A stretch of DNA of 64,000 nt from Halomonas sp. KG2. Its GTDB lineage: Bacteria; Pseudomonadota; Gammaproteobacteria; Pseudomonadales; Halomonadaceae. The translations under genes were made by a program, and so were the position numbers. The stretch covers positions 1,054,001 through 1,118,000 of the forward strand of contig CP098528.1 of the NCBI GenBank assembly GCA_030440445.1, in the 5' to 3' direction. Position 1 is the first letter of the stretch. Each line of letters begins with the position of its first letter. A model generated the notes under the pieces. That model was given only the letters and a program-made list of their open reading frames with translations. It made no database searches and was not told where the DNA came from. This document shows positions 1-64,000 of this stretch, one piece after another.

Positions 1-1
1 G

Positions 2-70
2 TTGCAGCGGGCAGATGAACATTTCTTGAGCCTGAATACCTACGCGAGCGCTATTCCTCGCCGGGAGTGA
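2..70 (+). CDS. possible C-terminal end of an unidentified protein (partial)
   Basis: An open plus-strand frame enters from the left edge and stops at TGA 68-70, giving 22 residues ending in AIPRRE. Codon choice looks like that of real genes here, and the downstream gene nirD ends convergently at 94, so a plus-strand gene end is plausible. Too little remains to name a family. It may equally be non-coding 3' sequence of nirD. Confidence 0.3.
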   Translation: MQRADEHFLSLNTYASAIPRRE

Positions 71-93
71 CGCCATCGTAAAGCCACTGTCAG

Positions 94-483
94 TTACCCC
101 TCCACCCATACCTCCTCGCCCCTAAACGCGACTTTCCAGGTACGCAGCTTGACGTCCTCATCCTCTAAGCATTGGCCATCTTCAAGGCGAAAATGCTGCT
201 TATAGAGTGGCGAGGCAACCACAGGGCTGCCTTTAACATCACCGATAATGCCGCGGGCAATGACGTTAGCGTTAGAAAACGGATCAAAGTGGTCGAGTGC
301 GTAGAGTTCTTTCTCCTGTCCTTGGGAGCGCTGCCTCGGTAAGTAGAAAATGGCCACTTGGGCTGGGCCTTCTGACGTGTTCAACCAAGCAGCGACGCCA
401 GAAAATGCCACTAGGTCAGCTTTAGCGCAGAGCGGCTGCCAGGTGTCGGTGCTCACGATGTGTTTGAGTGCGGTCGCGGTCAT
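94..483 (-). CDS. nirD: assimilatory nitrite reductase, small subunit NirD
   Basis: NirD is the small subunit of cytoplasmic NAD(P)H-dependent siroheme nitrite reductase, which reduces nitrite to ammonium. The 129-residue product is slightly longer than E. coli NirD and shows the Rieske-like beta fold signature of the family (a LYALDHFDPFSNA segment, then KGSPVVASPLYKQHFRL). The Cys/His pairs that would bind a Rieske 2Fe-2S cluster are absent, as is usual for NirD. It lies 62 bp downstream of nirB on the same strand and is the last gene of the minus-strand nitrite reductase operon. Product assignment is firm; the exact role of the subunit is family knowledge. Confidence 0.93.
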   Translation of the reverse strand: MTATALKHIVSTDTWQPLCAKADLVAFSGVAAWLNTSEGPAQVAIFYLPRQRSQGQEKELYALDHFDPFSNANVIARGIIGDVKGSPVVASPLYKQHFRLEDGQCLEDEDVKLRTWKVAFRGEEVWVEG

Positions 484-545
484 CAGTTACCTCATTAACG
501 TTGTCTGGTTTGCGAATATGTAGTGTTTAAGCAGGGCATTAGTGC

Positions 546-3053
546 TTAAGCGGGACGAAGCTGGCCGCGCTCGGACGTCATAATGATTGACGGGTCGGGA
601 CGCGCATCGTTGACGAAGCTACGGAAGCGTTTGAGTTTGCCTGGGTCGCTGATGGCGTTGGCCCATTCGCACTGGTAGCTATCGACAACATGCTGCATTT
701 GCCGCTCCAGCTCGCTATTAATGCCTAAGCTGTCTTCCAGAATCACCTCTTTGAGGTACTCCAGGCCGCCGTCGAGATTTTCGCGCCATACGGAGGTGCG
801 CTGCAGTCGGTCGGCGGTGCGTACATAAAACATCAAGAAGCGGTCAATGGTGCGGTAGAGCTGCTCGTCGTCCAGGTCAGTGGCGAGCAGCTCAGCGTGG
901 CGAGGGCGCATGCCACCGTTGCCGCACACGTAGAGGTTCCAGCCGTTTTCGGTGGCGATAATACCGATATCCTTGCTCTGAGCCTCGGCGCATTCCCGGG
1001 TACAGCCTGAAACACCAAACTTAATCTTGTGGGGCGCGCGCAGGCCTTTGTAGCGATTTTCCAGTTTGATGGCCATGCCGACGCTGTCCTGCACACCGTA
1101 GCGACACCACGTGCTGCCGACACAGGACTTCACCGTGCGTAGTGATTTGCCATAGGCGTGGCCGGTTTCAAATCCTGCCTCAATGAGCTCGCCCCAGATA
1201 GCGGGGAGGTCTTCTAAACGTGCGCCGAACAGATCGATGCGCTGGCCGCCGGTGACTTTGGTGTAAAGCTGGTACTTCTGGGCCACTTGCCCGAGCACGA
1301 CTAACTTATCGGGAGTGATTTCACCGCCTGCAATGCGCGGCACCACAGAGTAGGTACCGTTTTTCTGCATGTTGGCCATAAAGGTGTCGTTGGTATCCTG
1401 CAGAGGAATATGCGCCGCGTCGGTGATCGGCTCATTGAAGCAGGAGGCCAGAATAGACGCCACAGCGGGCTTGCAGATGTCGCAGCCCAGGCAGTGGGTG
1501 TCTTGATTGCTGTGTTTTGCGATCAATTCGCTGAAGGTTTTGATGCCTTCTACGCGCACAATATCGTAAAGCTCCTGGCGGGTATGGGCGAAGTGCTCGC
1601 AAATCGATTTATCGACTTCGACACCGCGGGCTTCCAGTTCGTGGTCAACCACGCTTTTGAGCAGCGCTGTGCAGCCGCCGCAGCCGGTGCTTGCTTTGGT
1701 GGCTGCTTTGACACCGCCTAGATCCACTGCGCCAGCGTCAATAGTGGCGCAAATATCGCCTTTAGTGACGTTGTGGCAAGAGCAGATGGAGGCGGTTTCC
1801 GGCAGCGCACCGGGGCCGAGAGTGGGGGCGGCGCCGCTGCTTTGGGGCAGAATCAATGAGGCAGGCTCGTCGGGTAACTCAATGCCATTGGCGTAGTACT
1901 GCAACAGCGTGTCGTAGACGCTGTTATTGCCCACCAGCATGGCGCCGAGCAGCTTTTTACCGTCGCTAGAGACCACCAGCTTGCGATACTCCTGCTTGAT
2001 CGGATCTAAGTAGCGGAACATTCGCGCGCCAGGATTTTGGTTGCCATGGGCGTCACCTATCGAGCCCACATCCACGCCCAGCAGCTTGAGCTTGGTGCTC
2101 ATATCCGCGCCGCCAAACTGGGTATCGCCACCGGTCAGCGTCGAAAACGCTGCTTTGGCCATTTGATAACCGGGGGCGACCAGACCAAAAATGCTCTGGT
2201 TCCATAGCGCCACTTCACCAATCGCCAGAATGGCCGGGTCGCTGGTGAGGCACTGGTTATCCACTACCACGCCGCCGCGCTCACCAATTTCCAGGCCGCA
2301 GTCACGGGCCAACTGGTCGCGGGGGCGAATACCTGCCGAGAACACAATCAGGTCGGTTTCCAGTACTTTGTCGTCTTGAAAAACCATGCGGTGGCGGCTC
2401 GACTTGCCATCTTCAATACGCTGAGTCGCTCGCTCGGTGAGCACCTGTACGCCTAGAGCTTCAATTTTTTCGCGCAGTAGCTCACCGCCTTCGTTATCCA
2501 CCTGCATCGGCATTAGGCGTGAGGCGAACTCCACCACGGCCGTATCCAGGTTCAACCCGCGCAGGGCATTGGCCGCTTCAAGGCCCAGCAAACCTCCGCC
2601 AACCACCACGCCGGTGGTGGCGTTTTCGGCGGCGGCCTGAATGGCGTCTAGGTCGTCCAAGGTGCGGTACACCAAACAACTATCGCGGTCGTTACCGGGA
2701 ATCGGCGGCACAAAGGGGAACGAGCCGGTAGCCAGCACCAGGCGGTCGTAAGGGTAACGGCCTTGTTCGGTGACCACCTCTTGTGAGTTGCGGTCGATCT
2801 CAATAACGGCTTCGCTTGTGCGCAGTTCAACGCCGCTGGTGGCGTAGTAATCCGCTTCGCAAAGCGCGAGCGAATCGGCATCGCGGCCGCTGAAGTATTC
2901 AGAGAGATGTACACGGTCATAAGCGCGATGGCGCTCTTCGCCAAACACGGTGACCTGATAGCGCTCAAGGGCGCCGTTATCGACGAGCTGCTCGACCAGG
3001 TGGTGGCCGACCATGCCATTACCAATAATAATAAGCTGCTGTTGGGTAGACAT
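546..3053 (-). CDS. nirB: assimilatory nitrite reductase (NAD(P)H), large subunit NirB
   Basis: The 835-residue product matches the family length (E. coli NirB about 847). In order: an FAD-binding GxGxxG segment at the N-terminus (IIIGNGMVGHHLVEQL); a NAD(P)-binding GGGLLGLEAA motif near residue 150; a BFD-type 2Fe-2S domain (CSCHNVT ... STGCGGC); a second Cys cluster (CLGCDIC); the ferredoxin-like half domain; and the siroheme/4Fe-4S motif with Cys pairs in SCVGSTWC and SGCTREC. Electrons pass from NAD(P)H through FAD and Fe-S to siroheme, where nitrite is reduced to ammonium. The ATG directly abuts the stop of the upstream FAD reductase, so the two are translationally linked. Expression should follow the shared NtrC/sigma54 promoter and NasR-type attenuator upstream at 4452-4608. 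Confidence 0.96.
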   Translation of the reverse strand: MSTQQQLIIIGNGMVGHHLVEQLVDNGALERYQVTVFGEERHRAYDRVHLSEYFSGRDADSLALCEADYYATSGVELRTSEAVIEIDRNSQEVVTEQGRYPYDRLVLATGSFPFVPPIPGNDRDSCLVYRTLDDLDAIQAAAENATTGVVVGGGLLGLEAANALRGLNLDTAVVEFASRLMPMQVDNEGGELLREKIEALGVQVLTERATQRIEDGKSSRHRMVFQDDKVLETDLIVFSAGIRPRDQLARDCGLEIGERGGVVVDNQCLTSDPAILAIGEVALWNQSIFGLVAPGYQMAKAAFSTLTGGDTQFGGADMSTKLKLLGVDVGSIGDAHGNQNPGARMFRYLDPIKQEYRKLVVSSDGKKLLGAMLVGNNSVYDTLLQYYANGIELPDEPASLILPQSSGAAPTLGPGALPETASICSCHNVTKGDICATIDAGAVDLGGVKAATKASTGCGGCTALLKSVVDHELEARGVEVDKSICEHFAHTRQELYDIVRVEGIKTFSELIAKHSNQDTHCLGCDICKPAVASILASCFNEPITDAAHIPLQDTNDTFMANMQKNGTYSVVPRIAGGEITPDKLVVLGQVAQKYQLYTKVTGGQRIDLFGARLEDLPAIWGELIEAGFETGHAYGKSLRTVKSCVGSTWCRYGVQDSVGMAIKLENRYKGLRAPHKIKFGVSGCTRECAEAQSKDIGIIATENGWNLYVCGNGGMRPRHAELLATDLDDEQLYRTIDRFLMFYVRTADRLQRTSVWRENLDGGLEYLKEVILEDSLGINSELERQMQHVVDSYQCEWANAISDPGKLKRFRSFVNDARPDPSIIMTSERGQLRPA

Positions 3054-4409
3054 TTAAGCCGCCTCCGACGTTGTAGAAGAAGAGTGTTTTGAAGAAGATT
3101 GTTTTGAAGAGAGCTCAGAAGAATCAGGACTGTGTATAGATGCCGCTTCGCGTAGCGCCTCGACATCAGCACCACCAAAGAGTAGGGCTTGGCGGTAAGC
3201 GTTGAGATCGGTGCCCGCGAGCGCCTGCTCGAAGTACCAGGGGCCTTGGCTGGTGTCGCCGTAAAGCACCGCGCCTTCTATCTGGCCGTTGCGCAGCAGC
3301 AGGCGGCGATAGTCGCCGCGCTCAAGGTCGTGGTAATTCAGTACTTCATGCTCGGCGCTGGCCTCGGTGGGGCCAAAAGCGTAGAGCGCTACACCACTGA
3401 TTTTGAGTTTGGTGGCGCTGGGGGCATCTGCGTAGCCTTGGGAATGCGTGCCGCACAGCGTCGCGGCGAGCACTTCTACCTGTCGCCAGATCGGCTCCAC
3501 TAAACCGTAGGTGGTGCCCTCGAATTGGCAGCATTCGCCCAGCGCTGAGATCGTCGGGTCGCTGGTGGTGAGCCATTCGTCCACCACAATCGCTTGATCC
3601 GTGCGCAGACCTGCCTGGCGGCCAAGTTCCGCATTAGGGGTAATGCCCGCAGCAACGATCACGCTGGAGGTGTTCAACTGGCGGCCATCGGCGAGATGCA
3701 CCTTGGTGACCCGGCCCTGGCCATCACTCTCTAGCCGCGCTAGCTGCACGCCAGTGATGATCTGTAAACCGCGCTGAGTGAGAGTGTCTTTAAGCAGGTG
3801 GGCGGCAGTTGCATCCAACTGGCGGTTCATCAGCCGCTCGCTGCGCTGGAGCACGCTTACGTTGATGCCGCTGCCGCGTTTACGTAACCCCTCAGCCGCT
3901 TCAAGACCCAGTAGGCCACCGCCAATCACCACTGCATCACCACCCTTTTGAGCAATGGCTTCTAGTGATTCGGCATCTTGCAGGTCGCGAAAGCCGTGTA
4001 CGCCCTCAAGCTCAATACCAGGAATGTCGGGCAGCGCTGGGTGCGACCCGGTGGCGATGACTAAATGATCGTAATCAAGCGATCGGCCGCTATCCGTGGT
4101 CAATGTTTGGCTTGCGCGATCAAGCGTCTCGACCTTTTCACCCAGTATCAGCGTGACGCCCTGGTCGGCGTACCACTGGGCATCGCGCAGGGAAAGTGCC
4201 TCCTGCTGCATTTCACCGGCCAGCAGTGGCGAAAGCAGAATACGGTTGTAGGCAGGGGTTGGCTCTGCACCAATCACCGTGATTCGCTGGGGGTGTGTGG
4301 GCTGTTTTACCAATGCCTCAATTAGGCGGTGGCTTGCCATACCATTGCCAATGATCACCAGATGGACGTTTTGATGATCGTTGGGCGAGCACCGGGAAGT
4401 GGTTTCCAT
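3054..4409 (-). CDS. FAD/NAD(P)-dependent oxidoreductase, probable electron-transfer subunit for nitrate reductase (NasC-like)
   Basis: This 451-residue pyridine-nucleotide-disulphide oxidoreductase resembles the N-terminal half of NirB: an FAD motif (VIIGNGMASHRLIEAL) near residue 20 and a NAD motif (VIGGGLLGLEAAEGL) in the middle. Klebsiella NasC, the NADH-dependent partner of nitrate reductase, has about this length and build, so that role is likely; it could also assist nitrite reductase. The start at 4409 is chosen because AGGAG lies just upstream and because the longer frame to 4556 would run through the attenuator hairpins. No BFD domain is visible. The C-terminus is an odd Ser/Lys-rich tail of about 20 residues. 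First gene of the operon with nirB and nirD. Confidence 0.85.
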   Translation of the reverse strand: METTSRCSPNDHQNVHLVIIGNGMASHRLIEALVKQPTHPQRITVIGAEPTPAYNRILLSPLLAGEMQQEALSLRDAQWYADQGVTLILGEKVETLDRASQTLTTDSGRSLDYDHLVIATGSHPALPDIPGIELEGVHGFRDLQDAESLEAIAQKGGDAVVIGGGLLGLEAAEGLRKRGSGINVSVLQRSERLMNRQLDATAAHLLKDTLTQRGLQIITGVQLARLESDGQGRVTKVHLADGRQLNTSSVIVAAGITPNAELGRQAGLRTDQAIVVDEWLTTSDPTISALGECCQFEGTTYGLVEPIWRQVEVLAATLCGTHSQGYADAPSATKLKISGVALYAFGPTEASAEHEVLNYHDLERGDYRRLLLRNGQIEGAVLYGDTSQGPWYFEQALAGTDLNAYRQALLFGGADVEALREAASIHSPDSSELSSKQSSSKHSSSTTSEAA

Positions 4410-4451
4410 GGGGGGCTCCTCTATGTCTTTGCGGCTGCTTGAGCACCAAAC

Positions 4452-4513
4452 AAAAAACGCCCCTGTCTCGCACCTCTTTGCAAAGCATTGCAAAAGCGTA
4501 CGTAACAGGGGCG
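4452..4513 (-). terminator. intrinsic terminator/attenuator in the leader of the nirBD operon
   Basis: Read on the minus strand, CGCCCCTGT (4513-4505) pairs perfectly with ACAGGGGCG (4466-4458), and the stem is followed by six T residues (4457-4452). It lies about 45 nt before the start codon at 4409 and downstream of a predicted sigma54 start, so it would end transcription before the operon unless prevented. Its 5' arm overlaps hairpin P2 described separately. Confidence 0.85.
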
Positions 4514-4562
4514 TCGTTGCCCGATAGCGTCTTTTTAAACGCGCGACAACCGCCATTGGCTG
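4509..4562 (-). promoter_or_regulatory. NasR-type (ANTAR) two-hairpin RNA leader of the nirBD operon
   Basis: Two hairpins are visible in the minus-strand leader. P1 (4562-4547) is CAGCC, loop AATGGC, GGTTG. P2 (4522-4509) is GGGC, loop AACGAC, GCCC. Both hexaloops have A at position 1 and G at position 4, the hallmark of RNAs bound by ANTAR antiterminators such as NasR and EutV (established knowledge). The 3' arm of P2 is part of the 5' arm of the terminator at 4505-4513, so P2 and the terminator exclude each other. NasR itself is encoded at 22262-23548. Function is inferred from structure. Confidence 0.8.
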
Positions 4563-4592
4563 CCAACTGATTAAAAACCTTACGCTGTCTGA

Positions 4593-4608
4593 AGCAAAGA
4601 GCTGGCCA
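4593..4608 (-). promoter_or_regulatory. sigma54 (-24/-12) promoter for the nirBD operon
   Basis: The minus strand reads TGGCCAGCTCTTTGCT, with GG and GC separated by the required 10 nt and a good TTGCT -12 element. The predicted start near 4582 places P1 about 20 nt into the transcript. An NtrC-like box lies about 90 bp upstream. Confidence 0.7.
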
Positions 4609-4695
4609 ACTGGCCATCTAGCATGTTTTTTTAAATAACTTCAGCTATTTAGATGTGATTGGTGGAAGGTCGGTGACACGACTCTTCGGATAGGC

Positions 4696-4712
4696 TGCAC
4701 GGTGATGGTGCG
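4696..4712. promoter_or_regulatory. NtrC-like binding site between the divergent nitrate operons
   Basis: TGCACGGTGATGGTGCG fits the NtrC dyad TGCACC-N5-GGTGCA with one mismatch in each half. It sits between the two divergent sigma54 promoters, about 90 bp from one and 130 bp from the other, a normal enhancer distance for both. Shared use is inferred. Confidence 0.6.
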
Positions 4713-4729
4713 AAAAGGGCGGTGGCGTG

Positions 4730-4762
4730 CACTCTCACACACCGTTTAGCGTGTGCAGAGTG
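4730..4762. repeat. imperfect inverted repeat in the divergent regulatory region
   Basis: CACTCTCACAC pairs with GTGTG-C-AGAGTG around a 10-nt centre, giving an 11-bp stem with one bulge. No T run follows in either direction, so it is not an obvious terminator. It may be a protein-binding dyad beside the NtrC-like box. Downstream (4783-4835) is a strongly AT-rich stretch that would suit IHF-type bending, though no convincing IHF motif was identified. Confidence 0.5.
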
Positions 4763-4841
4763 TAAAAAAGAACGTCGTGAAATGGTTTTTTATTTTTTAA
4801 GTTTTTGTTTTTAAATTATTAAATTTAGATTAATCAGTTTT

Positions 4842-4857
4842 CGGCTTGGCTTTTGCA
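4842..4857 (+). promoter_or_regulatory. sigma54 (-24/-12) promoter for the nasA operon
   Basis: CGGCTTGGCTTTTGCA has GG (4843-4844) and GC (4855-4856) at the required 10-nt spacing and a perfect TTGCA -12 element. The -24 element is CGGC rather than TGGC. Predicted transcription start is near 4868, giving a leader of about 300 nt before nasA. Confidence 0.6.
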
Positions 4858-5018
4858 GTTTCCAAGGCAATAAGTAAGTTAACAAGCAATAAGCACTCAT
4901 TGCTAGGCGATGGCAGAGAACAATTCCAAAGCTATTAGAAAAATAACGAGTCGTTAGAAAATGTGTAGCTGTTAGAGATTTGGCAGATGTAAAAGTCTGT
5001 AGTGGTAAAAACTAGTTT

Positions 5019-5055
5019 GCACCGCTGAAGGTGCGCTGTGGCAACGACGTCCAGC
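5019..5055 (+). promoter_or_regulatory. NasR-type (ANTAR) hairpins in the nasA leader
   Basis: Hairpin P1 (5019-5034) is GCACC, loop GCTGAA, GGTGC. Hairpin P2 (5035-5055) is GCTGTGGC, loop AACGAC, GTCCAGC, with one bulged T. The P2 loop is identical to that in the nirBD leader and has the A1/G4 pattern expected for ANTAR recognition. The P1 loop has G at position 4 but G rather than A at position 1, so P1 is less certain. The 3' arm of P2 (5049-5055) lies inside the 5' arm of the following terminator. Confidence 0.7.
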
Positions 5056-5112
5056 CCTCTTCTCTCAATGCGTTTATAAAGCGCATTAGAGAACGGGACT
5101 GGGCGTTTTTTT
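5048..5112 (+). terminator. intrinsic terminator/attenuator upstream of nasA
   Basis: A long stem forms between CGTCCAGCCC...TCTCTCAATGCG and CGCATTAGAGAACGGGACTGGGCG with few mismatches, followed by seven T residues (5106-5112). It ends 57 nt before the nasA start at 5169, where it would stop transcription unless P2 forms. Confidence 0.85.
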
Positions 5113-5168
5113 ATGCTCGGCATTTATATACGTATATACGGCGTTCAGGCTCGACCCGAGGAGGTGTT

Positions 5169-7922
5169 ATGCGAGGGGCAAAAGCAGGGCAGCAGTCCAC
5201 AACGACGCAGCAAGCCAAAACCACATGCCCCTACTGCGGCGTTGGCTGTGGCGTGACGGCAACTGTTGAAGCGGGCACGCTGAGCGCTGTCGAGGGCGAT
5301 CGCGAGCATCCGGCTAACTACGGGCGTCTGTGCGTCAAAGGTTCTGCGCTACATGAAACCTTGGGACAACAGGGGCGGTTGACGCACCCGCGTGTAGATG
5401 GGGTTGAAGTCTCCTGGGATACCGCCCTAAGCACCACTGCCGAACGCTTAAACATTCTGCGGGCCGAGTATGGCAACCATAGCGTGGCAGCGTATCTTTC
5501 CGGCCAGTTGTTAACTGAGGATTACTACGTTGCCAATAAGCTATTTAAAGGCTTTTTGGGCACGCCCCATTTAGATACTAACTCGCGGTTGTGTATGGCC
5601 TCGGCGGTGGTTGGTTACAAGCGCGCCTTCGGCGCGGATGCGGTGCCGTGTAACTACGAAGATTTGGAAGAGGCGGAACTGATCGTGCTGGTGGGGTCCA
5701 ACTTGGCTTGGAATCATCCGGTGCTCTATCAGCGGATTAAGGTTGCTAAAGAGCGCAATCCGCTGATGCGTTTGGTGGTGATCGACCCACGAGTCACCGA
5801 TAGCTGTGAAATAGCCGATCTCTATCTGGGGATTAAGCCAGGCAGCGATGCTTACCTGTTTAATGGCCTGCTGGCGTGGATGGCGCAGCGTCGCAAGCTC
5901 GATACCCTCTATCTTGAGCGCCACACCGAAGGGGTTGACGATGCCCTGGCGGCGGCTCAGCAAACCGCGGGCTCGGTAGCGGAGGTAGCGGCGGCTTGTG
6001 ATGTCGACCCCGAGCGCCTGGAAACCTTCTACTACTGGTTCGCCAGTCAACTGCATGTGGTCACGCTTTACTCCCAGGGCGTCAACCAGTCTTCAAGCGG
6101 TACCGATAAGTGCAACGCAATTATTAACTGCCACCTGGCTGGCGGCAAAATCGGTTTGCCGGGGGCTGGGCCGTTCTCGATTACTGGCCAGCCCAATGCC
6201 ATGGGAGGGCGCGAAGTGGGCGGGCTTGCCAACCAGTTAGCCGCGCATATGGATTACCACACCCCAGGCGCCCCGGATTTGGTCAGCCGCTTCTGGGCTA
6301 CCCACAGCCTTACACCGATCCTGCCGGAAGAGCCTGGTTATAAAGCAGTGGAGCTGTTTGAGGCCATTGAGCGTGGCGAAATAAAAGCGCTGTGGGTGAT
6401 GGCCACCAATCCCGCCATCAGCCTTCCCGATGCTGCGCGGGTGCGTGCTGCGCTGGAAAAGTGCCCGCTGGTGATTGTTTCCGAGTGCGCTGCCCATACT
6501 GACCTGCTGCCTTATGCCGATATCGTGCTGCCTGCCTCGGGGTGGTCGGAAAAAGATGGCACCGTTACTAACTCCGAGCGGCGTATTTCTCGCCAGCGGG
6601 GCATGCTGCCGCCACCAGGTGAGGCTCGTCATGACTGGTGGATTCTCTGCGAGGTGGCCAAACGCCTGGGGTTTGCTGAGGCGTTTAACTACGCGCATCC
6701 CTGGGAGATTTTCGACGAGCACGCCAAGCTCTCTGGGTTTGAAAACGGTTCGGTGCCTGATAGCCCGCAGCGGTTGTTTGATATCTCAGGCTTAATAGGG
6801 TTGGGCCGGGAGGGTTACGACGCCTTAGCACCCATTCAATGGCCGGTCACGAAAGCCACACCCCATGGCACTGCTCGGCTGTTTGAGGATGGCGAATTTG
6901 CCACCGCCAATGGTCGCGCCAAGCTGCTGGCGATCAAGCCCCAAGGGCCTGAACAGGCGCTGAGTGCCGCTTACCCGCTGCGGCTGAACACTGGCCGGAT
7001 TCGTGATCAGTGGCACACCATGACCCGCACCGCTCGTTCACCGCGGTTAATGAATCACCGTGCCGAACCCTTTATGGATGTGCATCCAGAGGATGCCCGC
7101 ACTGCCGGTGTTATGGATCAAGGGCTGGCGGTGTTAACCGCCGCGAAAGGTGAGTTTCGCGCTCGGGTGCGGGTCTCCAATGCCCAGCGCCGTGGTGAGG
7201 TCTTTGTACCCATCCACTGGACTGACTGCTTCACCCAGCAGGCCAGAAGCAGCGTGCTGATCGACAGCATTACAGATCCGCTCTCTGGGCAGCCGGAATC
7301 GAAGCACGGCGCCGTAGCGCTGGCGCCGCTTGCTACTGATTGGCAGGCCACCTTATTGGTTGCCGAAGGGGCAGCGCAATCAACACCTTGGTGCACCAGT
7401 GCCTACTGGACACGTATTCCCATGCGCGGCTGCCAGCGCTGGCAGCTTGCCAATACGCAGTCGGTTAATGACTGGCTAGCGCAGCTGAAAACGTGGCTGC
7501 CCGGCGACGTATCGGTCGTCAGCCAAGACCCCACTAACGGAAGGCTGCGCGCTGCCTGCGTGGAAAACGATCAACTGCGCTGGTGGCTGATGGTTGGCCC
7601 GCCCAACGAGTTGCCAGGGTTGGCGTGGCTGGAAGCACGTTTCAACGAGGCGGCGCTGAGCGATACCCACCGTCGCCGCCTATTAGCTGGCTGCGACGAC
7701 GGCGCCACGGATACCGGCCCGGTGGTGTGCAGCTGCCATCAAGTAGGCCAAACCACCATCGTCAATGCCATCCGTGAGGGCGATATCAGCGTAGAAGCGT
7801 TGGGCGCCAGGCTTGCCTGTGGCACCCAGTGCGGTAGCTGTATTCCCGAATTGAAATCACTTATTGAAGAGGAGCGGCCCAATGCCCGCACTAAGCAACC
7901 CCTTGCTACTGAAGTGGTTTAA
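5169..7922 (+). CDS. nasA: assimilatory nitrate reductase catalytic subunit
   Basis: This 917-residue cytoplasmic molybdoenzyme reduces nitrate to nitrite. The N-terminal 4Fe-4S site is CPYCGVGCGV plus the Cys in GRLCVKGS. The Mo-bis-MGD catalytic body follows, with blocks such as NSRLCMASAV and GQPNAMGGREVGGLANQL. The molydopterin dinucleotide-binding beta-barrel domain follows, and the C-terminus carries a BFD-type 2Fe-2S domain (CSCHQ ... CGTQCGSC), as in Klebsiella NasA. Start 5169 is chosen for the GAGGAGGTG ribosome site; the open frame continues upstream to 5031 but would cross the attenuator. It overlaps cobA by 41 bp, so they form one operon. Electrons probably come from the FAD reductase at 3054-4409. 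Confidence 0.95.
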   Translation: MRGAKAGQQSTTTQQAKTTCPYCGVGCGVTATVEAGTLSAVEGDREHPANYGRLCVKGSALHETLGQQGRLTHPRVDGVEVSWDTALSTTAERLNILRAEYGNHSVAAYLSGQLLTEDYYVANKLFKGFLGTPHLDTNSRLCMASAVVGYKRAFGADAVPCNYEDLEEAELIVLVGSNLAWNHPVLYQRIKVAKERNPLMRLVVIDPRVTDSCEIADLYLGIKPGSDAYLFNGLLAWMAQRRKLDTLYLERHTEGVDDALAAAQQTAGSVAEVAAACDVDPERLETFYYWFASQLHVVTLYSQGVNQSSSGTDKCNAIINCHLAGGKIGLPGAGPFSITGQPNAMGGREVGGLANQLAAHMDYHTPGAPDLVSRFWATHSLTPILPEEPGYKAVELFEAIERGEIKALWVMATNPAISLPDAARVRAALEKCPLVIVSECAAHTDLLPYADIVLPASGWSEKDGTVTNSERRISRQRGMLPPPGEARHDWWILCEVAKRLGFAEAFNYAHPWEIFDEHAKLSGFENGSVPDSPQRLFDISGLIGLGREGYDALAPIQWPVTKATPHGTARLFEDGEFATANGRAKLLAIKPQGPEQALSAAYPLRLNTGRIRDQWHTMTRTARSPRLMNHRAEPFMDVHPEDARTAGVMDQGLAVLTAAKGEFRARVRVSNAQRRGEVFVPIHWTDCFTQQARSSVLIDSITDPLSGQPESKHGAVALAPLATDWQATLLVAEGAAQSTPWCTSAYWTRIPMRGCQRWQLANTQSVNDWLAQLKTWLPGDVSVVSQDPTNGRLRAACVENDQLRWWLMVGPPNELPGLAWLEARFNEAALSDTHRRRLLAGCDDGATDTGPVVCSCHQVGQTTIVNAIREGDISVEALGARLACGTQCGSCIPELKSLIEEERPNARTKQPLATEVV

Positions 7923-8781
7923 CGCCGTTATGCGGTTGTCGCACCGCGCGCTAACGCCGTGGGTCCAGCAGGCTGCAGACATACGTTTGCCACTGCGTGG
8001 CGAGTGCCGCGCCGGGCAGGTTTACTTGGTCGGCGCAGGCAGCGGCGATGCAGAACTGTTAACCCTCAAGGCCGCACGCTTGCTTATGCAGGCGGACGCC
8101 GTGGTGTATGACCGTTTGGTGGGCGATGACGTGCTGGCGCTGATTCCTAACGGCAGCGAGCGCTACTACGTGGGCAAAGCCCGCGGCCATCACAGCGTAC
8201 CTCAAGCTGAGATCGGCGAGCTGATGGTCAAACTCGCCCGCGAAGGTAAATCGGTGGTGCGCTTGAAGGGCGGCGACCCGGCGGTATTTGCGCGGATGGG
8301 GGAAGAACTGGATGCCCTGGCCGCTGCCGAGATCCACGCTGCCATTGTGCCAGGGATTACCGCGGCCTCTGCCGCCGCGGCCTGCATGGGTATTCCGCTC
8401 ACTGATCGTGGCCATGCGCAGCAGCTACGCTTTGTGACTGCCCAGCTATGCCGCGAAGACGGCACCCCAGATTGGTCGTCGCTGGCGCGCAAGGATGAAA
8501 CCCTGGTGTTTTATATGGGCCTTTCAAAAGTGAGTGCAATTTGCCACGGCCTGCGCCAAGCGGGCCTGCCGGATGAGTGGCCGATCATGCTGGTGGCTAA
8601 TGCCAGTCAGCCCGAGCAGCAGTCGCTGGTGGGCTCGCTTGCGGATATGCCCGAGAGGCTCGCCGCCACACCCTTGCCATCCCCCTGCTTGATTGTGGTG
8701 GGCAGCGTCGTGCAAAGAGTCGCCACGACGCCCGCTGCCCTAGCCACCAATTTCTGCTCTGCACAGCAAACCACGCCTTAA
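7882..8781 (+). CDS. cobA: uroporphyrinogen-III C-methyltransferase (siroheme branch), first copy
   Basis: SUMT methylates uroporphyrinogen III at C2 and C7 to precorrin-2, the first step to the siroheme used by nitrite reductase. The 299-residue protein has the family signatures VYLVGAGSGDAELLTLKA, ADAVVYDRLV, VRLKGGDPAVF and the VPGITAASAAAA block. About 35 N-terminal residues precede the catalytic domain and are not part of the core. The ATG at 7882 follows AGGAG and overlaps nasA; a TTG at 7864 is possible but lacks a ribosome site. A close paralogue lies at 11493. Placement in the nitrate operon fits siroheme supply. Confidence 0.93.
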   Translation: MPALSNPLLLKWFNAVMRLSHRALTPWVQQAADIRLPLRGECRAGQVYLVGAGSGDAELLTLKAARLLMQADAVVYDRLVGDDVLALIPNGSERYYVGKARGHHSVPQAEIGELMVKLAREGKSVVRLKGGDPAVFARMGEELDALAAAEIHAAIVPGITAASAAAACMGIPLTDRGHAQQLRFVTAQLCREDGTPDWSSLARKDETLVFYMGLSKVSAICHGLRQAGLPDEWPIMLVANASQPEQQSLVGSLADMPERLAATPLPSPCLIVVGSVVQRVATTPAALATNFCSAQQTTP

Positions 8782-8849
8782 CGGCAGGGTTTGCTGTGCT
8801 TGTTTGACTCTTCTGACCCTTACAATCAGCTACCAAGGAAACGCTCTCT

Positions 8850-9659
8850 ATGTCCTACTTATTGCCTGCCGAATTTGCTACCAAGATGGTCGATGCTGGC
8901 GAAGCCAAGCTGCATATGTCTACCCGTGATGCGCTGATTCGCGCTTTTATGGCGGGGGCTATATTGGCCATCGCGGCGGTATTTGCGGTGACCGTAGCAG
9001 TGCAAACCGGCTACCCGATTATCGGCGCCATCCTGTTTCCGGTGGGCTTCTCGATACTCTATCTAATGGGCTTTGATCTGTTGACCGGGGTATTTGTGTT
9101 AACGCCGCTGGCGTGGCTGGATAAACGGCCTGGGGTGACGATTAATCGTATTCTCAAGCACTGGGGCATTGTGTTTATCGGTAATTTTGGTGGCGCATTA
9201 ACGGTCGCCTTTCTAATGACGATTGTGTTTACCTACGGCTTTAGCACCGAACCTAGCGAAGTAGGGCGGGTCATTGGTGAAGTAGGTGAAGGGCGCACGG
9301 TGGGTTACAAAGAGTATGGCGCTGGCGGCATGGCGACTATTTTTATTCGCGGCATATTGTGCAACTGGATGGTGTCTCTTGGGGTTGTGGGGGCGATGAT
9401 CTCAACTACGGTGAGCGGTAAGGTAATTGCCATGTGGATGCCGATTATGCTGTTCTTCGGTATGGGCTTTGAGCACTCGGTGGTCAACATGTTTCTGTTT
9501 CCATCTGGGCTGATGATGGGCGGTAACTTCTCGATTATGGATTACCTGATCTGGAACGAAATTCCGGTAGTGCTGGGTAACTTGATCGGTGGTTTGGCGT
9601 TAACAGGGCTCACGCTCTACACCACTCACGTGCGTACCGCGCCGCAAAAAGCCCTATGA
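8850..9659 (+). CDS. formate/nitrite transporter family protein (NirC/FocA-like channel)
   Basis: The 269-residue membrane protein fits FNT pentameric channels, with six hydrophobic segments and blocks such as GAILFPVGFSILYLMGFDLL, RGILCNWMVSLGV and GFEHSVVNMFLFPSGLMMG; the last contains the pore His of the family (GFEHSVVNM). In this context it probably moves nitrite across the inner membrane. It starts 68 bp after cobA with an AAGGAAA ribosome site and is followed by an intrinsic terminator, so it likely closes the nasA-cobA transcript. Substrate is inferred from neighbours; formate cannot be excluded. Confidence 0.9.
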   Translation: MSYLLPAEFATKMVDAGEAKLHMSTRDALIRAFMAGAILAIAAVFAVTVAVQTGYPIIGAILFPVGFSILYLMGFDLLTGVFVLTPLAWLDKRPGVTINRILKHWGIVFIGNFGGALTVAFLMTIVFTYGFSTEPSEVGRVIGEVGEGRTVGYKEYGAGGMATIFIRGILCNWMVSLGVVGAMISTTVSGKVIAMWMPIMLFFGMGFEHSVVNMFLFPSGLMMGGNFSIMDYLIWNEIPVVLGNLIGGLALTGLTLYTTHVRTAPQKAL

Positions 9660-9688
9660 TCTGATAGGCAGTAGTTTGTCATTAACCA

Positions 9689-9716
9689 AGCCTTCGCTCC
9701 GGCGGAGGCTTTTTTT
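9689..9716 (+). terminator. intrinsic terminator after the FNT channel gene
   Basis: AGCCTTCGC pairs with GCGGAGGCT around TCCG, followed by seven T residues. The T run ends only 12 nt before the ATG of the phosphatase-kinase gene, so read-through here would set that gene's level relative to the upstream operon. Confidence 0.85.
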
Positions 9717-9728
9717 AGGGGAAGCATA

Positions 9729-11447
9729 ATGGCAGCGCTGACCATTTCGCTCGGCCAGCACTCTGATAAAGGGCGCAAGCCCAGCAATCAGGATTTTTAC
9801 GGCGCTTATCTACCCAGCGAACCCTTGCGCGCCACCAAAGGTATTGCGATCGCGTTGGCGGATGGGATTAGCAGCAGTGAGGTAAGCCGCGAGGCGAGCG
9901 AAGCAGCGGTGGGCGGGTTTTTAACAGACTACTACGCCACCCCAGCTACCTGGGCGGTTAAGACCTCCGCCCAGCGGGTGCTGCAGGCCACCAATGCATG
10001 GCTTTATGCCCAAACCCGGCAAAGCCAGTATCGCTACAACCTGGATCGTGGCTATGTGTGTACCCTCAGCGCGATGGTGATTAAATCCACCACTGCGCAC
10101 CTGTTTCACGTCGGCGATAGCCGAATCTATCAGCTCGCTGGTAATACGTTGGAGCCACTGACCGAGGATCACCGCTTCTGGGCATCCCGGGAAGTCAGCC
10201 ATTTAAGCCGCGCCATGGGGGCCAGCCAGCACCTGGAGCTGGATTATTGCGCCGTATCGCTGAACGTGGGCGATGTGTTTGTACTCACTACCGACGGTGT
10301 TTATGAGTGGCTAAGCAGCGCCGAAATGGCCGCGCTGATTCACGCCCATTGGGGCGATCTCGATGCAGCGGCTGAGGCGCTAATCGTGGCTGCAATCGAC
10401 AAAGGCAGCGACGATAATCTCACCGTGCAAATTGTGCGCATTGATTCGCTGCCTGAGCGCCACGCTAATGAGCTCTACGCGGCGCTGAGTACACTGCCGT
10501 CACCGTCTGAACTGCGCGCAGGAAGCGAGCTGGACGGCTACCGCATTGTGCGTCAACTGCATGCCAGTAGTCGCAGCCATGTCTACCTGGCGGAAGATGT
10601 CGCCAGTGGCGAGAAGGTGGCACTAAAAACCCTCTCAACCGAGCTAAGCCAAGATCCCGAGAGTATCGAGCGGTTTGTGCGCGAAGAGTGGATTGCACGG
10701 CGCATCGACAATCAGCACGTGCTTAAAGCCCCCATCCAAGAGCGCCCTCGCCACTACCTTTACACCGTGCTGGCGTATATTGAAGGACAAGCCTTGACCC
10801 AGTGGATGCGCGACCATCCTAACGCTGAATTAGCCATCGTACGCCCCATTATCGAGCAAATCGCCAAAGGGCTGCGCGCCTTTCATCGGCTGGAAATGCT
10901 GCATCAGGATTTACGCCCCGATAACGTCATGATCGATAGCCACGGAACGGTGAAGCTGATTGATTTTGGCGCTGCCAAGGTGGCGGGTCTTGCTGAAGAG
11001 GTCAGTGCGGCTAGCGACGATATTCTAGGTACCGCCCAGTACACCGCGCCGGAGTATTTTCTGGGTGAAGGCGGCACGCCCCGTTCGGATCAGTACTCAC
11101 TGGCAGTGATTACCTATCAGATGCTAACCGGCACGCTGCCCTATGGTACCGAGGTGGCCAAAACTCGCACCCGGGCGGCGCAACATAAGCTTGCTTACCA
11201 ATCGGCGCTAAGCGAAAATCGTCAGTTACCCGCTTGGGTGGATGAAGTGCTCAAAAAAGCCTTGCATCCTAACCCTCACTACCGTTACCTGGCGCTTTCG
11301 GAGTTTGTCTTTGAGCTTCACTCGCCAAGCCCAGGGATGCTCAATCGCGCTAAACAGCCTCTACTGGAGCGCGATCCAGTGCTTTTTTGGAAAGGCGTCT
11401 CGTTGGCGTTGGCTATTGTCGTGATTGCACTGCTCGTCGTTAAGTGA
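9729..11447 (+). CDS. bifunctional PP2C-type phosphatase / Ser-Thr protein kinase, membrane-anchored
   Basis: The 572-residue protein fuses two opposing activities. Residues about 1-240 form a PP2C domain with metal-binding aspartates in KPSNQDF, LADGISSSE, TTDGVYEW and DDNLTV. Residues about 260-530 form a protein kinase: catalytic Lys in VALKTL, HQDLRPDNVM (HRD-like), DFGAAK and TAPEYF. The Gly-rich loop is degenerate (LHASSRSHVYLA). A single hydrophobic segment at the extreme C-terminus would anchor it in the membrane. The same fusion sits in Pseudomonas nitrate-assimilation loci (established synteny), but its target is unknown. It lies between two operon parts, just after an intrinsic terminator, with its own AGGGGAA ribosome site. 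Confidence 0.9.
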   Translation: MAALTISLGQHSDKGRKPSNQDFYGAYLPSEPLRATKGIAIALADGISSSEVSREASEAAVGGFLTDYYATPATWAVKTSAQRVLQATNAWLYAQTRQSQYRYNLDRGYVCTLSAMVIKSTTAHLFHVGDSRIYQLAGNTLEPLTEDHRFWASREVSHLSRAMGASQHLELDYCAVSLNVGDVFVLTTDGVYEWLSSAEMAALIHAHWGDLDAAAEALIVAAIDKGSDDNLTVQIVRIDSLPERHANELYAALSTLPSPSELRAGSELDGYRIVRQLHASSRSHVYLAEDVASGEKVALKTLSTELSQDPESIERFVREEWIARRIDNQHVLKAPIQERPRHYLYTVLAYIEGQALTQWMRDHPNAELAIVRPIIEQIAKGLRAFHRLEMLHQDLRPDNVMIDSHGTVKLIDFGAAKVAGLAEEVSAASDDILGTAQYTAPEYFLGEGGTPRSDQYSLAVITYQMLTGTLPYGTEVAKTRTRAAQHKLAYQSALSENRQLPAWVDEVLKKALHPNPHYRYLALSEFVFELHSPSPGMLNRAKQPLLERDPVLFWKGVSLALAIVVIALLVVK

Positions 11448-11492
11448 GGCTGAGAGCGTGAATCATTACTCATCACTGAGAGGAGCGTCCAC

Positions 11493-12380
11493 ATGCGTGC
11501 GCTAAGCAAACAACTAACCCGGAAATGGCTTGAGGCCTTTATGCGCCTCAGTCAGCGGGTGTTAGCGCCCTTTGGTCGCGAGTCAGCCGAGCGCTTACGC
11601 CTACCACTAAGCGGTGAGTGCCGTTCTGGAACGGTGTATTTAGTCGGTGCAGGAAGTGGAGATATGGAGCTGCTCACCCTGAAAGCGGCGCGACTGTTAA
11701 TGCAGGCTGATGCGGTGGTCTATGACCGTTTAGTGGGCGACGATGTGCTGGGGCTGATACCGCCAGGTACTGAACGCTATTACGTGGGGAAAGCAAGCGG
11801 GCATCACAGCGTGCCTCAGGATGAGATAGGTGCATTGATCGTCTCGCTTGCTCAGGCGGGTAAGTCAGTTGTACGTTTGAAAGGTGGCGACCCTGGCGTA
11901 TTTGGGCGTATGGGCGAAGAACTGGGGGCGCTAGCGAATGCCTCGATATCTGCTGAAATAGTGCCAGGTATTACCGCTGCCTCGGCGGCCGCTGCGGGGA
12001 TGGGGATTCCGCTAACAGATCGTGGCCATGCCCAGCAGCTGCGCTTTATTACGGCGCAACTGTGCCGAGAAGGCGGTACGCCGGACTGGGCAACCCTTGC
12101 CCGTCAGGATGAAACCCTAGTGTTCTATATGGGGCTTTCCAAAGTAGATGCTATCTGCCACGGCCTTCGCCAAGCGGGCCTGCCCGATACGTGGCCCATT
12201 ATGTTGGTGGCCAATGCTAGCCAGCCCGAACAGCAATCGTTGGTGGGCACGTTGGCGGATATGCCCATGCGACTCGCTGCTCAACCGTTACCCTCGCCAT
12301 GCCTGATTATGGTGGGCAGCGTGGTGAGCATGGTGGCGGAAAGTCCTGCCGCGAGCACGTTAACCACCCGTGGTGATTAA
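11493..12380 (+). CDS. cobA: uroporphyrinogen-III C-methyltransferase, second copy
   Basis: This 295-residue SUMT is a close paralogue of the gene at 7882: the two share long identical blocks (VYLVGAGSGD, MQADAVVYDRLVGDDVL, TDRGHAQQLRF, MGLSKV) and the same N-terminal extension. It makes precorrin-2 for siroheme. The start has a strong GAGAGGAG ribosome site 45 bp after the phosphatase-kinase gene, suggesting co-transcription with it. The two copies on either side of the channel and kinase genes probably reflect a local duplication; whether both are needed or one serves another tetrapyrrole branch is unknown. Confidence 0.92.
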   Translation: MRALSKQLTRKWLEAFMRLSQRVLAPFGRESAERLRLPLSGECRSGTVYLVGAGSGDMELLTLKAARLLMQADAVVYDRLVGDDVLGLIPPGTERYYVGKASGHHSVPQDEIGALIVSLAQAGKSVVRLKGGDPGVFGRMGEELGALANASISAEIVPGITAASAAAAGMGIPLTDRGHAQQLRFITAQLCREGGTPDWATLARQDETLVFYMGLSKVDAICHGLRQAGLPDTWPIMLVANASQPEQQSLVGTLADMPMRLAAQPLPSPCLIMVGSVVSMVAESPAASTLTTRGD

Positions 12381-12553
12381 GCGCCCTAAGCATCTTGGGA
12401 ACTTGGCCGATCTCATTGGGTCATACAAGCGGCGAAACCAATAGGAACGGCAGGCGGTGGAAGCAAATGCGCTGCTTAATAAACGATTGTTAATGGCTAT
12501 TTTTTAAAGACTGTTTTTTCAAAGACTGTTTTGCAAAGGATGAGGAGTACACC

Positions 12554-12703
12554 GTGAAAAAAGGCAAGATACGCGATAACGCACTGAAAGCGCAGCTGCG
12601 AACGCCTATGTTCAAAATGCAGCAGCAAACACCGAAAAAAGGAAAGGGTAGTTACTCCCGTAAAGGTAAGAGTGATGGGCGAGGGTATCGCCAAGCCGCT
12701 TGA
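12554..12703 (+). CDS. arfA: alternative ribosome-rescue factor A (ArfA)
   Basis: A 49-residue basic protein starting at GTG 12554 behind a GGATGAGGAG ribosome site. It matches E. coli ArfA in the N-terminal KGKIRDNALKAQLRTPMF stretch and in the diagnostic KKGKGSYSRKGK motif followed by GRG. ArfA binds the empty mRNA channel of stalled ribosomes and recruits RF2 when trans-translation fails. E. coli arfA encodes a longer unstable form whose hydrophobic tail is removed by mRNA truncation; here the stop comes right after the active region, so no such tail exists. A small hairpin (GGCGA-GGGTA-TCGCC, 12679-12693) lies near the 3' end of the frame. Confidence 0.85.
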   Translation: MKKGKIRDNALKAQLRTPMFKMQQQTPKKGKGSYSRKGKSDGRGYRQAA

Positions 12704-12717
12704 GTAGGCGTTTTGGC

Positions 12718-12803
12718 GATGCCTTCCCCAGGCATCTTATTGCTCGGCCTTTTTACCGAGCAACTCTCATCAGCTTCGCCGACCTCTTAAGGTCGGCTTT
12801 TTT
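12718..12803 (+). terminator. three consecutive hairpins ending in an intrinsic terminator after arfA
   Basis: GATGCC/GGCATC (12718-12736), TTGCTCGG/CCGAGCAA (12740-12763) and GCCGACCT/AGGTCGGC (12778-12797) follow each other; the last is followed by six T residues (12798-12803) and is a clear intrinsic terminator. Confidence 0.8.
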
Positions 12804-12832
12804 AATGGGATTTGATGTGCGCGCATTAATAA

Positions 12833-12865
12833 AACGCCCCGGCCACTTCCTGTGACCGGGGCGTT
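12833..12865 (-). terminator. terminator of the DUF1127-type gene
   Basis: AACGCCCCGGCCAC pairs with GTGACCGGGGCGTT with one wobble position. On the minus strand four T residues follow, directly after the stop of the small gene at 12868. Confidence 0.75.
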
Positions 12866-12867
12866 AG

Positions 12868-13116
12868 CTATGTCAGGCTGCTCCCGCAGTGTGGACACGT
12901 TTCATAGGCATCGCGGGTTTCGGCCTGGTGGCGTTGATTGCGCTGACTTGGTTCCTCTACACCGTGAATAGATACCAGTTGGCCCTGCTCCCAGCGTAAG
13001 CCAATATCTTTTAACAGGTGCGAGTTGTGGAGACGTGGGTTTTCGTAAAGACGCCGCTGAGTGCGATAGTGCTTAACGGCGTTGAATAACTTGCGGGTAA
13101 TTGTTGCCACTGCCAT
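12868..13116 (-). CDS. DUF1127-like small protein with C-terminal Cys pair
   Basis: The 82-residue basic protein has the arrangement of DUF1127 proteins: a short N-terminal helix, then YRTQRRLYENPRLHNSHLL followed by KDIGL. The C-terminus adds a CPHCGSSL knuckle, which could be half of a zinc site. Start 13116 has AGGAGA 8 nt upstream; an earlier in-frame start at 13152 lacks support. DUF1127 proteins in other bacteria affect phosphate/RNA metabolism and stress, but no role can be assigned here. Confidence 0.7.
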   Translation of the reverse strand: MAVATITRKLFNAVKHYRTQRRLYENPRLHNSHLLKDIGLRWEQGQLVSIHGVEEPSQRNQRHQAETRDAYETCPHCGSSLT

Positions 13117-13189
13117 GGGATCGGTCTCCTGGGTTAGGAGGCCGGGCAACATCGCGATCAGGGAGTATCAAAGGTAACGATAAAACACA

Positions 13190-13374
13190 TGGCCGCGACA
13201 TCTGCCGCGGCCAATTTTCTCACTACATTTCTGGCGCGCGACAACAATAAGCCGATACCGAATTATTAATAACTCGGTGCAGCTTATTCATTCGGGTCGC
13301 GGGGATTTGCCAGCGCATGAGAAGGTCTCTGAAAAGTCTCGTTAATAAAAATAAAGCTACTTTTTAAAAGTAGC
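13190..13374. other. non-coding stretch with two hairpins
   Basis: TGGCCGCG/CGCGGCCA (13190-13213) is followed by ATTTTC, and GCTACTTT/AAAGTAGC (13356-13374) is followed by a T-rich tract. Both look like weak plus-strand terminators. No plus-strand gene precedes them except arfA, so they could bound a small RNA or be remnants. Confidence 0.4.
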
Positions 13375-13420
13375 CTTTATCTTTTAACCGATGCTTATAG
13401 GAGCGTCAACAGTTAAGAAA

Positions 13421-13552
13421 CCTCTGATTAACTATTACGCTTGGCCATACTGCGTTAAAAATCGCCTCAAAATGCTCATTTACAACTCGTAAACTCCGCT
13501 TTTTCGTTAATTTTTGCCTTGTCTGGCCTGCGCTCATCACATTAATCAGAGG
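13421..13552. repeat. 132-bp inverted-repeat element (MITE-like)
   Basis: The ends are perfect 11-bp inverted repeats, CCTCTGATTAA and TTAATCAGAGG. Inside, nested complementary pieces (GGCCA/TGGCC, AAAAAT/ATTTTT, central TTTAC-AACTC-GTAAA) make the whole element a large imperfect palindrome able to fold into one long hairpin. It has no coding capacity and ends 9 bp from the ABC exporter gene. From memory, elements with a similar CTCATTTAC...GTAAACT core are scattered through gammaproteobacterial genomes; this was not checked. Confidence 0.7.
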
Positions 13553-13561
13553 CTCCTTCAG

Positions 13562-15412
13562 TTAACGATAACCCTTGGCTTGAAGCCGAAACAGTTTTGC
13601 ATACCGACCATTACAAGTAAGCAGTTCTTCATGGGTGCCGCGTTCAATAATACTCCCTTGGTCAATCACAATGATCTGGTCGGCGCTGCGCACTGTCGAA
13701 AAACGGTGGGAAATTAAAATCGTCATTTTATCGTGGCTATGCTCGCGAAAGCGGGCGAATACTTCTGCTTCCGCTGCGGCATCCATCGCTGCGGTAGGCT
13801 CATCCAGCACTAAAATATCGGCATTGTGGCGCATATAAGCGCGTGAAAGTGCTACTTTTTGCCATTGCCCACCTGAAAGCTCCTGGCCATTTTTAAACCA
13901 ACGCCCTAGCTGGGTTTGGTAGCCATGTGGCATGCGGTCGATAAAGCTATCCGCCATGCCATCGTGAGCGGCTTGCTGCCAGCGTTCTTGGTCATCAAAG
14001 GCTTGAGTGTCGCCAACCCCAAGGTTTTCGCCAACAGAGAGTTGGTAACGCACAAAATCTTGGAAAATAACCCCAACCCGCATCCGTAATGCCTGGGTAT
14101 CCCAGTGCTTGAGGTCACTACCGTCCAGCAAAATGCGTCCTTTGGTCGGGTGGTAGAGCCGCGTTAATAGCTTAATCAGCGTGGTTTTGCCCGAGCCGTT
14201 TTCCCCGACTAATGCAATACTTTTGCCCGGCGCTAAATGTAGCGAAATATTGTGCAGTACGTCGCTGCCACCGGGGTAGGCAAAGCTGACGTGTTCGAAG
14301 CGTAACCCATCACCTGGTGCTATACCTTTGGTGAGGTGGCCTTCTTCACCTTCGGTGGGTTGCTCGAGGTATTCGTAAAGATTGGAAAGATAGAGGTTGT
14401 CTTCGTACATACCGCTAATAGCAGTCAAACTTGCTGAAAGGGCGCTTTGGCCTTGTTTAAATACCATCAAATACATGGTCATTTGGCCAAGGGTAAGCGC
14501 GCCCGCGACAGTTTCAATCACTACCCAGGCGTAGGCAGCGTAAAATGTCAGCGTGCCTAACAGGCCAAGGATAAATCCCCAGCCTTCCCGACGTAACGTT
14601 AGGCGGCGGTCTTCGGCAAATAGTTTGGTAAAGATATCCCGGTAACGCTGGAGAAACAGACCTTCTAAGCCGAAGAGCTTTACCTCTTTGATACTGTCTT
14701 CCCGAGCAAGCACCGTTTCTAGGTATATTTGCATACGGGTTTGCGGTGAGCGCCAGCGAAATAGCCGAAAGGCATCGCCGGAAAACTTCGCTTCTGAGAG
14801 AAACACGGGCAATGCTCCCACCACCAAGATGAGTAACGCCCAGGGGGAGAACTGCACCAGTAGAAACCCGAAGCTAGCCAGTGAAATAGCATTTTGTAGC
14901 AACCCGAAAGTTTTATTCACCAGCGCGAGCGGGCGCGTAGACGCTTCCCGCCGTGCCCGAGTGAGCTGGTCGTACAATTCTGAATCTTCAAACTGGCTGA
15001 GTGATAGAGTGCCCGCTTTCTCTAGAATCATCACATTAACTTTCTGGCCCAGCAGCGCACGCAGTAGCGATTGCTGGGCCGAAAGGCCGCGTTGTGCCAG
15101 GGCAATAAACGCAATAATCAGCCCTTCCAAGGCGACTAAGCCTAATACAGGCGTTAGTGTTTCCCAGAGGTTGGGCGAACTCGCCGCCTGATAGCTTTCC
15201 ATCGCCGCCACGACGCCATCCACAATCAGTTGGCCGACCCAGGCAGCCACGGCAGGTAGAACCCCTGCCACTAAGGTGCATAACGCTAAGCCCAGCATCA
15301 TCCAGCGCGAGGTTTCCCACACTAGTGCAAGTGCACGTCGGCTATAGCGGAACACACTAAAGAAACCGCTCAGCGGTGAAGGAGAGGCAGTGTCGGACGG
15401 TAATGGCGGCAT
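13562..15412 (-). CDS. ABC exporter, fused membrane and ATP-binding domains
   Basis: The 616-residue half-transporter has about five to six hydrophobic segments in residues 20-330, including the paired segments near 35-60 and 90-110. The C-terminal nucleotide-binding domain has Walker A GENGSGKTT, signature LSGGQWQKVAL, Walker B ILVLDEPTAAMD and the H-loop ISHRFST. It belongs to the MsbA/HlyB-type exporter superfamily and would work as a homodimer in the inner membrane. Substrate cannot be predicted: no peptidase domain and no linked substrate or membrane fusion gene is present. It stands alone between a repeat element and a 170-bp gap. Confidence 0.88.
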   Translation of the reverse strand: MPPLPSDTASPSPLSGFFSVFRYSRRALALVWETSRWMMLGLALCTLVAGVLPAVAAWVGQLIVDGVVAAMESYQAASSPNLWETLTPVLGLVALEGLIIAFIALAQRGLSAQQSLLRALLGQKVNVMILEKAGTLSLSQFEDSELYDQLTRARREASTRPLALVNKTFGLLQNAISLASFGFLLVQFSPWALLILVVGALPVFLSEAKFSGDAFRLFRWRSPQTRMQIYLETVLAREDSIKEVKLFGLEGLFLQRYRDIFTKLFAEDRRLTLRREGWGFILGLLGTLTFYAAYAWVVIETVAGALTLGQMTMYLMVFKQGQSALSASLTAISGMYEDNLYLSNLYEYLEQPTEGEEGHLTKGIAPGDGLRFEHVSFAYPGGSDVLHNISLHLAPGKSIALVGENGSGKTTLIKLLTRLYHPTKGRILLDGSDLKHWDTQALRMRVGVIFQDFVRYQLSVGENLGVGDTQAFDDQERWQQAAHDGMADSFIDRMPHGYQTQLGRWFKNGQELSGGQWQKVALSRAYMRHNADILVLDEPTAAMDAAAEAEVFARFREHSHDKMTILISHRFSTVRSADQIIVIDQGSIIERGTHEELLTCNGRYAKLFRLQAKGYR

Positions 15413-15581
15413 AGTGAGACAGGCAAGTACCTAGCAAGAAAGAGTGCCATGATGCGACGCTTTGGCGTTGATAGCCAGCCTACTGCTGTGCAGTGCGTAA
15501 ACTGCCCAGCAGTAGGTGGAGATCAAACTATATTGCAAAGCGGATATTGAAAGGTCGTGTGAACGTTGGGTGAACAAAAAT

Positions 15582-17189
15582 TTAAAGAGGCAGTACCGCG
15601 CCATCGGTGCGCGGCTCGGTACCGCCTTGGAGCACACCGCTGTCAGGGTCGCGTAGAATGATTTGACCCCGGCCAAAAGTAATGGAGTCGGCGACTTTAA
15701 CGATGTGATGCCCGCGGCGGGCTAGGGCAAGTGCTAAGTGGTTGGGGAAGTCAGCTTCGACTTCAATTGTTGTGCCGTTGGTCCACTTCCAGCGCGGCAT
15801 ATCTAGTGCTGCCTGTGGGTTTAGGTGATCCTCTAGCATCGCTGTTACTACCTGCACATGACCTTGGGGCTGCATGTAGCCACCCATCACGCCGAAGGGC
15901 CCAACGGCTTGGTTATCTTTGGTGATAAAGCCGAGGATAATAGTGTGGTAAGTGCGTTTGCCGGGGGCTAACGCGTTGGGATGTTGTGGATCAAGGGAGA
16001 ATGACCAACCACGGTTTTGCAGGCTGATGCCGGTGCCAGGCACGACCATTCCAGAGCCAAAGCCTTCAAAATTGCTTTGAATAAATGACACCATATTACC
16101 GTCATCATCCGCTGTTGCTAGGTAGACGGTGCCGCCCTTTAGCGGATTGCCATGGACCGGGTTAATGGCGTCTTGGCCAATAAGACCTGCGCGTTGCGAG
16201 AGATAATCACTCGATAGCATTTGCTCAACGCTGGGTTGCATTGCGGAGCATTCAGTAATGTAGCGTAAGCCATCTACGTAACCCAGTTTTGTTGCTTCGA
16301 TACGGCGGTGAAGGGTTTCCACCGGATCTGTCGATTGGTCATCTAGTGACTCAAGAATCCCCAGCGCTTGAAGCACAATTAACCCACTGCCGTTTGGGGG
16401 GATTTCCCAAATATCATGGCCCCGATACCGGATACTGATGGGGTTGACCCATTCTGGCTTGAATGCTTGTAAATCTTCTTTGCGTAAGAAGCCGCCATGC
16501 TGACGTGAAAAGGCGTCCATCGCATCTGCTAGGCTTCCTTGATAAAACGCATCTGCGTGGCTGTTGGCAATTTCACGCAGCGTTTTTGCCATATCTGGAG
16601 AACGCCAAACATCACCCGCTTTGGGAGCCTGGCCATTGGAAGTAAAGTGCGTAAACCAGGGGATAAACTCTGCTGCTTGGTATTGACCATAGCGCTTTAC
16701 GGCGCTTTCCCATAGCTGACTCGCTACTGGAGATACAGCAAAGCCTTCTTCGGCTAATTCTATAGCTGGCGCTAACAACTGCTCAAACGGCAGTTTACCA
16801 AAACGCTCTGAAAGCGCAGCCCAAGCGCCAGGCGCACCAGGCACGGTGACCGGGACTAACCCATGGGCAGGCATTTCCTCATGGCCCAGGGCCTTGACGG
16901 CATCACATGAAATACCCTTTGGAGCAGGGCCGCTAGCATTGAGGCCATGTAGCTCACCTTTTACCCATACTAGAGCAAAGGCATCGCTACCAATACCGTT
17001 CGAGGTCGGCTCAACAACGGTTAAAGCAGCCGCTGTCGCAATGGCAGCATCAATGGCATTGCCGCCTTTTCGTAAAATATCAACACCTACCTGCGCAGCA
17101 AGCGATTGAGATGTCGCGACCATCCCGCGTTTGCCAAAGGTAACCATGCGACGTGAAGCGGAAGGGTAATAGTGTGGATCGTAGTGCAT
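15582..17189 (-). CDS. gamma-glutamyltransferase family protein
   Basis: The 535-residue Ntn-hydrolase shows the family layout: an N-terminal GKRGMVATSQSLA and GGNAIDAAIATAAAL region, then the autocleavage site, with the likely nucleophile Thr about residue 354 in GGTVYLATAD, where cleavage would make large and small subunits. GGTs hydrolyse or transfer gamma-glutamyl groups; members of this branch often act on other amides, and no signal peptide is seen, so a cytoplasmic enzyme of uncertain substrate is the safest call. It follows two ChrA-type genes by 20 bp on the same strand and is probably co-transcribed with them under the divergent GntR regulator. Confidence 0.87.
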   Translation of the reverse strand: MHYDPHYYPSASRRMVTFGKRGMVATSQSLAAQVGVDILRKGGNAIDAAIATAAALTVVEPTSNGIGSDAFALVWVKGELHGLNASGPAPKGISCDAVKALGHEEMPAHGLVPVTVPGAPGAWAALSERFGKLPFEQLLAPAIELAEEGFAVSPVASQLWESAVKRYGQYQAAEFIPWFTHFTSNGQAPKAGDVWRSPDMAKTLREIANSHADAFYQGSLADAMDAFSRQHGGFLRKEDLQAFKPEWVNPISIRYRGHDIWEIPPNGSGLIVLQALGILESLDDQSTDPVETLHRRIEATKLGYVDGLRYITECSAMQPSVEQMLSSDYLSQRAGLIGQDAINPVHGNPLKGGTVYLATADDDGNMVSFIQSNFEGFGSGMVVPGTGISLQNRGWSFSLDPQHPNALAPGKRTYHTIILGFITKDNQAVGPFGVMGGYMQPQGHVQVVTAMLEDHLNPQAALDMPRWKWTNGTTIEVEADFPNHLALALARRGHHIVKVADSITFGRGQIILRDPDSGVLQGGTEPRTDGAVLPL

Positions 17190-17209
17190 GCCAGTCCTCG
17201 CATTTTTTG

Positions 17210-17740
17210 TTAGCTAATAAAAAGAGCGCCGTAAATTAATGCACCCATAACCACAAAGGCGGGGTGCATGTTGAAGCGCAATAAGGCGATAGCGGCCGCT
17301 ATGCCGATAATCAGCGTATGGATAGCCCCGCTGGTGTTAAGGCTTTCGAGTAGAAAGCCCAAGGTTAACCACGCCATCATGATGGCGATGACCGGGCGTA
17401 CCCACTGGCTCATACGCTTGACACGGGGAGAGTCACGATGACGGTAAAGCAGCCCCAGTGCCCCCAGCATCAGCATTAAAGAAGGAATAACCGTGGCAGA
17501 AACAGCCACCAATGCACCGCCAATGCCAGCGATGTCATAGCCAACATAGCCTGCCATTTTGGTTGCAATAGGGCTGGGGAGTGCGTTGCCCAAGGCCAGG
17601 GTTTCGGCGAACTCTTGAGAGGTCATCCAGCCATAACGGCCAACCACCTCGGCTTCAACAAGAGGAATAATCGCGGGACCGCCGCCATAGCCAATAATGT
17701 TAGGAATGAAAAACGCTAAGAAAAGCTCCCAGTAGATCAT
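17210..17740 (-). CDS. ChrA-type (chromate) transporter, half-size, second subunit
   Basis: The 176-residue hydrophobic protein has the ChrA half-domain pattern: FFIPNIIGYGGGPAIIPLVE at the N-terminus and ALGNALPSPIATKMAGYVGY. Short ChrA proteins act in pairs. Its start overlaps the stop of the upstream paralogue by 4 bp, so the two are translated together. Chromate efflux is the family label, but the pairing with a gamma-glutamyltransferase leaves the true substrate open. Confidence 0.85.
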   Translation of the reverse strand: MIYWELFLAFFIPNIIGYGGGPAIIPLVEAEVVGRYGWMTSQEFAETLALGNALPSPIATKMAGYVGYDIAGIGGALVAVSATVIPSLMLMLGALGLLYRHRDSPRVKRMSQWVRPVIAIMMAWLTLGFLLESLNTSGAIHTLIIGIAAAIALLRFNMHPAFVVMGALIYGALFIS

Positions 17741-18294
17741 GCCGAGCCCTCGACGCGTTTTTTACCCGTTGGGCGCAGCATGGCTGTTAGCAAGATGGCA
17801 CCAATTACCCAGCCAGGGTGGACACCCAGCCAATAAATTAATCCACCTGCAATGACTGCCATGAGCGCGCTTGCTAGCCAACCAAGAGCAGCTTGAGATT
17901 TGTCGAAAAAATCCCAGGTTAATTGCCCCATCATAATCATAACGACAGGAATAACTGCCTGCCCCATGCCGCGTATCCAGGCAACGTCGCGATAGCGACT
18001 AAAAATGCCGAGCATGACAATCATTGCCACAATCATAGGCACAATCACGGCAATAACCGCCGCAATGCAACCACTGATACCGCCAACCCGGTAGCCGATA
18101 TAGCCGGGCATCTTAGTCGCGATAGGACCGGGCAGCGTGTTGCCGATGGCAAGTACGTCGGCAAACTCCTCATCGGTTAGCCACTTGTGCCGCGTCACAA
18201 CTTCAGCATGTACTAGCGGTATCATGGCAGGCCCCCCGCCGAAGCCGAGGATGCCAACACGCAAGAAAGCCCAAAAGAGTGCCGACTGTTTCAT
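17737..18294 (-). CDS. ChrA-type (chromate) transporter, half-size, first subunit
   Basis: The 185-residue membrane protein begins with FLRVGILGFGGGPAMIPLVH and has AIGNTLPGPIATKMPGYIGY, the conserved ChrA core, followed by three to four further hydrophobic segments. It is the promoter-proximal gene of the chrA-chrA-ggt operon and is divergent from the GntR gene at 18485. The pair probably forms an antiparallel heterodimer in the inner membrane, as known for split ChrA proteins. Confidence 0.85.
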   Translation of the reverse strand: MKQSALFWAFLRVGILGFGGGPAMIPLVHAEVVTRHKWLTDEEFADVLAIGNTLPGPIATKMPGYIGYRVGGISGCIAAVIAVIVPMIVAMIVMLGIFSRYRDVAWIRGMGQAVIPVVMIMMGQLTWDFFDKSQAALGWLASALMAVIAGGLIYWLGVHPGWVIGAILLTAMLRPTGKKRVEGSA

Positions 18295-18398
18295 ATGCCC
18301 AGTGCCATTAGCAGCGGCATCTCAGTTAAAAGCATCCATTTCGCCTCTTAATCGTTTGTTTTGTTGAAAATCGATTTTTATGAATAAAATAGAATATA

Positions 18399-18431
18399 GG
18401 CTAGGCTATTGTGAGACGTCAACACCTAGCC
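18399..18431. promoter_or_regulatory. inverted repeat between the chrA operon and the GntR gene
   Basis: GGCTAGG (18399-18405) and CCTAGCC (18425-18431) are perfect 7-bp inverted repeats with centres 26 bp apart. Position between the divergent genes makes an operator for the GntR protein possible, but spacing is wider than a typical GntR dyad. Confidence 0.35.
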
Positions 18432-18484
18432 CTAGAATCTCCGTTAACAGACGCGTTCGCGAAGATGCGCAAAAGGATCACGGA

Positions 18485-19153
18485 ATGAACAAGCACATCC
18501 CTCCTGCTGCTGATACAGCCTCCAGCCCTATTTACGATGCGTTGCGCAGAGATTTAGTCGGTGGCCGCTTTGCGGCGGGAGAAAAATTAGCCATTAATGC
18601 GCTGAAAGAGCACTACCAGGTAGGGCTAAGCCCGCTGCGTGAAGCATTAAATAAATTGGCGGCGTACGGCTTATTAATCCAAGAAAACCAACGTGGCTTC
18701 AGGGTTCCGAAGCTGTCGAGGGAGGAGCTGGATGATATTGCGCGTTTGCGCACTGAGCTAGAAGGCATGGCGTTTGAGCGTGCCATTGCCCACGGCGATG
18801 CGGTATGGGAAGCCGATCTTTTAGCGGCGGCTCATCGCTTAAAACGTGCGGATGTATCACTCGATAAAGGGGAGGAGTGGGAGCGTCTACATACTCAGTT
18901 CCATCGCACTCTGGTGGCGCCTTGTGGATCGGTGTGGTTACTGCGATTTATAGAGCAGTTGCACGATCAGTTTGATCGCTATCGCCGCTTGGGGCCCAAA
19001 ATGCCCTCTATTCGGCAAGAGTTGGACGAGCAACACCATCAATTGGTGGAACTGGCGTTAAACAGAGATGGAAAAGCGGCCCGCGCCCTAATGGATGATC
19101 ATATTCATAAGTCTTATGAAGTGGCGTTGGCACGGTATCAGGCGCACACCTGA
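18485..19153 (+). CDS. GntR/FadR-family transcriptional regulator (FCD domain)
   Basis: The 222-residue protein has an N-terminal winged helix (YDALRRDLVGGRFAAGEKLA ... GLSPLREALNKLAAYGLL) and a C-terminal all-helical FCD ligand domain (RLRTELEGMAFERAI, with metal/ligand histidines in HTQFHRTL and DEQHHQLVELAL), typical of repressors sensing small carboxylates or amino-acid derivatives. The ATG at 18485 follows AAAGGA; an upstream in-frame ATG at 18380 would add residues before the wing-helix domain without a ribosome site. It probably controls the divergent chrA-chrA-ggt operon. Confidence 0.88.
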   Translation: MNKHIPPAADTASSPIYDALRRDLVGGRFAAGEKLAINALKEHYQVGLSPLREALNKLAAYGLLIQENQRGFRVPKLSREELDDIARLRTELEGMAFERAIAHGDAVWEADLLAAAHRLKRADVSLDKGEEWERLHTQFHRTLVAPCGSVWLLRFIEQLHDQFDRYRRLGPKMPSIRQELDEQHHQLVELALNRDGKAARALMDDHIHKSYEVALARYQAHT

Positions 19154-19250
19154 AGCATTTGCTTGTTCTTGCAGGTACACTATTTCTTACCGGTACACGA
19201 GCAGGTCCTAACCGTGGTAATAGCCACTCTAATGTAAGGTAGTAGGCGTG

Positions 19251-19799
19251 ATGCAAGAGGCGGATAATCAGATAGCAGAGCAGACGTTAGCATGGGTACG
19301 CAGCTTTATTGTGGAACACAATATATGCCCGTTTGCTAAGCGCGAGCTTGACGGCGGTAACGTTCGGGTCGAGGTGGTGCGCTCGAAAAAAATCGACGTG
19401 GCATTGGAAGAACTAATAGCCGAAGTAGAGTGGTTGAACGAGCATCCAGAAACGGAAACCACGCTGCTGGTGTTTCCCACGCTGTTTAAAAGCTTCGATC
19501 ACTACCTGGATTATGTCGAACTTGCCGAAAGCCTGCTGGTAGACCTGGGGTATGAGGGTGTTTATCAGTTAGCAACCTTCCATCCTGATTACTGTTTTGC
19601 CGATGCTGAGCCTGAAGATGCTGCGAACTACACTAACCGCTCGCCCTACGCGATGGTTCATCTGTTGCGCGAGGCCAGTGTCGAAAAAGCAATTGCTTTT
19701 TACGGTGATACGGAACAAATCCCAGAGCGCAATATAGCCCACTTAACCGAGTTAGGCAGCGCCGCCGCTGAAGAGCTTCTGCAACGCTGCCTTAAATAA
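19251..19799 (+). CDS. DUF1415 family protein
   Basis: The 182-residue soluble protein fits DUF1415: an N-terminal ICPFAKREL motif with a conserved Cys, a central LLVFPTLFKSFDHYLDYVEL block and HPDYCFAD followed by NRSPYAMVHLLRE. The family is widespread in proteobacteria with unknown function. GTG at 19248 directly precedes the ATG and is an alternative start. It stands alone, 100 bp after the GntR gene. Confidence 0.8.
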   Translation: MQEADNQIAEQTLAWVRSFIVEHNICPFAKRELDGGNVRVEVVRSKKIDVALEELIAEVEWLNEHPETETTLLVFPTLFKSFDHYLDYVELAESLLVDLGYEGVYQLATFHPDYCFADAEPEDAANYTNRSPYAMVHLLREASVEKAIAFYGDTEQIPERNIAHLTELGSAAAEELLQRCLK

Positions 19800-19853
19800 C
19801 CCGGTGACCTATGATGTCCTACCAATAAAGCGTGCCTTGTTATCCAGTGGTCA

Positions 19854-20348
19854 CTACAGCGCTTTATACATCACGTAGCTATCGACTAACCCCTGGGATG
19901 CGTGCCGATAGGCGTTAGGAATCGTGCCGACAATCGCGAACCCTAGCCGTTGCCACAGGGCGACGGCTACTTGGTTTGTGGCCACCACCGCATTAAATTG
20001 CATCGCTTCAAAGCCATGTTGGCGTGCTACATGCTGCGAGTGTTCGCACATCTGGCGGGCGACACCTTTCCCTCTAGCAGCAGGCGTTACCATATAGCCG
20101 CAGTTACAAATGTGTTGGCCAGGGCCTGCAGCGTTGGCTTTCAGATAGTAAGTGCCCAGTAACTCGCCTTGATCATCTTTTACCGCAAATGACGCTTTGG
20201 GCTGCTGACACCACAATGTATAAGCTGCTGCAAAGGTAATGTCAGGATCGATAGCGTACGTTTCTTGAGCGCTAACGATGGACTGAAATGTAGGCCAGAA
20301 GGCCGTGAAGTCCTCTTGCGTCATGGGTGTAAAGCTAAGTGTTGTCAT
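19854..20348 (-). CDS. GNAT-family N-acetyltransferase
   Basis: The 164-residue protein has the acetyl-CoA binding motif VTPAARGKGVARQMCEHS and the following FEAMQFNAVVATNQVAVALW strand-helix unit of GNAT enzymes. The acceptor cannot be predicted. It is monocistronic or loosely linked to the downstream-oriented monooxygenase gene whose start lies on the same strand further right. Confidence 0.85.
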   Translation of the reverse strand: MTTLSFTPMTQEDFTAFWPTFQSIVSAQETYAIDPDITFAAAYTLWCQQPKASFAVKDDQGELLGTYYLKANAAGPGQHICNCGYMVTPAARGKGVARQMCEHSQHVARQHGFEAMQFNAVVATNQVAVALWQRLGFAIVGTIPNAYRHASQGLVDSYVMYKAL

Positions 20349-20371
20349 GGTTTTGGCGTTTAGTTAATGGG

Positions 20372-21364
20372 TTATCGAGCGACGTTGGCTACGATTTCAT
20401 AGCTACGCATGCGGTCGGTATGATCATAAAAGTCGCTATTGATCATTAACTCGTCAGCGCCAGTCCGCGCCTGAAAGGCCTCTAGCTCAGCTTTGACCGT
20501 ATCGGGCCCGCCTATGATGGCGGCACCTAGGAACTGGCTTACTTGGGTGCGCTCCATCGGTGACCAGTCCATCTGTTCAACCGGGGGCAGCGACTGAGTC
20601 GGTTTACCTCGAATAAGGCTAAGAAATTTCTGTTGAGAAGTCGTTGCCAAGTAATGGGCCATTGCATCATTTTCGGCAGCGATAACGGGTAGCCCTACCA
20701 TGGCATGGGGTTTGTCTAAGTGCTCCGACGGTCGGAAGTTATCACGATAAAGCCGCAATGCTTCAAATAAGTAACCCGGTGCAAACTGGGCCGCAAACGC
20801 AAAGGGGAGCCCGAGTTTTGCGGCTAATTGAGCACTATAACCGCTAGAACCGAGTAACCAGATAGGTACGTGGGTGCCTTGTCCAGGGACGGCTTTCACG
20901 CGCTGCTGAGGGTCCGCATCCGCTAAGTAGCTGTGTAGTTCATTTAGCAGCTGTGGAAAGTCATCGACGCCCGCCTGTGCATTGCGGCGCATTGCCTGCA
21001 TGGTGGCGCCATCTGAACCGGGCGCACGGCCCAGTCCTAAATCAATCCGGCCTGGATAAAGTGTTTCTAGGGTGCCGAACTGCTCGGCTATCACCAGGGG
21101 CGGATGGTTGGGTAGCATGATGCCACCGCTGCCCACGCGTATCGTGGAGGTTTGCCCAGCAACATGACCAATTAATACGGCCGTTGCTGCGCTGGCGATG
21201 CCGGCAATGTTGTGGTGTTCAGCCAGCCAGTAACGCGTATAGCCGAGCTGTTCTGTCCGTTGCGCTAGGGACACGCTGTTGCGAAATGTTTCTTCAGCGC
21301 TACCTCCTTGACGAATCGGTGCTAGATCGAGCACGGAAAGGGCGGTATTGGCGAGTTGGCTCAT
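20372..21364 (-). CDS. LLM-class flavin-dependent oxidoreductase (luciferase-like)
   Basis: The 330-residue TIM-barrel enzyme starts with [20 protein letters not shown] and has [32 protein letters not shown] and [14 protein letters not shown], the pattern of the MsnO8/YhbW group of bacterial luciferase-like proteins that use FMNH2. Substrate is unknown. The GNAT gene follows 23 bp downstream on the same strand, so the two may be co-transcribed. Confidence 0.88.
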
Positions 21365-21497
21365 GGGGCACCTGCATTAAAAAGCGTATGGGCGGCTAAA
21401 TTTACGGCGTGATTTATTAGCACGCTAGATATCCCAGTGTTATGTGGGCAGGTAAGAAGAAATGCAAGGTGCCATTATTGCCCGTTCGCAGCGTCGA

Positions 21498-22184
21498 TTA
21501 ATCAGTGGGTGGCGTTGGCCGAATTAAAATCTCGTTCACATCGACATGTGATGGTTGAGAAAGTGCATAAATCACGGCGTTGGCAATATCGCGATCTTCA
21601 AGCGCATGCTCTGGTGGCTTATCAAAGAAAGGGGTATCCACCATGCCCGGTTCAATCAAGGTAACGCGCATGCCCGTTCCGCGTAGCTCTTCACGCAAGT
21701 TGTAGCCTATACCGGTCACTGCCCATTTTGTGGCGCTATACATCGAGCCTGGAATCGTCGTTCGTCCAGCAGCTGAGCCGGTTAATAGTACATGCCCTTT
21801 GCTCCGCTTTAGCGCGGGAAGGCATGCCTGAAGCGTTAGCCCTACACCGTAAATATTGGTCAGGATCATCTCGCGCCAAGCGTCGTGATCTGCACCGCTA
21901 AAGCCGCCTGGAGAACCTCCGCGCCCAGCGTTGGCAAAGACGGCATCGATACGCCCAAATGTTTCAATCGCTTGATCGACCATTGCTTGCTGTTGCGCCA
22001 TGTCGGTGACATCCAACGCACATGTCAACACGTTTTCTGGGCCAAGCTCTTGGGCCAGTGCGGTGAGTTTTTCGGTAGAGCGGGCGGCAAGTATCAGCTG
22101 ATAACCTTCACGTGAGGCTGCTCGCGCGGTGGCGGCACCAATCCCACTTGAGGCGCCTGTAATCATTAGGACACGGTGCTGCAT
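21498..22184 (-). CDS. short-chain dehydrogenase/reductase
   Basis: This 228-residue classical SDR has the cofactor motif ITGASSGIGAATAR, the NAG motif (ANAGRGG), catalytic Ser in LLTGSAAGR and the YxxxK pair in YSATKWAV. The Rossmann C-terminal region continues with VTLIEPGMVDTPFF. It is an NAD(P)(H)-dependent oxidoreductase of unknown substrate, transcribed singly on the minus strand. Confidence 0.88.
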   Translation of the reverse strand: MQHRVLMITGASSGIGAATARAASREGYQLILAARSTEKLTALAQELGPENVLTCALDVTDMAQQQAMVDQAIETFGRIDAVFANAGRGGSPGGFSGADHDAWREMILTNIYGVGLTLQACLPALKRSKGHVLLTGSAAGRTTIPGSMYSATKWAVTGIGYNLREELRGTGMRVTLIEPGMVDTPFFDKPPEHALEDRDIANAVIYALSQPSHVDVNEILIRPTPPTD

Positions 22185-22261
22185 AGCGTGTGCTCCTAGC
22201 TCATTCAGAAAGGGGAGATATAAGAATGGCTAATTGCCCACAGTGTTGCAAATGAGCTGTT

Positions 22262-23548
22262 TCAGCTTGTGTGCGTGTTTTCGTCTTTGCGTTTGAGCAT
22301 AGATGAAAGGTCGAGTATCGACTGCGCCATATCGGCCATGCTTTTACTGTGATCCATCGAGGTTTTACGTAAAAAACGGTAAGCCTCTTCTTCGGTCATT
22401 TCCTGGTGAGCCATGATAAGGCCTTTGGCACGTTCGATGAGCTTACGTTCACGCAGGGCTTTACGGGTATTTTCCAGCTCATCGCTAAGACCTTGAAGGT
22501 GGCTCGATTGGGCATGGGCAAGCTCAATCAGTGAACGTCCTAATGGAGAGGTTAAAGCGCTAGCTGTCAGCTCTCCTAATGGTTGTGTATCGCTCAAGGC
22601 AAGAAGCTGCTCACAGGGAGCAGGAGTTGGCTGGTTAAGAGGTGTTTTAGCCTGTTCTAACGTCGCATGCACCTGAGCGATTTTTTGATGACATAACGCC
22701 GTTAATTGGTGATTTAGGGTGTCCTCAACGGCTTTGATGCTATCAATGCGTAATGTGGTTAGGTCATACCATGTTTCACTAAGCGTTTTGTCTACGCGGC
22801 CTTCTTGATGAGAGTCTTGGTAGGCATGTTGATAAGCAATATTGCGAAGCTGCTGAATCCCCGCGAGTGTTCGCGGCGAGAGAGTCTGCTGCCAAACAAG
22901 CTCAGCCTCGGATGAGGCAAACTCTTCAAAGGTGTCGAAGCAGCGCTGTTGGTCGCGTACTAATTGATTCATTAATTCGCGATGGGCGTCGTCGAAATGC
23001 CCATGGGTAAAGCCAAAGGCACCACAGGCACGTTCTTGCCCAGCGAGTTCTTTGCCTTGCATAAGGTGGAAAATAGCCACTAGTGCGCGAGTGATATCCG
23101 GGTCTACCGAGGTATCTGCTGCTTCAAATACAATGGCGAGGAGCCCACTAATTAAGTGGTTAAAGGCTTGGGTTGCCGCATCAGGAGAGATCGCAAACGA
23201 ATGAATGGCTTGTCGTAATGTGTTTAGATCATCCAGGGCAAGCCACACTGCCGCGATCCGCCTGAGTAAGCGTGCCGCTGCCTGTGGTCGTGCTTCTTCG
23301 GTAAGCGCTTCTAGCCGCTGGCGCATAACGGTCTCGGCTTCTTGGCTATGCTGTACAAATTCCTTCCGCCGAGTAGCAAACCGTTTACCTTTCGAGACAA
23401 GGTAAATCGTCGAGGCGCCTCGTTCACGTTGGAGCGCATGGATAAAACCGCTAATGTCGCCAACGATCTCTGAGGTAGTGGCTAAGTGGTGCAGGCTATC
23501 GATATCGCATCGAAGGGCGGTTAAGAGTAGCTGTTGGGCTGAAGACAT
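22262..23548 (-). CDS. nasR: nitrate-responsive transcription antiterminator NasR (NIT + ANTAR domains)
   Basis: The 428-residue protein has an N-terminal nitrate/nitrite-sensing NIT domain (about residues 20-300; GFIHALQRERGASTIYLVSK is typical and includes the ligand-binding arginine region) and a C-terminal ANTAR RNA-binding domain (about 365-415: RKLIERAKGLIMAHQEMTEE, then EAYRFLRKTSMD). In Klebsiella NasR binds hairpins in the nasF leader when nitrate or nitrite is present and prevents termination. Matching leaders occur in this window before the nirBD, nasA and narK units. The gene lies 115 bp downstream of narK on the same strand and is probably partly co-transcribed with it. Confidence 0.92.
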   Translation of the reverse strand: MSSAQQLLLTALRCDIDSLHHLATTSEIVGDISGFIHALQRERGASTIYLVSKGKRFATRRKEFVQHSQEAETVMRQRLEALTEEARPQAAARLLRRIAAVWLALDDLNTLRQAIHSFAISPDAATQAFNHLISGLLAIVFEAADTSVDPDITRALVAIFHLMQGKELAGQERACGAFGFTHGHFDDAHRELMNQLVRDQQRCFDTFEEFASSEAELVWQQTLSPRTLAGIQQLRNIAYQHAYQDSHQEGRVDKTLSETWYDLTTLRIDSIKAVEDTLNHQLTALCHQKIAQVHATLEQAKTPLNQPTPAPCEQLLALSDTQPLGELTASALTSPLGRSLIELAHAQSSHLQGLSDELENTRKALRERKLIERAKGLIMAHQEMTEEEAYRFLRKTSMDHSKSMADMAQSILDLSSMLKRKDENTHTS

Positions 23549-23583
23549 AGTGGTTTCCTTTTACTCCCCGCCTGAGATGAAAT

Positions 23584-23653
23584 CCCCTCTGTTGCGATAA
23601 GTGTCGCGAAAACGTGTCGTAAAAAATCGTCGCGGATAAAGCATACAGAGGGG
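23584..23653 (-). repeat. inverted repeat between narK and nasR
   Basis: CCCCTCTGT (23584-23592) and ACAGAGGGG (23645-23653) are perfect 9-bp inverted repeats enclosing further GC-rich complementary pieces. On the minus strand the closing arm is followed by a short ATTTC. It may be a weak terminator or processing signal that sets nasR expression relative to narK. Confidence 0.5.
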
Positions 23654-23663
23654 TAAGTGAATA

Positions 23664-25016
23664 CTAACGCAGCGAGAGTGCGCCTGCGCTCGTATCGTCG
23701 CCAACCGCATCACGATAGGCAGTTGCTTCTTCAGCTTCTGTGGTATCGCTGAAACGTACTACCAGTACACAGGAAGCAAGCACTAATACGGTAACGCCAA
23801 GGTAAAAAAGCCCTTGTTGATAACCAAGACTTTCACTACGGAACAGAAAGGCGGCGGATACAGCACCGACGTTTCCACCCGCCCCCACGATACCGGCAAC
23901 AGCACCGAGTGCTTTTTTATTGATAAAGGGCACCACGCCAAATGTTGCTCCTTCGGCCATTTGAACAAACAGGCTGAAGACCAGCATGATGCCGATTGCG
24001 AGGCTTAAGACGTGCATTTGTGAGAAGGCAATGAGTGCTATTCCTTCACACACCAAGGCGATAAACAGCCAGCGGACTCGCCCTTTTAAACCGCCTTGTT
24101 TAGCGAACAGGTCTGAAAAAACGCCGCCAAGGGTACGGGCAAAAATATTCATTAGGCCAAATAAACCAGCGATTAAACCAGCGGTTGCCAGGGTCAGGTC
24201 AAACTTGTCGAAGAAGTAGATAGCGGCAATATTATTGATGGTTAGTTCGACGCCAAAGCAGAGCCCGTAAACAATAAACAGCGCCCATACGCGAATATCT
24301 TTTGCTGCGGTCAGAAAGCTTTGTACTGCGCTATTTTCACCTGTGGCTTCGGGTAGCTCGCCGCGGGCGCGCAGGTCGCTAAAGTTGCCATCGGGAGCGT
24401 CTTGGGTAAACAGCCAATAGCCAATCCCAGTAAAAAACAGTACGACACCAGGCACCACCATTGCTAAGCGCCACCCTAGCGTTTCACTAACGCCAAGCAT
24501 TAGTAGACCTGAGAAGATCAGCGGCATCAGGATTTGCGTCGTACCGCCGCCCAAGTTCCCCCAGCCAGCACTGGTCGCATTGGCGGTGCCCACGACATTT
24601 GGCGCAAACATCATCGTGGTGTGATATTGGGTGATCACAAAGGATGCACCGATGGCTCCGATGGCCAGCCGAGCGAGTAAGAAGGTCTCAAAGCTATTGG
24701 CAAAACCTATGCACATAACGGGCACAGCGCCGAGCATCAACAAACCGGTATAGGTTTTACGAGGCCCAATTTTATCGCACAGCACGCCAATGAGCAGGCG
24801 GACAATAACGGTAATAGCAACGGAGGCAATAATGGTATTGCCGATCTGCGTTTGGGTGAGTGATAGATCTTCACGGACCACTGCCATCAGTGGAGCGATG
24901 CCAAACCAACCAAAAAAGCAGATATGGAACGCGAACCAAGAAAAGTGGAACGCGCGCATTTGAGGGGTAGAGAAGTTTAATAGCCGAATGCGGTTAGCTT
25001 TATTGCGAATGTCCAT
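23664..25016 (-). CDS. narK: NarK-type nitrate/nitrite transporter (MFS, NNP family)
   Basis: The 450-residue protein has 12 hydrophobic segments and both nitrate signatures of the NNP family: GWGNLGGGTTQILMPLIF in the fifth segment and GAGGNVGAVSAAFLF in the eleventh. The MFS loop motif is CDKIGPRKTY. It brings nitrate into the cytoplasm for the assimilation enzymes at the left of the window; nitrite exchange is also possible. Start 25016 is preferred over GTG 25028 because GAGG precedes it. A sigma54 promoter, NtrC-like box and hexaloop leader lie upstream, tying it to the same regulon. Confidence 0.92.
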   Translation of the reverse strand: MDIRNKANRIRLLNFSTPQMRAFHFSWFAFHICFFGWFGIAPLMAVVREDLSLTQTQIGNTIIASVAITVIVRLLIGVLCDKIGPRKTYTGLLMLGAVPVMCIGFANSFETFLLARLAIGAIGASFVITQYHTTMMFAPNVVGTANATSAGWGNLGGGTTQILMPLIFSGLLMLGVSETLGWRLAMVVPGVVLFFTGIGYWLFTQDAPDGNFSDLRARGELPEATGENSAVQSFLTAAKDIRVWALFIVYGLCFGVELTINNIAAIYFFDKFDLTLATAGLIAGLFGLMNIFARTLGGVFSDLFAKQGGLKGRVRWLFIALVCEGIALIAFSQMHVLSLAIGIMLVFSLFVQMAEGATFGVVPFINKKALGAVAGIVGAGGNVGAVSAAFLFRSESLGYQQGLFYLGVTVLVLASCVLVVRFSDTTEAEEATAYRDAVGDDTSAGALSLR

Positions 25017-25051
25017 GGATGGCCTCACAGAGCACGATACGAGTGGGTCAA

Positions 25052-25079
25052 AACATGGCGCTTGGAAAGGCGCTATGTT
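25052..25079 (-). terminator. terminator-like hairpin in the narK leader
   Basis: On the minus strand AACATAGCG pairs with CGCCATGTT (one mismatch), followed by TTTT then GACC. The T run is short, so termination would be weak. It lies 35 nt before the narK start and just after the hexaloop hairpin; upstream ATGTT can pair with AACAT of its 5' arm as an alternative fold. Confidence 0.5.
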
Positions 25080-25092
25080 GTTAACGAGAACA

Positions 25093-25113
25093 TGCCTTCG
25101 CCATTGAAGGGCA
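25093..25113 (-). promoter_or_regulatory. hexaloop hairpin in the narK leader (probable NasR target)
   Basis: The minus strand reads TGCCCTTC, loop AATGGC, GAAGGCA, a seven-pair stem with one bulged C. The loop is identical to P1 of the nirBD leader and has A1 and G4. A clean second hexaloop was not found, so this leader is less complete than the other two. Confidence 0.6.
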
Positions 25114-25174
25114 GGTTCGACGCACTCGTACCCGTTGGGCCTGGTCCACGCCTACCATCATTCAGTAAGAGTGA

Positions 25175-25190
25175 AGCAATTAGTTCGCCA
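25175..25190 (-). promoter_or_regulatory. sigma54 (-24/-12) promoter for narK
   Basis: The minus strand reads TGGCGAACTAATTGCT, with TGGC, TTGCT and exact GG-N10-GC spacing. Predicted start near 25163, giving a leader of about 145 nt that contains the hexaloop and terminator-like hairpins. The region between it and the NtrC-like box is AT-rich. Confidence 0.7.
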
Positions 25191-25266
25191 TAAGATTATT
25201 TTAATTTTAAAATCAGTTTCTTATGTGTATTTTTTTGATGGATGGAGAGTTTCAGCAGGTTGGTAA

Positions 25267-25283
25267 TGCACCAAGGTGGCGCA
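25267..25283. promoter_or_regulatory. NtrC-like binding site upstream of narK
   Basis: TGCACCAAGGTGGCGCA fits TGCACC-N5-GGTGCA with one mismatch and lies about 85 bp upstream of the narK -24/-12 element, a normal enhancer position. Confidence 0.6.
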
Positions 25284-25317
25284 TCTGCGGTGAAGACGTG
25301 CGACACCTGAGTGCTGG

Positions 25318-26337
25318 TTATTCGTGCAAATAAACAGCGTCAATATCCAGTGTTGAACGTTCACCTATCGCTTCAAAGTGAGTTTCTAGCCAGCGTTCGG
25401 CGGCCTCTCGCCCTTGCTCAAACAGGTAACATAGAAACGCCCACTCTGAGTTCATTTTGCTGGATACCGAGAGATCCTCTAGCGCCTGTTCGCCACTGAT
25501 ACGGTGGAAGAGAGCTTGCTGATAGCAATTTTCGATCCCCTGTTCATCCAGGGTGCGCTTAAGCAGCGCAATCATGCGTATTTCTTTAATCAGGGCTGAA
25601 TTAAAGGTAATTTCATTTAGTCGATTCATTATGGCTGAGGCAGACGTAGGGACTTCTTCTCTACTGATGGGGTTAATCTGCACCAACAGAATATCGCGTG
25701 CGCTGCACTCCTCCATTAACGGGAGCAGCGCTGGGTTACCCATATAACCGCCATCCCAGTACGCTTCACCCTCTATCTCAACGGCTTGAAATACAAATGG
25801 CAGGCAAGCAGAGGCCATCACCGCATCTACACTCATCTCTTCGCGGCGAAAGACGCGCTGTTTCCCGGTGCGAACGTTAGTGGCTGTCACAAATAGCTTA
25901 AGCTGCTCACAACGTCTTACACGTTCGAAATCAATATGTTCGGCGACAATGTCACGCAATGGATTAATATTCAGAGGGTTCAGTTGGTAGGGGGATACCA
26001 AGCGGCTTAAAAGATCCATAGCCACATAACCCGGTGAGTGATCGAGAGACCAGTTTCCGGTAAGTACATCAAGTGGCGAGCGGCGAATTGGGCTTGCCAT
26101 ACCCGCTCGGCTAACCGCTTTCCAAAACTGGTGTAACGCTTGACGAGCCGTTTCTTTGTTACCGCGGGTGAGGGCGTCTGCCATGACCACACCATTCATT
26201 GCGCCAGCGCTTGTGCCACTGATGCCCTCTATTTCGATACGGTCATCTTCAAGTAAGCGGTCGATGACACCCCATGTATAAGCACCGTGCGCTCCACCGC
26301 CCTGTAAAGCGAGATCTAGCTTTTTGATCTGCGACAT
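25318..26337 (-). CDS. patatin-like phospholipase
   Basis: The 339-residue hydrolase has the oxyanion-hole motif LALQGGGAHGAY, the nucleophile elbow GTSAGAM with Ser about residue 43 and the catalytic Asp in YWDGGYMGNP near residue 210, so the Ser-Asp dyad is complete. Patatin-like enzymes cleave acyl chains from phospholipids; bacterial members act in lipid turnover or membrane homeostasis. No signal peptide is visible, so it is probably cytoplasmic. Monocistronic, ending just beyond the narK regulatory region. Confidence 0.9.
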   Translation of the reverse strand: MSQIKKLDLALQGGGAHGAYTWGVIDRLLEDDRIEIEGISGTSAGAMNGVVMADALTRGNKETARQALHQFWKAVSRAGMASPIRRSPLDVLTGNWSLDHSPGYVAMDLLSRLVSPYQLNPLNINPLRDIVAEHIDFERVRRCEQLKLFVTATNVRTGKQRVFRREEMSVDAVMASACLPFVFQAVEIEGEAYWDGGYMGNPALLPLMEECSARDILLVQINPISREEVPTSASAIMNRLNEITFNSALIKEIRMIALLKRTLDEQGIENCYQQALFHRISGEQALEDLSVSSKMNSEWAFLCYLFEQGREAAERWLETHFEAIGERSTLDIDAVYLHE

Positions 26338-26441
26338 TGCCTTCCCTGCTGAGTGAGTGATTAAAAGCGCAGTAACCCACTCAGCATGGCATAAAAGGGT
26401 GTGATATGTGTACGCCTGCTAGGCAGGCGCACAGCACGTCA

Positions 26442-27539
26442 TCAAGGTGAATCTGCTAATGGTGAAGGGCGCCCATTTGAAAGGGGAACCTCATAAACGG
26501 CATGCTCCATCAGTTTATCAAGCTGGAGCGCTAGCTGACTGCTGGCTTCTTCCATCATAGCCAGTGCCGCAAGCAGGCCATTATGATCACCTTGGCGGGC
26601 AAACTTAAGTGCTTCTAAACCGCTTTCATGAAAACGCTTATGCGGTGCCGCCAGCGCTTTGTAAGCCTCCGTATGCTTATAGCGATGACCGTCCCCCATA
26701 AAGTACCAATGCCCAAGCGTGCAGTGCTGGTGATCTTCTAAATTCTCTTCCAGATGAGCAGAGAGTAGTTGCCTATAAAGGCGGCTTTTCCATACCGCAT
26801 GCTCGAGTTTGGCGGCGTGCAAATAAGCCGTGGTTGTACTGTGGTGTATGACCTTATACATATGGCGTGACTGGTCTATCAACTGCTCAATAACATGTTC
26901 TGCTGCTTGGGCGGCGCTGGTTAAGGCCTTTATTTCCTGCTGCTGATAATCACGGATCTTTGCATCTTCATTGACTTGCAATGCGGTGCGCTCGATCCAC
27001 TGTGCTAGCTGATGCGCTAATTGCCGAGAGTGTTCTGATAACTCTTGCAGGTCCTGGACAATTGCTGGCATGCCTGCCGGTTGTTCATGAAAGTGAGCGA
27101 CTTCCAAGGCCGCAGTAATGGCTAACGCTTGTGTATGGCCTGCGCTGTGCCCTAATTCGACACTCAACTGACGTATATCGTGGAAGGCTTGCTCAGTCAC
27201 TAAAGGGGACGATAAATACGTGTCTATTTGCTGGCAGCGTTGGCGGTGTTGCTGCAACGTTTGTACGCTTTGCTCGGCTTTATGGAGTCGGCTGAAAGTG
27301 TCAGTAAGTGTCGATTGCTCGGCAGCAAGGTGCTGAGCGTGCACTTCTACGCCCTTGCTCAATGAACAAAGCATGTCCGCGCCCCTGGCCTGCAGCATGC
27401 TGAGCGACTCAACCGGCGTCATCAAGCTGATCGCGCGACAGCGGTGGCGCTTTTTTTCCGCCTCTAATTGGGCATTCAACGCTGCCAGTTCTTGCTCTAG
27501 GCGATGGATAGTTTGATACGGATGCATAAAAGCAAACAT
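26442..27539 (-). CDS. coiled-coil protein with C-terminal CZB (chemoreceptor zinc-binding) domain
   Basis: The 365-residue soluble protein is mostly helical: an N-terminal coiled coil (HRLEQELAALNAQLEAEKKR), a middle region with weak resemblance to chemoreceptor helices, and a C-terminal CZB domain with Zn ligands in LEHAVWKSRLYR, HCTLGHWYFMGDGHRY and PHKRFHESG. CZB domains bind zinc and sense oxidants such as hypochlorous acid in some receptors (established for the family). The canonical methyl-accepting signalling tip is not seen, so it may signal to a cyclase-type or other partner. Start 27539 has AGG at a suitable distance; 27554 is an alternative. Confidence 0.75.
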   Translation of the reverse strand: MFAFMHPYQTIHRLEQELAALNAQLEAEKKRHRCRAISLMTPVESLSMLQARGADMLCSLSKGVEVHAQHLAAEQSTLTDTFSRLHKAEQSVQTLQQHRQRCQQIDTYLSSPLVTEQAFHDIRQLSVELGHSAGHTQALAITAALEVAHFHEQPAGMPAIVQDLQELSEHSRQLAHQLAQWIERTALQVNEDAKIRDYQQQEIKALTSAAQAAEHVIEQLIDQSRHMYKVIHHSTTTAYLHAAKLEHAVWKSRLYRQLLSAHLEENLEDHQHCTLGHWYFMGDGHRYKHTEAYKALAAPHKRFHESGLEALKFARQGDHNGLLAALAMMEEASSQLALQLDKLMEHAVYEVPLSNGRPSPLADSP

Positions 27540-27736
27540 GGCCAGTACCTGCAAAATAGTAAATAGCTTTGTGATGTTTTGTCACAAAGTATTGCAGGTG
27601 GTTGCCGTGCGTGCCGGATTTACCTTGTATTAATGATGAAAACCAGTCTCTTGCGTTTTTTGGGACTATGTTTCTTAATGTATCCGGATTAGTCTCGAAG
27701 ATTAGTCTCAACAGCGAATTCTAAAGACCAGTTTAA

Positions 27737-27758
27737 AGACCAGCCTTAAGGCTGGTCT
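27737..27758 (-). terminator. hairpin terminator after the L,D-transpeptidase gene
   Basis: AGACCAGCC and GGCTGGTCT form a perfect 9-bp stem around TTAA, with a short TTTAAA on the minus strand. The bases beside it repeat AAAGACCAG, and GATTAGTCTC occurs twice at about 27690-27712; no function is apparent for these short repeats. Confidence 0.6.
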
Positions 27759-27805
27759 CACAAAGTGGACAGATTCGCCGCTCGACAATTTTGATAGGAA
27801 GATTA

Positions 27806-28531
27806 TCAGCGTTGGGCTAAGTGGGCAGCATTGTCGTTTGGGCAGCGCAGAAACTGCGACGTTGCTAACCACTCTTCATCAGGGTAGTAGGCGAAGACAT
27901 ACTGGTTCTCTTTCAAACTGTCGATAAGCGGATACGTGATGTCTTCGCGTACGGCAGGACAGCCGTGGCTACGTCCGAGCCTGCCGGTCTGGGTAATAAA
28001 GTCGTCGCTAACATAGTCAGCGCCATGGATCACAATCGCTCGCTCAAACGCGAGATCATTAACCTCTGGCTCTAAGCCATCCAGGCGCAATGAGTAGCCA
28101 TTACGACCATAATAACTATTCATTGTGCGAAACAGCCCGATGCTGGATTGGTGGCTCTCGGGGGTATTGGAGAAGACCTCTGCCAACGCATCGCCAGAGC
28201 CTTGCCCATGAGAAACCAGCTCTTCAAATAGCAGCTTATGTCGATGCAGGTCGAAGACCCAAAGTCGTGGCTCGGTAGACGGAAGCGAATAATCAATGAC
28301 GGCTAAGCGCTCAGCGGTTGGGTCCGCACAGCTAAGCGATTGAGCGGCGAGTCGCAGCGCCTCTGGCGTTGCTGATGGGGCTAGTTGGAGTAGTTGATGA
28401 TGCAAGGGCGAAACGCCGGGAGGTGCTGCAGAAGCGACCTGTGAGAAAAAGCTAGCGGCTTGTAAGGGAAGGCTCAATAACAACAGTGGAAGCGACAAAA
28501 TGGCGGTAGAAGCACGTAGGTAAAAAGGCAT
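27806..28531 (-). CDS. murein L,D-transpeptidase catalytic domain protein (YkuD_2 type)
   Basis: The 241-residue protein starts with a signal peptide (MPFYLRASTAILSLPLLLLS ... LPLQA) and carries the catalytic motif RSHGCPAV, preceded by the conserved His in FERAIVIHGADY. L,D-transpeptidases make 3-3 cross-links or attach lipoproteins to peptidoglycan in the periplasm. The start at 28531 gives a normal signal peptide with AGGA upstream; the longer frame to 28618 adds an unlikely extra hydrophobic stretch. It is divergent from a second L,D-transpeptidase. Confidence 0.85.
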   Translation of the reverse strand: MPFYLRASTAILSLPLLLLSLPLQAASFFSQVASAAPPGVSPLHHQLLQLAPSATPEALRLAAQSLSCADPTAERLAVIDYSLPSTEPRLWVFDLHRHKLLFEELVSHGQGSGDALAEVFSNTPESHQSSIGLFRTMNSYYGRNGYSLRLDGLEPEVNDLAFERAIVIHGADYVSDDFITQTGRLGRSHGCPAVREDITYPLIDSLKENQYVFAYYPDEEWLATSQFLRCPNDNAAHLAQR

Positions 28532-28658
28532 AGAGTGCAATCCTGCAATAGATATCGACGAAGGAGACATGTAAACGGCTATGATAAATAGATGTAGCGT
28601 AATAATGATGAATCGCAATGATAAATAGCGACGATGAATAGTAACGCAAGGAGGAGCG

Positions 28659-30299
28659 ATGAACGAGACAACGTTAATTAGACGATGGGCGATAGGGGTG
28701 GCTCTATGTCTGACGCTGATCCAAGCGCCTCAGTTGGTTACCAGTGCGCAAGCTGATGCAGGCGCTCTTGAGCAGGCGTTAGCTCAGCGTTTAGATACTC
28801 AATCCAGTGCGTTACTGCCTGTTGAGGACTTTTACCAGCAGCTAAATCAACGGCCCGTCTGGCAAGATATCAGCCGTGTTGAAGCACTGGTGCAGGCGTT
28901 AAATAGTCTTGAAGATGATGGTTTAGCGCCTAGTGATTACGATGCGGGCATCCTGCTAAACGCATTTCAGACTAGCCAGCAAGCAGGGGCGTTGGCGCAA
29001 GCTGACTTTGATATTCAGGCCACGACAGCACTTTTACTCGCACTTGAGCACCTTTCGCGAGGCAAGGTGAATCCAAACGAGGTCGAGCCGAAATGGGATA
29101 TCCCTAGGCCTGAGCGCCGCTACTCTTTGCTGCGCATTGCCCATGCAGTGGAAAATGACGATATTCAGGGCGCGTTTGACTATGTGAGGCCCTCATCAAC
29201 GGAGTACGCTCAGCTACGTGATGCGCTACGTCAATACCGTACGCTGGCTGAAAAAGGCAATGTTCCCTATCTGGCCGGTCGAGATGAGGCGTTACGCCCA
29301 GGTGATACTAATGAGGATGTGCTGGTATTGCGACAGCGCTTGGCCTATTGGGGAGAAACCAACTTGCTGGCGGCGGATAGCAATGCCTACCCAATGATTG
29401 AGGTTCAATCGGCGGTTAGCAACCAGCGCACCTATGATGCTGAGTTAGAAGGGGCAGTTAAGCAATTTCAACGTCGTCATCAGTTGCAAGAAGATGGTGT
29501 TGTGGGTCAGCGCACGCGGCTTGCATTGAACACGCCGGTCACGTCGCGAATCGATCAACTGCGTGTCAACTTAGAGCGGGCGCGCTGGATCAAGCCCACC
29601 CAAACCAATGAACCGCGCGTGTGGGTTGACATTGCGGGGTATCGATTGCACTACACTCGGCCTAATGGTGAGCACTGGGATGCCAGGGTGGTAGTCGGCA
29701 CACCGCGGCGCGAAACGCCTATTATCCATTCGGCGATTAGCCACTTAACCATCAATCCGTCATGGACAATTCCACCGACCATTATGCGCGAGGACGTCTT
29801 ACCTCAGGTTAGACGAGATCCAGGCTATTTGGCCCGGCGTAATATCCAAGTGATAAGCCACTCCGGCGAGCGGTTAAACGCTGACGCTATTGACTGGCAA
29901 CGGCCAGGTGCAGTGATGTTGCGCCAAGTATCAGGTGGCGGTAATCCGTTAGGCCGCGTGGTGGTACGTTTTCCTAACAGTGAAATGATCTATCTTCACG
30001 ATACACCCGCCAGAGGGTTGTTTCAGCGCGATCAGCGAGCGCTCAGTTCTGGCTGTGTGCGCGTTGAAGGCGTAACGGAATTTGCGCAGTTACTGCTTCA
30101 AGATAGTGGCAGTCGCTACCAACTGTCTTCGTTGCTTAACAGTAGTGGAAGTGATCGTAATGTTAATCTCCCTCAGCGTATTCCTGTCGCGCTGCACTAC
30201 TTAACGGCCTGGCCAAATGCTCAAGGGGAAGTAGAATTCCGCGATGATATTTACCGTCGTGACGCCGACCTGTTGGCTGCATTGTCACGAGCGGTATAA
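28659..30299 (+). CDS. L,D-transpeptidase of the YcbB/LdtD family
   Basis: The 546-residue periplasmic enzyme has an N-terminal hydrophobic signal sequence, a scaffold region, a peptidoglycan-binding domain (about 200-290, VKQFQRRHQLQEDGVVGQRT) and a C-terminal YkuD catalytic domain with the nucleophile in SSGCVRVEG near residue 465 and His in YLHDTPARG. It forms 3-3 cross-links in murein, giving beta-lactam tolerance and envelope repair in E. coli. The GGAGG ribosome site precedes the ATG. With the M23 endopeptidase at 30439 it forms a convergent group of wall genes. Confidence 0.92.
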   Translation: MNETTLIRRWAIGVALCLTLIQAPQLVTSAQADAGALEQALAQRLDTQSSALLPVEDFYQQLNQRPVWQDISRVEALVQALNSLEDDGLAPSDYDAGILLNAFQTSQQAGALAQADFDIQATTALLLALEHLSRGKVNPNEVEPKWDIPRPERRYSLLRIAHAVENDDIQGAFDYVRPSSTEYAQLRDALRQYRTLAEKGNVPYLAGRDEALRPGDTNEDVLVLRQRLAYWGETNLLAADSNAYPMIEVQSAVSNQRTYDAELEGAVKQFQRRHQLQEDGVVGQRTRLALNTPVTSRIDQLRVNLERARWIKPTQTNEPRVWVDIAGYRLHYTRPNGEHWDARVVVGTPRRETPIIHSAISHLTINPSWTIPPTIMREDVLPQVRRDPGYLARRNIQVISHSGERLNADAIDWQRPGAVMLRQVSGGGNPLGRVVVRFPNSEMIYLHDTPARGLFQRDQRALSSGCVRVEGVTEFAQLLLQDSGSRYQLSSLLNSSGSDRNVNLPQRIPVALHYLTAWPNAQGEVEFRDDIYRRDADLLAALSRAV

Positions 30300-30383
30300 C
30301 GTGAAGGGCGGATTGATTGCTAGGTTTTCTATAAGAATGGTTTATAAGCAAGGTTTGTAAACGTAGACTTGCTTCAAAGCAAT

Positions 30384-30407
30384 AACGCCGCCCTGAAGGG
30401 CGGCGTT
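30384..30407. terminator. bidirectional terminator between convergent wall genes
   Basis: AACGCCGCCC and GGGCGGCGTT form a perfect 10-bp stem around TGAA, between the stops at 30299 and 30439. Short T/A runs flank it on both sides. Confidence 0.8.
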
Positions 30408-30438
30408 ATTGTTTAATGCAAAGAGAATCAGAAAGTTA

Positions 30439-32121
30439 CTACTCTTCTTGGCGCTCGTAGTTGGCAACGCTGATAGTACCTGTCTCACCGCTATCCAATG
30501 CTGCCATCATGGGCTCAGCCTGGCGCTGGAAAGCAATCAAAGTATCTCCGCTTAGGCTGGTATTTTCAGGCAGCTCTACGTTCATCGCGTTGACAGGCGA
30601 GTTGTTGACGATGACTTCATAGTGCAGATGAGGCCCCGTACTCCGCCCTGTATTGCCCGAAAGCGCAATGCGCTCACCCATTTCAATACGCGTACCTTCG
30701 GTGACCAGCGGACGAGAAAGGTGAAGATAACGGGTTTGATAGCCATTATCATGACGAACGACAATGTAACGCCCCGCGGCATGATGGTTACCCACTTTTT
30801 CCACGCGGCCATTGGCGGGAGCAACGACAGGTGTGCCAATAGGCATCGCAAAATCGGTTCCATTATGCGGGCTTATACGGCCAGTCACTGGGTGTTTGCG
30901 GCGCGGGTTAAAATTGGAACTTAGACGGTAATTGCCTTCAAACGGATAGCGCGAGAAAGCAGGGTCTAGGCTACTCCCTTCGGGCGTATAGAAATTGCTA
31001 TCAGTAGCATTGCGAAGAAGCGTTAAATCCATGCGTTCGCCATCGTACTTAACAGCAAGCACGCGAGAGTCAAACGCTTCTCCATCAATCATGTCTGACT
31101 CAACTAGCACTTGAAAGCGATCTCCGCGACGGCTGTCGCGCCGAAAATCGAGTTTTTGCTCAAGTAGGTGAGTGAGTTCGGTAACGGCGCTGCTACTTAG
31201 CCCCGTTGCCTGGGCTGAGCGTGCAAAACTACCACTTACGCTACCCGCGTAAAGACGCTGTACCGCTTCACCCTGGCGCTCAATAACAGTTGCGGCAAAG
31301 TGTTCTTCATCGCGTTCCAGCAAGATACCGTCACGGGTGTTTTTCATCATACGCAACGACAGTAAACGACCATTTTCATCTAACTTGTAATCGAAACTGT
31401 GGCCAGTACGCCAATGAGTAAGCATACGTGGATCCGGGAGATCCTCTAGCAACGCCATTACTTCGCTGTAGCCAAGGCCTAGCTTGTTCTGTGCCAGCAA
31501 TGCAAAGGTCTCACCCGATTCAACAATATGTGTTTTCCACCTAGGGACGTAGGGCTCGTCCGCAGCAAGTTCCAGCTCGAGAAACGAAATATCACCAAAT
31601 AGCTCATTGCCATAATCTTCATATGAAGTGGCATCGGCAATTTCCACGGAAGCCGTGTTATCCACTTCGGCGGAAGCCGTTTTATCAGCATCGAGCATAC
31701 CGCTTGAGAGGGTCCCTAATACCACGGCCATGTGAAGCGCGCCGTCATCCAGCTGGGCATTAGTGGGAGGTTGCGTCGTGACGCTAGCCATCGAGGCTTC
31801 GGCGCTAGTGATGACATCTAGATCGACAATTTCGGTAGCCGCGAGGTCGTTCAGCGGAATATTATCTCGCGTGGCATCAATAGCGCGAGAAGCGCGATCA
31901 ATGGCTTCAGCAACGGGGGTGCGTTCTTGACGCAATGAAGGAACCCCTGGAGCAGAGTCGCTGGGAAGCGGTACAAGCACGCTTTCCAGTGGTGTATGAG
32001 ATTGATTTAAGTCGTGGTAGGTCGTAATTAACTTTTGTGTGCCCAGCACAGTGACCATTGTAGCCACGGGTAACAGTAACAATTTATGTGTGCGGGGCAG
32101 CGAATGAAGAATTCGCAACAT
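30439..32121 (-). CDS. M23 peptidoglycan DD-endopeptidase with OapA/LysM-like region (MepM-like)
   Basis: The 560-residue protein has an N-terminal anchor (KLLLLPVATMVTVLG), a middle OapA/LysM-like domain (THIVESGETFALLAQNKLGL) and a C-terminal M23 metallopeptidase with zinc ligands in ISPHNGTDFAMP and GPHLHYEVI. The family cuts D-Ala-mDAP cross-links to allow wall growth. It is longer than E. coli MepM (440 residues) because of an acidic linker around residues 60-190. An upstream ATG at 32193 is open but neither start has a clear ribosome site; 32121 places the anchor at a normal distance from the N-terminus. Confidence 0.87.
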   Translation of the reverse strand: MLRILHSLPRTHKLLLLPVATMVTVLGTQKLITTYHDLNQSHTPLESVLVPLPSDSAPGVPSLRQERTPVAEAIDRASRAIDATRDNIPLNDLAATEIVDLDVITSAEASMASVTTQPPTNAQLDDGALHMAVVLGTLSSGMLDADKTASAEVDNTASVEIADATSYEDYGNELFGDISFLELELAADEPYVPRWKTHIVESGETFALLAQNKLGLGYSEVMALLEDLPDPRMLTHWRTGHSFDYKLDENGRLLSLRMMKNTRDGILLERDEEHFAATVIERQGEAVQRLYAGSVSGSFARSAQATGLSSSAVTELTHLLEQKLDFRRDSRRGDRFQVLVESDMIDGEAFDSRVLAVKYDGERMDLTLLRNATDSNFYTPEGSSLDPAFSRYPFEGNYRLSSNFNPRRKHPVTGRISPHNGTDFAMPIGTPVVAPANGRVEKVGNHHAAGRYIVVRHDNGYQTRYLHLSRPLVTEGTRIEMGERIALSGNTGRSTGPHLHYEVIVNNSPVNAMNVELPENTSLSGDTLIAFQRQAEPMMAALDSGETGTISVANYERQEE

Positions 32122-32193
32122 GGGTAAATGGGCCGCCGAGTTCGTGGTAAATGAATAACATGAAAGAAAGTAAACCCAAGAACCATACCCCAT

Positions 32194-32757
32194 GAGGGTG
32201 AGAGTGAACAGACTGTATGCCTGTACACTAAATGTACTTCATTGAAATACGGAAGTAATAAGTAAGGAAACCTATTTGTGAACACCGTTCGCTAAAAAAA
32301 GTAACTTAACGCAAACCGTCTTAAAGCTAAGCAGGCATATTAATTAACCATAGGAGGGTGACGCTAAGCAATATTTTCCACCAAATTTAGAAGTCAAATT
32401 AATTGCGTAATGCTTTTGTATGGGTTGTGTATTGGTTTTGTCGAAAAATTAAGGCTGTTTGAAAGCCAATTACTCATCATGAGGCAGTCTCTAGTAGATT
32501 TATTAAAAATACTTAGCGATCGGCTGGTGTTAGATGCTGTCTTTTTTGTAAAAAATTGTTTCTTTTGTCGTGTTTGGCAATTTTAGTGTCGGTTAGCCGT
32601 GATTTAAGGGAAAAAGTGTCAGGTAGCTCCCCTTGGCAGCCTGATACCTAGGAATAATTGTTTGCAAGCAAGTACTCAGCGCTTTTTCCTGGCATTCTAT
32701 AAGGGTTTTTCGAACATAAAGCGGATTATTTCGCTGTTTAGCGTCGAGGGAATCGAA
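32194..32757. other. AT-rich intergenic region with one hairpin
   Basis: About 560 bp without a credible gene and visibly richer in A and T than the surroundings. It must hold the promoters of the divergent M23 peptidase and LysR genes. A hairpin at 32616-32647 (GTGTCAGG/CCTGATAC) is bordered by AAAAA, so on the minus strand it looks like an intrinsic terminator (stem then TTTTT). No minus-strand gene precedes it, which would suit a small RNA, but nothing else supports one. Confidence 0.4.
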
Positions 32758-33678
32758 ATGTCTCGAGTAACTCTTGCACAGTGGCAGATGCTGGCAGCCG
32801 TTGTTGACCATGGTGGGTTTGCGCGGGCGGCCGAGGCTATTCACAAAAGCCCATCTACGCTTAATCATGCCGTGCACAAGCTAGAAGAGCAATTGGGTGT
32901 TCAGGTGCTGGAACCGGTGGGCAGGCAGGTACGCCTAACTGAGGCGGGCGAACTCTTATTGCGCCGGGCTCGTCAGTTAATTGAGAGTGCTGCCTCTTTA
33001 GAAGATGTTGCTACCCGTTTGGCTGCAGGCCTGGAAGCTGAAATCGTGGTCGCTATTGATCAGATTTTTCCAGCTGCTGCTCAAGCGAAAGCGCTTGAAC
33101 GTTTCTCGGAAACGTATCCTCAAGTCAGAGTGCAGTTGCATGAAAGCGTGCTCAATGGTGGTACGGAAATGCTCCACGATGGTCGTGCGGACCTCGTCGT
33201 CTCAGGGATTGCGGCTCAAGGGTATTTAGGTGAACCGCTGGTGAACGTGCGGTTTATAGCCGTTGCACACCCAAGCCACGAGTTGCACCAGCTTAGCCGC
33301 TCGCTAGACCTTCGGGATCTAACCCAACACCGTCAATTGGTAGTGCGTGATTCAGCGATACGCCAGTCGACTAATTCCGGCTGGTTGAAAGCAGAGCAAC
33401 GATGGACGGTGAGTCACTTAAACACGTCATTAGATATGCTGAAGCGTGGGTTAGGGTTTGCCTGGATGCCAGAAACCCGTATTGCTGATGAACTTTCAAG
33501 TGGGCAACTCAAACCTTTGCCGCTCAGTGCTGGTGGGATACGAATGGTACCTATGCAGTTGATATTCAGAGACCGAGATCGCGCTGGCCCTGCAGCCCAT
33601 GCCATGGCACAGGCATTGAAGCAGGGAGTGAGCGAGCTCTGCCCTAAGGATTCGATTTCATCGAATGAATCGCCGTAA
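32758..33678 (+). CDS. LysR-family transcriptional regulator
   Basis: The 306-residue protein has an N-terminal winged helix (TLAQWQMLAAVVDHGGFARA, then AAEAIHKSPSTLNHAVHKLE) and a LysR substrate-binding domain (about 90-300). ATG 32758 follows GAGGGAATC; the frame is open further up to 32662 but that start would not be typical. It lies 100 bp upstream of the glutathionyl-hydroquinone reductase gene on the same strand and may control it, or another target; the effector is unknown. Confidence 0.88.
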   Translation: MSRVTLAQWQMLAAVVDHGGFARAAEAIHKSPSTLNHAVHKLEEQLGVQVLEPVGRQVRLTEAGELLLRRARQLIESAASLEDVATRLAAGLEAEIVVAIDQIFPAAAQAKALERFSETYPQVRVQLHESVLNGGTEMLHDGRADLVVSGIAAQGYLGEPLVNVRFIAVAHPSHELHQLSRSLDLRDLTQHRQLVVRDSAIRQSTNSGWLKAEQRWTVSHLNTSLDMLKRGLGFAWMPETRIADELSSGQLKPLPLSAGGIRMVPMQLIFRDRDRAGPAAHAMAQALKQGVSELCPKDSISSNESP

Positions 33679-33777
33679 AACATCCGCTTGAGCATCGGGG
33701 AAGCGGGCGTATGCTAAACGTCATCAGCACTATTAATACGTTTACTACATACGATTATTACAACAGGAGACCGCCCG

Positions 33778-34800
33778 ATGGGACTGCTTGTTAACGGCGA
33801 ATGGGTTGATCAGTGGTACGACACTAAGAAGCATGGTGGAGAATTTGTCCGTGAGTCTGCTCAGCTGCGCGACTGGGTGGGCGACGATGCCATGATGGGC
33901 GCACCGTCAGGCAAAGAATGGGAAGGGCAGAGCTACCCTGCGCAAGCAGACCGTTACCATCTTTATGTATCACTAGCCTGCCCTTGGGCGCATCGAGTTC
34001 TTATTATGCGCAAGTTAAAAGGGCTGGAATCACTCATTGGCACTTCCCATGTCAGCCCGTTGATGCAGGATAAGGGCTGGACGTATGACCAAAGTGAGGG
34101 CTCCAGCGGGGATCCTGTTAACCACGTCGACTATCACCATCAGCTCTATACGATGAGTGATTCTGCCTATACGGGACGGGTCACGGTACCGCTGCTTTGG
34201 GATAAGCAACGTAGCGCAATAGTCAATAATGAGTCGGCTGATTTGGTGCGCATTTTTAATCACGCGTTTGATGAGTTGACCGGTAACGATTTAGATTTTT
34301 ACCCTGATGACCTGCGTCGCACTATTGATGACATCAACGACGATGTGTACGCGCACATTAATAACGGTGTTTATAAGTCGGGTTTTGCGACGGATCAGCA
34401 GGTGTATGAAAAACATGTGCTGGCTTTGTTCGATGCTTTAGATCGAATGGAAAAACGCTTGAGCGAGCATCGTTATCTGGCGGGGGAGTGGTTAACAGAG
34501 GCGGATATTCGGCTTTTCACCACGCTGATCCGTTTTGATGCTGTCTACTTCGGTCATTTTAAGTGCAATTTAAAACGTATTGAAGATTACCCCAATCTAG
34601 CAAATTACGTTCGCGAGCTGTATCAGTGGCCGGGAATTGCAGAGACCATCAATATGGACCAGATAAAACGCCATTACTACTACAGCCATGACACGATTAA
34701 TCCAACGCGTATTGTGCCAGCCGGACCGCTATTGGATTTAGAGCGCCCTCATGATCGTGAACGCTTGCCAGGGCAGGGCATCCGTCGTCGAGCTTCATAA
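33778..34800 (+). CDS. glutathionyl-hydroquinone reductase (Xi-class glutathione transferase, YqjG/ECM4 family)
   Basis: The 340-residue enzyme has the catalytic CPWAHR motif (Cys about residue 68 in SLACPWAHRVLIMRKLKG) and the helical C-terminal domain with TEADIRLFTTLIRFDAVYFG. It reduces glutathionyl-hydroquinones to hydroquinones with glutathione and protects against quinone stress. Ribosome site CAGGAG precedes the ATG. Followed by a strong bidirectional terminator. Confidence 0.93.
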   Translation: MGLLVNGEWVDQWYDTKKHGGEFVRESAQLRDWVGDDAMMGAPSGKEWEGQSYPAQADRYHLYVSLACPWAHRVLIMRKLKGLESLIGTSHVSPLMQDKGWTYDQSEGSSGDPVNHVDYHHQLYTMSDSAYTGRVTVPLLWDKQRSAIVNNESADLVRIFNHAFDELTGNDLDFYPDDLRRTIDDINDDVYAHINNGVYKSGFATDQQVYEKHVLALFDALDRMEKRLSEHRYLAGEWLTEADIRLFTTLIRFDAVYFGHFKCNLKRIEDYPNLANYVRELYQWPGIAETINMDQIKRHYYYSHDTINPTRIVPAGPLLDLERPHDRERLPGQGIRRRAS

Positions 34801-34852
34801 TTTATAAGCAGAGAGCTTCTCAGAAATTGCATCTCAAACCTCGTTACTAACG

Positions 34853-34883
34853 AATGGGCCACCCAATTGCAGGGTGGCCCATT
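34853..34883. terminator. bidirectional terminator
   Basis: AATGGGCCACCC and GGGTGGCCCATT form a perfect 12-bp stem around AATTGCA between the convergent genes ending at 34800 and 34925. Confidence 0.8.
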
Positions 34884-34924
34884 TGGCTAGTTAACCGCTA
34901 GCTTAAGCGATTTAAGCTGGTAGC

Positions 34925-35407
34925 TTACTGGTTATCATTAACGGCTTCGCGAGTAGACTGCCAGGCGCTTTGAGCACCTTCTTTGGTCGTTTGCCATGCA
35001 TCGCGGGCACTGTTTTTAGTCTGTTCCCACCAATCGCGATCGTAGGTAGGGAAGGATTCAACTTCCTCTTGGGAGGCCTCAAGCATAATGCGGTGTCCGG
35101 TATCACCATCACTCTCGGTATGGGTTTCCAGGGTAAATTGATCAGTATTAATAACAATTTCACGACCACCAAGGCCAAGAACTGCACCACTTTCAATGAC
35201 TAGCGCTGAAATGCGCATTTCTTCATCAAAAAGAATGTCTTCGACTTCACCTATTTCTTCACCAGAACCACCCGCAAAAAACACCTCTGCATCCATGATG
35301 TCATCTGCAGAATACATACCTTGGGGTTCAGTTGAGGCCTGAACACCGAAGGCTAAGCTGCCTAAAAGGGCGGTACTGATAGCAGTGGTAAGCATTGTCT
35401 TGCGCAT
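34925..35407 (-). CDS. PRC-barrel domain protein, exported
   Basis: The 160-residue protein has a clear signal peptide (TMLTTAISTALLGSLAFGVQA), then a PRC-barrel domain (MDAEVFFAGGSGEEIGEVED and ILFDEEMRISALVIESG) followed by a region rich in Trp and Ala (WQTTKEGAQSAWQSTREAV). ATG 35407 follows GGAGAG at 6 nt spacing. PRC-barrel proteins of this kind are common in halophiles and other stress-tolerant bacteria; the role is probably envelope or stress related, but undefined. It lies 49 bp downstream of the csbD gene on the same strand. Confidence 0.82.
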   Translation of the reverse strand: MRKTMLTTAISTALLGSLAFGVQASTEPQGMYSADDIMDAEVFFAGGSGEEIGEVEDILFDEEMRISALVIESGAVLGLGGREIVINTDQFTLETHTESDGDTGHRIMLEASQEEVESFPTYDRDWWEQTKNSARDAWQTTKEGAQSAWQSTREAVNDNQ

Positions 35408-35456
35408 AGCATCTCTCCATGTAGCTATTAATGTGCGGTTAATTGGACGACAAACG

Positions 35457-35654
35457 TTAAAGATCGTTCGCCCATTCATCAGCGCGGCGTTCGGCTTCTT
35501 CCCGCTCTAAACCATATTTCTGCTGTAGCTTGCCAACAAGTTGATCTTTTTTGCCGCCAATCTGGGTAAGCTCATCGTCAGTTAATTCACCCCAGCTTGC
35601 GCGAGCTTTTCCTTTCATTTCTTTCCAGCTGCCTTCAATTTGATCCCAGTTCAT
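35457..35654 (-). CDS. CsbD-family stress protein
   Basis: The 65-residue, charged, hydrophilic protein has the CsbD pattern: MNWDQIEGSWKEMKGKARAS at the start and LTDDELTQIGGKKDQLVGKL. CsbD members are induced by general stress and are thought to be partly disordered. It is the first gene of a two-gene unit with the PRC-barrel protein and has AAGGAG upstream. Confidence 0.9.
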   Translation of the reverse strand: MNWDQIEGSWKEMKGKARASWGELTDDELTQIGGKKDQLVGKLQQKYGLEREEAERRADEWANDL

Positions 35655-35874
35655 AGCATCACTCCTTGAAGTTAGTGAACATCGTCAGGCACTTCTCAGG
35701 TTAGACAAACAGTGAATATGTGCAAGTCGGAGTATTAATAACGGTTAAAGCAAAAAAACTGGTCATAAGCGACTGGCGGTGTTAGGATGCGCCCTCCTCG
35801 CATGTGTTGACCCCTCCATCACGACGATAAGCAATTTCCTAGGTAGCGTTGACTACGAAGTGAAATGCTTGCTG

Positions 35875-36144
35875 GAACATCTTGCCAACTGCAGATGTTC
35901 ATTGCTGTGAAGATGGCGCGCCTCCAGTATTTCACCAAACGGGTGAAATCGGCGCAGAAGGTCGCCACAGCGGTTAGCCCGCTTATGCGGTGTTTGCTAA
36001 CCGAATGCTAGGTGCGACCGGCGTCTCCGACTCCATTGATGATGATATCCGCCTTGCGGATCCTTGTTTATTAATATGCATTGTCACGCGTATTAACGAG
36101 CAGAGTCAGAGACGCTTACGATGTTTTTTGCCGGAAAAACCGGC
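35875..36144 (+). promoter_or_regulatory. structured 5' leader of the DEAD-box helicase gene
   Basis: Five hairpins follow one another: GAACATCT/AGATGTTC (35875-35900); ATTTCACC/GGTGAAAT (35929-35949); a three-level hairpin GGTCGC/GCGACC enclosing GGTTAGC/GCTAACC enclosing CCGC-TTAT-GCGG (35960-36019); ATCCGC/GCGGAT (36047-36061); and GCCGG/CCGGC (36130-36144), which ends 5 nt before AAGGTG of the ribosome site. E. coli deaD has a long regulatory 5' UTR under CsdA feedback control, so a similar role is plausible. No U-rich terminator is seen within it. Confidence 0.6.
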
Positions 36145-36161
36145 CTACCAAGGTGTGATTA

Positions 36162-37874
36162 ATGACCTCGACTTCTGTCGCTTCGCCGAGCTTCGGCGAT
36201 CTTGCTCTGTTGCCTGCCGTTCTCTCTGCTGTTGAAGCACAAGGCTACGAAATTCCCTCGCCGATCCAGGCGCAGACAATTCCTGCGTTGCTGGAAGGCC
36301 GCGATATGCTGGGCCAAGCACAAACCGGCACCGGCAAAACCGCTGCATTTGCATTGCCATTGTTATCGCGTTTAGAACTTACCCGTCGCGAGCCTCAAGT
36401 ACTGGTTATGGCTCCGACCCGTGAACTTGCTCAGCAGGTTGCGGCTTCGTTCAGTAAATATGGCCAAAACCTCAAGGGTCTTGAAGTCGCTATCCTTTGT
36501 GGTGGCCAAGAGTACCGTGAACAGTTAGGCGCGCTAAAGCGCGGTGCCCAGGTTATTGTTGGCACCCCTGGCCGTATTATCGATCACCTTGATCGCGGTA
36601 GTCTGAAACTCGACGGTCTTTCGGCACTCGTGCTGGATGAAGCTGACGAAATGCTGCGCATGGGCTTTATCGACGACGTAAAACGCGTGGTTGCCGATAC
36701 CCCTAAAGATGCTCAGCGTGTGTTCTTCTCGGCAACGCTGCCGACTGAAATTGAGCGCATTGTTAACCGCTATCTGGTTAATCCGGTAAAAGTTGCGATT
36801 GAGTCGCGCACGACGACCGGTGAAAACATTGAACAGCGTATTGTACGCGTCGATGGTGGCGCTAAGCTTGAAGCAGTGGCACGCATCCTTGAAGTTGAGC
36901 CGGTTGATGCCGCTATTGTCTTCGTGCGTACTCGTGCTGCTTGTACCACGCTGGTTGAACAGCTGACAGCTCGTGGCGTTAATGCCGCTGGCCTGTCTGG
37001 CGATCTAGACCAAAGCCTGCGTGAGCGCACTATTACACGCCTCAAGCGTGGCAAGGTTGATGTGCTGATTGCGACCGACGTCGCTGCTCGTGGTCTTGAC
37101 GTTCCGCGTATTACGCACGTTATCAACTACGATCTGCCGCAAGACGCAGAAGCTTATACTCACCGTATCGGTCGTACCGGTCGTGCGGGCCGTAGCGGTA
37201 TCGCGATTACGTTCGCTGGTTTCCGTGAAGGCCGTAAAGTGGGCTGGATGGAGCAGGCTACCGGTCAGAAAATGACTGAAATGCCGCTGCCAGACGAAGC
37301 CGCTATTCGCGCTCACCGTGATGACGTATTCCATCATCGCGTTGTGGCAGCCCTGACCAAAGGTGCTGAAGAGCAGCGTGCACTGGTTGAGCGCCTGGTA
37401 GAAGAAGGTCATGATGCCGTTGAGCTAGCTTGTGCTTTTGCCGCGATGGCACGTGCTGACGAAGCGCCGATTGGACGCTTGCAAGCCCCGCGTAAAGAGC
37501 GTGCTCCGCGTGATAGCGCGCCTGGTGGCAAGCCCGGTGGCCGTCGCGAGCGCTCAAGCGCACCTAGCGAAGGTATGATTCGTTACCGTGTTTCTGTTGG
37601 CCATAAAGATGGCGTTAAGCCTGGTCAACTGGTGGGTGCACTGGCGAACGAAGGTGGCATCGAGGGCGCGCGTATCGGCCGTATCGATATCCGCAACGCT
37701 TTCTCGGTAGTTGAGCTACCCAGTGGCCTGCCTTCCACTATTCTGGCGAAAATGGCACGTGCCCGCGTTGCTGGTCGCCCGTTAGAAATTAGTGAAGACA
37801 GTGCACCTGAGCGTGCTCCACGTCGTCGCCGTGATGACGGTGATGCACCCGTTCGTCGCCGCGAACGCGCTTAA
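36162..37874 (+). CDS. DEAD-box ATP-dependent RNA helicase (DeaD/CsdA-like)
   Basis: The 570-residue helicase has the full motif set: Q motif region, AQTGTGKT (I), PTRELA (Ia), GTPGRI (Ib), DEADEM (II), SATLP (III), ATDVAARGLDVPR (V) and HRIGRTGRAGR (VI). The C-terminus has an RNA-binding DbpA-like domain (about 460-545, GMIRYRVSVGHKDGVKPGQL) and an Arg-rich tail. Such proteins remodel structured RNA, aid ribosome assembly and act in cold adaptation. The upstream leader is strongly structured and the gene ends at a clear terminator. DeaD is the best match; a RhlE-like role cannot be fully excluded. Confidence 0.9.
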   Translation: MTSTSVASPSFGDLALLPAVLSAVEAQGYEIPSPIQAQTIPALLEGRDMLGQAQTGTGKTAAFALPLLSRLELTRREPQVLVMAPTRELAQQVAASFSKYGQNLKGLEVAILCGGQEYREQLGALKRGAQVIVGTPGRIIDHLDRGSLKLDGLSALVLDEADEMLRMGFIDDVKRVVADTPKDAQRVFFSATLPTEIERIVNRYLVNPVKVAIESRTTTGENIEQRIVRVDGGAKLEAVARILEVEPVDAAIVFVRTRAACTTLVEQLTARGVNAAGLSGDLDQSLRERTITRLKRGKVDVLIATDVAARGLDVPRITHVINYDLPQDAEAYTHRIGRTGRAGRSGIAITFAGFREGRKVGWMEQATGQKMTEMPLPDEAAIRAHRDDVFHHRVVAALTKGAEEQRALVERLVEEGHDAVELACAFAAMARADEAPIGRLQAPRKERAPRDSAPGGKPGGRRERSSAPSEGMIRYRVSVGHKDGVKPGQLVGALANEGGIEGARIGRIDIRNAFSVVELPSGLPSTILAKMARARVAGRPLEISEDSAPERAPRRRRDDGDAPVRRRERA

Positions 37875-37929
37875 GTTAATGTATAGCGCCATATAACGGT
37901 GCTTTAAAACGACGTTTAACGATCGTTCT

Positions 37930-37966
37930 ATCCCCTTACGCCCAGCGGCTTAAGGGGATTTTTTTT
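37930..37966 (+). terminator. intrinsic terminator of the helicase gene
   Basis: ATCCCCTTA and TAAGGGGAT pair perfectly, followed by eight T residues. Confidence 0.9.
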
Positions 37967-38032
37967 GCCTGTCATTGCAGCTGGGAAATTGAGCTACGTT
38001 AGTATGGTTATGGTTCAGTAAAAGGAGGCTGC

Positions 38033-38725
38033 ATGGACGCACCGCTACATGACTGGAATTTAGCTCCAAAAGAGGCCGTAGCGCTGCAAACAGTGCTGGC
38101 GAAACGACTTGAAACCACTGATCGTATCGGTTCTGTGCACCATATTGCTGGGGTCGATATTGGGTTTGAAGCGGGTGGTGATATCACTCGGGCGGCGGTC
38201 GTTGTCCTAAAATGGCAGCCTGACACCACGCAACACCTAACGATGGTAGAGCAGGTGGTTCATCGTGAGCCAACGCGGATGCCTTATATTCCCGGGCTGC
38301 TCTCTTTTCGCGAGATCCCAGCCGCTCTGGAAGCGTTCGCTAAGCTTGCGATCACACCCGAACTGGTAATGGTCGACGGGCAGGGGATTGCGCATCCTCG
38401 ACGGCTTGGTGTCGCTGCCCACCTGGGGCTATGGCTGAATTTACCGACGATCGGCATCGCTAAGTCCCGCTTAACGGGGCAGCATGCAGAGGTGGGAAAC
38501 ACGCGGGGGGATTGGGTGCCTCTAACATCAGGTAACGACGTTATTGGTGCCGTGCTACGCTCGCGGGAAAATGTGAAACCGGTGTTCGTATCGCCTGGGC
38601 ATCGATTATCCCTTGAAACATCGCTTGACTGGGTGGTGCGCTGTTTAGGACGCACCAAGTTACCAGAACCCACGCGATTAGCGGATCGGCTTGCATCAAG
38701 ACGCGACCAAAAGCGGCTTACGTAA
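38033..38725 (+). CDS. nfi: endonuclease V
   Basis: The 230-residue deaminated-base repair enzyme has the expected motifs: HHIAGVDIGFE with a catalytic Asp, the PYIPGLLSFREIPA wedge block, LVMVDGQGIAHPRRLGVAAH with another catalytic Asp, and GIAKSRLTG. It nicks DNA (or RNA) one base 3' to inosine. A strong AAAAGGAGG ribosome site precedes the ATG. The stop overlaps the convergent amidotransferase gene by 8 bp. Confidence 0.93.
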   Translation: MDAPLHDWNLAPKEAVALQTVLAKRLETTDRIGSVHHIAGVDIGFEAGGDITRAAVVVLKWQPDTTQHLTMVEQVVHREPTRMPYIPGLLSFREIPAALEAFAKLAITPELVMVDGQGIAHPRRLGVAAHLGLWLNLPTIGIAKSRLTGQHAEVGNTRGDWVPLTSGNDVIGAVLRSRENVKPVFVSPGHRLSLETSLDWVVRCLGRTKLPEPTRLADRLASRRDQKRLT

Positions 38726-39434
38726 AGCGTAGGAAATGGCGCAGTAGGCTAGAGGCCGCTTGAGTGTCGGTGATCGCGTCAATGAGGGCGTCGGGATTTT
38801 CACCTTGGTCGCGCAATGCGGCTTTCTGGCGCTCGATATAAGCATGCATCACTGGTCGGGTGAACTCTGGGTGAAACTGCACGCTCCATTGGCGGGGGCC
38901 ATAACGTAATGCTTGATGAGCATCGTGGTTGTTATGCGCCAACACCGTGGCGTTGGGTGGCAACTGCATGACGGACTGGGCGTGGGTCAGGTGAGCCGAG
39001 AAGTGTGTGGGCAGCTTGCTAAACAGGGGGTCTTGATGGCCTGCTTGGGTCAGTCGTACCTTGCGCGTTCCTGATTCTCTTCCTGCAGGGTGGTAATCGC
39101 TAATGCCACCGAAGGCTGACGCCATCAACTGGTGACCATAGCACACGCCAAGCATAGGGACGTTCTCGGCTAGCGCTTGCTCAAGCCAAGGTTTTAGCGC
39201 CTCGCTCCATGGCTCCTGTTCGCTCACCATACTGTGGGAACCCGTGAGCATAATGCCGGCGAATGAGGTAGGAGTAGGTGGAACACCTTGTTTGCGCGCA
39301 TCCCAAACCCTGAGTGACAGATGTGTCGGCAGTACCGTCGAAAGCTGATTGATAAAGAGTTGCTCGAAATCACCGTATTGGTCGACCACTTCAGGGAAGG
39401 CGTCACCGGTTTTGATAATGACTAAAGAGGTCAT
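38718..39434 (-). CDS. class I glutamine amidotransferase-like protein
   Basis: The 238-residue protein has the class-I triad: nucleophile Cys in GVCYGHQLMA, and His-Glu in WSVQFHPEF. It resembles the free-standing GMP-synthase-like amidotransferases (YfeJ type) that hydrolyse glutamine or a gamma-glutamyl compound for an unknown partner. No acceptor enzyme is adjacent, but the amidoligase and a second class-I amidotransferase lie 1-2 kb to the right. Confidence 0.85.
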   Translation of the reverse strand: MTSLVIIKTGDAFPEVVDQYGDFEQLFINQLSTVLPTHLSLRVWDARKQGVPPTPTSFAGIMLTGSHSMVSEQEPWSEALKPWLEQALAENVPMLGVCYGHQLMASAFGGISDYHPAGRESGTRKVRLTQAGHQDPLFSKLPTHFSAHLTHAQSVMQLPPNATVLAHNNHDAHQALRYGPRQWSVQFHPEFTRPVMHAYIERQKAALRDQGENPDALIDAITDTQAASSLLRHFLRFT

Positions 39435-39502
39435 GGCGTTCTCGTTGTCCTGTCAGAGGCAAGGTTAGCGAAGAAAGGTTAGAGAGGAAAAGTTAGCCCA
39501 AT

Positions 39503-39517
39503 CAGGGCATTGCCCTG
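39503..39517. repeat. short palindrome upstream of tpx
   Basis: CAGGGC-ATT-GCCCTG is a perfect inverted repeat 54 bp before the tpx start. It may be an operator or a leader hairpin. Confidence 0.35.
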
Positions 39518-39554
39518 TAAGGTGGTAGTTCTCACCATACACCTTTTTCGCTTT

Positions 39555-39572
39555 ATATTAGGAGCCTAATAT
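39555..39572 (+). promoter_or_regulatory. palindrome overlapping the tpx ribosome site and start codon
   Basis: ATATTA, loop GGAGCC, TAATAT. The loop carries the GGAG ribosome site, and the 3' arm takes the first two bases of the ATG at 39571. A 6-bp AU hairpin here could lower initiation at low temperature; it may also be a chance DNA palindrome. Confidence 0.35.
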
Positions 39573-40074
39573 GCAACAGATAACCCGTGCTGGCGAGCCC
39601 ATGGATGTGGCGGGAACGCTACCTGCTCCAGGCCAAACTGCTCCGCTGATGACGCTCACCAATGCCGATTTGAATGATGTCACCCTTGATACTTATTCGG
39701 GCAAGCGCAAAGTACTGAATATTATCCCCAGTGTGGATACGCCCACTTGTGCGGTGTCTACTCGGCGGTTCAATGAACTGGCCTCGCAATTGGATAATAC
39801 CGTGGTACTGGTGGTGTCTGCTGACCTGCCATTTGCAGCCAAGCGCTTTTGCGGTGGAGAAGGGTTGGATAACGTTGAAACCTTGTCTACCTTCCGCCAT
39901 CGAGAGTTCCAAGAAGCTTGGGGTGTCGCATTGGCTAATAGTGCAATGGAAGGGTTGTGCGCCCGTGCCGTGGTAGTGCTCGATGCAGACAACCGCGTGT
40001 TGCACAGTGAGCTGGTAAGCGAGCTGAAAAATGAGCCTGATTATGAGGCCGCGCTGGCAGCCCTAAAAGGCTAG
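39571..40074 (+). CDS. tpx: thiol peroxidase (Tpx, peroxiredoxin family)
   Basis: The 167-residue atypical 2-Cys peroxiredoxin has the peroxidatic Cys in VDTPTCAVSTRRF and the resolving Cys in KRFCGGEGLDNV, plus the family N-terminus. It reduces peroxides using thioredoxin in the periplasm or cytoplasm. Length equals the family standard (E. coli Tpx 168). GGAG precedes the ATG. A small hairpin (40087-40105) separates it from the convergent amidotransferase gene. Confidence 0.94.
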   Translation: MQQITRAGEPMDVAGTLPAPGQTAPLMTLTNADLNDVTLDTYSGKRKVLNIIPSVDTPTCAVSTRRFNELASQLDNTVVLVVSADLPFAAKRFCGGEGLDNVETLSTFRHREFQEAWGVALANSAMEGLCARAVVVLDADNRVLHSELVSELKNEPDYEAALAALKG

Positions 40075-40095
40075 CCAGAGGCGGTACGCAGGTTG

Positions 40096-40767
40096 CTAGC
40101 CTGCGCCTTGCTTCGCTGCCGCCACCAGTGCACTAATTAAACGTTGCTGGGGGCGGTTGAAAATAAGCCATTCGGGATGCCACTGCACGCCAATCAGAAA
40201 ATCATGTTTTGTCGACTCAATTCCCTGGACTAGCCCGTCCCGGTCGCGGGCGACAATATTGATACCGTCACCTGCTTGATTGACCGCCTGATGGTGCAGG
40301 CTATTCACGCGACACCACGTGACGCCTAACAGCTGATAAAGCTTGCTTCCTCCGACAATATCCACTGTTTTGCGCGGTAGCACAGTGCGCCGTCGTTTCA
40401 GGCCTTCATGGGTGGTATAAATATCAGGGTCGAGGGTGCCTCCTAAATGGACGTTGATTAGCTGAGCTCCCCGGCAAATTCCCAATACAGGAGTGTTTTG
40501 TGGAATAAATCGGCCGAGTAGATTGAGTTCCAGTTCATCGCGGGCTGGGTCTAGCCGCACATCCAGCTGTACTTCGCCGCCGTAAAGGTGTGCTTGGATG
40601 TCATCGCCGCCTCCAATAATTAGCCCGTCAAGATGGGCAGGCAAGGGGCGTGATGGGGACAAGCGAAGCGGTTTGCCGCCATGTCGCCATACGGCGAACC
40701 AGTCAAACCACCACGCTAGGTGGCTTTTTTGATCAGAGGTTGTAATCCCAATAAGTGGTCGAGACAT
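40096..40767 (-). CDS. class I glutamine amidotransferase / gamma-glutamyl hydrolase (peptidase C26)
   Basis: The 223-residue protein has nucleophile Cys in LGICRGAQLINV and His-Glu in GVQWHPEWLIF. It resembles PuuD-like gamma-glutamyl-GABA hydrolases and related amidotransferases. It lies 29 bp downstream of the amidoligase gene on the same strand, so the two are almost surely co-transcribed. Such amidoligase-amidotransferase pairs were predicted in comparative work to make or remodel amide-linked peptides or metabolites, with the hydrolase supplying ammonia or trimming the product. Confidence 0.83.
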   Translation of the reverse strand: MSRPLIGITTSDQKSHLAWWFDWFAVWRHGGKPLRLSPSRPLPAHLDGLIIGGGDDIQAHLYGGEVQLDVRLDPARDELELNLLGRFIPQNTPVLGICRGAQLINVHLGGTLDPDIYTTHEGLKRRRTVLPRKTVDIVGGSKLYQLLGVTWCRVNSLHHQAVNQAGDGINIVARDRDGLVQGIESTKHDFLIGVQWHPEWLIFNRPQQRLISALVAAAKQGAG

Positions 40768-40796
40768 GCTGGCACGTTCTCACTCAGGCAGTGTGT

Positions 40797-41804
40797 TTAG
40801 GATGACTTCAATAGGCCAAGCAGCTTCGTTTTACAGCGTTTCCACCAAGGTTGGCTGTGTTCAGCAATATACTCATCGCAGCGAGCGCGCAGCACCTCAC
40901 TGTTTGCGGCTAGCTTTTCTACCTCAACCCAGCGATTCCACTCCACAACTGACCCCCAACCGGGCTGAGAAAGCTGCGCATTGGGTAGCCGGTAATGAAA
41001 CGTCGGGCGTGGTTTAGTGAGCTGGCTATGCAGCAGCTCATGGGGATGGTCAGGACGCAGGTGCGCAAACAGCGGCAGTAGATCTAACTCTCGATTACGC
41101 GTTGGGTTGTAGTGCAGATAGTCATCGATAAACGTATCTAAATCAGGCTGATAACCAGAATCCAGGACTTTAAGAGCGTACTCTTTATGAAATGGATTGG
41201 CGTGAGGCAGTACTTCACGGGTAATGTCGACTTTGATTTCATCGCGCAGCCAGCTGGCGAGAAGCAGATACGCTTGCATCATGGCTAGAAGGTAAGCAAC
41301 GTCAAACCGTTCTACTTCAGGGTTTAGATGCAAGCCAAATCCGTAGAGTAAGCTGGCATCCGTGCCTTTCGCGCCTTTGTCGCGTAGGGCACTAAATAGC
41401 TGGTCTAGTTCACCTAACTCATCCCAGGGAATCGGCGGGCAGACAATTTCCGTAGGCACTAGGCCCGTCACCATGTCGCCAATCAGTTCGCGGGTTTTTT
41501 GATGGAACTCTATTCGCCGATGGCGCTGCTGGCGTGCCCATTCACTGTCGCTTTCATGGTGTTCTTCCAGTAACGTCTTATCAGGATGAGCATACTGGGT
41601 ATCCAGCTCAATACCGAATTCGCCCCATCGAGTCGCTTCAACGAGTAGCCGATGGGGACTGACCACGTTAAGCTCACCCCCAAATAGCTCGCGTACCAGC
41701 TCAGCGGTATCATGCGGCGGGAGTCCGGCGAATTCGATTTCCACACCGACACGCCTTGTTTTTCCATCACTATTTGTACGGTTAGGAGGAGCGTGCAGCG
41801 TCAT
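40797..41804 (-). CDS. amidoligase family enzyme
   Basis: The 335-residue protein has the amidoligase pattern related to glutamine synthetase and GCS folds: RRVGVEIEFAGLPPHDTAEL at the N-terminus, FGIELDTQYAHPDKT, and YGFGLHLNPEVERFDVAYLL in the middle. The two halves carry the acidic metal-binding residues expected for ATP-dependent amide ligation. Substrates are unknown for the family. It precedes a class-I amidotransferase by 29 bp, which supports a shared biosynthetic step. Divergent from the MscS-type channel gene. Confidence 0.8.
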   Translation of the reverse strand: MTLHAPPNRTNSDGKTRRVGVEIEFAGLPPHDTAELVRELFGGELNVVSPHRLLVEATRWGEFGIELDTQYAHPDKTLLEEHHESDSEWARQQRHRRIEFHQKTRELIGDMVTGLVPTEIVCPPIPWDELGELDQLFSALRDKGAKGTDASLLYGFGLHLNPEVERFDVAYLLAMMQAYLLLASWLRDEIKVDITREVLPHANPFHKEYALKVLDSGYQPDLDTFIDDYLHYNPTRNRELDLLPLFAHLRPDHPHELLHSQLTKPRPTFHYRLPNAQLSQPGWGSVVEWNRWVEVEKLAANSEVLRARCDEYIAEHSQPWWKRCKTKLLGLLKSS

Positions 41805-41905
41805 CTCGGTATCCTTGAGGTGAACGTTTAAGCCAACAGCCTATCATAGTCACGCATTAAGGCTGAGCGTACAAAGTTAAGTAAACGCTAACTAAGTGGC
41901 GTGTT

Positions 41906-44431
41906 ATGTCAGTTCATTTTCGGGAGTTAAGCGTGCGACAGCACTGGACAATCAATATCGTGTTAGGCGTTTTTTTGACGCTACTCCTAGGTGTGATGAC
42001 CTTCGCACAGGCGCAGAGCGTTTCTCTGCCAAGCCTGGGGGGAGGCAATGATGCATCAGAAGAGCAGAGTGTCAGTAGTGAACGCTTCCAAAGCTCGCTG
42101 AGCGATGTGATCGCAATGCTGGAGAATGAAGAGCAGCGTAGAGCGCTGCTCGACTCCCTGCGTGAATTGCAGCTTGCCACCGAGGCTGGCGAAGAGGACA
42201 AAATCGTTCATCAAGGCCTGCTGGGCGCACTAGCCGATACGCTGACCGATATTGGCGAGCAGGCTCAGGCTGGCGATTCGCCGGTTGATGAATGGTCACG
42301 ACAATTGGTTCAAGGAGCTGCCGACTTACGCGCATTAAATGATGGTGCTGACCAGGGGGAGGCGCTACGCGCAGTGGCTGAAGGCGCCGTCCTTGGTGTT
42401 ATTTGGGGGACGCTGCTGGTCGTTATGATTGCGTTTGGGCGTTTGATCGCCACACGACGAGAATGGCCGCTTGATTTGCCTCGTGACCCGAAAGCCTGGT
42501 TATTGGCAGTGCACTTTTTACGCCGCATGTTGCCTTGGGCACTGTCATTCGCGATTACCCTAGGGATTGGGCAGATATTACCTTACAGCCCAGGCCGAGC
42601 GGTTGTACTGGTTGTGGCTTACGTTTGTGTGTGCGGTCGCGCGTTGTCGGTGGTGATTGAAACGGTCATTGCGTTTTTCAGCCGTGGCCATCGTTTTACA
42701 GCGGTACAGGTGCTGCAGCAAAAAGCCTTGCGTGGTCTGTTTGTCATTGGCGCATTAATCGCCTTGGGCGATGCGGTGAACTCTACCCGCTTGGTTGAGC
42801 TACTGGGTAGTGAGCTTTCCAGCTTAGTGTCTGTGCTTGCGAATATGTTGGCTGCGCTGCTTTCAGCACGCTTTATCTTTAAATTTAAACGACCTGTTCG
42901 CCATTTGATCTGTAACCGCCCTTACAAGCAGCGCCGTGATGCTAGTGCCGCCGTTGAGATGATCCGTGCGCTGGGCGGCCTCTGGCATATTCCTGCGCTG
43001 CTGATGGTGGGTGGCTCATTATTGGCGATCTTTATCACCGTGGGTGATGTGGGTACAGCGCTTGCGCGCTCGATTATCTCGGCAAGCTTATTGGTGTTGA
43101 CGTTAGTGGTGACGGGCTTGTTAAGACGTCAGTCAGAGCGCTTGGGTAAGCGCCGTCATCGCCGTCGTTACAGCCAATATCGTAAGCGTTTAGAGCGCTT
43201 CGGCTTTGTCCTTGCCCACCTTTGCGCCTGGATGGTATTCGCCGAACTGTTTATGCAGGTTTGGGGCGGTTCGCTGTTTGGCCTTGGTCAGCAAGCGGTA
43301 GCCAGTGCCCGTATTGGTCAAGCCTTAATAAGTCTGGGGTCAACTATTCTGCTGGCTTGGCTGGTCTGGATCTTTGCTGATACGGCTATTCAGCGGGCGC
43401 TAACGTCATCCGCGCGCTCTCGCGGAAGGCGAGTGAATCAAGCTCGGGCGCAAACCATTACGCCGATGATTCGTAATGTTATTTTTGTGACGATTTTGAT
43501 TATCGCGGTGATTGCCGGGCTAGCAAATCTTGGCGTTAACGTCACACCACTACTTGCGGGTGCGGGTGTCATCGGTCTGGCGATTGGTTTTGGTGCCCAA
43601 ACGTTGGTGCAGGATTTAATCACCGGGATCTTTATTCTGATTGAAGACTCCCTGGCGGTGGATGATTTCGTGCAAATTAATGGCCATATGGGGACCGTTG
43701 AGGGATTAACGCTACGTACTGTGAAGCTGCGTGATTTAGATGGGGTTGTCCATATCATTACCTTTAGCCGTATTGAGTCGATTCATAATATGTCGCGCCA
43801 ATTCGGCATTGCGCTAATGCGTATTCGTATCCCTTATGCGATGAAAATTGATGATGCAATTACGCTGATGCAAGAAACAGCGCAAGAGTTACGCAAAGAC
43901 CCTATGATGCGCCACTATATTTGGTCACCTTTAGAAATGCAGGGTGTGCAGGGCTTTGAAGATGGTTGCCCTATTTTGCGCATGCGTTTTCGCACAGCAC
44001 CAGAAATGCAATGGGACGTATCGCGTGCCTTTAACTTGCTATTGAAGCAACGCATGGAAGCGCAGGAAATCGATCTGGGCGTACCGCGTCTCAGTGTCAG
44101 CATGGAGGCGCGTTCAGAAGATCGTCGGCAAGATCTTATGCCCGATGAGACTGCGAAAGCAGAGCCTACGGGAAAAGAGCGCGCCGGCACGGATTTCACG
44201 CTCGATGAGCCGGGTGACAAGAGCAGGGGAGGGAATATCAGTGATGAAGACGGCGATAGCCCGCGAAAGCGGCCAGCGCCGCCAAAACCAGCTCCGCGCC
44301 CGACAGAAGCTGAAACCCGCCGAGATGAGCGCGAGCGAGCAGAGGCCTCATCCTATGCTAAGCCCAAGGCCCAAGGCGAGCCCAAAAGCGACGCCTATGC
44401 CAGCACCAATGGTGAGCAGGGCAACGAGTAG
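41906..44431 (+). CDS. large MscS-family mechanosensitive channel
   Basis: The 841-residue protein has an N-terminal hydrophobic signal (IVLGVFLTLLLGVMTFAQA), a periplasmic region of about 130 residues, some ten hydrophobic segments and a C-terminal MscS core whose pore helix is LLAGAGVIGLAIGFGAQTLV and whose beta domain includes VDDFVQINGHMGTVEGLTLR. The last 120 residues are highly charged and probably disordered. These channels release solutes upon hypo-osmotic shock, a useful trait for a halophile. The 3' end overlaps the convergent J-like gene by 84 bp. Confidence 0.92.
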   Translation: MSVHFRELSVRQHWTINIVLGVFLTLLLGVMTFAQAQSVSLPSLGGGNDASEEQSVSSERFQSSLSDVIAMLENEEQRRALLDSLRELQLATEAGEEDKIVHQGLLGALADTLTDIGEQAQAGDSPVDEWSRQLVQGAADLRALNDGADQGEALRAVAEGAVLGVIWGTLLVVMIAFGRLIATRREWPLDLPRDPKAWLLAVHFLRRMLPWALSFAITLGIGQILPYSPGRAVVLVVAYVCVCGRALSVVIETVIAFFSRGHRFTAVQVLQQKALRGLFVIGALIALGDAVNSTRLVELLGSELSSLVSVLANMLAALLSARFIFKFKRPVRHLICNRPYKQRRDASAAVEMIRALGGLWHIPALLMVGGSLLAIFITVGDVGTALARSIISASLLVLTLVVTGLLRRQSERLGKRRHRRRYSQYRKRLERFGFVLAHLCAWMVFAELFMQVWGGSLFGLGQQAVASARIGQALISLGSTILLAWLVWIFADTAIQRALTSSARSRGRRVNQARAQTITPMIRNVIFVTILIIAVIAGLANLGVNVTPLLAGAGVIGLAIGFGAQTLVQDLITGIFILIEDSLAVDDFVQINGHMGTVEGLTLRTVKLRDLDGVVHIITFSRIESIHNMSRQFGIALMRIRIPYAMKIDDAITLMQETAQELRKDPMMRHYIWSPLEMQGVQGFEDGCPILRMRFRTAPEMQWDVSRAFNLLLKQRMEAQEIDLGVPRLSVSMEARSEDRRQDLMPDETAKAEPTGKERAGTDFTLDEPGDKSRGGNISDEDGDSPRKRPAPPKPAPRPTEAETRRDERERAEASSYAKPKAQGEPKSDAYASTNGEQGNE

Positions 44432-44800
44432 CCATGGGCCTTTGAAACGCCGCCAGCGGTTATAAAGCGATACCGCAAGACTGACGCGATCAATCAGCTC
44501 GTCATGGCGCGAAATAGCATGATCAGGTGGTAGGGAAAAGTCGTTGGCTACATCGCCTTGCCAATGAGCCGCGTGGGTGAGTCCAAGCCTTGCCCGCAGT
44601 TGTCCTATGTCGCTGACGGTTTTGTGGAGCTTGTTATAAGCGTCGCGATGTTCTGCAACACCAAGTACGGTTTCAGCATCCTGGCGCAACGCGCTGTTTG
44701 GGCAGCGAGCCACCGCGCTATTGATTTCTTGATCGCTCGCGTCGGGTGTTAGTGTCAGTCGTTGATACAAATCGCGCATAATGTTCGAGTCGATACTCAC
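44348..44800 (-). CDS. small protein with degenerate J-like N-terminus and C-terminal membrane segment
   Basis: The 150-residue product begins with YQRLTLTPDASDQEINSAVA and continues DAYNKLHKTV, which resembles a DnaJ domain, but the HPD tripeptide is missing. The C-terminus is one Gly-rich hydrophobic segment (ALLTIGAGIGVAFGLALGLG). It lies 44 bp downstream of a true J-domain gene on the same strand and is probably co-transcribed. The start is GTG 44800 without a strong ribosome site. No established function; it could be a partner of the J-protein at the membrane. Confidence 0.7.
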   Translation of the reverse strand: MSIDSNIMRDLYQRLTLTPDASDQEINSAVARCPNSALRQDAETVLGVAEHRDAYNKLHKTVSDIGQLRARLGLTHAAHWQGDVANDFSLPPDHAISRHDELIDRVSLAVSLYNRWRRFKGPWLLVALLTIGAGIGVAFGLALGLGLSIG

Positions 44801-44844
44801 TTTCGGTTTGGGTGCTCTGCCCTTAATCGTTAACAGTAGGCTGA

Positions 44845-45975
44845 TCAGGTGTTTTGCATCAAATAATCGTAGGCACTTTTGATGCGCTGAAAACGCGTTG
44901 ATGCCAGTGCTATTTGATGTTCACTACCCGAATAGAAACGGTCAGGGTGGTGCAACTGCGCCATGCGGCGATAGGCACGGCGAATATCGGCACGATTAGC
45001 CCCTGGTGTTAGTCCTAATACTGCCAGCGCCCGTGTGTTGCGATCGGGTGGTGAAGAGGGGCGCTCCCGCTGTTGGCGACGGGCTTCTTCCTGACGCTTC
45101 TGCTCTTGTTGCCAGCGCTGACGCTCTTGCTGTTGGGTCTGTTCTTGTCGTTTGCGGCGCTCTTGTTGTTTGTCCTGTTCCCGCTTGTTCTGTTCCCGCT
45201 TGGCCTGCTGCTGTTTTGCCTTCTCACGGTGTGCTTCTTCCTGTTGGCGTTGTTTATTCTGCTGCTTTTGTTGCTTTTGTTGCTTTTGTTGCTTTTGTTG
45301 CTTTTGTTGCTTTTGTTGCTTTTGTTGCTTTTGTTGCTTTTGTTGCTTTTGTTGCTGTTGTTCTTTATTAGCACGCTGGCGCTCTTCGGCCTCTTTTGCT
45401 TTCTGCTCAGCCGCGTGTGCATCACGTGCCTTGCGCGCGTGATATTCTGGATCGTGCACCTGCCAGTAAGCATCTCGACTGGGGTCCTCTGCTGATTGCA
45501 GTGGTTTGCCCGTTAACTCATGAAAGAGAGTGCTGAATGTGGCAGGTGTGATATTTAGCAAATCAGCGAGAAAGCCCAGAATGTAATGGTTATTCAGAGA
45601 TAGCTCGCCATCGTCGGTGGCTACCGTGATCGCTTGGTAAAGTATGCTGAGACTGCGCTCGTTGGAACACTCTTTGCGCACAACCTCGGCCGCTAACTGA
45701 ATGGCTTGAAGGTCTTGACTATGGGCAATGCTCATCACCGGCCCAAGTTCATGCCCGTGACGAAATTGCGCGGTGACCTGAGCCAGTCGGCGTCGCCGCT
45801 GGCCTTCAGACACCTGCTGGCGATGGACAAGCACCCAGGCTAACAGTAGTAGTGTTGCCGTATCCACTTGGCTGCGGCTCTTTAGCAGCAACAGCTCAAA
45901 GGGTGAAAAACGGGCAATGGACATTCCTTGGCTCCAAGGCAAAGAGGTTAACCGCAGAAGTGCTTTAACGGCCAT
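44845..45975 (-). CDS. TerB-like/DnaJ-domain protein (DjlA-like) with Lys-Gln repeat
   Basis: The 376-residue protein has an N-terminal helical region (residues about 20-170) resembling the TerB/DjlA module (LAWVLVHRQQVSEGQRRRRL), a long low-complexity linker of Gln, Lys, Arg and Glu containing ten KQQ repeats, and a C-terminal J domain with intact HHPDRF. It should stimulate a DnaK-type chaperone; unlike DjlA no clear N-terminal membrane anchor is visible. The 9-bp DNA repeat (45264-45353) encodes the KQQ tract, so length changes stay in frame. Confidence 0.82.
   Translation of the reverse strand: MAVKALLRLTSLPWSQGMSIARFSPFELLLLKSRSQVDTATLLLLAWVLVHRQQVSEGQRRRRLAQVTAQFRHGHELGPVMSIAHSQDLQAIQLAAEVVRKECSNERSLSILYQAITVATDDGELSLNNHYILGFLADLLNITPATFSTLFHELTGKPLQSAEDPSRDAYWQVHDPEYHARKARDAHAAEQKAKEAEERQRANKEQQQQKQQKQQKQQKQQKQQKQQKQQKQQKQQKQQNKQRQQEEAHREKAKQQQAKREQNKREQDKQQERRKRQEQTQQQERQRWQQEQKRQEEARRQQRERPSSPPDRNTRALAVLGLTPGANRADIRRAYRRMAQLHHPDRFYSGSEHQIALASTRFQRIKSAYDYLMQNT
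45264..45353. repeat. 9-bp tandem repeat, ten perfect copies
   Basis: The unit GCTTTTGTT repeats ten times without change inside the DjlA-like gene; the minus strand encodes Lys-Gln-Gln. A near copy (GCTGTTGTT) follows. Such an array is prone to length change by slippage without frameshift. Confidence 0.95.
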
Positions 45976-46036
45976 CCTGATAATGATTGGCCATGGTATA
46001 TCATCGCGTTACGCAATGAAGTAGGAGATTCGTTAG

Positions 46037-47467
46037 GTGATCAATGTTGAGCGTAAAAATAGCTTCCAGCTGAGGCTCACTCGACGGCTCAAGGAAGAAA
46101 CGTCGCACACGCTCGATGTTTACCTATTTGTGCCCAAAGAGCTTGGGCTTAGCACCCATGTCATTTCAGAAGAGGCGTTTTATCACGGCGCGATTAGCGT
46201 TTCACGCACTTACTACAGTGATGAGTACCATTTACCGTTGGTCCATAGTCGTTTAGCGAGCCGTAATCAGTTAGGCAGTGATTCCTATCGGTTAAGTTTA
46301 AGTTTGTACGCTTATCAATACGTTGGGGCGTTAGAGCGAACGACTCAGGCAATGCTGGTCAGCGCCCGAAAACTACGCCATGCAACTAGCGATCAACGCC
46401 AGGAGAGCGGCGAGCTTCAAGAGCTTGCCGATGCGCTCCGTGATCAACTGTATGAAATGAGTGATTTGAGTGACGGCATTCTTAAACGGTTGCGGCGCAA
46501 TTCGCCCACCGACGAGCGGCTCTATAAATACTTTGCCAACATCGATAATTACCTTTCCTGGTTTACCGAGCAGCAACTGTTGGCATTGGTAGCGCATATG
46601 CCTCGTGGCGGCGAGTTTAGTGAGATAAAACGTCGCTTTATCATTGTCTGCCAGCGTGAGAGCGACTATCGAAAAGAGCAAGAGTATAACGCTGAACGGG
46701 TGATGGAAGATCCCACTCGGATGTCGAATAAAATGCGCTTGCTAAGGCGGCTTATTGAGCATCCCATTACGCTCAAACAGCGTGCTCTAGAGCTTGGGAG
46801 CGGCGAGCAGAAGGCAGTAAAAGCGTTGGCGACGGCAGTGGTAATGGCGTTTGTATCGCTTGGTGTGCTCCACTTGCGTAGTGTGCTGGGCGATGTCACT
46901 GCGTTGTTTGTATTGGCGTTGGCGCTGCTTTATGCGATGCGGGAGGTGTTTAAAGACGACCTGCGTAACACGCTATGGCGCTGGCTTCGGCGTGGAAGGC
47001 CAAAGTGGCGGCGGCAATATATCGACCCCACGCGCAATCAATCGGTGGGTCGGCAGTTAGAGTGGTTCGACTATAAGCGCTATGCCGCACTAGATGCTGA
47101 TATTCAGCAAATGCGCCGTCGAACGGTCGCTCAGCGTGAAGAAGAAGTACTGCATTATCGTTCCAGCTCGCGTATGTCGCCCACCCGCTTTTTAAGCGGC
47201 TATGAGCATACCCGTGAAACGCTGCATATCGATCTTTCCATGCTGACGCGCTTAATGAGCAAAGAGAAGCACTTCATTTACCGTCTGAAGGAAGGTCAGG
47301 CCGTTAGAGAAAGTGTCGAGAGACGTCACCTGTTTAACTTGGTCATTCGTGAGACGGGTAGTGAGGACACAACCTACCTAGCTCGCTGGAAAGTGGTTGT
47401 GAGCCGTTCTGGCATTGTCGATGTCGAGAAAGTCGCTGAGGAAAGTGTAGAGAAAACCAGCAAATAA
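46037..47467 (+). CDS. hypothetical protein with two membrane segments and large soluble ends
   Basis: I do not recognise this 476-residue protein. Residues about 1-260 are soluble and charged; two adjacent hydrophobic segments follow (AVKALATAVVMAFVSLGVL and SVLGDVTALFVLALALLYAM, about 263-305); the rest is Arg-rich, with an ERTTQAML region and a C-terminal half rich in MRRRT and SSSRMSPTR stretches. GTG 46037 follows AGGAG. It is divergent from the TerB/DnaJ gene by 61 bp, which suggests a shared promoter region and possibly a shared process. A hairpin-like membrane topology with both ends cytoplasmic is likely. Confidence 0.75.
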   Translation: MINVERKNSFQLRLTRRLKEETSHTLDVYLFVPKELGLSTHVISEEAFYHGAISVSRTYYSDEYHLPLVHSRLASRNQLGSDSYRLSLSLYAYQYVGALERTTQAMLVSARKLRHATSDQRQESGELQELADALRDQLYEMSDLSDGILKRLRRNSPTDERLYKYFANIDNYLSWFTEQQLLALVAHMPRGGEFSEIKRRFIIVCQRESDYRKEQEYNAERVMEDPTRMSNKMRLLRRLIEHPITLKQRALELGSGEQKAVKALATAVVMAFVSLGVLHLRSVLGDVTALFVLALALLYAMREVFKDDLRNTLWRWLRRGRPKWRRQYIDPTRNQSVGRQLEWFDYKRYAALDADIQQMRRRTVAQREEEVLHYRSSSRMSPTRFLSGYEHTRETLHIDLSMLTRLMSKEKHFIYRLKEGQAVRESVERRHLFNLVIRETGSEDTTYLARWKVVVSRSGIVDVEKVAEESVEKTSK

Positions 47468-47590
47468 ACTGCGTTGGATCAATAGACGGGCACTGAGGCT
47501 GGGCCTGCATAGCGAAATCACCAGTAGCACACTAGTCTCAAAGGTGAGCCATATAATTTGCGACTGCGACCCTGTCGCCTGGAGGATACT

Positions 47591-48280
47591 GTGCAAGCTA
47601 TCGACATTATGACACCCAACGTGGTGTGTGTAGGGCCCGACGCAAACGTGCGCGATATAGCGCAGTTGCTACTCGAAAATCGCATTAGTGCCGTACCGGT
47701 CGTCGATGATGAGCGTAGAGTGTTGGGTATCGTGAGCGAAGGCGATTTGATGCGTCGCGTGAAAGATGAAGCGGACGATAACCGCTCTTGGTGGCTCTCG
47801 CTCTTTAGTGGCGGTAAAGACGCGGGGACATATATTAAATCCCATGGGCGTAAGGCGCATGAGGTAATGACCTCCAAGCCACTAACTGTCGAAGAAAATG
47901 CACCGCTGCATAGCATTGCTCGTTTGCTGGAAAAGCATCACATCAAGAGGGTGCCAGTGGTGCGAGACGGTAAGCTCGTTGGTATTGTCAGTCGCGCAAA
48001 CTTACTTCAAGGGATTGCTAACGCGGTTGTAGCGCCCACTCAGTCGCCGGAGGATGATCGCTCTATCCGTGAAGCCATTCTCAAAGAGATCGATAATAAC
48101 ACCGGTGTGCGAACCGAAAGCTTCAGTGTGATTGTTGATGGTGGGAACGTAGAGATTTGGGGGCTAGTAGAGTCAGTAGAACAGAAGCAGGCAGTGACCG
48201 TAGCAGCTGAAAATACCCAGGGCGTCAAGCGTGTTGAAAATCATCTTGGCATGATGCCCCGCGGGACGGGCTACTTCTAA
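47591..48280 (+). CDS. CBS-domain pair with C-terminal BON domain
   Basis: The 229-residue protein has two CBS motifs (residues about 5-60, MTPNVVCVGPDANVRDIAQL; and about 90-150, EVMTSKPLTVEENAPLHSIA), then a BON domain (about 160-229, REAILKEIDNNTGVRTESFS). CBS pairs bind adenine nucleotides; the CBS-BON arrangement is common in proteobacterial stress proteins of undefined role. The GTG start at 47591 is preferred for its GGAGGATACT ribosome site; the open frame continues upstream. Confidence 0.85.
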   Translation: MQAIDIMTPNVVCVGPDANVRDIAQLLLENRISAVPVVDDERRVLGIVSEGDLMRRVKDEADDNRSWWLSLFSGGKDAGTYIKSHGRKAHEVMTSKPLTVEENAPLHSIARLLEKHHIKRVPVVRDGKLVGIVSRANLLQGIANAVVAPTQSPEDDRSIREAILKEIDNNTGVRTESFSVIVDGGNVEIWGLVESVEQKQAVTVAAENTQGVKRVENHLGMMPRGTGYF

Positions 48281-48303
48281 CACGTTGTGTTTCTTAGCTA
48301 AAC

Positions 48304-48333
48304 AGCCTGTTGCTTTATGCAGCGGGCTTTTTT
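48304..48333 (+). terminator. intrinsic terminator after the CBS-BON gene
   Basis: AGCCTGTTGC pairs with GCAGCGGGCT (all ten positions pair with two G-U) and is followed by six T residues. Confidence 0.85.
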
Positions 48334-48388
48334 ATGAGCGCTAATGCGCACTCTTTTTACTCTTGTGAAGCGACTAAAGTTGCATTTA

Positions 48389-48423
48389 AGTAAACGTTTA
48401 CTCTTTGCGAGTAAACGTTTACT
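48389..48423 (+). promoter_or_regulatory. two identical LacI-type operators upstream of the thuA-like operon
   Basis: AGTAAACGTTTACT occurs at 48389-48402 and again at 48410-48423, each a perfect 14-bp palindrome with the central CG typical of LacI/GalR-family operators. Centre-to-centre distance is 21 bp, two helical turns, so two repressor dimers could sit on one face. The regulator is probably the LacI-family gene at 51700 in the same operon. Confidence 0.85.
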
Positions 48424-48474
48424 TTAAGCCTCACCTGTCATTTTTTAAGATGTTTTATGTCGCAAGGAGAAGCT

Positions 48475-49254
48475 ATGAGCATTAACGTGACCGTATGGGG
48501 GGAGAACGTCCACGAGCAGACCAATGACATCGTGGCGCGTATTTACCCTAAGGGTATGCACCAGTGCATCGCCGAAGGTTTAAACGAAGCAGAAGGTATC
48601 GATGCCACTGCTGTCACATTACAAGACCCAGAGCAGGGCTTGAGCGAAGCAATGCTTGAAAGCACCGATGTACTGCTATGGTGGGGCCACGCCGCCCATG
48701 GCGATGTGTTGGAGGAGACGGTTGATCGCGTTCAAAAACGCGTACTCCAGGGCATGGGGTTGATTGTGCTGCACTCGGGGCACTACTCGAAAATTTTTAA
48801 GCGCTTAATGGGAACTACGTGTTCACTCAAGTGGCGTGAAGCGGGCGAGCGGGAACGGCTATGGGTAGTGAACCCAGGTCACCCGATTGTTCAGGGCCTG
48901 GGGGACTACATTGAGCTGCCCCATACCGAAATGTACGGCGAACCGTTTGCGGTGCCTAACCCCGATGAAGTGATCTTTATCAGTGCCTTTGAGGGGGGAG
49001 AGGTGTTCCGCTCCGGCCTGACCTACAAACGTGGCAACGGCAAGATTTTCTACTTCCGCCCTGGCCATGAAACCTATCCGATTTATTACGATGCCCAGGT
49101 GAAAACCGTGTTGAAAAACGCCGTGAACTGGGCACGCCCGGAAGGCTCGCGATGGATCGACAGCTGCCCTAATGTGCCCGCTGACCAAGCGCCTAATCCG
49201 GTCGAGATTAAAGGCGAAAGCCTGCATAAACCCGGCGAGGAGGGCTTTAAATGA
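48475..49254 (+). CDS. ThuA-like protein (trehalose utilization family)
   Basis: The 259-residue protein belongs to the ThuA/glutamine-amidotransferase-like family: [11 protein letters not shown] at the start, [20 protein letters not shown], and [20 protein letters not shown]. The catalytic Cys of true amidotransferases is absent. Together with a dehydrogenase like that encoded next, ThuA proteins convert disaccharides to 3-keto derivatives in Rhizobium. Start 48475 has AAGGAGA upstream; ATG 48457 is a less likely alternative. First gene behind two LacI-type operators; the stop overlaps the next start. Confidence 0.85.
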
Positions 49255-50300
49255 TCCGTTTAGCGATAATTGGTGCAGGCAGCATGGCTGGCGAGCACGC
49301 CAAGCATTTTGGCCGTCTTGAAGGCATCGAAGTGATGGCTGTGTGCGACCGAGACCTTGCCAAAGCCCAGGCGTTTGCCGAGCATCATGGCATTGCCGAC
49401 GTGTATCAAGACCTGGATGCCATGTTGGCTCGGGATGATATTCACGCGGTAAGTAACGTCACCCCTGATGGTGTTCACAAAGCCACGTCGCTGGCCGCCA
49501 TTGCCGCAGGTAAGCATATTCTGTGTGAAAAACCGCTGGCGACAAATGCACAAGATGCCCATGAAATGGCGGCCGCTGCTCAGGCCGCTAACGTGATCAA
49601 CATGGTCAACCTAAGCTACCGCGATGCCCCGGCGATTCAACACGCGCGTGCACTGATTGCGGGAGGGGCGATTGGTCAAGTTCGTCATGTCGATGCCAGT
49701 TATAGGCAAAGCTGGCTAGTGAGTAACGCCTGGGGGCGCTGGAATGAAGATAGCCAGTGGCTGTGGCGGCTTTCTGAAGCCCACGGCAGCAAAGGCGTAT
49801 TAGGCGATGTTGGTGTGCATATTGTCGACTTTGCCAGCTTCCCTGTTGGCGACATTACCCGAGTAAACTGCGAGTTAACCTGCTTTGAAAAAGCCCCAGA
49901 CAATCGCATTGGTGAGTATGTGCTGGATGCCAATGATACCGCGCTGATGAGAGTGTCATTTGCCAATGGTGCGAAAGGCACTATTCAGGCCACTCGCTGG
50001 GCAACAGGGCATCACAACTCGCTGGCGCTGAGTGTGCACGGCGATAAAGGCGCGATTCGTATTGACCTGGACGCCTCAAAAGAGGATGTGCAGGTATGTC
50101 TCGATGATGACGTACATCCTGCCCGCTGGAGCACTGTGAAAGCACCGTCCACGCCGAGTATTTACCAGCGCTTCGTCGAGAGCATTCGTAGTGGCAATAA
50201 CGATCAACCGGATTTTGCCCGCGGCGCGGCGATTCAAACCGTGCTCGATGCCTGTTTCGTATCAAGCCAGGAAGACCGCAGCCTAGCGATTGCCAGCTAG
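49251..50300 (+). CDS. Gfo/Idh/MocA-family oxidoreductase (ThuB-like)
   Basis: The 349-residue NAD(P)-dependent dehydrogenase has the Rossmann motif [18 protein letters not shown] and the EKP signature ([20 protein letters not shown]). The C-terminal domain contains the [14 protein letters not shown] block. It likely oxidises a sugar or inositol at a hydroxyl, paired with ThuA. Its ATG overlaps the stop of the previous gene by 4 bp, indicating coupling. Confidence 0.88.
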
Positions 50301-50360
50301 GTGGATGGCTCGACCCTTTAACTAGCTCCCTACCTACCAATAACAATAGAGGTGAATGCT

Positions 50361-51623
50361 ATGCGTCACTACCTGCGCTCGTCAGCGATACTGTTTGCCC
50401 TGCTGCCCACAACGCTGCCTGCCATGGCGGCTGAAATTACCATTGCCTGTGGCGATGGTGGGGCGGCAGATTTTTGCCCAACCCTGGCAGAACGGTGGGC
50501 CGATGCTAATGGTCACCAAGTGAATATCGTCACCACCCCGGCATCACCCACTGAGAAGTTGTCGCTTTATCAGCAACTATTAGGCAGCCAATCGCAAGAT
50601 GTGGATGTGCTGATGGTGGATATTGTGTGGCCAGGGCTACTTGCCGACCATTTGGTTGACCTAAATGACTACCTGCCGGAAGGCGCGGCTGACGGCTTTA
50701 TTCCTTCGCTGATGGATAACAATACCGTGCAGGGCAAGCTGGTGGCGTTGCCGTGGTTTACGGATGCAGGGTTGCTCTATTACCGCCAGGACTTGTTGGA
50801 CAAGTACGACGCTGAAGTGCCGCAAACCTGGCAGGCGTTGACGGACACTGCGCGACATATCCAGCAATCTGAGCGCGACGCAGGTAATGCGCGCATGCAT
50901 GGGTTTGTGTTCCAAGGGCGAGCCTATGAAGGGCTGACCACCAATGCATTGGAGTGGATAGCCAGCCACGGTGGCGGCACTTTTGTGGATGCCGGTGGGC
51001 AAGTCACCATCAATAACCCCCAAGCAGTAGAGGCCATTGCGCTAGCAGCCTCTTGGGTGGGGGACATCAGTCCTGAGGGCGTGCGCAACTATATGGAAGA
51101 AGAAGCTCGCGGGGTGTTCCAATCGGGTAACGCCGTGTTTATGCGTAACTGGCCCTATGCCTGGTCGTTGGGGCAGGCCGATGGTACACCCATTCAAGGC
51201 AAGTTTGGCGTCGCGCCGTTACCCCGCGGGCCCGAAGGGCAGTCTGTCGCGACGCTTGGCGGCTGGAACTGGGCGGTTTCACGCTACTCAGAGCATCCTG
51301 ATATCGCCGCTGACCTAGTGGCTTATCTCGCCGCTGAGGAGCAGCAGAAAGCTCACGCCATTGAGTTTGGTCGAAACCCGACGCGGCCTGTGCTCTATGA
51401 AAATGCCGAGGTGCTGGAAGCCCACCCGTTTATTGGCGAACTTTATGCAACCGTTATGAACGGTGTGCCACGTCCTGCAAGCGTTACTGGAGAAGCGTAT
51501 CCGCGGGTGTCTAACGCCGTGTTCAACCGTGTGCATGACGCCCTATCCGGTGATATTTCCCCCGAACAAGCAATTCAGCAGCTCGATAGCGAGCTTGCCC
51601 GCATAGGTAGGCGTGGTTGGTAG
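50361..51623 (+). CDS. ABC-transporter sugar-binding protein (family 1, trehalose/maltose type)
   Basis: The 420-residue periplasmic protein has a signal peptide (SAILFALLPTTLPAMA) and the family-1 solute-binding fold (LYQQLLGSQSQDVDVLMVD, GKLVALPWFTDAGLLYYRQ, FMRNWPYAWSLG, ATLGGWNWAVSRYSEHPDI), closest in style to ThuE and trehalose/maltose-binding proteins. ATG 50361 follows GAGGTGAATGCT; GTG 50352 is an alternative. Permease and ATPase genes that normally accompany it are missing: a LacI regulator follows directly. It must use a transporter encoded elsewhere, or serve as a sensor. Confidence 0.88.
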   Translation: MRHYLRSSAILFALLPTTLPAMAAEITIACGDGGAADFCPTLAERWADANGHQVNIVTTPASPTEKLSLYQQLLGSQSQDVDVLMVDIVWPGLLADHLVDLNDYLPEGAADGFIPSLMDNNTVQGKLVALPWFTDAGLLYYRQDLLDKYDAEVPQTWQALTDTARHIQQSERDAGNARMHGFVFQGRAYEGLTTNALEWIASHGGGTFVDAGGQVTINNPQAVEAIALAASWVGDISPEGVRNYMEEEARGVFQSGNAVFMRNWPYAWSLGQADGTPIQGKFGVAPLPRGPEGQSVATLGGWNWAVSRYSEHPDIAADLVAYLAAEEQQKAHAIEFGRNPTRPVLYENAEVLEAHPFIGELYATVMNGVPRPASVTGEAYPRVSNAVFNRVHDALSGDISPEQAIQQLDSELARIGRRGW

Positions 51624-51699
51624 CTGGATTTGCCGCAATGCTCAGCGATTTTCGGCACAATTTTTGGCACAATCATAAGCTGAATCGCTGAGGCATGGC

Positions 51700-52692
51700 A
51701 TGAAACAGACCAAACAGAGCGCTCAAACGGCGACCATACGCGAAATAGCCCGGCGGGCCGATGTCTCTATTGCTTCGGTCAGCCGGGCACTTAATGGTAA
51801 GCCAGGGCTAAGTGACGCGTTGCGGGAAAAAATTCTTACCATCAGCCGCGAAGTGGCGTACCAGCCCAGCGCAGCGGCCAGGCAACTGATTAGTGGCAAG
51901 GCCGCAGTGGTAGGAATTTCCCTGGGGCGCCAGGATATCGAGCTGCGTCCTTACTATATTCTGCTTTACCAACACTTAACCGTCGCACTACACCAGCAGG
52001 GCATGGTGCCGATCTTTTTCCATCACGATCAGACGGCAGAGCTACCAGAACGGGCGGGCGCGGCTATTCTGCTGGGGGAAACCTCTGAGGATGAGCGTCC
52101 CAGCTTGCTAGAAAATGCCGGCGTGCCGTTTGTGCGCATTGGCAACCCAGGGCAAGGATTTTCGGTCGCACCGGATGATGCCCAGGGGGTTTATGAAATG
52201 ACGCACCACCTTATCGCTCAGGGACGTCGGCAGCTTGCTTTTGTCGGTGGTGAGCTGGAAATGCCGGGGCCTCATAGCCGTTTAGAGGGTTACCGACGGG
52301 CGCTGGATGAAGCCGAGCTTTCTGAGCAACTAATTAGCCTGCCACATCGGTTTAGCTCAGACTCACTGACCAGTTATCGTTATTTAAATCGTTTGTTGGC
52401 GGAGACCACAAATGGCCAAGCCCCGCCATTTGATGCATTAGTATGCGCCACCGACGAGCTGGCTTTGGGCTGCGTTGCTGCGCTGGAAGACAGGGGGATT
52501 GACGTGCCTCGCCAAGTCGCAGTGACCGGTTTTGATGACCTGCCAGCGCTTGCCTCTGGGTTAACAACCATTCGTCAAGATATCGCAGCGATTGCGGCAA
52601 TGAGCGTGGAGCTGCTGGGTGAAGCGCTAGCAAGCAAAGCGCCCCGGCATGTATCGTTGCCGGTGACGCTCGTCATGCGGGAAACAGGGTGA
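51700..52692 (+). CDS. LacI-family transcriptional regulator
   Basis: The 330-residue repressor has the N-terminal HTH (TIREIARRADVSIASVSRAL) and hinge (YQPSAAARQLISGKAAVVGI), then a periplasmic-binding-protein-like sensor domain with CATDELALGCVAALEDRGI. Located last in the thuA-like operon, it is the obvious candidate to bind the two palindromes at 48389-48423 and release them on a disaccharide or related sugar. It converges with cdd (stop codons 4 bp apart). Confidence 0.9.
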   Translation: MKQTKQSAQTATIREIARRADVSIASVSRALNGKPGLSDALREKILTISREVAYQPSAAARQLISGKAAVVGISLGRQDIELRPYYILLYQHLTVALHQQGMVPIFFHHDQTAELPERAGAAILLGETSEDERPSLLENAGVPFVRIGNPGQGFSVAPDDAQGVYEMTHHLIAQGRRQLAFVGGELEMPGPHSRLEGYRRALDEAELSEQLISLPHRFSSDSLTSYRYLNRLLAETTNGQAPPFDALVCATDELALGCVAALEDRGIDVPRQVAVTGFDDLPALASGLTTIRQDIAAIAAMSVELLGEALASKAPRHVSLPVTLVMRETG

Positions 52693-52696
52693 ACGC

Positions 52697-53104
52697 TTAA
52701 CGCGGTGGCAGTTGCTCAGGGCCGAAGGCATCGGGAAGCAGCGTTGCCATGGTATAGGTTTTTAGCACGTCGCCCTGGTGTGAAAGCACCATAATTTGCG
52801 TTTCTGGGGTGGCGAATTCACGAATGCGCTGGCGGCAGTCGCCGCAGGGTGTACACAGGTGCTCGCCTGGTCCCATCACGTACACCTTGGCAAGCTCACG
52901 CTGGCCAGCGGTGATCATGGCGGAAATCGCCGAGGCTTCCGCGCACAGCCCTTTGTAGTGCGCCACTTCCACGTTAGCGCCTGCAAACTGCTGGCCATCC
53001 GGGCACTCCATTACCGCGGCGACTGGATGATTGGAGTAGGGCGCATAAGCGTTGTCCAAGGTGGTCAGCAGCGTATCAACCAGTGCCTTATCCGCTTGGC
53101 TCAT
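52697..53104 (-). CDS. cdd: cytidine deaminase
   Basis: The 135-residue, homotetrameric-type cytidine deaminase has the zinc motifs CAEASAISAMITAG (catalytic Glu in HAE-like CAE) and CTPCGDCRQRIREF (PCxxC). It converts cytidine and deoxycytidine to uridine forms, feeding the deo pathway. Last gene of the nucleoside operon, 23 bp after deoD. Confidence 0.93.
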   Translation of the reverse strand: MSQADKALVDTLLTTLDNAYAPYSNHPVAAVMECPDGQQFAGANVEVAHYKGLCAEASAISAMITAGQRELAKVYVMGPGEHLCTPCGDCRQRIREFATPETQIMVLSHQGDVLKTYTMATLLPDAFGPEQLPPR

Positions 53105-53127
53105 GGCGTTATCCTCATAAATGGCTA

Positions 53128-53853
53128 TTAGGCCTTAGCGGCGTCGTCGCGTAGTACTGTGTCTAGCGCAATCGTCATCATGTCATTGAAGGTGGTCTGG
53201 CGGTCGGCGCTGGAGAGCGACTCGCCTTTCAGAATATGGTCGGACACCGTACAGATGGTTAGCGCGCGGGCACCAAACTCTGCTGCAACACCGTAAAGGC
53301 CTGCTGCTTCCATTTCCACACCCACGATGCCGTAGCGCTTGAGCAGTTCGGCCATATCGGTCTGCGGGTTATAGAACAGGTCTGCTGAGAAGATATTGCC
53401 GACTTTTACCGGCACATTCTGCGCCTTGGCGGCAGCAACGGCGTGGCTTGTTAGCTCAAAGTCAGCAATGGCCGAGAAGTCGTGGTCATTAAAGCGCATA
53501 CGGTTCACTTTGGAATCGGTGCAGGCACCCATGCCAATAACCACGTCACGCACGTTGACGTCGTCGCGCACTGCGCCGCAGGAACCCACACGAATAATCG
53601 ATTTAACGCCGTAGTCGGTAATCAGCTCTTTGGCATAAATAGACACCGACGGAATGCCCATGCCGTGGCCCATGACCGAAATTTCGCGGCCCTTGTAAGT
53701 ACCGGTGTAGCCGAACATGCTGCGTACATCGTTCACCTGACGAACATTTTCCAGGTAGGTGTCGGCGATGTACTTGGCGCGCAGCGGGTCGCCGGGCATC
53801 AGAACGGTATCCGCGAAATCGCCCATTTCAGCATTGATATGTGGTGTTGCCAT
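53128..53853 (-). CDS. deoD: purine-nucleoside phosphorylase
   Basis: The 241-residue hexameric-type PNP begins [20 protein letters not shown] and has [16 protein letters not shown] and [15 protein letters not shown], characteristic of E. coli DeoD (239 residues). It splits purine (deoxy)nucleosides with phosphate to base and (deoxy)ribose-1-phosphate. It follows deoB by 54 bp on the same strand. Confidence 0.96.
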
Positions 53854-53907
53854 AAAACGCTCCTATTGATCGTTTTTTAATCAGATTAATTCGCTCAACG
53901 CTGCGGT

Positions 53908-55152
53908 TCAGGCAGCGTTAGGTAAAAAGCTCTTGCCGTCTTCCATCGCTTCAACGGCGAAGAAGGCGGCTAATGTCTGGCCGATATCGGCAAAGGTGTC
54001 GCGCTCGCCTAGCGGGCCGGGGGCAAACCCTGCGCCATGCACCATCACCGGCACATATTCGCGGGTGTGTTCGGTGCCTTCCCAGCTGGGGTCGCAACCG
54101 TGGTCGGCGGTGAGCAGCAACAGGTCATCGTCGTTGAGTGCGGCAAGCAGTTCCGGCAGGCGGGCATCGAAATGCTCAAGTGCGGCGGCGTAGCCCGGCA
54201 CGTCACGGCGGTGGCCGTAAACCGAATCAAAATCAACAAAGTTGGTCATGATCATGGTTGGGCGGTCGCTGGTTTCTTTCGCGGTGCGGGCTACTTCGGC
54301 GAGCGTGGCTTCCATCAGGGCGTCGTGGCCGCTGGCTTTGACCTTATGGGTAATGCCGCAATGCGCGTAAATGTCCGCGATCTTGCCAATCGAGACCACT
54401 TCGCCGCCGGCATCGGCCAGTTTCTGCAATACGGTGGGGCTGGGCGGCTCAACGCTGTAGTCACGGCGGTTGCCGGTGCGGGCAAAACTGGTGCTGTCAT
54501 CGCCGTTAAACGGGCGGGCAATCACACGGCCAATGTTGTAGGGCTCGAGAAGCTCGCGCACGGTTTCGCACAGCGCGTAGAGGCGCTCTAAGCCAAAGTG
54601 CTCCTCGTGGGCGGCAATCTGAAACACCGAATCTGCCGAGGTATAAACGATGGGCTTGCCGGTGGCTATGTGCTCTTCACCCAGACGGGCGATGATCTCG
54701 GTGCCCGAAGCGTGGCAGTTGCCAATCACCCCAGTGAGGCCGGCTTCTTGCACGATGGCGTCGAGCAGTTCAAGGGGGAAGCTGTTGGTTTTATCAAGAA
54801 AATAACCCCAGTCAAAACGCACTGGTACGCCAGCAATTTCCCAGTGGCCGGAGGGAGTGTCCTTGCCGCTGGAGATCTCCTTGGCGTGGGCGTACGCACC
54901 TGTTAATTGAGCTGGCAGGTTAACGCCTTCGGCGACGCTTCCCGTTGCATCGCGGTGGGCGTAGAACAGGCCAAGCGCCGCCATGTTGGGCAGTTTTAGG
55001 GGGCCTGAGCGCTCAGCGGTATCGGCGTTACCGCGGGCGCAGGCGGCAGCGATGTGGCCCAGGGTGTCAGCACCCTGGTCGCCGAATTTATCAGCATCGG
55101 GGGCGCTACCGATCCCAAACGAATCAAGGACTAATACAATCGCACGACGCAT
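53908..55152 (-). CDS. deoB: phosphopentomutase
   Basis: The 414-residue alkaline-phosphatase-superfamily enzyme starts [20 protein letters not shown] and has [14 protein letters not shown] and [10 protein letters not shown] with the metal-binding residues. It turns (deoxy)ribose-1-phosphate into the 5-phosphate, the substrate of DeoC. Its start codon overlaps the last base of the deoA stop, showing tight coupling. Confidence 0.96.
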
Positions 55153-56504
55153 TAGGCTTCTCCTCGGAAGGTGTCTTGAAGCAGTGTGTCCGCTGCGGCA
55201 GGCTCTTCGCTAAGGGTCATGGCGGCACGCAACTGAGCAGCGGCACGCTTGGCCGCATCTTCACTGCGGGCGTGAACGATGGCTAACGGACGCTGGCTAT
55301 CGACACGGTCGCCAATCTCGACAATATCGCTAAAACCGACGCTGTGATCGACGCTAGCGTCGTTGCGCAGGCGGCCACCGCCTAGCTCGACGACGCTCAT
55401 ACCGACGGCACGGGTGTCGATACGCTGTACGATGCCACTCTGCTCAGGGTACACCGGCTGAATAACCGGTGCGGTGGCCAAGTAGCTATCCGAGCGTTCC
55501 ATAAAGTCGGCGGGACCGCCCAGCTCGCGTACCATGCGGGCGAAGACTTCGGCTGCTGCACCCGAGGTGAGCGCTTTTTCCAGCTTAGTTAGGGCTTCTT
55601 CACGGTTGTTGACCAGTTTGCCAGCGATCAGCATTTCCACCGCCAGTTCGCGGGTGACCTGCATAACGCGACTGTTGGCACGTTCGCCGCGCAGTAGGGC
55701 CAGGGTCTCGACGATTTCGACCGCGTTGCCAGCGCAAGGGGCCAACGGCTGGCTCATGTCGGTGAGCAGAGCTGTGGTTGGGGTGCCGGCTTGGGTTGCC
55801 ACGTTGGCGATGCTTTTGGCTAGCTCGCGGGATTTTTCCGGCGTGGGCATAAAGGCGCCGCTGCCAACCTTAACGTCCATCACTAAGGCATCTAAACCAG
55901 AGGCCAGTTTTTTACCCAGAATAGAGGCGGTAATCAGTGGAATGGACTCCACGGTGGCGGTCACATCACGCACGCCGTAAATGCGTTTATCGGCGGGGGC
56001 CAGATTGCCGGTTTGGCCGATAATCGCTACACCGGTTGATTTCACCACACTGCTAAAGCGTTCCGGCGCTGGGTAGGGGTCGTAACCGGGGATCGATTCC
56101 AGCTTGTCCAGCGTGCCGCCGGTGTGGCCAAGGCCACGACCTGAAATCATCGGCACAAAGGCGCCGCAAGCGGCGACCCAGGGGCCGAGCACCAACGACA
56201 CTAAATCACCAACGCCGCCGGTAGAGTGTTTATCGACAATCGGGCCGGGCAGGTTGAGGGAGTCCCACTGCATGACATGGCCAGAGTCGCGGGTCGCCGT
56301 GGTCAGGGCGACGACTTCTTCACGGCTCATGCCGTTTAAGAACACCGCCATGGTGAAGGCGCCAATCTGGGCGTCGCTGATGCGATCATCGGCAATGCCT
56401 TGTACGAAGGCTTTGATCTCTTCCGCGGGTAGCGGCTGATTATCGCGCTTCAGGCGGATCAGTTCCTGGGGTAGGAGAGCGTGATGAGAAGCGGTAGATG
56501 ACAT
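55152..56504 (-). CDS. deoA: thymidine phosphorylase
   Basis: The 450-residue glycosyltransferase-like enzyme has the phosphate-binding [17 protein letters not shown] motif and [20 protein letters not shown] typical of DeoA (E. coli 440 residues). It cleaves thymidine with phosphate to thymine and deoxyribose-1-phosphate. It starts exactly after the deoC stop (stop 56505, start 56504), and ends in overlap with deoB. Confidence 0.96.
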
Positions 56505-57323
56505 TTAGTAGCCTCCGTTAGTAGTGGCGAGCGATGCGGTTTGTGGGGCGCCGCTTAGCGTATTCAATAAATTACCCAGCAGGCTGGAGGCACCAAACCG
56601 GAAGTGCTCAGGCGTTATCCACTGCGCGCCCATAATGTTCGTAGCAAGTGCTAGGTACTCGGCGGCTTCTTCAGTGGTGCGCACGCCACCGGCGGCTTTA
56701 AACCCGACATCTTCACCGCTGGCTTTAATCGCGTTGAGCATGATCTCAGCGGCTTCCAGGGTGGCGTTTGTGTCGACCTTGCCTGTCGATGTTTTAATAA
56801 AGTCAGCGCCGCCTTCAATCGCCAGTTCACTGGCACGCTTGATAAGCGCGGGATCTTTGAGTTCGCCCGATTCAATGATGACTTTTAAGCGTGCTTGACC
56901 AGCGCAGGCGGCTTTACACATTTCGACCAGCTCTAGGCCAATTGCTTCATCGCCTGCCATCAATGCGCGGTAGGGGAAGACCACATCGACTTCATCGGCA
57001 CCGGAAGCGACAGCGTCGCGGGTTTCACGGGCGGCGCCCATGATGTCGTCACCACCGTCTGGGAAGTTGGTAACCGTGGCAATTTTAACGTGGTCATTGA
57101 GCTTGTGAGCGGTTAGTGCACGCTGCGCGGTAACCACAAATTGCGGATAAACGCATACCGCTGCTGGGTTGCCAAAGGGTGTTTTAAGTTGCTGGCAGAG
57201 CGCTTCAATCGTGCTATCGGTGTCGCTGTCGTTCAGGCTCGTTAGATCCATGAGGGTGAGTGCTTGACGGGCAGCTTGGGTAAGTTGGGCTTGAGTGTGC
57301 TGAGAGGAGGCAGTCGCAGTCAT
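56505..57323 (-). CDS. deoC: deoxyribose-phosphate aldolase
   Basis: The 272-residue class-I aldolase has the Schiff-base lysine motif [11 protein letters not shown] and the partner lysine in [15 protein letters not shown]. It splits deoxyribose-5-phosphate into glyceraldehyde-3-phosphate and acetaldehyde, the last step that gives carbon and energy. It lies 83 bp after nupC and is coupled to deoA. Confidence 0.95.
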
Positions 57324-57406
57324 GGAGTTCTCGCAAATTAATAAAAGACAAAACGGGCCCTGCGTGAAAACAGCAGCGCCCGTTGCAAAGTGTCGTGCTC
57401 GCTGCG

Positions 57407-58690
57407 TTAAGCCGTGGCGCTACTCAACGCAATAAAGAAGCCTGCAATTGAGGCCGACATTAGGTTAGAGAGTGTACCGGCCAATACGGCCTTCACGCCA
57501 AAACGGGCAATCTCTTTACGGCGTGTAGGGGCAATGCTGCCTAAGCCGCCCAGCAAAATAGCAATCGAGGACAGGTTGGCAAAGCCACATAACGCAAAGG
57601 AAAGAATCGCCATGGTGTGTGGAGTCATCATTTGACCCGTGGCGGCCACTACCTGTTCCCCATCAATGTAGGGAGCCAAGTTGATAAAGGCGACAAACTC
57701 ATTCACCACCAGTTTTTGACCGATAAACGAACCCGCCAGGGTAGCTTCTTCCCAAGGGACGCCAAGCAAGAAGGCAAGCGGCGCAAACAGCCAGCCAAGA
57801 ATCAGTTCAAGGCTGAGTGATTCAAAGCCAAACCAACCGCCAACGCCGCCTAGAATTCCGTTAATCAGGGCAATAAGCGCAATAAACGCGAGCAGCATGG
57901 CACCCACATTAGCGGCAAGTTTCATGCCTGACGTAGCGCCCGCTGCGGCGGCATCCAATACGTTGGCGGGTTTGTCTTCCTGCTCTTTAAGCTCTTCTTC
58001 TACTCTAGAAACGCTGTCGCTATCGGTCGCGTCTTGAGTTTCAGGCATGATTAATTTGGCGAACAGTAGGCCGCCCGGTGCCGCCATAAACGAAGCGGCG
58101 ACCAAGTATTCCATGGGAATACCCAAGGCGGCGTAGCCCGCCAGTACCGAACCAGCCACCGATGCTAAGCCACCGCACATCACCGCAAATAGCTGCGAAG
58201 GCGTCATGCGGGCGATAAACGGACGTACCACCAGCGGCGCTTCGGTTTGGCCAACAAAGATATTTGCCGTGGCAGAAAGAGATTCGGTGCGAGAAGTGCC
58301 AAGTGCTTTTTGCAGTGCGCCGCCTAAAATCCGAATGACCCACTGCATAATGCCTATGTAGTAAAGTACTGCGATGAGTGACGAGAAAAAGATAATCACG
58401 GGCAGTACTTTTATGGCAAAAACAAAGCCGACGTTATCGACATCGGCTAAGCCGCCAAACAGAAAGCCAATGCCGTCATTGGCGTAGACCAATACTTGGC
58501 TAACACCAGACGAAATGGCTTGCAGAACTGCTTGGCCAAAGGGCACATAAAGCACAAATGCACCGATACCTGCCTGAATGGCAAATGCACCAAGCACGGT
58601 GCGCAGCCGGATGGATTTACGGTCGTAAGAGAAGATAAGTGCGATGGTTACCAGTGTAACCATGCCTACCAAGCTCATGATGAGAGTCAT
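57407..58690 (-). CDS. nupC: concentrative nucleoside transporter (NupC, CNT family)
   Basis: The 427-residue inner-membrane protein has the CNT signature blocks [19 protein letters not shown] and [17 protein letters not shown] region ([20 protein letters not shown]) plus [17 protein letters not shown]. It imports nucleosides with H+ or Na+. An acidic loop ([19 protein letters not shown]) interrupts the middle and is longer than in E. coli NupC. It is 33 bp after tsx, so outer- and inner-membrane uptake are co-expressed. Confidence 0.93.
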
Positions 58691-58723
58691 GTGGGTACCT
58701 TCCGAGCGTGTGAAGTGGAGCGA

Positions 58724-59566
58724 TTACAGTAAGTTTAATTTTACTGAGTAAATCATCGCATTTTGGTAAGCGTTCGGGGTACCCAGCTTATTGTCTGAGT
58801 AGCGATACTGCACGCCAGTGGTAATTAGCTCAGAAGGATGCCACCACAAGCTAAGCGCGCCGTTGGTGCCTACGCTCCCCGCTTTATCACCTACGTAGTT
58901 TTGTTCCAGGTACTCGTCGTCACGGCCAAAGGTTTGTTCATGCCAGTTGGTGACGCTGAAGTTCTGGTTGAGCGCTGAGAAGTCATAACCTGCTACCCAG
59001 CCTGCCATAAAGCCGTTCATGCCAGTGTAGCTGTCGCTCTGCACACGTGCTGCGCCAATAAACGGTTTAAACCATAGGCCATTGTCGAACGTCGTGCGGT
59101 AGCCGAGGCCGAGAATTTGATCCTGCTCGCGAGCGTTGAAACCATAATCGCGGAAGTCGTACAGGTGCGCGTAGATTGATAGCGGGCTGTCGCCGAGATA
59201 AATATGCGATGTGACTTTTCCAGCGGTACGAAAGTTGTCTTTACCACCGCTTGATTCGTCAAACTGATCGTTGGTTGGGTTCTCGAAATCGAAGAAACCG
59301 TAGAATTCGCCCCAGCTGTAACCGACGCCGCCTTCGATTTCGACAAACGTGAAGTCGCTTTTTGCTGCGTTACTAGCGGTACGCGCTTCAGTACCGTTAG
59401 ACCAATCCAAGTAGTTCACCGAAACGTTGGCAAACGACCAAAGGGGCGTCGTTGGTGACGCGGGGGTGTCGTTTGCTAACGCTGGCGTTACCAGCGCAGC
59501 GCTAGCCAGCAAAACGCCAGCGCCAAGCGTGACGAAAGAAGAACGAGAAGGGGTGTGAGCAGTCAT
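58724..59566 (-). CDS. Tsx-like outer-membrane nucleoside channel
   Basis: The 280-residue protein has a signal peptide (SSFVTLGAGVLLASAALVTP, ending ALA) and an antiparallel beta-barrel pattern with FANVSVNYLDWSNGTEAR, GGVGYSWGEFYGFFDFENPT and alternating aromatic strands to MIYSVKLNLL. Tsx-type channels admit nucleosides across the outer membrane, which fits its place at the head of the deo operon. ATG 59566 follows GAGG; the upstream frame to 59659 crosses the DeoR operators and is rejected. Confidence 0.88.
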   Translation of the reverse strand: MTAHTPSRSSFVTLGAGVLLASAALVTPALANDTPASPTTPLWSFANVSVNYLDWSNGTEARTASNAAKSDFTFVEIEGGVGYSWGEFYGFFDFENPTNDQFDESSGGKDNFRTAGKVTSHIYLGDSPLSIYAHLYDFRDYGFNAREQDQILGLGYRTTFDNGLWFKPFIGAARVQSDSYTGMNGFMAGWVAGYDFSALNQNFSVTNWHEQTFGRDDEYLEQNYVGDKAGSVGTNGALSLWWHPSELITTGVQYRYSDNKLGTPNAYQNAMIYSVKLNLL

Positions 59567-59611
59567 GGAAGCCTCAACAGGGTTGTTATGAGTCGTGTGG
59601 GCTGGTGTTGA

Positions 59612-59648
59612 TGTTAAAATTATAACATTTAGTGTTATTTTTTTAACG
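59612..59648 (-). promoter_or_regulatory. two DeoR-type operators upstream of the tsx-deo operon
   Basis: TGTTAAAATTATAACA (59612-59627) matches the E. coli DeoR palindrome TGTTAGAATTCTAACA at 14 of 16 positions. A second site, TGTTA-N6-TAACG (59633-59648), lies exactly 21 bp further. They sit 46 bp upstream of the tsx start on the minus strand and within the region shared with deoR, so both operon and regulator could be repressed. Confidence 0.8.
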
Positions 59649-59685
59649 TTGATTTGCAAGTATTAGCCCATCAACGCTTTGTATA

Positions 59686-59701
59686 TGTGATATGACTCTC
59701 A
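59686..59701. promoter_or_regulatory. possible CRP-like site between tsx and deoR
   Basis: TGTGA-TATGAC-TCTCA matches the CRP pattern TGTGA-N6-TCACA with one mismatch. E. coli deo promoters use CRP, so the location is sensible, but the match is short and unverified. Confidence 0.3.
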
Positions 59702-59826
59702 AATAGTCGAAGAGCAGTGTCTGACAGTGGAAATATAATGAGGGCTGGCTCAGCATAGGCCTTGGATACCCACTAACCGCTGATAACAAATAACGCCTGA
59801 ACTTGGGATTAAAGGAGAGGTTTGCC

Positions 59827-60594
59827 ATGAATGACCGAAGCGCTCAGCGTTTGGCAATGTTGCAAGAAGCGCTTGCCAGCGGGGGGACATTGCATCTGCG
59901 CGATGCTGCTGAGCTGTGCGGTGTTTCTGAAATGACGATCCGTCGGGACGTTACTACGCAGCCTTCGGCGATTAGCTTGTTGGGCGGTCGGTTGGTCATG
60001 GCAAACTACCCTGGCGTAACACCGGTGTACGATCTGACTGAGCAACAGGCCAGCCATTATCAGATTAAGCACCGCCTCTGTCAGCGAGTTGCCAGCTTTA
60101 TCGAAGACGGCGATACGCTATTCATTGACTGCGGTTCAACACTGATTCCTTTACTTAGTCAGTTAAGCCATTTCCGCGAGCTCACTGTGGTGACGTATGC
60201 CCTTAACGTGGCTAACTCAGTGGCCGCGCTGCCTAATGTGCGGTTAGTGCTGCTAGGGGGACTGTTTTATGCCTCATCACAATCGTTTGGTAGTGATGGT
60301 ATGCGTGCTGCGATTGAGCGTTTAGGCATTAATAAAGCATTGATCTCTGCCGCAGGAGTGGACTGCGAGCGTGGGGTTAGTTGTTTCCATTTTCATGAAG
60401 TAGCGCCAAAACAGGCTGCCATTGCAACGGCTATGCAGCGCCTGTTGATTGTTGATGCCAGCAAATTTGGTTTAGTGCGCCCAGCCTATTTTGCCGCGTT
60501 ATCCGATTTCGATATTGTCGTGACCGACGATGACAGTGCGTCGAAAGTTCAAGATTGTCTTCCTCATGCATCACCCAGTGTGACAGTCGCTTAA
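59827..60594 (+). CDS. deoR: DeoR, deoxyribonucleoside-responsive repressor
   Basis: The 255-residue regulator has the DeoR-type HTH (LHLRDAAELCGVSEMTIRRD) and the C-terminal sugar-phosphate sensor domain (DGDTLFIDCGSTLIPLLSQL; FGLVRPAYFAALSDFDIVVT), as in E. coli DeoR, including the CFHFHEVAPKQ segment. It should respond to deoxyribose-5-phosphate and repress the divergent tsx-deo operon through the two palindromes. ATG 59827 follows AAAGGAGAGG. Confidence 0.92.
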   Translation: MNDRSAQRLAMLQEALASGGTLHLRDAAELCGVSEMTIRRDVTTQPSAISLLGGRLVMANYPGVTPVYDLTEQQASHYQIKHRLCQRVASFIEDGDTLFIDCGSTLIPLLSQLSHFRELTVVTYALNVANSVAALPNVRLVLLGGLFYASSQSFGSDGMRAAIERLGINKALISAAGVDCERGVSCFHFHEVAPKQAAIATAMQRLLIVDASKFGLVRPAYFAALSDFDIVVTDDDSASKVQDCLPHASPSVTVA

Positions 60595-60638
60595 CACACT
60601 ATTGAGCATTCGGGGTGCGGCAAAGCGTCTCTTTCTGA

Positions 60639-60652
60639 TTGATCCAGATCAA
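60639..60652 (+). promoter_or_regulatory. perfect FNR/ANR box upstream of cyoABC
   Basis: TTGATCCAGATCAA is an exact match to TTGAT-N4-ATCAA, about 215 bp before cyoA. FNR-family regulators repress low-affinity quinol oxidases when oxygen falls in related bacteria, so repression of cyo is the likely role; the position relative to the start site is unknown. Confidence 0.75.
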
Positions 60653-60867
60653 TAGAAAATACTTTAGTCTTAGTTTATGCGCGCGTGGCGTGTATTGGCT
60701 ATGACTCGCTACCAATCCCTTCGGTAGCGCATATTTTTCCCGGAGCAACGCATACGTACTCACTGTTCTGGGAAAAGTATGGGGTGTTAGTTAGCGGGCT
60801 ATTTAGCTAGCTATTCAGCTGGTCAAATAGTGCGCTGTTTTGGACAACTCTCTGACGAGATCACACC

Positions 60868-61920
60868 ATGCAACGACATACCCTCTGGCGCAGGCGAGGC
60901 ACATTCGTGCTCGTCATGTTGTGCCTGTTGTTAACGGGCTGCAGTTCTGCATTGTTGGATCCCAAAGGGCAGATTGGCGTTGAGCAACGCTCGCTAATAC
61001 TGACCTCATTTGGGCTGATGCTAATTGTAGTGATTCCAGTGATAGTGATGACGCTGCTGTTTGGTTGGCGTTATCGGCGCAGCAATCGCAATGTTGCTAA
61101 ATACCTACCCGACTGGGCGCACTCTAATGCGATTGAAGTCGCGGTATGGACAGTGCCTTGTTTAATCATCGCTGTCTTAGCGTTTCTTACCTGGAAAACC
61201 TCCCATAGTTTAGATCCCCATAAGCCCATCGAAAGCGATACCGCCGCAATGGAAATCCAAGTGGTAGCGCTGGACTGGAAATGGCTGTTCATCTACCCCG
61301 AACAAGGCATTGCCAGTGTCAACGAGCTTGCCTTTCCTGTGGATACACCGGTGCGTTTTCGAGTCAGCTCTGGCTCTGTGATGAATGCGTTCTTTATTCC
61401 GCGCTTAGGCAGCCAAATTTATGCCATGGCGGGTATGGATAACGATGTTCATCTAATTGCAGACGACGTCGGCGTTTATCCAGGCCGTTCCACAAATTAC
61501 AGCGGTGCTGGCTTCTCAGGAATGACCTTCGATGCTCACGTTACCACCCCAGAAGAATTTGAGGCGTGGGTTGAAAACGTGCGGGCTTCCAATGAAACCC
61601 TGACCTATCCCGACCGTTATAGCGATTTAGCCAAACCGAGTGAATACCACCCGGTCGAGTACTTCTCTGAGGTATCTCCGGCGCTCTATACGTCGATTCT
61701 GACCAGCTTTCATACCGGTGGCAGTGGGCACGGTGGTCATGGCGACCATGTTAACCACGAAGCCGTCAGTGATGTTGACGATAGCCACGGCGAGTCTGGC
61801 GAGCTAGAAAGCGCAGGCGCTACCCATCATCAGGCCGCGTTTGGCCACGTTACCAATCAGCATGCTAGTGAGGATCACGCGATGAGCGGCCATCCCACAA
61901 GCGTTGAAGCGGGGGGTTAA
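60868..61920 (+). CDS. cyoA: cytochrome bo quinol oxidase subunit II
   Basis: The 350-residue protein starts with a lipoprotein signal (lipobox LLTGC, Cys about 25), then two hydrophobic segments (about 40-65 and 85-105) and a periplasmic cupredoxin domain ([40 protein letters not shown]). The CuA-binding Cys pair of cytochrome c oxidases is absent, as expected for a quinol oxidase. The last 60 residues form an unusual His/Gly/Asp-rich tail ([11 protein letters not shown]) that could bind metal. First gene of the cyo operon, 2 bp before cyoB. Confidence 0.93.
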
Positions 61921-61922
61921 GC

Positions 61923-63950
61923 ATGTTTGGAAAACTGACATTAGAGTCGATTCCGTATCACGAACCGATCATTATGATCGTTGCCGCCATGATGGCGATT
62001 GGCGGTGCTGCGCTTATCGGCGCATTAACCTATTACCGAAAGTGGGGCTGGCTGTGGAGCGAGTGGTTTACCTCCGTTGATCACAAAAAGCTCGGTATTA
62101 TGTATTTTGTGGTTGCCTTGGTGATGCTGCTACGCGGCTTTGCTGATGCCATTATGATGCGTACCCAGTTGGCTATGGCGGCTGGTGGGGCCGCGGGTTA
62201 CCTCCCTCCTGAACACTATGATCAGATCTTTACCGCCCATGGCGTGATTATGATCTTTTTCGTTGCGATGCCCATGGTCATCGGCTTGATGAATCTGGTG
62301 GTGCCGCTGCAAATTGGCGCACGCGACGTTGCTTTTCCTTTCTTGAATAACCTGAGCTTTTGGCTGTTCGCGGTGTCCGCGATTCTAGTTAATATTTCCC
62401 TTGTAGTAGGAGAATTCGCCAAAACTGGCTGGCTCGCTTATGCGCCACTTTCGGGGATAGAGTTTAGCCCTGGTGTGGGGGTCGACTATTGGATATGGGC
62501 GTTACAAATATCCGGCATAGGGACGACGCTCACCGGGATTAATTTCTTTGTCACAATCCTGAAAATGCGCACCAAAGGCATGACCATGTTCCGCATGCCT
62601 ATTTTTACCTGGACATCGCTTTGTGCCAACGTCCTGATTATTGCCTCTTTCCCGATTCTTACCGCGACCATCGCGCTGTTAACCCTAGACCGCTACTTCG
62701 GCATGCACTTCTTCACCAATGATTTTGGCGGCAACATGATGATGTACGTCAACCTCATCTGGGCCTGGGGGCATCCGGAAGTGTATATCCTGATCCTGCC
62801 AGCCTTCGGCGTGTTCTCTGAAGTGATCGCGACCTTCGCGCGTAAGCGTTTGTTTGGTTACACCACCATGGTATGGGCCACAGTGGCGATCACGCTGCTG
62901 TCGTTTATTGTCTGGTTGCACCACTTCTTCACCATGGGGGCTGGTGCAAACGTCAACGCCTTCTTCGGCATTATGACGATGATTATTGCCATTCCTACCG
63001 GGGTGAAAGTATTCAACTGGCTGTTCACTATCTTCCGCGGCAGCCTGGAGCTGACCTCGCCGGTGCTATGGACCTTAGGCTTTATTATTACTTTCACTTT
63101 AGGCGGTATGACCGGCGTGATGCTGGCGCTACCCGCTGCCAACTTTGTATTGCATAACAGCCTGTTCGTGATTGCCCACTTCCACAACGTGATTATTGGT
63201 GGCGTGGTGTTTGGCATGATGGCGGGCTTAACGTACTGGTTCCCCAAAGCATTCGGCTTCACGCTTAGCGAGAAGTGGGGCAAGCGTTCATTCTGGTGTT
63301 GGTTTATTGGCTTCTATGTCGCCTTTATGCCGCTCTATGTGTTGAGCTTCTTTGGTGCGGTGCGCCGCATGCAGTCCTACGCCAACCCAGAGTGGCAGTC
63401 GTGGATGATCCTGGCCTGGGTAGGTGCCGTCATCATCATGATGGGCATTGCCTGCACCATTATTCAGTTCTGGGTGAGCATTCGTGACCGCAAGCTGAAT
63501 GCCGATGTGACTGGCGACCCATGGGATGGCCGTACATTGGAGTGGTCAACGTCATCACCAGCACCGTTCTACAACTTTGCCCGTTTGCCTGAAGTTGGCG
63601 ATATCGACAGTTTCTGGTCGCAAAAACAGCGTAGCAACGAACAGTTGGATGAAGCGCCTTATACCGATATCCACATGCCTCGTAATACCGTGGCAGGGCC
63701 GATCATCAGCTTGTTTGCCCTGGTACTTGGTTTTGCACTGGTATGGCATATCTGGTGGCTAGCCGCGGCGGGTGCGCTTGGCGTAGTCATCAGCTTCTTA
63801 GCGCGTGTTTTCAACGATGATATCGACTACTACGTGCCTGCCGCAGAAGTGGAGCGGATTGAGCGTGAGCACCAGCAGCGCAAAACCACCCCGACCGCCA
63901 GTGACTCAACTGATAGTAAGCAGACAAACTATGCGGAGGCGCGAGCGTAA
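61923..63950 (+). CDS. cyoB: cytochrome bo quinol oxidase subunit I
   Basis: The 675-residue catalytic subunit has about 15 hydrophobic segments, the CuB/Tyr motif [17 protein letters not shown], the paired histidines of [12 protein letters not shown] and the haem ligands in [12 protein letters not shown]. It reduces oxygen to water with quinol electrons and pumps protons. Length matches E. coli CyoB (663). The stop overlaps the next start by 1 bp (TAATG). Confidence 0.96.
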
Positions 63951-64000
63951 TGGCTACCGATACCCTACACCATGGCGCAACGTCTGAGCCCCATGAGCAC
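63950..64000 (+). CDS. cyoC: cytochrome bo quinol oxidase subunit III (5' end only)
   Basis: The frame opens at ATG 63950, sharing one base with the cyoB stop, and reads ATDTLHHGATSEPHEH to the window edge. Position after cyoAB and the His-rich soluble start identify CyoC, but only 17 codons are present. Confidence 0.8.
   Translation, partial: MATDTLHHGATSEPHEH

Follow-up and report, generated by a model that had tools for sequence, protein, structure and literature searches.

Organization of the nirBD and nasA gene sets

The window, by which we mean the whole 64-kb stretch of DNA that was analyzed, contains a divergent locus in which a 759-bp gap separates an oxidoreductase-nirB-nirD set on the minus strand from a nasA set on the plus strand, and two leaders point outward from this gap. 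The genes were identified by their domain matches as follows:

3054-4409, minus strand: FAD/NAD(P) oxidoreductase, first gene of the nirBD operon (Pyr_redox_2, 7.1e-57; in-frame ATG)
546-3053, minus strand: nirB, nitrite reductase large subunit (Pyr_redox_2, NIR_SIR and related domains)
94-483, minus strand: nirD, small subunit (Rieske_2, 5.3e-32)
5169-7922, plus strand: nasA, assimilatory nitrate reductase (Molybdopterin, 5.6e-74; C-terminal Fer2_BFD)

Downstream of nasA, domain matches point to two cobA-like genes (the cobA name was given by eye), a formate/nitrite transporter and a PP2C-kinase fusion; the two cobA-like genes resemble each other and, at window positions 7864-8781 and 11493-12380, flank the nitrite transporter and the fusion. 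Elsewhere in the window, an ORF at 44845-45975 carries a C-terminus that is J-domain-like by eye and a long run of KQQ repeats. No Rfam family matched the 64-kb window at its gathering score.

Anatomy and folding of the two leaders

Each side of the gap carries a putative promoter and a leader with two hairpins, P1 and P2, followed by an intrinsic terminator. The leader hairpins and terminators were called from sequence and folding together, and the hairpin in the nirBD linker from folding:

4594-4609, minus strand: putative sigma54-type promoter of the nirBD operon, TTGGC-N7-TTGC
4843-4857, plus strand: putative sigma54-type promoter of nasA, GG-N8-TTGC (GG-N10-GC)
4697-4711, plus strand: putative NtrC-like site between the promoters, GCAC-N5-TGGTGC
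4545-4564, minus strand: nirBD leader P1, 7-bp stem, hexaloop AATGGC (A1, G4) at 4557-4552
4527-4542, minus strand: hairpin in the nirBD P1-P2 linker
4509-4522, minus strand: nirBD leader P2 (antiterminator), GGGC-AACGAC-GCCC, loop at 4518-4513
4452-4513, minus strand: nirBD intrinsic terminator, 9-bp core, arms 4513-4505 and 4466-4458, T-run 4457-4452
5019-5034, plus strand: nasA leader P1, stem GCACC/GGTGC, loop GCTGAA (5024-5029), which breaks the A1 rule
5035-5055, plus strand: nasA leader P2 (antiterminator), GCUG(U)GGC-AACGAC-GUCCAGC, loop at 5043-5048, bulged T at 5039
5048-5112, plus strand: nasA intrinsic terminator, core arms 5048-5054 and 5099-5105, T-run 5106-5112

A preliminary description of this DNA had placed AACGAC hairpins on both sides of the gap with their 3' arms inside the 5' arms of terminators, had read the nirBD P1 loop as AATGGC, and had assigned A1/G4 to every loop except that of nasA P1. 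All of these parts were found in place, the nasA P1 loop being G1/G4. Its further claim, that terminator and antiterminator are mutually exclusive, is supported. Folded at full length, each leader takes the terminator as its minimum free energy structure (z -5.1 and -6.4; equaled by 0 of 200 shuffles), while leaders cut before the 3' arm of the terminator form P1 and P2, with a third hairpin between them on the nirBD side. Against shuffles, the cut-leader (antiterminator) folds are unremarkable (z -1.06, 24/200; z -1.82, 10/200). In both leaders the last base of the P2 loop is already part of the terminator arm.

A scanner designed post hoc for hexaloops of the form C-A..G..-G on a stem of at least 3 bp, whose 3' arm overlaps a terminator with a T-run, returned three sites in the 64 kb, namely the two leaders and one at 16227; when it was run on 20 simulated 64-kb windows of first-order Markov sequence, nothing was returned. 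The site at 16227 is a chance-looking hexaloop plus terminator lying antisense within a coding ORF.

Conservation of the leaders within the genus

The comparison drew on 151 family genomes, the window's own included, in which nasA was matched in 109 (cut-off E 1e-100) and an ANTAR domain in 106. Upstream regions were retrieved for 105 of the 108 nasA-bearing relatives, all but G056, G131 and G137, whose nasA matches are partial or split. Among the 25 genomes of the window's genus, 21 have both nasA and ANTAR and 4 have neither, and all 21 with nasA show the divergent arrangement, both leaders and both sigma54-type boxes.

The promoter calls, like the NtrC-like call, depend on the consensus sequences of sigma54 promoters and NtrC sites. 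The sigma54-type promoters that the preliminary description had put on both sides are predicted in every one of these 21 genomes, with TGGC-N7-TTGC before nirBD and GG-N8-TTGC before nasA, and with unvarying alignment columns for TGGC and TTGC and for GG and TTGC, respectively. The NtrC-like pattern in the gap is exact in 16 of the 21 and inexact in 5, its TGGTGC half being present in 20.

All 21 nasA-bearing genomes of the genus, the window's own included, show an A1/G4 hexaloop in the P1 of the nirBD leader (21/21 is the count used here; the stricter stem rule of the family-wide P1 scan gives 17/21), and the A, A and G at positions 1, 2 and 4 of this loop do not vary. P2 likewise has an A1/G4 hexaloop in 21/21, with its 3' arm within the 5' arm of the terminator; its loop bases A1, A2 and G4 are invariant although they fall outside those arms. 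The linker between P1 and P2 measures 15-39 nt, counted with a 7-bp P1 and a 4-bp P2, and of the six pairs of its hairpin the outer five are formed in 15 to 20 of the 21 genomes and the sixth in 5.

In the nasA leader, P2 again has an A1/G4 hexaloop in 21/21 with its 3' arm within the 5' arm of the terminator, and all 21 retain its stem together with the loop bases A1, A2, C3 and G4, none of which is part of a terminator arm. P1 lies 0-1 nt upstream of P2 and its stem pairs in every genome. Its loop breaks the A1/G4 rule of the dual hexaloop in the window and follows it in only 1 of the 21 genomes; 11 (the window's own among them) have a hexaloop with G4 only, and the remaining nine comprise three hexaloops without G4 and six loops of 3, 5 or 8 nt. 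These loop lengths hinge on the pairing chosen by our script, which gives G121 and G148 loops of 3 nt because an extra pair closes. A canonical P1 farther upstream was also considered and rejected, since it was found within 100 nt of P2 in only two of the 21 genomes, G140 and G129. The P1 of G140 is a true A1/G4 hairpin and the match in G129 is a shifted hairpin overlapping the usual P1; we use 1/21, from which the 2 of the family-wide scan differs through its strict stem rule and the shift in G129.

Pairing statistics were obtained from alignments of the 21 genus genomes (20 distinct rows for nasA P1+P2) and compared with shuffles, a control that leaves the effect of relatedness in place. Across the nirBD P1, linker and P2 stems, 89.4% of cells were paired versus 86.8 +/- 0.6 in shuffles, of which 0/500 were as high. 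Two-sided changes that keep pairing were seen in 2 of 7 pairs of P1, 2 of 6 of the linker and 0 of 4 of P2, a total (4/17) reached by 21/500 shuffles; the pair-type count was reached by 89/500. In the nirBD terminator 100% of cells were paired and two-sided changes were seen in 4 of 9 pairs, which 0/500 shuffles reached. For nasA P1+P2, with four P1 stem pairs counted, pairing was 100% and two-sided changes affected 2 of 11 pairs, either measure being reached by 23/500 shuffles; one of these two pairs is due to a single genome and the other looks like a single clade change. The nasA terminator was also fully paired (100%), with two-sided changes in 0 of 7 pairs. When partner columns were slid by 1 to 3 positions, pairing fell to at most 61% in every alignment. 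Covariation in relatives, whose absence the preliminary description had named as a refutation, was thus seen for nirBD P1 and for nasA P1+P2 but not for nirBD P2, a stem in which the outermost pair alone varies and which is accordingly little informative. Taken over both leaders, the alignments suggest moderate covariation support.

Distribution of the leaders in the family

Among ANTAR-bearing genomes with divergent loci, the switch was found on the nirBD side in 61 of 63 and on the nasA side in 48 of 63. Of the nasA loci in ANTAR-bearing genomes that are not divergent, 32 of 37 carried it. These family counts use a looser rule, adopted in place of a stricter, clear-T-run scanner that missed leaders; it matches 17/318 shuffled regions and, in ANTAR genomes, misses 15/63 nasA-side, 2/63 nirBD-side and 5/37 non-divergent cases. 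In the six nasA genomes without an ANTAR match, the switch was found on neither side (0/6 for nirBD, 0/6 for nasA). Four of these six belong to g15 and two to g19, whose other sampled nasA-bearing members do have ANTAR, from which we infer at least two joint losses.

The character of nasA P1 varies across the family. Near P2 (within 10 nt) it is canonical in 5/5, 3/3 and 1/1 leaders with P2 in g11, g12 and g23, respectively. In g20, whose proteins are mostly NasT-like (our own label for an ANTAR protein without a NIT match), an A1/G4 P1 lies within 100 nt upstream in 4 of 19 nasA leaders with P2, and NasR genomes of g4 (6/8) and g15 (2/3) have an A1/G4 nasA P1 that lies 52-72 nt from P2. Loss of the P1-loop rule was accordingly rejected as a mark of NasR versus NasT, since g20 mostly lacks the rule and the g4 and g15 NasR genomes keep it. 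The P2 loops of family members with NasT-like proteins are similar. Several genomes carry a NIT-ANTAR protein together with a shorter NasT-like ANTAR protein (G012, G035, G049, G060 and G071 in g12; G063, G119 and G133 in g20), so that one set of leaders may there answer to two nitrate sensors.

NasR and the search for further targets

The preliminary description had named NasR as the matching protein and had placed its gene in the window, where it indeed lies:

22262-23548, minus strand: nasR, protein with an N-terminal NIT domain (PF08376, 1.6e-48) and a C-terminal ANTAR domain (PF03861, 2.8e-20)

NasR is the only ANTAR match in the 4.57-Mb genome at E 0.001. Over residues 11-417 of its 428 it aligns with PDB entry 4akk, a 'nitrate regulatory protein' (E 1.2e-49), which we take to be NasR of Klebsiella oxytoca.

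Further targets were sought with a model, R2, of P2 plus terminator, trained on 12 nirBD and 11 nasA leaders from 12 genus genomes. It scores the two leaders of the window, both in its training set, at 60.9 and 60.2 bits. Among 20 further matches in the same genome up to E 10, the best is an antisense echo of the nirBD leader at 26.0 bits, the next, at 23.3 bits, is a terminator whose loop lacks G4, and the other 18 score at most 18.5 bits; three of the weaker matches were judged by reading their alignments. No convincing third NasR target emerged from this search, in which 150 of 1535 first-look candidates were scored. Applied to the family with a threshold of E 2e-5, R2 recovered both leaders in 20 of the 21 nasA-bearing genomes of the genus, and in G148 only the nasA leader. 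A model of the whole nirBD leader, R1, was set aside in favor of R2; in the window's own genome it matched mainly terminator sequence elsewhere and, at E 10, missed the nasA leader (150 of 1798 first-look candidates scored).

By the strict window scan, the MFS transporter gene adjoining nasR in the window has no leader of this kind. In G087 (g4) the MFS gene after nasR does have a leader of its own, a third ANTAR-type one (L142:1380-1790), with AATGGC and AACGGC hexaloops, as judged by eye, and a terminator, and weak R2 matches (E 0.008-0.03) occupy comparable positions in a further six genomes of g4 and in two of g8.

Proposed control of nirBD and nasA

We consider it very likely that NasR acts by antitermination at both leaders, on transcripts started from sigma54/NtrC-controlled promoters, and this class of mechanism is well supported; both switches are probably worked by the same nitrate-sensing protein. 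A sigma54 promoter would start each divergent operon, with the NtrC-like site between them serving as the nitrogen-limitation input, and each transcript would by default be halted at the intrinsic terminator of its leader. With nitrate or nitrite in the NIT domain of NasR, its ANTAR domain would grip the P2 hexaloop and keep P2 folded. Since one stretch of RNA serves both as the 3' arm of P2 and as the 5' arm of the terminator, a held P2 would block termination and let RNA polymerase read through. Binding by NasR, the response to nitrate and the use of sigma54 and NtrC are what we infer here.

The preliminary description had called this the same switch on both sides, which does not hold, as the leaders differ conservedly in P1 loop and linker. 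Judged by its sequence, the nirBD leader belongs among the canonical two-hexaloop ANTAR targets and has a mostly folded linker, whereas in the nasA leaders of the genus the P1 loop appears free to change and the P1 stem and P2 loop do not. As nasA keeps the P1 stem and not the loop rule, its leader probably relies on P2 alone, or on P1 without the loop being read. In Klebsiella, NasR is reported to require the stem of P1 as well as A1 and G4 in its loop (PMC3369936). The nasA P1 breaks this loop rule, which makes nasA a candidate natural single-hexaloop antiterminator.

That NasR acts at nasA on P2 only, with the P1 stem, directly adjoining P2, structural and an order of nirBD first possible, is a reading that we find plausible, though somewhat less likely than not. 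The order is its weaker half and our own suggestion: if NasR were weaker on nasA, nirBD would come on first. Little NasR-nitrate would then suffice for nitrite reductase, whereas nitrate reductase would need more, and the accumulation of nitrite would be limited. The reported affinity of Klebsiella NasR is ~12 uM for P2 alone versus ~1 uM for P1P2 (PMC7496416); for EutV no significant difference was reported among P1, P2 and both (PMC8934654), which speaks against expecting a large difference between nirBD and nasA.

It is possible, if rather unlikely, that NasR still reads the nasA P1, position 1 being lax and G4 decisive, in which case both leaders would be ordinary dual-hexaloop targets. 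The nasA P1 loops with G4 but not A1 in 11 of the 21 genus genomes, and with both in one more, fit this view, as does the stress laid on G4 as the flipped-out, obligatory base in the EutV-RNA structure (PMC8934654), but nine of the 21 have no G4 hexaloop in P1 and yet keep its stem paired, and in g20 only the 4 of 19 leaders noted above have an A1/G4 P1. It is improbable that the nasA leader has lost NasR control, leaving a terminator that merely attenuates and nitrate regulation on nirBD alone, as the retention of the P2 stem and of loop bases A1, A2, C3 and G4 in 21/21 would be unexpected for a relic, and the nasA-side switch is missing from 6/6 family genomes that have no ANTAR match. We regard as very improbable the view that GCACC...GGTGC in nasA is an NtrC-like DNA site and no RNA stem. 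By eye it does resemble the GCAC...GTGC halves of the NtrC-like element, but the spacing of its halves varies by several bases among genomes, where recognition of DNA by a protein dimer should call for a fixed one, and in G069 and G148 both sides of the stem have changed with pairing kept. Chance, with hexaloop hairpins lying by accident ahead of two ordinary terminators, is a practically negligible explanation, for although the scanners also match one coding-ORF site in the window and the looser rule some shuffled regions (17/318), 2000 simulated intergenic regions gave a mean of 0.0015 sites and none with two, and both leaders occur in 21/21 genus genomes with nasA and are absent jointly with ANTAR.

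Comparison with known systems

The conserved unlikeness of the two leaders is new, and the circuit logic and the arrangement are of a known kind. To call the circuit unusually complete, as the preliminary description did, is an overstatement: NasR antitermination is known for Klebsiella nasF (PMC3369936, PMC7496416), control of nirBD by sigma54/NtrC together with ANTAR antitermination already appears in a review (PMC12830290), and a 2012 paper predicted ANTAR sites upstream of genes for nitrite reductase and for nitrate/nitrite transporters (PMC3369931, section 10). NasR in Halomonas is already in print (PMC8014003). A literature search, with subscription papers mostly outside its reach and other sources available in part, returned no description of these two leaders.

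The Klebsiella NasR/nasF system resembles the present one in its NIT-ANTAR one-component regulator and in the P1/P2 hexaloop leader and terminator that precede nitrate-assimilation genes (PMC3369936, PMC7496416). The leader described there is a single one ahead of one operon, whereas here two leaders stand back to back.

A second relative is the NasT-dependent nirBD leader NalA, presumably of Pseudomonas putida to judge by the title of the cited work. Like the locus described here, it combines a sigma54/NtrC start with ANTAR antitermination of nirBD, but it senses through NasS-NasT, whereas here a NIT domain is present (PMC12830290). The EutV/eutP dual-hexaloop RNA shares with our leaders the A1/G4 hexaloops and a P2 whose 3' arm lies inside the terminator (PMC3369931, PMC8934654). 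Its linker is length-sensitive, an addition of 20 nt abolishing antitermination (PMC8934654), whereas the nirBD linker ranges over 15-39 nt, mostly with a hairpin; the nasA leader has a linker of 0-1 nt and, in 20/21 genomes, a P1 loop that departs from the canonical form.

How ANTAR proteins use two hairpins is a matter on which studies disagree. In a 2012 model an ANTAR dimer holds P1 and P2 simultaneously (PMC3369936), whereas a 2022 study of EutV-RNA reports that one dimer cannot bind both hairpins and proposes P1 as a recruitment hairpin; it takes a single hexaloop as the minimal target and asks how important single-hexaloop sites are (PMC8934654). With a canonical leader and a leader lacking the P1 rule under one regulator in 20 of the 21 genus genomes, this question can be addressed with natural sequences.
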